DNA of 33,931 nucleotides from Flammeovirgaceae bacterium (lineage in GTDB: Bacteria; Bacteroidota; Bacteroidia; Cytophagales; Flammeovirgaceae). How positions within the stretch are numbered: position 1 is the first letter of the stretch; each line of letters starts with the position of its first letter. The notes under the pieces were generated by a model that did not search any database, was not told where the DNA came from, and saw nothing but the letters and a program-made list of their open reading frames with translations. Position numbers and translations under genes: made by a program. The stretch covers positions 1 to 33,931 of the forward strand of contig JAHQVQ010000027.1 in NCBI GenBank assembly GCA_019634305.1, given 5' to 3'. Shown here piece after piece: positions 1-33,931 of this stretch.

Positions 1-261
1 AAGCTTAAAAACTCTGGTATCTACTTTTTTATCAGCTAGTACCACGATTGGTAAAGTTTCTTCAAGTTTTGCCAAATGGTCCAGAATTTCATTTCTATGA
101 TAGTATTGAATTCCGGCAATAATTTCTTCTTCTTGTCTTAATAAGTTATCAAATTCCACATCTTTGCCCTTCATACGAGTATAGTCCTTCAACTCCTCCG
201 CATTAAGGTCATCAGTTTGGGATTTTTCGATCAAACTGATTATATATTCTCTGTCTTTCAT
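1..261 (-). CDS. Partial anti-sigma-factor-like protein (N-terminal 87 residues)
   Basis: Not in the ORF track because it runs off the window. Reading minus from the ATG at 261 gives an open frame to base 1, beginning MKDREYIISLIEKS. It starts 28 bases after the stop of the ECF sigma gene and is very probably co-transcribed with it. The visible part is charged and helical, with an LRQEEEIIAGIQYYHR stretch. Bacteroidota proteins encoded directly after ECF sigma genes often begin this way, so I infer a membrane anti-sigma factor or a related regulatory partner. No zinc-binding HxxxCxxC motif is seen. The membrane segment and C-terminal domain would lie outside the window, so function is uncertain. 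Confidence 0.6.
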   Translation of the reverse strand, partial: MKDREYIISLIEKSQTDDLNAEELKDYTRMKGKDVEFDNLLRQEEEIIAGIQYYHRNEILDHLAKLEETLPIVVLADKKVDTRVFKL

Positions 262-289
262 ATTCCTTTCCATAATGATTAATAAAGGT

Positions 290-856
290 CTATTGTTTAG
301 TCTGAAAAACTTTTTTAAAGTGATCGCTTATTTGTATTCTTAATTTTTCCATGCACTTATACTTTTGGTTTTTAGTAACATTTACATTTTTATAGCCCAA
401 AGTAATGCAAATCTGCTCCATTGAATTTTTATTGAAATAAAACATCTTGAGAATTTCGCCACATGGATACTTCATTTTTTCTACGAATTTTCCAATGATT
501 ACTATTTTTTGCTCGAATTCCATAATATCTTCCATATCGGAGGATATAAGATTATTTAGAGGTCTTAAATCATGTATTTTTATATTTTCTCTTCTTCTAA
601 ATTCATGAACTTTGTTTTTTCCTATACTGAATATATAGGTTTTCAATGCTGAGGTTAGTTTGGTTAATCTATTTGAAATAATATTTTCATATAATTTCGA
701 AATAGCAACCTGGTAAATATCTTTTGCTTCTTCATAAGGACATTTCTGCTCCTTTACTGCCCAATGAATGAACTCTGTTCTATATTTAGTATATATTTGG
801 TCTAGCTGTGATCGTTCGCCTTCTCTTATTTTGTCTATTATTTCCTGATCTGACAT
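290..856 (-). CDS. ECF-type RNA polymerase sigma factor
   Basis: This 188-residue protein has the size and layout of an extracytoplasmic-function sigma-70 factor. A region-2-like segment at about residues 20-90 contains EEAKDIYQVAISKLYENI, followed by the basic KNKVHEFRRR stretch typical of region 2.4. A region-4-like helix-turn-helix lies at about 125-180 (CGEILKMFYFNKNSMEQICITLGY, then a basic recognition-type segment). It would direct RNA polymerase to a small regulon and be held inactive by an anti-sigma partner. The gene 28 bases downstream is the candidate partner. No match to the Bacteroidota TAnnTTTG promoter was seen in the 208 bases upstream, which would fit autoregulation or another sigma. 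Its regulon cannot be read from this window. Confidence 0.85.
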   Translation of the reverse strand: MSDQEIIDKIREGERSQLDQIYTKYRTEFIHWAVKEQKCPYEEAKDIYQVAISKLYENIISNRLTKLTSALKTYIFSIGKNKVHEFRRRENIKIHDLRPLNNLISSDMEDIMEFEQKIVIIGKFVEKMKYPCGEILKMFYFNKNSMEQICITLGYKNVNVTKNQKYKCMEKLRIQISDHFKKVFQTKQ

Positions 857-1064
857 GTCATTTCCCTTTTATGTAGTTAGTAGCAAAAGGTCACTCCCAA
901 AAATTATTTTTTTTCGAATAATTAATATTTTCTTTTGCAAATAGTATGTCTTTCGAGTTCCTAGGTTAAAAATGATAAGTTAATATCATTCTTGAAACTA
1001 ATTTAGACTATTTTTCCAACTCTCTTGCGGGTAAAGAGACATTTTATGTCATTTTTATTCCGAA

Positions 1065-2282
1065 TTAATTCGATTTTATTACATCCTTCAATTCGAAATA
1101 AGCAGGTTTTGGAGCCATTTCTGAATCAAAAATTAAAGGTTCGTTTGGTTTTATGAAGGTAAATGGATAAACATTGTTAATCCATGAATACTTATCGGAT
1201 AGTCCCCAACAAGTAATTCCGGTAAGGTTTTTATGAATATCAGTTAATCCAGCAATTTCACCGAAAAAATCTCCCTGAGACTGATATGGATTAGGAAAGT
1301 CTTCAAAAAGCTTAAGACGGGTATCTAACTCCGTAATTTCTACTTTTAAGCCTAAAGCTTCAATTTTCTGAATAAATTCAGAAAGTTTTTCTATCTCTGG
1401 AATATTAAATAAAACATGTGACTGAATTCCTATACCATGAATGGGCGTTTTTTTTTCTACCATTTCGGCTATTAGGTCTAAGAAAAAATCAGCCCTTTCA
1501 TCATGGTAATTCATAAACTGTTCATTTAGGAATAATTGTAGGGTAGAATCAGTTTCATGGGCTTTGTGAAAGGCATGGAAAATATAATTCTTACCTAAAT
1601 TTTCATAAAATAAATTACCATCAAATTCTGGTTTCAAGACCTTAAGTGGTTCATTAACCACATCCCAAGTTTTTATTTTTTCTTTGTAATGACTTAAAAC
1701 GGTGGTAATATGGTGATCCATGAATTGGATAGTTTTTTCTTTTTTATTCTCTGAAGTATTTAGTATTTTCTTTAATTCTTTTGGAAAGCCGACACCAGGA
1801 TACCTTCCCCAAATTAGAACATGCCCTCTAATTCTTAAATTATTTTCCATTCCAAAACTGATTACAGAATCAGCAGATGAAAAGCTATAATTACCCATTT
1901 TGCCATTTTCCAGCAGACTTCCCCAGTGGAGAGCATCTAATGGAGTAATAGAATTAAATTCCCTTGCTATAAGTTTGGGGTGAGCTTTAATCATTTCATT
2001 ATTTACGCCACTACCAATAAATAAATTGTTATCATTGGCAACTCTTGCAAGGCCAGGTTCGGTTTTATACTGACTTTGCCTGGCTTCCTTTAAATAAACT
2101 TTATCGTAATTTCTTGGATATAAAAAATAGGTGGCAATAGCGAGGGCAATTAGTATTTCCCCTAAAATGGCAAAACTAGTAACCTTTCTGACTTTTTTTG
2201 AATTTGAAAAAAGATTTATTGCACTAGTAGTAGCTAGTACTATGAGAATAAAAGATGGAAATAATACTAGTTCAACATTCAT
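1065..2282 (-). CDS. GH10 endo-1,4-beta-xylanase-like protein, membrane-anchored
   Basis: This 405-residue protein has a glycoside hydrolase family 10 barrel from about residue 75 to the end. The acid/base Glu lies in WDVVNEP (E211) and the nucleophile in EITELD (E318). The GIQSH and WGLSDKYSW motifs are also present. GH10 enzymes hydrolyse beta-1,4-xylan with retention. Instead of a cleavable signal peptide there are two hydrophobic segments (about 5-25 and 36-55), so the catalytic domain is probably anchored in the inner membrane. The usual second His in the GHxLxWH motif is replaced: here it reads GHVLIWG (G159), close to the -1 subsite, so specificity may differ from classical xylanases. 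It lies next to a ruined beta-barrel gene and a beta-galactosidase, but no SusC/SusD pair is present. Confidence 0.85.
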   Translation of the reverse strand: MNVELVLFPSFILIVLATTSAINLFSNSKKVRKVTSFAILGEILIALAIATYFLYPRNYDKVYLKEARQSQYKTEPGLARVANDNNLFIGSGVNNEMIKAHPKLIAREFNSITPLDALHWGSLLENGKMGNYSFSSADSVISFGMENNLRIRGHVLIWGRYPGVGFPKELKKILNTSENKKEKTIQFMDHHITTVLSHYKEKIKTWDVVNEPLKVLKPEFDGNLFYENLGKNYIFHAFHKAHETDSTLQLFLNEQFMNYHDERADFFLDLIAEMVEKKTPIHGIGIQSHVLFNIPEIEKLSEFIQKIEALGLKVEITELDTRLKLFEDFPNPYQSQGDFFGEIAGLTDIHKNLTGITCWGLSDKYSWINNVYPFTFIKPNEPLIFDSEMAPKPAYFELKDVIKSN

Positions 2283-2327
2283 AAATTGGAAAATGGAATT
2301 GGTAAAATAATATTACTAAAGTTTTAC

Positions 2328-2907
2328 TCATGGATTAGCCTTTTCTTTTGCCGCATTGGCTCTTATAGGAACATTTAATTTTAAGAATAGAGAGCTATGT
2401 TTTGTGTGCGACCTGTATTTGTATTAGCCAACCTCAGAAAATATTTAATCCCAAGTGTCATTCCACTCTTTTTCAAAACTTTGTACTCAGTTCCAATGCT
2501 AAATCCTGCATTAAGCTTGTTTATATTGTCCTTATAGAATTCCTTGATTAATGAAGTATTTAACGTGCTGGCTATACTCTCCTTCTTCTGCAAAAACTTC
2601 AGCTTGTAAATATTCAAGGTCGGCTTTTGTTAGCTTATTTACCTCTAGTTTTGACTTAACCAAATCACCAGTGTACAAATTCCATTGGTTTTTTAATTTA
2701 ATATCGAAATAAAAACCCAGATTAAACTTGAATAAACTTTTGTTGACCTACATGTTCGAACTTTTGGAAAAGTTATATCCACCTTCCAGTCCAAACTCTA
2801 TAATTCCAGAGTTTAATTTATCTCCCAATAATAAGGAAATTTTAACTTGCAATTGAGGTTGAAACTCTGAAAAAAGGAATAAAAAAAACGATTAAATACT
2901 TTACCAT
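2328..2907 (-). pseudogene. Degraded outer-membrane beta-barrel protein (PorT-like)
   Basis: Reading minus across frames restores a protein of about 190 residues. A signal-peptide start, MVKYLIVFFIPFF, begins at 2907. After a shift near a T-run it continues as EFQPQLQVKISLLLGD and GIIEFGLEGGYNFSKSSNM, then hits an in-frame TAG at 2750-2748. The same frame continues as VNKSLFKFNLGFYFDIKLKN and LEYLQAEVF. A second shift near 2550 leads into the 78-residue tracked ORF (NKLNAGFSIGTEYKVLKKSG). A third shift gives a barrel-like end, LKLNVPIRANAAKEKANP, with a stop at 2328. The alternating hydrophobic strands ('GFYFDIKL', 'GFSIGTEY', 'GMTLGIKY') are typical of Bacteroidota PorT-type eight-strand barrels. 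At least three shifts and one stop argue against sequencing error. The exact family is inferred. Confidence 0.7.
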
Positions 2908-2995
2908 GATTTCTATTAAAAATGTATAAATACTTTTGTTATTTTATTCATTGATAGTGGACCTAAAAACCTGATAATAAATTATTCAAAAATTT

Positions 2996-3041
2996 AAAAC
3001 CTCCAATGGAAATTCCTTGTAGAACAACCATTGGAGGTTTT
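2996..3041 (-). terminator. Rho-independent terminator after the beta-galactosidase gene
   Basis: A perfect 14-bp inverted repeat (AAAACCTCCAATGG ... CCATTGGAGGTTTT) encloses an 18-base loop. On the minus strand it is followed by TTTTAAATTTTT. It lies about 110 bases beyond the stop of the GH2 gene, and no plus-strand gene ends nearby. Confidence 0.75.
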
Positions 3042-3150
3042 GTAATATAATAAATAATTACACAAAATTAAAAATACTCATTTTCTTCATAACTATTTGA
3101 TAATGAGAGGATATTTATCGGTTTATGAGAGTATTTTCACTAAAAAACAT

Positions 3151-6363
<3,213 letters not shown>

Positions 6364-6439
6364 TTAAAAATAAGAATAGTTTATTGTGGTTGATGTTAGT
6401 ATTTAATGTCTTATCATAATCCCCAAAAAACCTAGTTGG

Positions 6440-7471
6440 CTATTTTGAACTGTATTCTTTCACGGTTTCAATAAATACCTTTACTTTTTCCGGGTTGGTA
6501 TCTGGATATACCCCGTGTCCGAGGTTGGCAATATGTTTTTGTGGTCCGAATTGATCAAGCATCTCTTTAGTGGCTTCTTCAATTTGTTTATTACTACCAT
6601 ACAACACACAAGGATCAAGATTTCCCTGTAAGGTTTTATCATCTCCAATTAGTGCTCTGGACTCTTTAATATCCATGTTCCAGTCTAAACCTACAGTTTG
6701 GCAGTTTAACTTGGAAAAGGCGGTTCTGGCAAAATAAGCACCCTTGGCAAAAACTGTTACTGGCACTTCATTGATTGCATCACAGATTTGTGCTAAATAT
6801 GGTGTAGAAAATGAACTATATTGGTTGGGTGGAAGAATACCTGCCCAGGAATCAAAAACCTGAACTAAATCGGCTCCAGCTTCAATTTGTGCTTTCAGAT
6901 AGGCAATTGTTCCATCAGTGATTTTTTGAAGCAATTTATGGGAAAGTTCAGGGTCGGCATACAGCATTTTTCTGGCTTTAGAAAAGGTTTTAGAGCCACT
7001 TCCTTCAATCATATAACAAAATATAGTGAAAGGAGCTCCTGCAAATCCGATAAGGGGAACGCTACCATCAAGTGCTCTTTTTACAATTTTAATGGCCTCA
7101 ATTACATAACCTAAATCAGTTTCAGGGTCTGCAATTTTTAGTAAGTCAACATCGCTGGCGCTTTGGACAACTTTGGGAAAATAAGGCCCTTTTTTTTCCA
7201 CCATTTCGTAAGGCAATCCCATGGCTTCGGGAATCACTAAAATATCAGAGAAAATAATGGCTGCATCTACTTTTAGAATATCCACTGGCTGAATTGTTAC
7301 TTCAGCTGCCCGCTCTGGCGTTTTAGCCAATTCGATAAAACCACTTAGACTTTCCCTAACTGCTCTGTATTCCGGTAAAATTCTACCAGCTTGTCTCATT
7401 AACCAAACAGGTGTTCTCTCCGTTTTTTCTCCTTTAGCTGCTCTTATTAATAAATCGTTTTTTAAATCCAT
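6440..7471 (-). CDS. hemE: Uroporphyrinogen decarboxylase
   Basis: HemE removes the four acetate carboxyls of uroporphyrinogen III to give coproporphyrinogen III in cytoplasmic haem synthesis. The 343-residue length is standard. Family signatures are clear: [10 protein letters not shown] (R26 and R30 bind substrate carboxylates), [14 protein letters not shown] with the catalytic Asp (D76), [16 protein letters not shown], and GLDWNMD. No other haem gene is in the window, so it is a stand-alone gene here. A TAAATTTG box on the minus strand (plus coordinates 7501-7508), 30 bases before the start, matches the Bacteroidota -7 consensus but has no -33 TTG at the right spacing. Confidence 0.97.
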
Positions 7472-7563
7472 CTGTTTTTTGCCAATGATAATTACGAAGG
7501 CAAATTTAATGGTTTAGTGTTTTAAAAGGGTTTAAGGAAGAAAAAAAACCGATATTAATACAT

Positions 7564-7595
7564 AAAAAAAACAGGTTACCAAATTTGGCAACCTG
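7564..7595 (-). terminator. Rho-independent terminator after the blaI/M56 pair
   Basis: On the minus strand CAGGTTGCC-AAATTT-GGTAACCTG forms a 9-bp stem with one G-T pair and is followed by eight T residues. It lies about 55 bases beyond the stop of the M56 gene. Confidence 0.85.
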
Positions 7596-7649
7596 CTAAT
7601 TATTAGTAATTAATCTGACACTAGGGTAATGGCAACAATTTATGATCTT

Positions 7650-9995
7650 TTAATTTTTCCAAATAAATCGAGAACCCTTATCTAATTCCTGTGCAATCTC
7701 TTTTTCGAATAAAGCTTTATATTTTTTATTGATTTCTTCTGATTGTTTCTTTCCATTTAACTTGGTATACTTTTCGGTAATTTCCAGCTTGAATTTTTCA
7801 TCTTTATCAGCGATTAATCCATCTTCTACTAAGTTCTTTTGAATGGCTTCATGAAACTTGCTTTCTTTTATCATAAAAGCATGCTCTCTTGCCATCATGG
7901 CCGTTTCTAATGCTTTTTCCTGAATTTCTATTACCTGATCCTGATATTCTTCCTGATAATCCATAATTATATCCTGGATTTCATCAATATCAATATGGGC
8001 TTCAATATCTTCAATTCCTTCAATATCAATTTCAAAATTGAAGTTTCCTGCGTTTAAAGCTTCTATTGAAGCCAATTGCTCTTGTAATACAATGGCTTGA
8101 TGTTCCATTTTTACTTCAAACTCCTCCCATAATTCTTTATTTTCTAATTGCTCCCAGGCTTCTGACTTAGCCATATTTTCATAGCACTTTGCCATTTCTA
8201 GAGCTGATTCGTTCATCTCCCTTTCAAGGTGCTTCATCTTCTCATTTAACTCCAGACTTTCTATGGTTTCCTCAAGTCCTTCCAGCTGGTCATGGGCCAA
8301 TTCCATATATTTTTTTTGATGAACCAAACTTTCCTTTTGTCTGGCCAGGTCAAATTTATATTCATATTGGTCAATTAACTTGGTGATTTCTTCTTGATGA
8401 TCCATATATTGCTCTTCAGGAATTTTTTCTCCTTCAATGAAAAGCTCTTTTACCTGGCGATCTTTATCTATTCTAAGGAAGATATATTTTCCATCATTGG
8501 AAGTACTGCTGATATTGATCTGATCATTATTATTTTTGTTTTTTGTAGAATCACCCACAATTACGATCTTGGTGTTTGTTGGATAATTATTCCATTTTGC
8601 TTTTGCCAAAACAGGCTTGCTGGAGAATGATCGTTTATTCGGTTCCCAAACTATTGGAGCTATAAAATTGCCCACAATGTTAGTTTTTGTTTCGGGATTA
8701 TCCGCCTTGCGTATAGGTGCAGGGAAAGACTCGTTATTTTCCGAATTTTTAGGATTTACCCTGGATTTTATATTTTCCAATTCCTCAGGATTTACTTCAA
8801 TGGTGTATACTGTGGAAGGTTTGGTAATTTTATTGGGTGCATTTGGGATTTGATTCTCTGTTACTATCACCACCGGCTCATTTTCTTCAGAATTGGTTAT
8901 TCCTTCAGCTAAAGATTCATTTTCCTGAGATAACTTAAGGTCATTATTGGCATTAAAAGAAAGTGATAAAATACTCACCATTAATACACAGGCAGCAATA
9001 AAGCCTTCCTTAAATGTTGGGTTATTTCTTTGGGTACCAATCAATCTTTGAACTCTTTGCAATAGCTGACCTTTTTTGTTTGTAAGTGCCATAGCCAGAT
9101 TTGGAGAATTCCAATTCATTTCCTCCAGATCGGTTAAAGCTTTGGCAAAGGTTAAAGTATCCTGGTTTAATGAAACTGCGATATCATCACAGCAATTTTC
9201 CCTTTCATTTCTCACATTTGCAGAAATCCACCAGATAGCAGGATGAAAGAAAAATAGAAGATCGATTAAAGATTGAAAAATATTAATTAGATAATCATTC
9301 CGCTTGATATGCGCTAATTCGTGTGCCAAAATAGCTTCCAGTTGTGCTGAAGATAATCCAGTAATTGTTCCCAGAGGTAAAAGAATTACCGGTTTTAAAT
9401 GACCAATCACCATTGGGACTTTTACCAATTGGGATTCAAGTAAATCTATACTTCTTTTTATACCCAATTTTGAGGCAATTGAATTCAGCTTTTCTTCCCA
9501 ATCAGCGGAAATTGCTTGAGTTTTATAATACTTCAATCGCTGAATGTAGGCATAGCCGCCAAGAAATTTGAGTGTCAGAATCAAAACTCCCAATGCCCAT
9601 AAAGTAACGAATAATGGAAGGTGGCTATTAAAATAGTCAATAAATATGGCTATGGAGTTAATTCCAGTCGACTCATCTTTGGCTTCTGATAAGGCAAATT
9701 CAACTGGACCCTCTTCCGCCATTTGGAATTGATTTTCACTATTCCAAATGAAGTGATTTTCCTTTTCAGGAGTTGCTTCATATAGGCTAACAAAAGTGGA
9801 AACTGACAGTACAAAAACTGTAAAAAGTGCAATACATGATACAAAATACCTCACTGTGGAAGATTGCTTATTCAAAAAAATCATGATTAAGCTAAGTAAT
9901 AAGGCTACCACGGCTCCTTGCCATAGAGAATGAAGTAAAGTCCAACCAAGAGCATTTACTATTTCTACGGAAATAATGTTTTCGATTATATTCAT
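7650..9995 (-). CDS. M56 (BlaR1/MecR1-type) membrane metallopeptidase with long coiled-coil C-terminus
   Basis: The N-terminal 350 residues match BlaR1/MecR1 zinc peptidases. Membrane helices lie near 17-40, 50-71 and 120-145, with a further one at about 331-348. The zinc motif is HELAH (H225, E226, H229), followed by ERENCCDDIAV. In known systems this class is activated by a ligand and leads to cleavage of its BlaI/MecI repressor. The C-terminal 430 residues replace the usual penicillin-binding sensor. They hold a proline/asparagine-rich linker (about 360-450), a short globular stretch, and a long Glu-rich helical region (about 540-760) rich in coiled-coil-like sequence. No SxxK beta-lactamase-type site is evident. 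The start overlaps the blaI stop as ATGA, so translation is probably coupled. The sensed signal is unknown. Confidence 0.9.
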   Translation of the reverse strand: MNIIENIISVEIVNALGWTLLHSLWQGAVVALLLSLIMIFLNKQSSTVRYFVSCIALFTVFVLSVSTFVSLYEATPEKENHFIWNSENQFQMAEEGPVEFALSEAKDESTGINSIAIFIDYFNSHLPLFVTLWALGVLILTLKFLGGYAYIQRLKYYKTQAISADWEEKLNSIASKLGIKRSIDLLESQLVKVPMVIGHLKPVILLPLGTITGLSSAQLEAILAHELAHIKRNDYLINIFQSLIDLLFFFHPAIWWISANVRNERENCCDDIAVSLNQDTLTFAKALTDLEEMNWNSPNLAMALTNKKGQLLQRVQRLIGTQRNNPTFKEGFIAACVLMVSILSLSFNANNDLKLSQENESLAEGITNSEENEPVVIVTENQIPNAPNKITKPSTVYTIEVNPEELENIKSRVNPKNSENNESFPAPIRKADNPETKTNIVGNFIAPIVWEPNKRSFSSKPVLAKAKWNNYPTNTKIVIVGDSTKNKNNNDQINISSTSNDGKYIFLRIDKDRQVKELFIEGEKIPEEQYMDHQEEITKLIDQYEYKFDLARQKESLVHQKKYMELAHDQLEGLEETIESLELNEKMKHLEREMNESALEMAKCYENMAKSEAWEQLENKELWEEFEVKMEHQAIVLQEQLASIEALNAGNFNFEIDIEGIEDIEAHIDIDEIQDIIMDYQEEYQDQVIEIQEKALETAMMAREHAFMIKESKFHEAIQKNLVEDGLIADKDEKFKLEITEKYTKLNGKKQSEEINKKYKALFEKEIAQELDKGSRFIWKN

Positions 9996-10381
9996 TTTGA
10001 ACCTCCTTCTTTTTCTTTTAGTAATTCACGAATTTTACTGATTTCCTCGTGGGATGCTTTATGATTTCCCAATGCCTGCATCACTAACTTCATAGCAGAA
10101 CCTCCAAAGGTAGAATCAAGGAACCTGTTTAATAAGTCTTTTTGAGTAGCTTCTTCATTTGCTATAGCAGCGTAGACATGAGTTCTTGTGCTGTCATTTC
10201 GGTTTACTAGAACCTTATCTAGCATATTCTGCATAATTTTCAGGGTAGTGGTATAACCTATTTCCTTCTTTTCGCTGATTTTTTCATGAACAAACCGAAC
10301 CGTGGAGGGTCCATTTTTCCAAAGGACTTGAAGGACTTCCAATTCTGCCTCTGTGGGTTTTGTACTTTTTGGTTTTGACAT
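9992..10381 (-). CDS. BlaI/MecI/CopY-family winged-helix repressor
   Basis: This 129-residue protein has an N-terminal winged helix (about 10-80), including LTxxE-like PTEAELEVLQVLWKNGPSTV and IGYTTTLKIMQNMLDKVLV. A dimerisation tail follows at about 85-125. BlaI-type proteins bind short palindromes as dimers and are inactivated by their membrane M56 peptidase, encoded immediately downstream with a 4-base ATGA overlap. Five identical-pattern palindromes lie 31-195 bases upstream of the start and are the likely autoregulatory operators. The target regulon beyond this operon cannot be seen. Because the partner lacks a beta-lactam domain, a role in beta-lactam resistance is not supported. Confidence 0.92.
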   Translation of the reverse strand: MSKPKSTKPTEAELEVLQVLWKNGPSTVRFVHEKISEKKEIGYTTTLKIMQNMLDKVLVNRNDSTRTHVYAAIANEEATQKDLLNRFLDSTFGGSAMKLVMQALGNHKASHEEISKIRELLKEKEGGSK

Positions 10382-10411
10382 ATCTATTTGATTTATCTTA
10401 ATGCAATGATA

Positions 10412-10576
10412 TACGACTGTAATCGTACAAGCAATTTAAATACGACTAGTCTCGTATTTTTTTACATAAGTGGTTTTTTGAATGATTAAAAAGATGATTA
10501 TTCTACGATTATTATCGTAATACAATTATATACGATAATAATCGTATTATCAAGTTTTTGTACGATTAATGTCGTA
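10412..10576. promoter_or_regulatory. Array of five BlaI-type operators, TACGA-N6-TCGTA
   Basis: Five 16-bp palindromes share the arms TACGA and TCGTA around six bases. They lie at 10412-10427, 10441-10456, 10504-10519, 10531-10546 and 10561-10576. Centre-to-centre spacings are 29, 63, 27 and 30 bp, so most sites fall close to three helical turns apart, with one roughly double gap. They sit directly upstream of blaI, where an autorepressor would bind. All ten half-sites are identical, which is far beyond chance in a 165-bp stretch. The link to BlaI is inferred from position and from the family's use of dyad operators. Confidence 0.85.
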
Positions 10577-10681
10577 TTTAAATCAAATTATCTAAAGGTG
10601 AAAATTAAAACAAAGGAAAGGAACTGGGATTAAGTAGCTAGTGATTCGATAGTTATATGAAAAAACTTAAGAGAGGGGAAT

Positions 10682-10707
10682 AAAAAAAGCCCCTGAAAAG
10701 GGGCTTT
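10682..10707 (-). terminator. Rho-independent terminator after the ompH cluster
   Basis: On the minus strand AAAGCCCC-TTTTCA-GGGGCTTT forms an 8-bp stem followed by a T-run. It lies about 25 bases beyond the last ompH stop and closes the uppS-bamA-ompH block. Confidence 0.9.
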
Positions 10708-10730
10708 AGAAATTTAATCGCTTGAAGTGT

Positions 10731-11255
10731 TTACTCTGCAGGAGCAGTAGATCCACCTAATTTTTTAATTACTAATTCAGTGATGTCATATTTCTCATTA
10801 GCATAAAGGAACATTTGCTTTTGAAGCACAAAGGTAAATCCTTGTTCTTTTGCTACATCGTCAATTCCTGTTTGAACCTTTTCATATAATGGAAATAACA
10901 ATTCCTGTTCTTTTTTAGCCAAATTATTTTGAGCTGTTTGAGCAAACTCCTGTAAACTCGTATCCAGTCTTTGTAATTCTTGTTGCTTATCTTGAATTAC
11001 CTCTGGTATCCAGTTGGCATTGTTTTGTTGAAAATCCTGAAGCTTAGTTTGGAATTCTTGTTGTTTCCCCTTCATTTGAGCCTCTAATTGTTTTCCGTAA
11101 GACTCATAAATTTTCATCTGTGTTTTGTATTCAGGAAGTGCAAGCATTACACTATCTGAGCTTACATATCCAAATTTAATAGCCTCCTGAGCAGTTGCAA
11201 CACTTCCAAATCCTACAGTTACCATTGCAACTAATATGAACAATACTTTTTTCAT
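10731..11255 (-). CDS. OmpH/Skp family periplasmic chaperone (copy 4)
   Basis: Skp-type proteins are trimeric periplasmic holdases that carry unfolded outer-membrane proteins to BamA. The tracked ORF starts at 11321, but the signal peptide begins at its residue 23 (MKKVLFILVAMVTVGFGSVATAQ), so I place the start at 11255, giving 174 residues. After cleavage come the Skp beta-strand (IKFGYVSSDSVMLALPEY), a long coiled-coil arm rich in Gln and Lys (about 45-120), and a closing strand segment FVLQKQMFLYANEKYDIT. It is close in sequence to the next upstream copy (shared TQMKIYESY, NWIPEV and EKYDIT), which suggests a recent duplication. A 252-base gap separates it from that copy, so it may have its own promoter. 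A strong terminator follows. Confidence 0.9.
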   Translation of the reverse strand: MKKVLFILVAMVTVGFGSVATAQEAIKFGYVSSDSVMLALPEYKTQMKIYESYGKQLEAQMKGKQQEFQTKLQDFQQNNANWIPEVIQDKQQELQRLDTSLQEFAQTAQNNLAKKEQELLFPLYEKVQTGIDDVAKEQGFTFVLQKQMFLYANEKYDITELVIKKLGGSTAPAE

Positions 11256-11507
11256 CTTTTTGAATTTTTTACCTTTCACCAATTTTTCTCTGCTGTTTTT
11301 AGCAAATGAATACCAAGACAAAAGGATTTTATTTATTGATACATCTAATTATTAACAATGCACTAAATTAGTTAATTTATAATTTAGTTTTTAAATTATT
11401 TGAAAAATTTAACTATATATTGGAATAGTGCAAAATGAATTTTTCAGACTTTTGAGCACTCTATTTTGTTGAAAAAGCCTTAAATTGAAATTTCAATTGG
11501 AGTTTTT

Positions 11508-12017
11508 TCATTGATTAAGCTTCTCTATTACCATTTGTGTAATATCGTATTTCTCTGCAGAATATAGAAAGGCCTGATTTTGAAGTACAAAATCGAAGTT
11601 ATTCTCCTTAGCAACCAAATCAATAGTTTTTTGTACTTTTTCCAATAGAGGCATCATCAACTCCTGTTGTTTGTTGCTCATTGTAGTTTGTGAACTTTGA
11701 GCAAACTCCTTAATAGACTTGTCTAGCCCATTAATTTCTTTCTCTTTTTCGGCAAGTACTTCAGGAATCCAGTTAGTTCCATTTTGTTGATAATCCGTGA
11801 ACTTTTGCTGTAGCTCTTTTTGCTTAGCCTCCAACTGGCCCTGAAGTTGTTTTACATAAGATTCATAAATTTTCATCTGAGTCTGGTACTCAGGCATCGC
11901 CACTAATACACTATCAGAGCTGATATAGGCAAATTTTTGTGCTTCTTGAGCCTGAGTTCCGGCACATACAGCAATACAAATAACTGTAAAAATAAATGCA
12001 ATACTTTTTTTCATCAA
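11508..12017 (-). CDS. OmpH/Skp family periplasmic chaperone (copy 3)
   Basis: This 169-residue protein has a signal peptide (MMKKSIAFIFTVICIAVCAGTQA/Q) followed by the OmpH/Skp fold: FAYISSDSVLVAMPEY, a coiled-coil arm (about 50-115), and the return segment DFVLQNQAFLYSAEKYDIT. It should act in the periplasm as a chaperone for outer-membrane proteins. It is the nearest relative of copy 4, sharing the motifs noted there. The gap to the double-OmpH gene upstream is 106 bases and holds no clear terminator, so read-through from the bamA operon is plausible. A perfect AT-rich palindrome AATTGAAATTTCAATT lies 9 bases past the stop, but it has no G/C stem or T-run. Confidence 0.9.
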   Translation of the reverse strand: MMKKSIAFIFTVICIAVCAGTQAQEAQKFAYISSDSVLVAMPEYQTQMKIYESYVKQLQGQLEAKQKELQQKFTDYQQNGTNWIPEVLAEKEKEINGLDKSIKEFAQSSQTTMSNKQQELMMPLLEKVQKTIDLVAKENNFDFVLQNQAFLYSAEKYDITQMVIEKLNQ

Positions 12018-12123
12018 TTTGTAATTTTATTCACTCTCTTATTTACTGCTATAAGATTTTCTTAATAGAGATATTACAATAATAGAGTAAAGGTTATTTT
12101 AATCGTTTTTCTAAAAGTTAAAT

Positions 12124-13167
12124 TTATCTAATAATATCTGCAGGATCACCCAACCCAAGCTCTTCTAAAACATAATCTGTATAATTATGAATGGGATTGG
12201 CATAAATCATTGAAATATCATCAGTTTTGTCAAAAATAAAGTCCACTCTTTTATTTTCTGCAATTTTTTCAGTGGCTTCAAATATTTTTTCCTGAAGAGG
12301 TTTTATGAGGTCTTGTCTTTTGGTATAAATCAGTCCTTGTGCACCAAACTTTTCATTTTGGTAATTGGAAACAGCATCCTGCTGAGCGCCTATTTCCTCT
12401 AGTCTTTCGGCTTTTAGTTCATCCGTTAGAAATACCTGGTCTTTTTCATAAGCTTGTTTTAAACGAAATAGAGAGTCTTCCAAAAAATTAAGTTCAAGCT
12501 TCCAGTTTTTGGTAAAAATTTCCATTTCATTTAAAATATCTGAATATTGAGGCATTTTAGTCAATATTTCTTCTGTGATGATAAATCCGGATCTATTAGC
12601 AGGTTCAGGCTTCTTCTTTTTATCATCTTCTTCCTCTTCAAACTTCTGTTCAGCTTCCTTTTTTGGATTTAATTCCTCTATTACTAAAGGTGTAAAGTTG
12701 TGAATGGGGTTGGCGTAAATAATTACAATATTTCCTGCTTTATCAAAAACAAATTCCAGTCGATTTTTTTTGCAGGTTTTATTTATGGCTGAAATGATTT
12801 TTTTCTGAATGGGAACAATAATTTCCTGCCTTTTTAAATATACTTTTCCCTCGTATCCATAAATGTCTTCAATATTTTTTCGTACTTCTTCTTCTTTCTC
12901 TTCAATTTTTCCCAACTGCTCAATTCTTCTTTCCTTTGTCATCAAGACTTCATTGGCAGTATACTTTTTCCTCATTTCCACAATTTCAGCCTTACTTTGG
13001 TTGATTTTATCTTCAAAAGATTTAGCGAAAGTCTCTATATTGGATTTTGCCTCCTTGTATTCCGGATCCTGGCTTATGATCGTATTAGAATCAATATATC
13101 CAAAGCGTTGTGCTTTGATAGGGAGAGTGAGAAGTGAAAGTATTACAAAATTCAGGAAAAATTTCAT
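12124..13167 (-). CDS. Fused double-domain OmpH/Skp protein (copy 2)
   Basis: Two complete OmpH/Skp units lie head to tail in one chain. Using the tracked 369-residue ORF numbering, unit 1 spans about 42-190 (QRFGYIDSNTII ... IIYANPIHNFTPLVIEEL). A charged linker (EEEEDDKKKKPEP) follows, and unit 2 spans about 215-360 (SGFIITEEILTKMPQY ... MIYANPIHNYTDYVLEEL). Only unit 1 has a signal peptide. The ORF opens at 13233, next to the previous stop, but the signal peptide MKFFLNFVILSLLTLPIKA starts at residue 23, so I place the start at 13167. Skp normally works as a trimer of single domains, so a covalent pair implies an altered assembly. It follows the first ompH copy closely and is surely in the bamA operon. 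Confidence 0.88.
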   Translation of the reverse strand: MKFFLNFVILSLLTLPIKAQRFGYIDSNTIISQDPEYKEAKSNIETFAKSFEDKINQSKAEIVEMRKKYTANEVLMTKERRIEQLGKIEEKEEEVRKNIEDIYGYEGKVYLKRQEIIVPIQKKIISAINKTCKKNRLEFVFDKAGNIVIIYANPIHNFTPLVIEELNPKKEAEQKFEEEEDDKKKKPEPANRSGFIITEEILTKMPQYSDILNEMEIFTKNWKLELNFLEDSLFRLKQAYEKDQVFLTDELKAERLEEIGAQQDAVSNYQNEKFGAQGLIYTKRQDLIKPLQEKIFEATEKIAENKRVDFIFDKTDDISMIYANPIHNYTDYVLEELGLGDPADIIR

Positions 13168-13233
13168 GAATAGTTCAGTCTTTTTATCTGAAATAGTTTG
13201 TGCAAATATAGTGGAAGAAAAAAAAGGATTCAT

Positions 13234-13782
13234 TTAATTTTCTATCATTTCCACACCCAGTTGGGCTAAAACTTTCTTGGTGAGGTCTTTGGCTCCAATG
13301 GCATAAGGAAGAATCAGGTCTGAAGATTTATCAAAAACAAAATCAACCTTAGCTTTTTCCATTCTACAAGTTTTTTCCACTGCTTGAGCTACTTTCTCTT
13401 TTATGGGTAAAATTACCTGTTCTTCTTTGATGAATAACATGCCTTTGTAACCAAACCTTTTATTTTGAAATTCTCTTAACTCTAATTCTTTTTGTTTAAT
13501 AATACTTAGTTTTTCCTCTTGCATTTTTTCAGTCAACAAAATTTTTTCGGCTAAGAATTCCTGAGTAAGGTGATTGAGTTCTTGTTGTTTTTCATCAATT
13601 TCCTTTCTCCAGTTTTGAGTAAGGTTATCTATTTCAGCAAGAGCTTCTTTATATTCTGGGAGGTTTTCATAAATTACCTGGGATTCTATATATCCAATTC
13701 GCTGCCCAAAACTGAATTGAGCCATTAATAGGGTCAAACCAAGTGGAAAAAATAGTCTACAGATATAAGAAAACCTTTTCAT
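13234..13782 (-). CDS. OmpH/Skp family periplasmic chaperone (copy 1, next to bamA)
   Basis: This is the canonical ompH position, directly after bamA. The tracked ORF begins inside bamA at 13884, but the signal peptide MKRFSYICRLFFPLGLTLLMAQFSFG/Q starts at residue 35, so the start is set at 13782, 22 bases after the bamA stop, giving 182 residues. The mature protein shows RIGYIESQVIYENLPEY, a coiled-coil arm (LTQNWRKEIDEKQQELNHL onward), and VDFVFDKSSDLILPYA. It is more like the two units of the fused copy 2 (shared KRFGYKG/KFGAQG and DFVFDK segments) than copies 3 and 4. Expected role: periplasmic holdase feeding BamA. Confidence 0.9.
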   Translation of the reverse strand: MKRFSYICRLFFPLGLTLLMAQFSFGQRIGYIESQVIYENLPEYKEALAEIDNLTQNWRKEIDEKQQELNHLTQEFLAEKILLTEKMQEEKLSIIKQKELELREFQNKRFGYKGMLFIKEEQVILPIKEKVAQAVEKTCRMEKAKVDFVFDKSSDLILPYAIGAKDLTKKVLAQLGVEMIEN

Positions 13783-13804
13783 CAATGAAATCTTATTTTT
13801 GATT

Positions 13805-16312
13805 CTATCTGAATTGTTGTCCAATGGTAAAGTGGAATTGAGCTCCATTTTGACCTGGTCTTCCGGGTATCGGATCAAATCCATATCCCCAATCTACTCC
13901 AAGTAATCCAAATGCTGGCATAAATACTCTGGCACCAAACCCAGCTGATCTGTACATATCGAATGGATTAAAAGAAGTATAATCTCCCCAATTGTTACCA
14001 CCTTCTACAAAGGAAAGCAAGTAAATTGTTGCTGAAGGATTTAATGAAACCGGGTATCTCAATTCGAAAACATATTTGCTATAAACTACACCACCAGTTC
14101 CATTTGATTCTGTAGGTAAGATAGAATTATTTTCATATCCTCTTAAACCAATGATATCTGTTCCTAAAAGGAATCCGTTTTGGGCTAGACCATCACCACC
14201 TAAAATAAATCTTTCGAATGGACCTAATCCTTTATCGGAATTGTATGGTGCAAGTAAACCAAAGTTAAATCTGGCGTTTAATACAAATTTTCCCACTAAG
14301 GATAAGAACCACGAACTATCAAACATCCATTTGTGGTACTCTACCCACTTAAATCTATCCGAGTCAGAAGTTCCTTCATTAAAGGTATTTGCTGAAAATT
14401 TAGAGTAAGGAGGAGTTAAAGCTAATGACAATGAAATATTTGCCCCTCTTCTTGGAAATGTGGGACTATCTACACTATTTCTGGCTAATGTTGTATTAAA
14501 AGTTAGGTTGTAAGAGTCTCCAGTATTATATGATCCAAAACCCAATGAATTAAAGTTGTCTAATTCATAAAGCAAAAAACTCAATGAATTACTCATGGTA
14601 AACCAGTCATCGGGCCAGGTTAATCTTTTCCCTAAACTAACTGTTGCTCCATTTACCTTTAAACTTCCATATTGTTGGTTGGAATAATAATCAATCAGTC
14701 TCTGCACTGACCTATTGAAATTGATGGTAAATGAATTTGCCTTTCTTCCTCCTAACCATGGTTCGGTGAAAGAAAGGGTATAAGTTTGAAACTGTCGACC
14801 ATTCGCCTGTAATCTTAAATTCAGTCTTTGTCCATCTCCTTTGGGAAGAGGTCTCCAATATTTGAAATTTGTAATTCTTCTTGCAGAGAAATTGTTGAAT
14901 ACTAAGCCTAAAGTGCCCACAAACCCAAACTGGCCTCCCCATCCACCAGATAGTTCTACCTGGTCATTTGGTCTTTCAGTCACACCATATTCAATATCCA
15001 CAGTACCATCTGCATAATTTGGCTTAGGATTAATTTGGATAGTTTCTGGGTCAAAATAACCTAATGTGGCGAGTTCCCTTTGCGTTCTAATTAAATCAGA
15101 CCTGCTAAACTTTTGGCCTGGCAGCGTTCTTAATTCCCTAAAAATTACATGGTCATTGGTTTGAGTATTTCCATTAACAATCACCTTATTGATAGTAGCC
15201 TGTTCTCCTTCAAACATCCTCATTTCTATATCAATAGAATCGCCCTCCACCAAAACTTCTACAGGCTCAACACTGAAAAATAAGTAACCATCATCCATAT
15301 AAAGAGAGGTGACATCAGTACTATTCGGACTGAAGTTTAATCTTTCAGAAAGTTCCGACTGATTATAAACATCTCCTCTGTTTATTCCCAATACTCTGGA
15401 TAAATGTTCGTCATCGTAAAGGTAATTTCCTGTCCAGTTTATATCTCTATAGTAAAATTTTTCACCTTCATCGATGGTGATTTTTATTTTTACTGTATTG
15501 TCAGAAGATGGGAATACAGAATCTGAAACAATATTGGCATTTCTATAACCATTTTCATTATAGAATGCTATCAAGGCATTTTTATCATTTTCATATTCTT
15601 CTTCAATAAATTTGGTAGGTTTAAAAGCACTAAAGATACCCCCTCTTTCTTTAGTTTTCTTCATTTTCTTTTCCAGTTTTTTCTCCTCTAAAGCAGAAAT
15701 TCCTACAAACTCAATTTCACTAATTCTTACTTTGGATTTCTTATCGATATTGATCCTTAATACCACACTATTACTCAGAATAGTATCTTTCTCCTGCACA
15801 ATTTTAACTTCAGTATTACGATACCCTTTCTCAGCATAATGAGCTTTTATAGTATTAGAAGTGTTTTTTAATAATGCGTCTGTAACTACCCGACCTCTAA
15901 TCAACTTAATCTTGTCTTCAATGGTTTGATGTTGGCCTTTGGGAATTCCATCAAGGAAAATTCTCGAAAACCTTGGTCTTTCTTTTAATTCTATCTGAAG
16001 AAAAACTTTTGTTCCTGTTATTTCAGTTACAGAAATTTTCACATCTCCCAAAATTCCCTGTTTCCATAGCTTTTTAATAGCCGTTGAAATATCATCACCT
16101 GGAATTTTAATTTTTTGACCAACTTGAAACCCTGCGATGGATATGAGGGAATTTCTGTCAAGGAATTGTGCTCCAACTACATTAATTCCACCAATTTCAT
16201 ATTCTATTGGAGTACTATAATCTATGTTTATGTTATTCCCGAATTGTGCAAAAGATGCTATCGGGAGACAAAACAAAAGGAGGGTAAATAATTTTATGGC
16301 GTATATCTTCAT
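13805..16312 (-). CDS. bamA: Outer membrane protein assembly factor BamA
   Basis: BamA folds and inserts beta-barrel proteins in the outer membrane. This 835-residue protein has a signal peptide (ending IASFA/Q), POTRA repeats over about residues 35-430 (for example EYEIGGINVVGAQFLDRNSL and INKVIVNGNTQTNDHVIFRE), and an Omp85 barrel to the end. The L6-loop signature appears as IIGLRGYENN. The barrel ends FHFTIGQQFR; one Arg follows the usual terminal Phe. It starts 5 bases after the uppS stop and is followed by ompH, a classical Bacteroidota envelope operon. It is essential in known bacteria. Accessory BamB-E proteins are not encoded nearby. Confidence 0.96.
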   Translation of the reverse strand: MKIYAIKLFTLLLFCLPIASFAQFGNNINIDYSTPIEYEIGGINVVGAQFLDRNSLISIAGFQVGQKIKIPGDDISTAIKKLWKQGILGDVKISVTEITGTKVFLQIELKERPRFSRIFLDGIPKGQHQTIEDKIKLIRGRVVTDALLKNTSNTIKAHYAEKGYRNTEVKIVQEKDTILSNSVVLRINIDKKSKVRISEIEFVGISALEEKKLEKKMKKTKERGGIFSAFKPTKFIEEEYENDKNALIAFYNENGYRNANIVSDSVFPSSDNTVKIKITIDEGEKFYYRDINWTGNYLYDDEHLSRVLGINRGDVYNQSELSERLNFSPNSTDVTSLYMDDGYLFFSVEPVEVLVEGDSIDIEMRMFEGEQATINKVIVNGNTQTNDHVIFRELRTLPGQKFSRSDLIRTQRELATLGYFDPETIQINPKPNYADGTVDIEYGVTERPNDQVELSGGWGGQFGFVGTLGLVFNNFSARRITNFKYWRPLPKGDGQRLNLRLQANGRQFQTYTLSFTEPWLGGRKANSFTINFNRSVQRLIDYYSNQQYGSLKVNGATVSLGKRLTWPDDWFTMSNSLSFLLYELDNFNSLGFGSYNTGDSYNLTFNTTLARNSVDSPTFPRRGANISLSLALTPPYSKFSANTFNEGTSDSDRFKWVEYHKWMFDSSWFLSLVGKFVLNARFNFGLLAPYNSDKGLGPFERFILGGDGLAQNGFLLGTDIIGLRGYENNSILPTESNGTGGVVYSKYVFELRYPVSLNPSATIYLLSFVEGGNNWGDYTSFNPFDMYRSAGFGARVFMPAFGLLGVDWGYGFDPIPGRPGQNGAQFHFTIGQQFR

Positions 16313-16317
16313 CCCTA

Positions 16318-17058
16318 CTATGAAACTTTATTTAGTTGTTCACTTGTTTTTCCGAACCTTCGTTCTCTTTGCTGGAATGCCTGAATGGCATCATATAAAT
16401 TATCAATACCGAAATCTGGCCATAGCACATCTGTAAAATAGAGCTCTGAGTAGGCAATCTGCCATAATAAAAAATTACTGATTCTCATTTCCCCACTGGT
16501 CCTAATTAATAATTCAGGATCTGGAAATTTGTTTGTCATCAGGTATTTTTCAATATCTTTAGCCTCAATAGATTCAATGTCTAGATCCTGTTCTTTAGCT
16601 TCTTTCATTAAACTTTTAAATGCATTTAGCATTTCCCATCTGCCACTATAACTTAAAGCCAAAATTAAAGTCATTCCTGTATTGTCCTTGGTAGCATCCA
16701 TGGCAGACTTTAATTCTCTTTGGCAAGCCTTTGGTAAAGAATTAATATTTCCTATAGCATCCAGCTTAATATTATTCTTTATTAAGGTTTGGGTTTCTTT
16801 TTTTATGGTGGAAACCAGTAATTGCATTAGTGCGTTCACCTCGAGATCTGGCCTATTCCAATTTTCAGTTGAAAAAGCATATAGCGTAAGGTATTTTACG
16901 CCAATCTCGGTTGCTGCCTCGGTCACTGTTTTAACCGCCTTAACCCCGCTTTTATGACCAAATACTCTCAAAGAGCCTTTTTTCTTTGCCCATCTGCCAT
17001 TACCATCCATTATTATGGCAATATGTTTGGGAATATTAGTCAAATCAATCTTCGACAT
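16318..17058 (-). CDS. uppS: Undecaprenyl (polyprenyl) diphosphate synthase, cis-prenyltransferase
   Basis: UppS extends farnesyl diphosphate with eight isopentenyl units to make C55-PP, the lipid carrier for peptidoglycan and surface glycans. The 246-residue protein shows IAIIMDGNGRWAKKKG with the Mg-binding Asp (D18) and the diphosphate-binding GNGRW, LYAFSTENWNRP, and RTSGEMRISNFLLWQIAYSELYF. It is 5 bases upstream of bamA and is the first gene of this block. No consensus Bacteroidota promoter was seen in the 273-base leader, so the transcription start is not assigned. Confidence 0.96.
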   Translation of the reverse strand: MSKIDLTNIPKHIAIIMDGNGRWAKKKGSLRVFGHKSGVKAVKTVTEAATEIGVKYLTLYAFSTENWNRPDLEVNALMQLLVSTIKKETQTLIKNNIKLDAIGNINSLPKACQRELKSAMDATKDNTGMTLILALSYSGRWEMLNAFKSLMKEAKEQDLDIESIEAKDIEKYLMTNKFPDPELLIRTSGEMRISNFLLWQIAYSELYFTDVLWPDFGIDNLYDAIQAFQQRERRFGKTSEQLNKVS

Positions 17059-17261
17059 CTTGCAATCTGATTATGTTGATAGAGTAATAAATAATTTCAG
17101 ACTGCGAAATTACTCATATATCAAATCTTTAACAAATCTGATTTCAGTAATGACCTCTCTTCTGAAAATTAATGCAAATAATTTGAAGGAGGTTGCCTGA
17201 GGAAAAAAATATAAAGTAGAAGGGAGGGAATAGGGATTCTAAAACCTTGATTTTAAAAATT

Positions 17262-17289
17262 AAAAAGGCTTCATTAGTTCCTCAAAGCC
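17262..17289 (-). terminator. Weak candidate terminator after the TerB-like gene
   Basis: On the minus strand GGCTT ... AAGCC (5 bp, 13-base loop) is followed by TTTTTAATTTTT. It lies 43 bases beyond the TerB-like stop. The short stem makes this tentative. Confidence 0.35.
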
Positions 17290-17331
17290 AGATATAAGTC
17301 TTGAGAAATCAAAATGTAAAAGTAGGTTTCC

Positions 17332-18312
17332 TTAATTTTCAGGAATTTCGAATAAGGTTTTCCTCATGTTTTCTACCTTTTCTTCAGCATCAATTAAATA
17401 ATTCATTGTATTAGCTATATTTTCTTGAATTTTTAAAAGATTGGCAGTTTGTAATACTGCATTTTTTTCTGCCAATGGATAATCGTCATCGGCACGGGCC
17501 ATTTTAATTGAATTATATAATAAACTTTTGGCAAAACTGCTGGAGATGTTTCTTGGGAAATTATTGATTATTTCACTTATATCTAATTCTTGGTAATCAA
17601 CATTTATTACTTTTTCTACAATATGATCTGGAACTTTTGATAAGGTGGCGATTTCATTTTTATACCAGTTAATTTCTTTTTCTGAAATGAGGTTGTCAGC
17701 TCCAGCTATGAACATTAATGCATACCCATAATTTAATTGAATTTCATCTGAAGTTACCCCAATTCCATAAGTATTTCTTACAAAGTTTGAGGTTGGTTTC
17801 AAGCCTTCAATTGACATTTTTAAATTTTCCACCTTAAAATCATCAAGCTCAAAAATAGATCTTCTTGTAGCTTCAATAGATTTTTCGGTATTTACAAGTC
17901 CTTCAAGGGTTTTAGCCAAATAGATAGGAACACCTAAAAACTCTGCTGAACGTCTTACTGCAATCTTTTCATCCTCAGAGTAATCATTGTCAGCACTAGA
18001 CATTTTGATGGCATCATAAAGTAAAGCTCGTTTATAATTAATTTGAACATCAAATGATATGTTTTTGATAATATCCTCAAGATTAGCGCCTTGGTAATCA
18101 AAGCTTTTTATCTTTTCAATAAAGTCTTCTGGCACATTTAGCATTCCTGCAAAATCATCCAAAATCCAATTCATCTCAGCCTCAGCCACATCATCATCTG
18201 CTCCAGCAATGGTAAGAAGTGCATAAGCATAATTTAGCCAACTTTCAGTTGAAACCTCTACAAATCCATATATTGCTTTTGCTGCTGAAGTTGCCTTGAT
18301 TACTTTATTCAT
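17332..18312 (-). CDS. Tandem TerB-like protein (two copies of one helical domain)
   Basis: This 326-residue protein has no signal peptide and consists of two homologous halves. Half 1 (about 15-160) has LNYAYALLTIAGADDDVAEAEMNW and KMSSADNDYSEDEK. Half 2 (about 183-322) has LNYGYALMFIAGADNLISEKEINW and KMARADDDYPLAEK. The pattern of small helical bundles with acidic AD-x-D/N-x(3-4)-E loops resembles the TerB/DUF533 fold, which binds divalent metal in tellurite-resistance and related stress proteins. The family assignment is by pattern only. No other ter gene is in the window, so a tellurite role is not supported; a cytoplasmic metal-binding or scaffold role is possible. It stands alone between the uppS block and the sucAB-lpd terminator. 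Confidence 0.6.
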   Translation of the reverse strand: MNKVIKATSAAKAIYGFVEVSTESWLNYAYALLTIAGADDDVAEAEMNWILDDFAGMLNVPEDFIEKIKSFDYQGANLEDIIKNISFDVQINYKRALLYDAIKMSSADNDYSEDEKIAVRRSAEFLGVPIYLAKTLEGLVNTEKSIEATRRSIFELDDFKVENLKMSIEGLKPTSNFVRNTYGIGVTSDEIQLNYGYALMFIAGADNLISEKEINWYKNEIATLSKVPDHIVEKVINVDYQELDISEIINNFPRNISSSFAKSLLYNSIKMARADDDYPLAEKNAVLQTANLLKIQENIANTMNYLIDAEEKVENMRKTLFEIPEN

Positions 18313-18403
18313 GAATTTAAATGTTTATTTTACATCAGATCCAACGTTTCTACGCAAGTTTTGTGCTGTGATTATTAATAAATGTAAATATTTTTTTACT
18401 GGA

Positions 18404-18442
18404 TAAAAAAAAGAGGGTTTATGATTGACATAAAACCCTCTT
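18404..18442 (-). terminator. Rho-independent terminator after lpd
   Basis: On the minus strand AAGAGGGTTTTATG ... CATAAACCCTCTT forms a long stem (with a one-base offset in the T/A run) followed by at least seven T residues. It lies 22 bases beyond the lpd stop and closes the sucA-odhB-lpd operon. Confidence 0.9.
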
Positions 18443-18464
18443 AAATTTTTGAAAAAATAATGCT

Positions 18465-19865
18465 TTATATATGTATTGAGCGATTTTCAGTTGCTGCCAA
18501 ACAAGCTTCTTTTATAGCTTCTGTATAAGTAGGGTGAGCATGTGACATTCTGGAAATATCCTCTGCTGAGGCCCTATATTCCATTGCTACAACAGCTTCA
18601 GCAATCATATCAGCAGCTCTTGCTCCAATCATATGTACACCTAAAATTTCATCAGTTTCTGCATCGGCAAGCACTTTTATTAATCCTTCCGTATCCATAC
18701 TAGCTCTGGATCTTCCTAGTGCCTTCATTGGGAATGATCCAGATTTATATTTTCTTCCTTTTTCCTTAAGCTGTTCCTCAGTGAATCCTACTCCTGCAAC
18801 TTCTGGCCATGTATAAACTACCCCTGGTATTAGGTTATAATTAATATGTGGTTTTTGCCCTGCCAAATGTTCTGCAACAAAAGTCCCTTCTTCTTCTGCT
18901 TTATGAGCCAACATCGCCCCTTTCACTACATCCCCAATGGCGTAAATGCCATCAATATTAGTTTTAAGATGATCATCCACTTCCACTCTTCCTCTGTCAT
19001 CAGTTTTTAAACCAATATTTTCAAGGCCTAAACCATCAGTATAAGCTTTTCTACCTATTGAAACTAAACAATAATCAGGGTTGAATTCAAGCTTTTCCCC
19101 TTTCTTATTTTCAGCCTCAACCGAAACAATTTTGCCTTTAACTTTTGCACTGGTAACTTTAGTCTGGAAATGAAATTCAAAACCAAGTTTTTTAAGTGAT
19201 TTCTGAAGTTCTTTTCCCAGGGTTTTATCCATGGTTGGAATTAATCTGTCCAAAAACTCGATTACGGTAATTTTTGTGCCCAACCTGGCATATACAGATC
19301 CAAGTTCAAGACCTATTACACCTCCTCCAATCACCACCATGTGTTTTGGAACTTCCTTAAGGTTTAAGGTTTCTGTGGAAGAAATCACCCTTTTCTTATC
19401 AAATTCAATAAAAGGAAGTAAAATAGGTTTTGAACCTGTAGCAATAATGGTTTTGTCTGTTTTTATTTCCTCGGTAGCACCGTCTTCTTTTGTGATTTTA
19501 ATAGTGTTTTTGTCTACGAATGAACCAAGTCCTGTAAAAACATCAATTTTATTTTTCTTCATCAGAAAATCAATCCCCGAGCAGGTTTGATCTACCACCT
19601 CATTTTTTCTCTTAATCATTTGATCAAGATTTACTTTCAACCCTTTTATGTCAATTCCATGCTGGGTAAAAGTGTGGGCTGCATTATGGTAATGTTCTGA
19701 TGAATCTAATAAGGCTTTTGAAGGAATACAACCAACGTTCAGACAAGTGCCTCCCAAAGTGTTGTATTTTTCAATTATGGCGGTTTTAAATCCTAGTTGT
19801 GCACATCTAATGGCTGCAACATACCCTCCAGGGCCAGAACCTATCACCGCTACATCATACTTCAT
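18465..19865 (-). CDS. lpdA: Dihydrolipoyl dehydrogenase (E3)
   Basis: E3 reoxidises the dihydrolipoyl arm of 2-oxoacid dehydrogenase complexes and reduces NAD+. The 466-residue protein has an N-terminal FAD fold (AVIGSGPGGYVAA), the redox disulfide GGTCLNVGCIPSK (C41 and C46), an NAD fold (VVIGGGVIGLELGSVYARLG), IYAIGDVVKG for FAD, and the C-terminal interface motif HAHPTYTEAIKEA with the active-site His-Glu pair. It follows odhB by 100 bases on the same strand with no terminator between, and is followed by a strong one, so it is the dedicated E3 of the 2-oxoglutarate dehydrogenase encoded upstream. It may also serve other complexes. Confidence 0.97.
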   Translation of the reverse strand: MKYDVAVIGSGPGGYVAAIRCAQLGFKTAIIEKYNTLGGTCLNVGCIPSKALLDSSEHYHNAAHTFTQHGIDIKGLKVNLDQMIKRKNEVVDQTCSGIDFLMKKNKIDVFTGLGSFVDKNTIKITKEDGATEEIKTDKTIIATGSKPILLPFIEFDKKRVISSTETLNLKEVPKHMVVIGGGVIGLELGSVYARLGTKITVIEFLDRLIPTMDKTLGKELQKSLKKLGFEFHFQTKVTSAKVKGKIVSVEAENKKGEKLEFNPDYCLVSIGRKAYTDGLGLENIGLKTDDRGRVEVDDHLKTNIDGIYAIGDVVKGAMLAHKAEEEGTFVAEHLAGQKPHINYNLIPGVVYTWPEVAGVGFTEEQLKEKGRKYKSGSFPMKALGRSRASMDTEGLIKVLADAETDEILGVHMIGARAADMIAEAVVAMEYRASAEDISRMSHAHPTYTEAIKEACLAATENRSIHI

Positions 19866-19965
19866 TTTATTTGTATTTTTTTTATGAAAGTTGATTTAAC
19901 AAATTGTTTTATGCAAAATAATCCACCTGCCTTTTTTAAAACAGATGGAATTTTGATTACTGATT

Positions 19966-21468
19966 TTAAACGGAAAGCATTAATCGGATTGGATCTTCCA
20001 ATAACTGCTTGACTCTTACCAGGAAGCTTACTGATTCCCTTCCATCAATAATCCGGTGATCATAAGAAAGGGCTACATACATCATTGGTCTAATTTCCAC
20101 CTGTCCGTCAATAGCCACTGGTCGCTGAACAATATTGTGCATGCCCAAAATTGCAGATTGTGGCGCATTAATAATAGGAGTAGAAAGCATAGAACCAAAA
20201 ACTCCTCCATTGGTGATGGTAAAAGTACCACCAGTCATTTCAGGAATAGTCAATTTATTATCTCTTGCTTTTGTGGCTAATCTGATGATTTCCGCTTCTA
20301 CCTCATTAAAGTTCATAGACTCCGCATTTCTGATCACTGGAACAACAAGTCCCTTTGGGGCAGAAACCGCAATGGAAACATCACAAAAATCATTGTAAAC
20401 CAACTCTTCCCCATCAATCTGCGCATTTACTGCAGGCCATTCTTGTAATGCCATGCAACAGGCTTTAGTGAAAAATGACATGAATCCAAGTCCTACACCA
20501 TGCTTATCCTTAAATGGTTCTTTATATTTTTTCCGAATATCCATGATTGGCTTCATATCAACTTCATTGAATGTAGTTAACATTGCTGTTTCATTTTTTA
20601 CCGATACCAACCTTCTGGAAATTGTTTTTCTCAGGCTGGTCATTTTTTCCCTTCGGGAGTTTCTCGGATCACTAGAAACAGGGGCATTGTTTTCAACAGG
20701 AGCTGCTTTTGGGGTACTTTTTTGTGCTTTCCCAGCATCTTCTTTAGTAATTCTTCCAGCAACACCAGTTCCTTTTACTTCAGAAGGGGAAATGCCTTTT
20801 TCTGCCAATATTTTTGATGCTGCCGGAGATGGATGGCCTTCTGAGTATTGCCCATTTCCTATATTTGAAGTTGTAGCTTCTTCTTTAACCTCCGTATTTG
20901 ATGAAGAACTCTCAGAGGAACCTCCTCCAGTAGTGACTTCAATTTTGCAAATTAAATCACCAATATTAAGTGTTTCGCCTTCGTGAGCTACGATATGTAA
21001 GATACCTGATCTTTCAGCGGCCAATTCAAATGTGGCTTTATCTGACTCAATTTCACATATAATCTCTTCTTCTTCTACATATTCTCCTTCCTGCTTATTC
21101 CAATTGGCAATGGTAACTTCAGTAATTGATTCACCAACAGTAGGCACATTCATTTCTTCTACTTCTCCAGTGGAAACTGCTTCGCCAGAAGAGCTTTCTG
21201 CCTCTGTATCTTCATTTTCTGTACTTTCTCCTTCCTTAGGCTCAATTTCACAAATTTTGTCACCGATAGCAATTGTATCTCCTTCCTTAGCGGTGATTTT
21301 AAGAATTCCAGATGTTTCTGCAGTTAATTCGAAGGTGGCTTTATCAGATTCTAGTTCACACAACACCTCGTCAACCTCCACAAAATCCCCATCATTTTTA
21401 TTCCATTGACCTATTGTTACTTCGGTAATTGATTCACCCACCGTGGGCACATTAACATCTACACTCAT
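19966..21468 (-). CDS. odhB: Dihydrolipoyl succinyltransferase (E2 of 2-oxoglutarate dehydrogenase), two lipoyl domains
   Basis: E2 carries the succinyl group on a swinging lipoyl arm and passes it to CoA. Domain order over 500 residues is lipoyl 1 (about 2-77, lipoylated K43 in ESDKATFEL), an acidic/Ser linker, lipoyl 2 (about 106-178, K144), a second linker, the subunit-binding domain (about 212-247, [18 protein letters not shown]), and the catalytic domain (about 270-500) with [10 protein letters not shown] (H471, D475). The two lipoyl domains are about 50 of 72 residues identical. Most OdhB/SucB enzymes have one, so this is a duplication. Position after sucA supports the succinyl rather than acetyl type. 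Confidence 0.95.
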
Positions 21469-21552
21469 GATAATTCTTGAATCTTTTTAATTAATAATTT
21501 AGGAGAAGATACTTTGTCTTTATTTTTTTTGAATAACATACATTGTAAATTA

Positions 21553-24300
21553 TTATCGGTTGAAAGCTGCCATTACAATTTTCTGTTGTTCTTCATTATG
21601 TAATTTTGAGAACCCAGTTGCTGGAGAAGCACTTGGCTTTCTGGCAACAAGTTCTAAATCTTTTCTTTTATAATAAGTTCTCAGTAGGAATGTCCAGTAA
21701 CCCATATTTACAGGTTCTTCTTGTACCCACACCAGTTTGTTCATGTTTTTGTATTTGCTTAGTGCTTTTTCCACTTGTTTTTCAGGGAAAGGATGGATTT
21801 GCTCAATTCTAATAATGGCTACATCCTTTATTTTATCCTGTTGTTGCTTTTCCAGTAAATCGTAATAGATTTTTCCAGAGCACATCAGAACTTTTTCTAC
21901 TTTATTGTATGGCTTTGCATAGTCATCTTCATAAATCTCTTTGAAGCTACCTGTAGTGAATTCTTCAATAGGAGAAACAGCCTTAGGGTTTCTTAAAAGT
22001 GATTTTGGACTCATTACCACACATGGTTTTCTAAAAGGCCAGGAGACTTGTCTCCTCATTAAATGGAAGAAGTTGGCTGGTGAGGTAACATTGGCAACCA
22101 CAATATTATACTCAGCAGCAAGCTGAAGGAACCTTTCTGGTCGGGCGTTGGAATGTTCTGGCCCTTGCCCTTCGTATCCATGGGGAAGTAATAAAACCAA
22201 ACCACTCATTCTATTCCATTTGGATTCACAACTGGTAATGAACTGGTCAATAGTGATTTGTGCACCATTGGCAAAATCTCCAAATTGTGCTTCCCAAATC
22301 ACTAATGCACTTGGGTTGGCCATGGAGTAACCAAATTCAAAACCTAAAACACCATATTCTGATAATAGAGAATTATAGATCATGAACGGAGCCTGATTTC
22401 CCTTATCTATATTGCATAAATTACAATATCGCTCATTGGTTTCAGCATCATTCAAAATAGAGTGCCTATGGGAAAAAGTGCCTCGTTCTACATCCTGACC
22501 AGAAATTCTTACTATTTTGTTTTGCAACAAAATTGAACCATATGCCAATGCTTCGGCTGCAGCCCAATTGAGTGTTTTTGATTCGAAGAACATATTCTTC
22601 CTTTCCTTGATAAGCTTCTCAATTTGCTTAAGCGGCTTAAAATCCTTTGGATAGGAAGTAAGAGCATCGGCAATTTTTAACACCGATTCAAGTGGAATGG
22701 AAGTCTCTGGAGATTTTTCAAAATCTTCAGGAGTTGACTTTCTCATTTCGTTCCATCGTCTTTCAAATGGTTGTTCTCTATATGGAAGTGGATTTTGTTT
22801 TACATCTTTTAGCCTGTCATTCAGTAATTTTTTAAAATCCTTTTCCAGGTTTTTGGCAATTTTAGCATCAAATTCATCTCTTTGAGTAAGTTGTTTACTG
22901 TAGACTTCTCTAGGATTTGGATGCTTTGAAATAATATTATAAAGTTTTGGTTGAGTGAACTTTGGTTCATCACTTTCATTATGGCCATGTCTTCTATAAC
23001 AAACCATATCAACCATGATATCTTTCTGATATTTTTGTCTGAATTCTACAGCCAGTTTTACCGCAAATACTACTGCTTCCGGATCATCACCATTCACATG
23101 AATTTCTGGAGCCTCAATTATCTGGGAGATATCAGTACTGTAAATACTGGATCTGGCATCAGTAAAATCAGTAGTAAATCCTACCTGATTATTAATAATG
23201 AAATGGATTGTTCCTCCAACTTTATAACCTTCCAAGTTAGACATCTGAGCCGTTTCATACACAATTCCCTGGCCTGCAAGCGCTGCATCACCATGAATCA
23301 AAATTGGCAGAATCTTCTTTGAGTCATTGTTATAAATTTTATCCACTTTAGCCCTGGCGTTACCCAAAACTACCGTATCAACAGCCTCAAGGTGAGAAGG
23401 GTTTGGCAATAGGTTTACCGTAACTTCCTTTCCTGCTGGTGTATTGATTTGCGAAGAAAAACCCATGTGGTATTTTACATCACCATCTCCCATTGTTTCA
23501 TCAGGAAGAGCTGATCCTTCAAATTCGGTAAAAACCTGCTCGTAGGTTTTTCCAACAATATTAGTAAGTATATTGAGCCTTCCTCTGTGTGCCATTCCCA
23601 TAATTACTTCCTGAACACCTAATTCAGAAGAATGGTTAATAATAGCATCTAAAGCTGGAATAGTTGATTCACCACCTTCAAGAGAAAATCTTTTTTGGCC
23701 AACATATTTTGTATGCAAGAAATTTTCAAAAACTACAGCTTCATTGAGTTTTTCGAGAATTCTTTTCTTTTCATCTGAAGTTAAAGTGAATTTTGGGAAT
23801 TCTTCTTCTACTTTTTGCCTAAACCATTCATGGATTTCCGGTTCTCTTATTGATGAAAATTCAAAACCTATATTACCACAGTAAACAATCCTCAGTCTTT
23901 TTATTATGTCCTCAAGAGTTGCAGGACCAATTCCTATTTTCTTTCCAGACTGAAAAACTGTTTTTAAATCTGCTTCAGATAGACCGAAGTCTTTCTTATC
24001 TAATAATGCCTGTCTGTTTAACCTGTCTCTTACCGGGTTGGTCTTTGATTCCAGATGCCCTCTTAAGCGATAAGCCTCAATTAATTCATTTACAGCAATT
24101 TCTTTATGAGCCTGCGATTGATCAATCACACCTCCTGCTAGTTCTTCACCATTCTGCCCATAATTTGCCTGCGAAAACTCAAACCCCTCAAAAAATCTTT
24201 GCCAGGAAACATCTACTGATTCAGGATTTTCCTTATAAGATTTGTACATCTCATCGATATAAGTACCGTGAGCATTTGCTATAAAAGAATATTTGTCCAT
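21553..24300 (-). CDS. sucA: 2-oxoglutarate dehydrogenase E1 component
   Basis: SucA decarboxylates 2-oxoglutarate with thiamine diphosphate and transfers the succinyl group to the E2 lipoyl arm in the TCA cycle. The 915-residue protein starts with the typical E2-binding helix (FIANAHGTYIDEMYKSY ... SWQRFFEGF). Other family motifs are MAHRGRLNIL (H238), GDAALAGQG (D338 of the ThDP/Mg site), NNQVGFTT (370-377), and the C-terminal transketolase-like half (HGYEGQGPEHSNARPERFLQL). It is the first gene of sucA-odhB-lpd, with an 84-base gap before odhB. A consensus Bacteroidota promoter lies just upstream. Confidence 0.97.
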   Translation of the reverse strand: MDKYSFIANAHGTYIDEMYKSYKENPESVDVSWQRFFEGFEFSQANYGQNGEELAGGVIDQSQAHKEIAVNELIEAYRLRGHLESKTNPVRDRLNRQALLDKKDFGLSEADLKTVFQSGKKIGIGPATLEDIIKRLRIVYCGNIGFEFSSIREPEIHEWFRQKVEEEFPKFTLTSDEKKRILEKLNEAVVFENFLHTKYVGQKRFSLEGGESTIPALDAIINHSSELGVQEVIMGMAHRGRLNILTNIVGKTYEQVFTEFEGSALPDETMGDGDVKYHMGFSSQINTPAGKEVTVNLLPNPSHLEAVDTVVLGNARAKVDKIYNNDSKKILPILIHGDAALAGQGIVYETAQMSNLEGYKVGGTIHFIINNQVGFTTDFTDARSSIYSTDISQIIEAPEIHVNGDDPEAVVFAVKLAVEFRQKYQKDIMVDMVCYRRHGHNESDEPKFTQPKLYNIISKHPNPREVYSKQLTQRDEFDAKIAKNLEKDFKKLLNDRLKDVKQNPLPYREQPFERRWNEMRKSTPEDFEKSPETSIPLESVLKIADALTSYPKDFKPLKQIEKLIKERKNMFFESKTLNWAAAEALAYGSILLQNKIVRISGQDVERGTFSHRHSILNDAETNERYCNLCNIDKGNQAPFMIYNSLLSEYGVLGFEFGYSMANPSALVIWEAQFGDFANGAQITIDQFITSCESKWNRMSGLVLLLPHGYEGQGPEHSNARPERFLQLAAEYNIVVANVTSPANFFHLMRRQVSWPFRKPCVVMSPKSLLRNPKAVSPIEEFTTGSFKEIYEDDYAKPYNKVEKVLMCSGKIYYDLLEKQQQDKIKDVAIIRIEQIHPFPEKQVEKALSKYKNMNKLVWVQEEPVNMGYWTFLLRTYYKRKDLELVARKPSASPATGFSKLHNEEQQKIVMAAFNR

Positions 24301-24325
24301 TTGGTAATAATTACTGGTAATCCCA

Positions 24326-24355
24326 CAAAGCTAATATTTAATGAAAAATAAACAA
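24326..24355 (-). promoter_or_regulatory. Bacteroidota-type promoter for sucA-odhB-lpd
   Basis: On the minus strand TTG, 19 bases, then TAGCTTTG matches the Bacteroidota primary-sigma consensus (TTG at -33, TAnnTTTG at -7). The -7 box ends 25 bases before the sucA ATG, implying a leader of about 20 bases. Confidence 0.7.
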
Positions 24356-24936
24356 AGATTAAATTTGCTTATGCGGGTGTGATAATATTATTTATAAACT
24401 GATTAGTGTAAAGGAAACGTTTGTTTTGGAAGAAGTTTGAAAAATCCTAAAAATAAATAATCAATAGTTATTTTTTTATGTCAAAATTTATTTTTTTTTA
24501 AAAGAAAACTAATTATTGATATAAATACATTTAAGTTAAGGGAAAACCTTCTTTATATCAAAAGACCATATTATTATTTTGTTGAATTAATTTCTCTTGC
24601 TTCAGTTTTTTTATGGTTATATGGTGATTTTTTTTTAATTTAGTTAACAACATAAATAAAGTTTAGTTTTTCCTAACTTAAAAAAATGATATTTATAAAA
24701 CTAAATTTTAAATAATAAGCAGATTTTTTTCATATTAGCTTCAAAAACACGTTTGAAATATTAGATTTTAATTTTTTGTATTTTTCTAAACAACTTAATT
24801 AGTTAAAAATACCTGTCGATTTTATATCCTACTATTATGTATAACTCATTAATCTTTAGAAGGAAAATCTTATTATTTAAATGTACCCAAAGCAAACTTT
24901 TGTACTTACATCTAACCAAATAGAATAAAATTATTA
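24356..24936. other. AT-rich divergent intergenic spacer between sucA and xerC/D
   Basis: No credible coding frame, tRNA or strong terminator is seen. The stretch is very AT-rich with long A and T runs. A near-perfect inverted repeat (TTTAAGTTAAGGGAAAA at 24530-24546 against TTTTTCCTAACTTAAA at 24667-24682) encloses about 120 bases. It presumably carries the xerC/D promoter, but no TAnnTTTG box was found on the plus strand. Confidence 0.5.
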
Positions 24937-25818
24937 ATGATTCAATCCTTTCTTAATTATCTACAATACGAAAAAAGAAGTAGCCCTCATACCATCAAAT
25001 CTTATAAAAAAGATTTAGAGCAGTTTAATGATTTCTGTGTCAGTCAAATATTATCAGAAACTGAAACAATAGCTCTGGAAAATGTTCAGTATGAAACTAT
25101 CCGGGGTTGGATTGTTCAACTTATTTCCGATGAAATTTCCCCAAGATCAGTCAATAGAAAAATCGCAACCATAAACACCTTTTATAAGTTTTTACTTAAA
25201 AAAGGGAAAATTGAAGATTTGCCAACCAGAAAGTTACAATCCTTAAAATACTCTAAAAAACTACCCAATTTTGTGAAAGAAGCTGAAATGGAGGGCGTTT
25301 TTGAATCTGGATTTCCTGAAGGGCAAAATTATAGTATGAAGGAAAAATTGGTGATTGAATTATTTTATGGCACAGGAATTAGGCTTTCGGAGCTTATTAA
25401 CCTAAAAGTGGAGGATATAAACCTAAATAATAAAGTGTTAAAAGTTTTAGGTAAAAGAAATAAAGAAAGGATGATTCCCATTAATGCAAAATTATTGGAA
25501 TTATTGGAAAACTATATCACCATACACGAATTAACCCCAGATCATTTTTTGATCACTACTGACAAAGGTAAACAAGCATATCCTTCCATGATTTATAAAA
25601 TTGTAAATAATTACCTGAGTTTATACACCACTTCAGGTAAAAAAAGTCCTCATACGCTGCGCCATACTTTTGCAACTCATCTACTGAATAATGGTGCTGA
25701 CCTTAATGCTATCAAAGATCTTTTAGGACATGCTAATTTAGCTGCTACACAGATTTATACTCATAATTCAATTGAAAGGATAAAGAAAATTTTTGAACAG
25801 GCTCATCCTAAAGCCTAA
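24937..25818 (+). CDS. XerC/XerD-type tyrosine recombinase
   Basis: This 293-residue protein is the length of the chromosome-dimer resolvases XerC and XerD. The N-terminal SAM-like DNA-binding domain spans about 1-90 (FLNYLQYEKRSSPHTIKSYKKDL). The catalytic domain has all active residues: R149 in GTGIRLSEL, K173 in LGKRNKER, H239 and R242 in HTLRHTFATH, H265 in LGHANLAAT, and the nucleophile Y274. The start with MIQSFLNYLQYEKR is family-typical. It is followed by raiA/hpf on the same strand, a common Bacteroidota pairing, and there are no mobile-element genes or att-like repeats, so it is a housekeeping enzyme rather than an integrase. XerC versus XerD cannot be decided from sequence alone. 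Confidence 0.92.
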   Translation: MIQSFLNYLQYEKRSSPHTIKSYKKDLEQFNDFCVSQILSETETIALENVQYETIRGWIVQLISDEISPRSVNRKIATINTFYKFLLKKGKIEDLPTRKLQSLKYSKKLPNFVKEAEMEGVFESGFPEGQNYSMKEKLVIELFYGTGIRLSELINLKVEDINLNNKVLKVLGKRNKERMIPINAKLLELLENYITIHELTPDHFLITTDKGKQAYPSMIYKIVNNYLSLYTTSGKKSPHTLRHTFATHLLNNGADLNAIKDLLGHANLAATQIYTHNSIERIKKIFEQAHPKA

Positions 25819-26065
25819 ATTTTTTTGTGATAAAATTCAACTATTATAATGAATACTCGTCATAAAAAAGAAAGGGAAATTCGTTATTTTTAACAGTAAA
25901 TAAATAATGGAAGGAGATGCAAAATATAAGGAAAAGTTAATTTTATATTTTGGCGAAACTAACCAGCTATACCGGATAGGTATGAGAAAGGAAAAAATCA
26001 TTTTAGAGATTTTAAAATGATTTACTATAGTTAAACAGTTTTTTAACACTTAAAATTAAAATTGT

Positions 26066-26371
26066 ATGAAACTTCAGATGCATTCGGTACACTTTACAGC
26101 TGATCAAAAGCTGTTGGACTTCATCCAAAAGAAGGTGGATAAATTGGAGACATTTTATGATAGAATCCTGGATGGGGAGGTATTTTTAAGAATTGATAAA
26201 GGGGAGCATAAAAATGGTAACAAGGTGGCTGAAATAAAGATAAATTTACCTGGTAGTTCTTTGTTTTCAAAAGAACAAGCTGGTTCATTTGAAGCTGCTA
26301 CGGATGCTGCCGTAGAATCACTACGAAGACAACTGAAAAAACATAAGGAAAAACTTTTTGCTAAACATTAA
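26066..26371 (+). CDS. raiA: Short-form ribosome hibernation promoting factor (HPF/RaiA family)
   Basis: This 101-residue protein matches the short HPF/YfiA fold: beta-alpha-beta-beta-beta-alpha with MKLQMHSVHFTADQKLLDFIQKKVDKLETFYDRI, a hydrophobic strand EIKINLPGSSLF, and the C-terminal helix AATDAAVESLRRQLKKHKEK. These proteins bind the 30S decoding region and silence ribosomes in stationary phase. No long-form C-terminal dimerisation domain is present. It follows xerC/D by 247 bases and is closed by a shared bidirectional terminator. Confidence 0.93.
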   Translation: MKLQMHSVHFTADQKLLDFIQKKVDKLETFYDRILDGEVFLRIDKGEHKNGNKVAEIKINLPGSSLFSKEQAGSFEAATDAAVESLRRQLKKHKEKLFAKH

Positions 26372-26385
26372 AACTTGATTAAATC

Positions 26386-26423
26386 AAAAAAAAAGCCCTG
26401 AAAGAAATTTCAGGGTCTTTTTT
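26386..26423. terminator. Bidirectional terminator between raiA and the glucan phosphorylase gene
   Basis: CCCTGAAA-GAAA-TTTCAGGG is a perfect 8-bp stem with a tetraloop. It is flanked by an A-run on the left and TCTTTTTT on the right, so it can stop transcripts from both converging genes. Confidence 0.92.
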
Positions 26424-26438
26424 ATGAAAAAATAAGGA

Positions 26439-28085
26439 TTAAGCCAAATACAGTTTTTTATAATAATCCTTCAACATCCTGTTTACAGCAAATTCATCTT
26501 TTGTGCTGATAATACTTCTTTTCATCATTTTTACCCATTTTTTTCTATTGTCATAGTAAGTAGGGATTACTTCGTCAAGAAGGGTTTTATATAAAGCATC
26601 CAAATCGTGTTTATCCTGCTTTTTTTCACTTTTACCTTCAAAACCATCTCCAAATTGCCATCCATTTTTACCATGCTCGCAAGCTTCAGGCCACCATCCA
26701 TCTAAAATACTGAAGTTGAGCACTCCATTCATAGCGGCTTTCATCCCGGAAGTTCCACTGGCTTCTAATGGTCTTCTTGGGTTATTGAGCCAGACATCCG
26801 AACCTCTGGTTAAATGAGCTCCAATGGTCATGTCATAATTTTCAAGGAAAATAACAGCGCCTTTATATTTTTCAGACATTTCCACAAGGTTGGCAACAAT
26901 TGCTTTTCCAGTATCATCGAGTGGGTGAGCCTTTCCAGAGAATATCAATTGCAACTTGTTTTCTTTTAGTAAAGGCTCAATTATTTCCTTATTGGTAAAA
27001 ATCAAATTACTTCTTTTATAAGGAACTGCTCTTCTGGAAAACCCAATCAGTAAAACATCTTCTTTTAGAGTTATGCCAGTTCTTTCTTTTACAAAAGCAA
27101 TTAGATTCTTTTTGTTTTTCTGATGATTGTTCCACAATTTCTCTGAATTTTCTACACTTTCTATCATTTCAGGATCAACCCAGGTGGGTAAATGAATGCA
27201 GTTGGTAATGCCCACTATTTCCGATCTGTTTTTTACATCTTTCCACATTTTGTTAGCTGTTTTGTTATGTAAACCAGCCACAGCATTCGATTTTTTTGAA
27301 AGCCTCAAGGCTCCTACAGTCATGTTGAAAGGCGAACCTCCCAGTTTTTCCAATTGCTTTGCCGTAAAATTTAGGTTAGCACCCATATACATTAACTTAT
27401 CAATAGGGTGAGATTCATTTCCTTGTACTACAGGGGTATGGGTAGTAAACACCACTTGTTTTTTAGTGGCTTCCTTAGCTTCTTTTAAGGACAAGCCTTT
27501 TTCCATTTTTTCCCTGATCAATTCAAACCCAGCAAAAAGGGCATGGCCTTCATTGAAGTGATAAACCTCTGGTTTAATTCCCAGCTTTCGTAAAGCCCTT
27601 ACCCCTCCAATTCCCAAAACCATTTCCTGGGCAATTCTTTCTTCCCCAAACCAACCATAAAGTTGTCCTGTAATCCAGTTGTCACTATTTTCCGGGATGT
27701 CAGTATCCAACATATAAATGGGAGCATTACCAAACTTGGTGACTTTCCATACTTTACAAACTACCTTAATGTTCCTGATATCAACAGAAACTTTCACTCC
27801 GGTTTCTTCGAAACAATCATAATTGTAATTATGGTAAGAATCGTATGGCTGTCCCTTTTTGTCAATTAATTGGTCCGTATAACCCTGTTTCCATTTTATA
27901 CCAATTCCCACAATTGGATATTTATGATCTTTTGCTCCTTTTAAATAGTCTCCTGCCAGAATTCCCAATCCACCAGCGTAGGTTCTCAAGGAAGTATCCA
28001 GCCCGTATTCCATACAGAAATAGGCTACTTTTGGTTTTTTATTAGTTTTCTTTTTTGAATTTCCAGCAGTTTTATTTTTTTTCAT
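26439..28085 (-). CDS. Short alpha-glucan (glycogen/maltodextrin) phosphorylase, GT35
   Basis: Glucan phosphorylases release glucose 1-phosphate from alpha-1,4-glucan using pyridoxal phosphate. This 548-residue protein has AYFCMEYGLDTSLRTYAGGLG near the N-terminus, VYHFNEGHALF, TTHTPVVQGNE, and the PLP site EASGTSGMKAAMNG with the cofactor lysine K449. The motif set fits the short alpha-glucan phosphorylase subfamily (TIGR02094 type) rather than GlgP/MalP of about 800 residues, and the extra N-terminal domain (DUF3417) of longer members is absent. The first 18 residues are Lys-rich and not family-typical. It is a single gene, divergent from a lipoprotein gene and convergent with raiA. Cytoplasmic glycogen use is inferred. 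Confidence 0.92.
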   Translation of the reverse strand: MKKNKTAGNSKKKTNKKPKVAYFCMEYGLDTSLRTYAGGLGILAGDYLKGAKDHKYPIVGIGIKWKQGYTDQLIDKKGQPYDSYHNYNYDCFEETGVKVSVDIRNIKVVCKVWKVTKFGNAPIYMLDTDIPENSDNWITGQLYGWFGEERIAQEMVLGIGGVRALRKLGIKPEVYHFNEGHALFAGFELIREKMEKGLSLKEAKEATKKQVVFTTHTPVVQGNESHPIDKLMYMGANLNFTAKQLEKLGGSPFNMTVGALRLSKKSNAVAGLHNKTANKMWKDVKNRSEIVGITNCIHLPTWVDPEMIESVENSEKLWNNHQKNKKNLIAFVKERTGITLKEDVLLIGFSRRAVPYKRSNLIFTNKEIIEPLLKENKLQLIFSGKAHPLDDTGKAIVANLVEMSEKYKGAVIFLENYDMTIGAHLTRGSDVWLNNPRRPLEASGTSGMKAAMNGVLNFSILDGWWPEACEHGKNGWQFGDGFEGKSEKKQDKHDLDALYKTLLDEVIPTYYDNRKKWVKMMKRSIISTKDEFAVNRMLKDYYKKLYLA

Positions 28086-28201
28086 AAGTCAGGTTTTTTA
28101 GCTTGGGTGATAATACATACTCAATACCTAAATTTAAGAAATTCTAATTGTTGAAAATTCAATAATTGATTCCTTTTGATTTTAAAATTATTTATAAAAA
28201 A

Positions 28202-29305
28202 ATGGCTTTTGCTAAAAATGAAATATTTTTTTTATTCTTATTCCCCATCTTAATTATTATTTCCTGTAACTCAAAACCAACGGGAGAAAGTAAAAGTTTT
28301 CAAGATATTCCAAATGGAGAAGGGATCGAAAAATATAATAAACCATCCACAATTCTATTTGAGGATAATTCCATTTTACTTATTACACTACAATTCAATA
28401 TTGGTTCGGTTTCAAAAGACATTCAAATGGAGAGAAGTAACCATCCGGTGAATCTGATTTACGAAAAGGAAGGTAAAACCATTTCTTTAAATGGTAAAAT
28501 AAAGACCAGAGGTAATTTCCGAAGCTCAGAATACATCTGCAACTTCCCGCCATACTCCCTTAAATTTCCTGAAAGTGAAGCGGATTCTACCATATTCAAA
28601 GGAGCAAAAAAATTGAAAGTGGTTACCCATTGTATCAATGAAAATAGTGAAAACCCTCAACATTTGTTTCAGGAATACCTGGTTTATAAAATATATGAGC
28701 AACTTACACCCAAAAGCTTTAAAGTTCATTTGCTTAAGGTAAAATATGAAGATGTAGAGAATAAAATACCTAGCTTTTCATCTTATGCATTTTTGATAGA
28801 AAATGATGAAAAAATGGCATTGAGGAATGAAAGTTTACTTTTAGAAGAAATTTTTATGGAAGGGGATAACAATCCGGATTATCAGCAATCTACTTTACTT
28901 TCTGTATTCCAGTTTTTAATTGGAAATACCGATTGGTTTTTGCCGGATCATAATATGAAAGTGATGGTTAATCAGGCTGGAGATACAACAGCCATTCCCT
29001 ACGATTTTGACCTTTCGGGAATGGTAAATGCCCCATATGCACATCAGTATCACAATTTTGGAATGAAAAATATTAGGGATAGAAAGTTTATGGGATTTTG
29101 CAGAAACGAATCTGAATACAAGGAGGTTTTTAATCTCTTTAATAATAAAAAGGAGGAAATACTTTCTTTATATCGGCAATTCCCTCACTTAAATGAAGAT
29201 CAAAAGACGGCTTCTCTGGATTATATTGAATCCTTTTATACCATAATCAACTCTTCTGATTCAGTTGCAAAATATATGGATAGAGCATGTGGAAACACTT
29301 TTTAA
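28202..29305 (+). CDS. Lipoprotein with CotH-kinase-like features
   Basis: The tracked ORF opens at 28166, but the signal peptide MAFAKNEIFFLFLFPILIIISC starts at residue 13, so I set the start at 28202 (367 residues). The lipobox Cys is residue 22, so it is a lipid-anchored envelope protein. I do not recognise a named family with certainty. Visible motifs are KTRGNFRSSEYICNFPPYSLKF, then KKLKVVTHC, QEYLVYKIYEQLTP, IGNTDWFLPDHNMKV, and IPYDFDLSG. The D-W-x5-H-N segment and the later YDFD resemble the catalytic and metal-binding loops of the CotH family of spore/secreted protein kinases. Similar hypothetical proteins are widespread in Bacteroidota. Kinase activity is an inference only. It is divergent from the phosphorylase gene (116-bp spacer). 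Confidence 0.65.
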   Translation: MAFAKNEIFFLFLFPILIIISCNSKPTGESKSFQDIPNGEGIEKYNKPSTILFEDNSILLITLQFNIGSVSKDIQMERSNHPVNLIYEKEGKTISLNGKIKTRGNFRSSEYICNFPPYSLKFPESEADSTIFKGAKKLKVVTHCINENSENPQHLFQEYLVYKIYEQLTPKSFKVHLLKVKYEDVENKIPSFSSYAFLIENDEKMALRNESLLLEEIFMEGDNNPDYQQSTLLSVFQFLIGNTDWFLPDHNMKVMVNQAGDTTAIPYDFDLSGMVNAPYAHQYHNFGMKNIRDRKFMGFCRNESEYKEVFNLFNNKKEEILSLYRQFPHLNEDQKTASLDYIESFYTIINSSDSVAKYMDRACGNTF

Positions 29306-29444
29306 TGTTTTTATAAATATTAATGGATAATCTACATGGTTTAGTGAGGATTAGAAAAATAATCATATGAATATATTGACATGTATCATGTTATTCATGG
29401 GTATTTAGCCTCACTTTTATCTAAAAGATTAATCATCCAAAACC

Positions 29445-31685
29445 ATGAGAACTTCCAGAAGAAATTTCATAAAAATATCATCCATTGGAGTAGGAGGAGC
29501 TGCAGTGGCAGGAGCTGCTGTAAATTGGACATCTGGTCAGATAATCAATGAAGTAATTCCCAAATCATTTCAATATAAGAAAACCTCTACTTATTGCGAA
29601 GTTTGTTTTTGGAAATGTGCAGGTTGGGTGACTACTAATGAGAATGGAGAAGTCTGGAAAGTGGAAGGGCATCAGGATGATCCTCATTGTCATGGCAGAT
29701 TGTGCCCTCGAGGAACTGGAGGAGTGGGGATGTACTATGATGAGGATCGGCTTAAAACTCCTTTAATCAGAAGAACAAAAAATGGGAAACAGGTTTATGA
29801 AGAAGCTTCCTGGGAGGACGCTTTTGCTTATATTGCCAATAAACTGGAATTAATAAAAGAAAAGTATGGTCCTGAATGCGTGGCCTTATTTACTCATGGC
29901 TCTGGTGGTAAATTCTTGGGTCAATTTTTAAAAGCTTATGGTTCTAATAACATTACTGCTCCCTCATTTGCTCAATGCAGGGGTCCCAGAGAAGTTGCCT
30001 TTTTAAGCACCTTTGGAGAACTGGTTTTATCTCCGGAAAGGACTGATATCAGAGATACCAAATGCCTTGTATTAATTGGTTCTCATATTGGTGAAAATAT
30101 GCATAATGGACAAGTACAGGAAATGTCTCAGGCTATTGATAACGGAGCTACTATTATTACTGTAGATCCAAGGTTTTCCACTGCTGCAAGTAAATCCAAA
30201 CACTGGCTGCCTATCAAACCAGCTACTGATTTAGCTTTATTATTAGCATGGATAAATGTAATCATTAATGAAGGTTGGTTCGATAAAGAATATGTTGAAA
30301 AATACTGTTTTGGATTTGAAGAATTGAAAGCGCATGTTCAGCAATATACACCTGAATGGGCGTATGGAATTACTACTATTGAACCTCAGGTGATTCGAGA
30401 TACAGCCAAGGAAATGGCAAAAGCTTCACCTGCTGTAATCATCCATCCTGGCAGACATGTAACCTGGTATGGAGACGATACTCAAAGGTTAAGGGCTGTG
30501 GCTATTTTAAATGCGCTTTTAGGTTCATGGGGAAGAAGAGGAGGATTTTATAATCCTGAAAAAGTTAGTTTACCAGAGTTTCCCCATCCGCCTTTCCCCA
30601 AACCAGAGAAAACCTGGAAGGATTCATTTCCAGATCAATTTAATCTGGCTTATGAAGTCCTTTCTTCAGGAATCTGTGAGGCTTCTATTCCTTCTCCAGA
30701 GAGAGATTGTTCATTTAAGGGCTGGATAGTAAATGGTACTAACCTGATTCAAACACTGCCAAATCAACAACAGACTTTGGATGCTATTCAAAATCTTGAG
30801 CTTTTGGTAGTCATTGATACCATGCCGATGGAAATTACAGGATATGCTGATGTGGTTTTACCAGAATGTACTTATCTGGAAAGGTATGATGCCATTAGAA
30901 ATTCACCACATCGTGAGCCTTACCTGGCCTTGAGAATGCCAGCTACTCAACCAAAATATAATTCAAAACCAGATTGGTGGATCGCCAAAAAACTTGCTGA
31001 GAAAATGGGGCTTGGAGCCTATTTCGGTTGGAAAAATATAGAGGAAATGCTGGATTGGCAACTGAAAAAAGTAGGGTCTTCTTTAAAGGAAATGCAAAAA
31101 CTTGGAGTGAAAAAAATGAACCGCGAGTATGACGATTTGTATTTCGCCAAAGGAGAAGAAATTGAATTTAATACCAATACGGGAAAAATTGAATTATTCT
31201 CCACAGAATTACAGGCTGAGGGTTTTGATCCAATGCCAAAATATACCCCTCACCCAGAGCCACAGGAAGGTTTTTATAGATTGAATTACGGCAGGGCTCC
31301 AATGCATACTTTCAGCCGGACTTCTAATAATCCAAATCTTCATGCTCTGATGCCAGAAAATGCCCTTTGGGTTAATCCAAAAGTTGCCAGGCAATGGGGT
31401 TTGAAAAACGGTCAGGAAATATGGCTTAAAAATCAGGATGGTAAGGTAAGTGACTTTCCCATAAAAGTAAGGATAACTGAAAGAATTAGATGGGATTCAG
31501 TTTATATGGTCCATGGGTTTGGACACAAGGAACAAAGGCTTTCCAGAGCAAATGGAAAAGGGGCAAGCGATACCCAAATGATTACCAATGTAATGATGGA
31601 CCCAATAATGGGAGGAACAGGAATGAGAGGAAATTTCGTGACATTTTTAATTGAAAAACCAGAAAAAGAGGAGGTGACATTATGA
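29445..31685 (+). CDS. Tat-exported molybdopterin oxidoreductase catalytic subunit (PsrA/PhsA type)
   Basis: This 746-residue protein belongs to the DMSO-reductase superfamily. A twin-arginine signal (TSRRNFIKISS, then a glycine/alanine-rich hydrophobic stretch) sends the folded enzyme to the periplasm. The [4Fe-4S] site is C51-x2-C54-x3-C58-x28-C87, followed by CPRGTGG. C178 in AQCRGPREV is at the molybdenum-ligand position, as in polysulfide/thiosulfate reductases. The C-terminal domain has the usual cofactor-binding strand LNYGRAPMHTFSRTSNN. With the iron-sulfur and NrfD genes downstream it forms a PsrABC-like quinone-linked complex. YeeE/YedE neighbours point to a sulfur compound as substrate. 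Reduction versus oxidation cannot be decided from sequence. It overlaps the next gene by 4 bases (ATGA). Confidence 0.92.
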   Translation: MRTSRRNFIKISSIGVGGAAVAGAAVNWTSGQIINEVIPKSFQYKKTSTYCEVCFWKCAGWVTTNENGEVWKVEGHQDDPHCHGRLCPRGTGGVGMYYDEDRLKTPLIRRTKNGKQVYEEASWEDAFAYIANKLELIKEKYGPECVALFTHGSGGKFLGQFLKAYGSNNITAPSFAQCRGPREVAFLSTFGELVLSPERTDIRDTKCLVLIGSHIGENMHNGQVQEMSQAIDNGATIITVDPRFSTAASKSKHWLPIKPATDLALLLAWINVIINEGWFDKEYVEKYCFGFEELKAHVQQYTPEWAYGITTIEPQVIRDTAKEMAKASPAVIIHPGRHVTWYGDDTQRLRAVAILNALLGSWGRRGGFYNPEKVSLPEFPHPPFPKPEKTWKDSFPDQFNLAYEVLSSGICEASIPSPERDCSFKGWIVNGTNLIQTLPNQQQTLDAIQNLELLVVIDTMPMEITGYADVVLPECTYLERYDAIRNSPHREPYLALRMPATQPKYNSKPDWWIAKKLAEKMGLGAYFGWKNIEEMLDWQLKKVGSSLKEMQKLGVKKMNREYDDLYFAKGEEIEFNTNTGKIELFSTELQAEGFDPMPKYTPHPEPQEGFYRLNYGRAPMHTFSRTSNNPNLHALMPENALWVNPKVARQWGLKNGQEIWLKNQDGKVSDFPIKVRITERIRWDSVYMVHGFGHKEQRLSRANGKGASDTQMITNVMMDPIMGGTGMRGNFVTFLIEKPEKEEVTL

Positions 31686-32215
31686 GATATGCAATGGCCA
31701 TAGATACCAGGAAATGTGTAGGCTGCAGCGATTGTGTAGTGGCCTGCCAGATTGAAAACAAAGTCCCTGAAGGGTTTTGCAGGGACTGGGTGGTAGAAGC
31801 TACAAGCGGCACTTACCCAAAATTGGAACTGGAAATTCGCTCAGAAAGATGTAATCAATGTGGTAATGCTCCTTGTGTGAGGTGTTGCCCAACTGGATCC
31901 AGTCATTATGCTGAAGGTGGAATTGTGTTGGTGGATCCGGACAAATGTATTGGCTGTGGGGCATGTATCGCTTCTTGTCCTTATGATGCCAGGTATGTTC
32001 ATCCGGAAGGCTATGTGGATAAATGTACTTTTTGTATTCAGCGAGTGAGGAAAGGACAGCAACCGGCTTGTGTAGAGGTTTGCCCCACCAAATGTATGTA
32101 TTTTGGAGATTTGGACGATCCGAATAGTGAAGTTGCCATAAAGTTGAAGGAAAGAAAGCATAAAACACTAATTCCAGAAGCAGGAACTGATCCTCATCTC
32201 TATTTTCTTATCTGA
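31682..32215 (+). CDS. Four-cluster [4Fe-4S] electron-transfer subunit (PsrB/DmsB type)
   Basis: This 177-residue protein carries sixteen Cys in four clusters: C12, C15, C18, C22; C57, C60, C65, C69; C89, C92, C95, C99; and C115, C118, C130, C134. This is the standard arrangement of PsrB, PhsB and DmsB subunits, which pass electrons between the molybdenum subunit and the quinone anchor. It has no signal peptide; such subunits are exported with the folded Tat partner. The start overlaps the previous stop as ATGA, so translation is coupled and equal amounts are expected. The NrfD gene follows after 18 bases. Confidence 0.95.
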   Translation: MRYAMAIDTRKCVGCSDCVVACQIENKVPEGFCRDWVVEATSGTYPKLELEIRSERCNQCGNAPCVRCCPTGSSHYAEGGIVLVDPDKCIGCGACIASCPYDARYVHPEGYVDKCTFCIQRVRKGQQPACVEVCPTKCMYFGDLDDPNSEVAIKLKERKHKTLIPEAGTDPHLYFLI

Positions 32216-32233
32216 ATTTTAACCTGAAATAAA

Positions 32234-33175
32234 ATGAAAGAGGAATTAATCATAAGCGGAAGAATGAATCCTAAGATTGATCCGGAATTGGCGATTTGGC
32301 ATTGGGAAATTCCCTTTTACCTTTTCGTAGGAGGATTGGCTGCAGGGATTTTATTTTTTGCCTCCTTTTATTATTTGAGGGGCAAAGAAAACGAAATGCC
32401 GAATACCATAAAATGGGCGCCAATACTTGCCCCGATTTTGTTAGTAGCAGGACTAGGCGCACTTTTTTTAGATTTAAATCATAAACTGTATTTCTGGCAA
32501 TTATACACCATCATAAAATTACAATCGCCCATGTCGTGGGGAGCTTGGACTTTATTGGTGATTACCCCACTTTCCATGCTTTGGTGTTTTTCTTATTTAG
32601 GTGAATTATTTCCAAAATGGAATTGGAAATCCCAAATGCTAAGCAAACTAGAAAATTATGTCATCAAAAAGAGAAGAATAATAGCTTGGGTAATGGTTTT
32701 CTTTTCTGTTATTCTGGGTATATATACTGGTATTCTATTATCAGCTTTTAATGCCAGACCGCTTTGGAATACCTCTATTCTTGGCCCTTTATTCCTCACT
32801 TCAGGACTTTCTGCGGGGGCAGCTTTTATTCTTTTAATCAGTAAAAATAAATATGAAAAACAGCTTTTCAGGAAAATCGACCTGATCATTATTGCGGTTG
32901 AATTATTCTTCATCATTCATATGTTCATGGGCTTTTTGGCTAGTACTCAGGTCCAAATTGAAGCAGCTCAACTTTTCCTTGGTGGGGATTTCACTTTGCC
33001 TTTCTGGGTTTTTGTGGTCTTTCTGGGGATGATAGTCCCTGCATTACTGGAATATCTGGAAATGAAAGGTCAGAAAATCCCATCATATATCCCAGCTGTT
33101 TTAGTCATTTTCGGTAGCCTGATGCTAAGGTTTATTATTGTCAATGCCGGACAAGTCAGTAGATATCTATATTAA
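32234..33175 (+). CDS. NrfD/PsrC-type membrane quinone-binding subunit
   Basis: This 313-residue polytopic protein has about eight or nine membrane helices. The N-terminal part (WHWEIPFYLFVGGLAAGILFF) is the hallmark of NrfD/PsrC proteins, which bind menaquinol on the periplasmic side and exchange electrons with the four-cluster subunit. Other helices include WGAWTLLVITPLSMLWCF and ILGPLFLTSGLSAGAAFILL. It lies 18 bases after the iron-sulfur gene and 11 bases before the YeeE-type gene, within one operon. Confidence 0.92.
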   Translation: MKEELIISGRMNPKIDPELAIWHWEIPFYLFVGGLAAGILFFASFYYLRGKENEMPNTIKWAPILAPILLVAGLGALFLDLNHKLYFWQLYTIIKLQSPMSWGAWTLLVITPLSMLWCFSYLGELFPKWNWKSQMLSKLENYVIKKRRIIAWVMVFFSVILGIYTGILLSAFNARPLWNTSILGPLFLTSGLSAGAAFILLISKNKYEKQLFRKIDLIIIAVELFFIIHMFMGFLASTQVQIEAAQLFLGGDFTLPFWVFVVFLGMIVPALLEYLEMKGQKIPSYIPAVLVIFGSLMLRFIIVNAGQVSRYLY

Positions 33176-33186
33176 AAAATATAATC

Positions 33187-33720
33187 ATGGCTAATCAAAA
33201 TTATATAACTCATCATTCTAAGTACATGAACCCCTATTTAGCGGGAATTCTGTTGGGAATCGTATTATTAGCAGCTTTTTATCTAACAGGAAGAGGCTTG
33301 GGGGCAAGTGGGGCAATGAAAAGCGCAGTTGTAACCACAATGGATGTTATTAGCCCAGCCCATGCAGAGGATTCTGGTTTTTATGGTAAATATCTTTTAG
33401 GAGAAAATTCTCCTATGCATTCCTGGCTGGTTTTTCAGGTGCTAGGTGTTTTTGTAGGAGGTTTAATTTCCGGAGCATTATCTGGAAGATTAAAACTGAC
33501 TACGGAACACTCTCCAAATATTACTTCAAGGAAGAGAGTTTATATGGCTTTAATTGGCGGTGCACTTTTCGGGTTTGGTTCGCAGTTGGGTAGGGGATGT
33601 ACCAGTGGAGCGGCCCTCAGTGGTATGGCTACTTTATCAGTGGCGGGATTTGTGACCATGGTGGCCATTTTCGGGACTGCTTTTGCTCTGGCTTACTTTT
33701 TTAGAAAAAATTGGATTTAA
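33187..33720 (+). CDS. YeeE/YedE half-size sulfur-transport subunit
   Basis: This 177-residue membrane protein corresponds to one half of a YeeE/YedE (DUF395, TsuA-like) transporter. Helices lie near 16-34, 80-100, 118-135 and 145-170. The signature GSQLGRGCTSGAALSG carries the conserved Cys (C138), which in characterised TsuA proteins relays thiosulfate through the membrane. A second half-size gene follows 19 bases later, so the two probably pair like PmpA/PmpB. Being 11 bases behind NrfD, it should supply or remove the sulfur compound handled by the oxidoreductase. The exact substrate is inferred. Confidence 0.88.
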   Translation: MANQNYITHHSKYMNPYLAGILLGIVLLAAFYLTGRGLGASGAMKSAVVTTMDVISPAHAEDSGFYGKYLLGENSPMHSWLVFQVLGVFVGGLISGALSGRLKLTTEHSPNITSRKRVYMALIGGALFGFGSQLGRGCTSGAALSGMATLSVAGFVTMVAIFGTAFALAYFFRKNWI

Positions 33721-33739
33721 TACACTTAAATACAAAATC

Positions 33740-33931
33740 ATGGGACCTCTAATTCCTGTAAATGAAATTTCAACAGAGATAAATTTCCTGATTGCCTTTT
33801 TAATAGGGCTAGGATTTGGTTTTGCCTTGGAGCAAGCTGGTTTTTCCTCAAGCAGGAAATTGGCTGGAATGTTTTATGGCTATGATACTACTGTGCTAAA
33901 AGTATTTTTTACAGCGGCAATTACTGCCATG
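33740..33931 (+). CDS. Second YeeE/YedE half-size subunit, cut by the window end
   Basis: Not in the ORF track. From the ATG at 33740 the frame stays open for 64 codons to the last base. It reads MGPLIPVNEIS, a hydrophobic segment LIAFLIGLGFGFALEQAGF, then SSSRKLAGMFYGYDTTVLKV. The GFGFxLExAGF...RKLAGxFYGxD pattern is the N-terminal half signature of YeeE/YedE proteins. The Cys often found after AGF is Ser here. It follows the first half-size gene by 19 bases and is the next member of the oxidoreductase operon; further genes may lie beyond the edge. Confidence 0.85.
   Translation, partial: MGPLIPVNEISTEINFLIAFLIGLGFGFALEQAGFSSSRKLAGMFYGYDTTVLKVFFTAAITAM

Follow-up and report, generated by a model that had tools for sequence, protein, structure and literature searches.

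Introduction

The closest described relatives of the locus analyzed here are the staphylococcal bla and mec systems, in which a dimeric winged-helix repressor (BlaI or MecI, PF03965) is encoded beside a gene for an M56-family BlaR1/MecR1 protein, and palindromic operators with TACA/TGTA arms lie at its own promoter. The copper repressors CopY/CopR belong to the same superfamily and recognize the operator RNYKACANNTGTMRNY (PMC7253601), a 16-bp dyad present in two copies per promoter in some species. In Clostridium thermocellum, a DAP-seq report on BlaI_0696 and BlaI_1845 describes ordered multiple dyads at the repressors' own operon, a tiny autoregulatory regulon and poor tolerance of deviations in the sequence (PMC8457756).

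The window, a 33.9-kb stretch of DNA from a Flammeovirgaceae bacterium, contains a blaI gene with the same general plan as the staphylococcal systems: a PF03965 repressor beside an M56 BlaR1-like gene, with palindromes at its own promoter. It differs from them in its operators, which have the arm TACGA and a 6-bp gap and in this BlaI clade usually occur as three sites around a Bacteroidota promoter, and in its M56 partner, which has no recognizable penicillin-binding sensor; in addition, no beta-lactamase target was seen. The window sites are 16-bp dyads like those of CopY/CopR, but lack the inner TACA-NN-TGTA, and the gene beside them codes for an M56 protease, not for a copper exporter. The C. 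thermocellum repressors are similar in having multiple ordered dyads at their own operon and a tiny regulon; however, they have two dyads per target and another arm (GTCTAT/GACTAT, resembling the ACTA-type arms of a sister clade discussed below), and interleaving with promoter elements is not described in the accessible part of that report (PMC8457756). Our search of the open-access literature found no study of a TACGA BlaI operator or of a Bacteroidota BlaI-M56 pair, which is no proof of novelty.

Results

The exact dyad TACGA-N6-TCGTA occurs in five places between positions 10412 and 10576 and nowhere else in the window (Table 1); dinucleotide shuffles of the window held a mean of 0.01 such dyads, and five were reached in 0 of 100. 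A sequence-only reading of this DNA had reported five dyads within 165 bp, start-to-start distances of 29, 63, 27 and 30 bp and ten identical half-sites, all of which were exact on recount. It had also set the TACGA arm apart from the classical TACA/TGTA, and the TACA-NN-TGTA core of bla/mec/cop operators is indeed absent from all five sites and was found in just 1/94 promoters of the clade described below. Because the dyads lie between blaI and the terminator-like hairpin that sets the upstream Skp/OmpH-like gene apart from the blaI promoters, we regard them as part of the blaI promoter region. The adjoining positions 10731-16312 hold a BamA-like gene, then four Skp/OmpH-like genes, one of which (12124-13233) has an apparently duplicated domain.

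Table 1. Coordinates of operators, promoter elements and genes at the blaI locus of the window
Feature	Position	Strand	Sequence or remark
O1 operator, 5' of P1 -33 element	10561..10576	-	TACGACATTAATCGTA; about -58 to -43 from inferred start; homologues alike
P1 -33 element TTG	10551..10553	-	From sequence; also sigma-70-like TTGATA-N17-TATAAT
O2 operator, occupies P1 spacer	10531..10546	-	TACGATTATTATCGTA, abuts TATAATTG; recovered in composite-element search
P1 -7 element	10523..10530	-	TATAATTG; consensus TAnnTTTG (PMC9723704)
O3 operator, across inferred P1 start (about -1 to +15)	10504..10519	-	TACGATAATAATCGTA; 27 bp from O2
O4 operator, 5' of P2 -33 element	10441..10456	-	TACGAGACTAGTCGTA; same-genus genome (L045) laid out alike
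P2 -33 element TTG	10432..10434	-	From sequence; 4 nt ahead of O5
O5 operator, occupies P2 spacer	10412..10427	-	TACGATTACAGTCGTA, abuts TATCATTG; recovered in composite-element search
P2 -7 element	10404..10411	-	TATCATTG; directly after O5; composite-element match
blaI, BlaI/MecI-family winged-helix repressor, 129 aa	9992..10381	-	GYTTTLK clade; presumed binder of O1-O5; PF03965, E=2.9e-25
BlaR1-like M56 metallopeptidase, 781 aa	7650..9995	-	4-bp overlap with blaI; PF05569, E=1.8e-34
Intrinsic terminator-like hairpin, upstream Skp/OmpH-like gene	10686..10707	-	AAAGCCCCTTTTCAGGGGCTTT then TTTTATT

By both sequence and predicted fold, the window BlaI is a member of the BlaI/MecI/CopY family. 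The Penicillinase_R domain spans residues 10-123 (89.3 bits against a cut-off of 22.6), and the AlphaFold model (mean pLDDT 74, about 90 in the N-domain and weak in the C-terminal part) matched 1okr (MecI), 1sax and 1xsd with E-values of about 1e-6 and TM scores of 0.65–0.69, the closest folds being staphylococcal MecI/BlaI. The model agrees with the MecI plan of a winged-helix N-domain followed by C-terminal dimerization helices, the latter in the weakly modeled part. Palindromic operators at the repressor's own promoter, a trait of the family, were predicted by sequence in all 94 clade promoters.

The dyad is tied to a single BlaI clade, which we designate by its GYTTTLK helix. An exact copy was found upstream of blaI in 94/94 promoters of this clade that we examined versus 0/53 promoters from other BlaI clades; already in the first set of relatives, BlaI proteins with the GYTTTLK helix always had 2–5 exact upstream sites and other BlaI proteins none. 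Seventy-nine of the 94 promoters come from named GTDB genomes (Hymenobacter, Pontibacter, Rufibacter, Chitinophaga, Niastella, Dyadobacter, Larkinella, Saprospiraceae and others) that were found by protein alone and were not used in motif discovery; at least one exact dyad lay within 450 bp upstream in 79/79 analyzable loci among the best 80 of 589 protein matches, a sample that covers the nearer members of the clade. When all 5-mer dyads with gaps of 0–12 were ranked, TACGA-N6 came out on top (79/79 promoters, 199 copies), and a quick BlaI tree placed the proteins with this dyad together on one side of a single branch, whose SH-aLRT of 90 is below the starred level. A search of 295 genomes of the class with the composite TACGA-N6-TCGTA-TA-N3-TTG gave 13 matches in 11 genomes, located ahead of a GYTTTLK BlaI gene (11/13), an M56 gene (1) and an alpha/beta-hydrolase-like gene (1), as compared with a single match for the reversed pattern. 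The sequence-only reading had proposed a comparison of related blaI promoters, and with the dyad in every same-clade promoter and at about background level outside blaI promoters, this clade-wide association supports its suggestion that the dyads are candidate operators of a dimeric BlaI-type repressor. Three clade BlaI loci with the same operators (L085, L120 and L153) come from metagenome-assembled genomes labeled Candidatus Aminicenantes or Oligoflexales, labels that may reflect either horizontal transfer or misbinned contigs.

The sites keep a fixed relation to promoter-like elements. The -33 element of Bacteroidota promoters is TTTG. Their -7 box has the consensus TAnnTTTG and extends from -12 to -5 (PMC9723704). 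In the window, two such promoters, P1 and P2, both read TTG-N4-operator-TATnATTG, with O1–O3 on P1 and O4–O5 on P2 and with starts inferred from the consensus; P1 also agrees with the sigma-70 consensus at 11/12 positions. When 77 promoters were aligned on the middle site, a TTG ended 4 nt before it (T 73/77, T 69/77, G 49/77) and TAnnnTTG followed immediately 3' of it. For the 71 promoters with an O2 site, TTG was present at the -33 place in 53 (4.8 with shuffled flanks), TAnnNTTG at the -7 place in 57 (6.3 with shuffled flanks) and both together in 47 (0.4 with shuffled flanks), the canonical pair being incomplete, with one or both elements absent, in the other 24. The 79 named promoters carried O1+O2+O3 (44), O1+O2 (15), O2+O3 (8), O1+O3 at 55–57 bp (7), a single site (4) or another set (1), and the conserved spacing in clade promoters was 30/31 bp for O1–O2 and 27 bp for O2–O3, with 24–26 bp also seen. 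A same-genus genome (L045) has the five-site layout of the window with changed cores. These alignments place O1 before the -33 TTG, O2 in the -33/-7 spacer and O3 over the predicted start, beginning a few nt past the -7 box; two tandem promoters with three and two sites thus account for five dyads with spacings of 30, 27, 63 and 29 bp, which would therefore be set by the promoter elements rather than by helical face.

We identified no recognizable penicillin-binding or transpeptidase domain in a domain search of the window M56 protein and two homologues, and the protein scored 112.7 bits against the NCBIfam BlaR1 model (cut-off 400), with all BlaR1 models far below their cut-offs. Therefore "bla" is best read here as a family name and not a function, and the inducing signal need not be a beta-lactam. 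The pairing of the two genes is common: an ORF bearing HExxH begins by the blaI stop in 73/79 named loci, and several of the six others are accounted for by contig ends or gene overlap. In one genome (G038) blaI and the M56 gene are on separate contigs (L186, G038:C10, and L189, G038:C65), each with a promoter interleaved with TACGA operators, which argues that the link between BlaI and protease goes beyond mere adjacency. In the M56 protein of a second pair in the source genome (L007, 153-2858, G000:C17), the protease domain is followed by a Plug domain of TonB receptors and by a sorting tail for type IX secretion.

A scan of the source genome (5.43 Mb, 85% complete) found nine exact dyads: the five in the window, two upstream of the second blaI-M56 pair on contig C17, and one each ahead of MacB_PCD/FtsX permease genes on C61 (a single site, 34 bp ahead) and C322 (137 bp ahead); its remaining BlaI genes, all of another clade, had none. 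The C61-type site was found in four genomes (the source, G001, G002 and G011) at 33–36 bp from the start codon, its core differing between them, i.e., at orthologues in the same genus and a second genus and at a related permease in a third genome, whereas conservation of the C322 site was looked for in two relatives and not found; that site is possibly background. The family is large, with about 40 MacB/FtsX-like paralogs in the source genome and about 30–50 matches per genome in G000, G001 and G002. Allowing one mismatch added 26 sites, mostly uninformative, and same-family genomes in which no clade BlaI was seen have roughly 1–8 exact sites each, those listed being single and scattered, i.e., background. 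A large regulon was rejected on the basis of the nine exact sites and this background scatter. From the conservation of the C61 site and not the C322 site, the regulon is likely tiny, comprising the two blaI-M56 operons and one MacB/FtsX-like permease; the dyad had been offered as a search key for the regulon and is usable as such, but what it retrieves is almost entirely autoregulation, and no beta-lactamase gene marked by the dyad was seen.

The same genomes also encode BlaI proteins of other clades, which have dyads of their own. The form [ATG]ACTA-N6-TAGT[TAC] was present in 34/53 of their promoters and in 0/94 TACGA-clade promoters, and in 14/34 it lay within a ~20-bp TTG..TAnnNTTG spacer (0.4 when shuffled); part of the remaining promoters had AACT-N8-AGTT, TACGA-N5-TCGTA or TACA-NN-TGTA. 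The YNTVSTI clade (L001, L002, L013–L028 and others) has AACTA-N6-TAGTT or TACTA-N6-TAGTA in 2–4 copies per promoter, often in the -33/-7 spacer. The small PPYTTLAST clade (L064, L074) has TACGA-N5-TCGTA, with a gap one base shorter, at three sites in two promoters, and the TTVATLLKR clade of the same phylum (L047, L071; L059 imperfect) has the classical-looking dyad CTACATTTGTAG; these small clades rest on 2–9 sequences each and are leads only. The idea that Lys48 of GYTTTLK alone reads the G of TACGA was not supported, as the TACGA-N5 clade is without that lysine.

Discussion

Sequence comparison establishes the sites, their link to one BlaI clade, their placement on promoter-like elements and their conservation. 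We consider it highly probable that the five dyads are the sites of the adjacent BlaI at two tandem housekeeping-type promoters, serving an autorepression relieved via the M56 protein. One BlaI dimer would occupy each dyad: at P1 just 5' of the -33 TTG (O1), in the -33/-7 spacer (O2) and over the start (O3), and at P2 at the first two of these places (O4 and O5). The bound dimers would keep sigma factor and RNA polymerase off the promoter and so shut the blaI-M56 operon, an occlusion that we infer from the geometry of the sites. An envelope signal might then activate the M56 membrane protease and lead to inactivation of BlaI, opening the operon together with a few outlying targets, chiefly the MacB/FtsX-like permease; cleavage of BlaI by the M56 protein is expected by analogy with staphylococcal BlaR1/MecR1.

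The sequence-only reading had explained the spacing differently, by dimers cooperating on one face of the DNA at about three helical turns, independently of the promoter. At 10.5 bp per turn the steps of 29, 30 and 63 bp correspond to 2.76, 2.86 and 6.00 turns and the 30/31-bp steps of the clade to about 2.9–2.95, and O1 and O2 may contact each other; however, the 27-bp step that dominates O2–O3 is 2.57 turns, nearly half a turn off phase, steps of 24–26 bp also occur, and in promoters with no exact O2 the distance from O1 to O3 is still 55–57 bp (5.2–5.4 turns). As the spacings follow the places of the -33 and -7 elements, we reject one-face binding as the main explanation and find it unlikely in general.

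It is more improbable still that a transcription factor unlinked to the locus binds the dyads and controls blaI from outside: the dyad is perfectly tied to one BlaI clade and absent from the paralogs, sister clades carry AACTA-N6-TAGTT, alike in form and gap, and in genomes such as G020, G021, G026 and G029 every exact site is a blaI promoter site. Each palindrome could form a 5-bp stem in RNA, but a role as leader or terminator hairpins is very hard to credit, with O1 and O2 upstream of the inferred start and hence outside the P1 transcript, the stems short and with no T tract, and the sites abutting promoter elements. A chance cluster in A+T-rich DNA can be dismissed for practical purposes, given the shuffles, the same-genus genome whose layout is identical although its cores differ, and conservation across the clade; the arrangement is real by sequence comparison, because the same design precedes the BlaI genes of all 94 relatives examined.

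Operation by the adjacent BlaI at its own promoters therefore remains our preferred reading, and by sequence the window system appears to be a real, well-conserved variant of BlaI autoregulation; several dyads in ordered array and a very small regulon centered on the repressor itself are already known from the BlaI proteins of C. thermocellum (PMC8457756). Since the sister clades use other dyads, mainly AACTA-N6-TAGTT, the paralogs look insulated from one another. More tentatively, and at a little under even credence, a clade-specific dyad code, often set in the 20-bp spacer, may let several BlaI-M56 circuits coexist without cross-talk, the TACGA circuit being a non-beta-lactam envelope-stress switch for itself and the MacB/FtsX-like permease.

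BlaI-M56 pairs, which are common in Bacteroidota, take their name from beta-lactam resistance, although the pair in the window has no recognizable penicillin sensor. The exact clade-wide operator and the fixed promoter layout make a clean reporter and search key, with targets readable from genomes, and the BlaI clades form a natural series for studying how paralogs avoid each other's sites.
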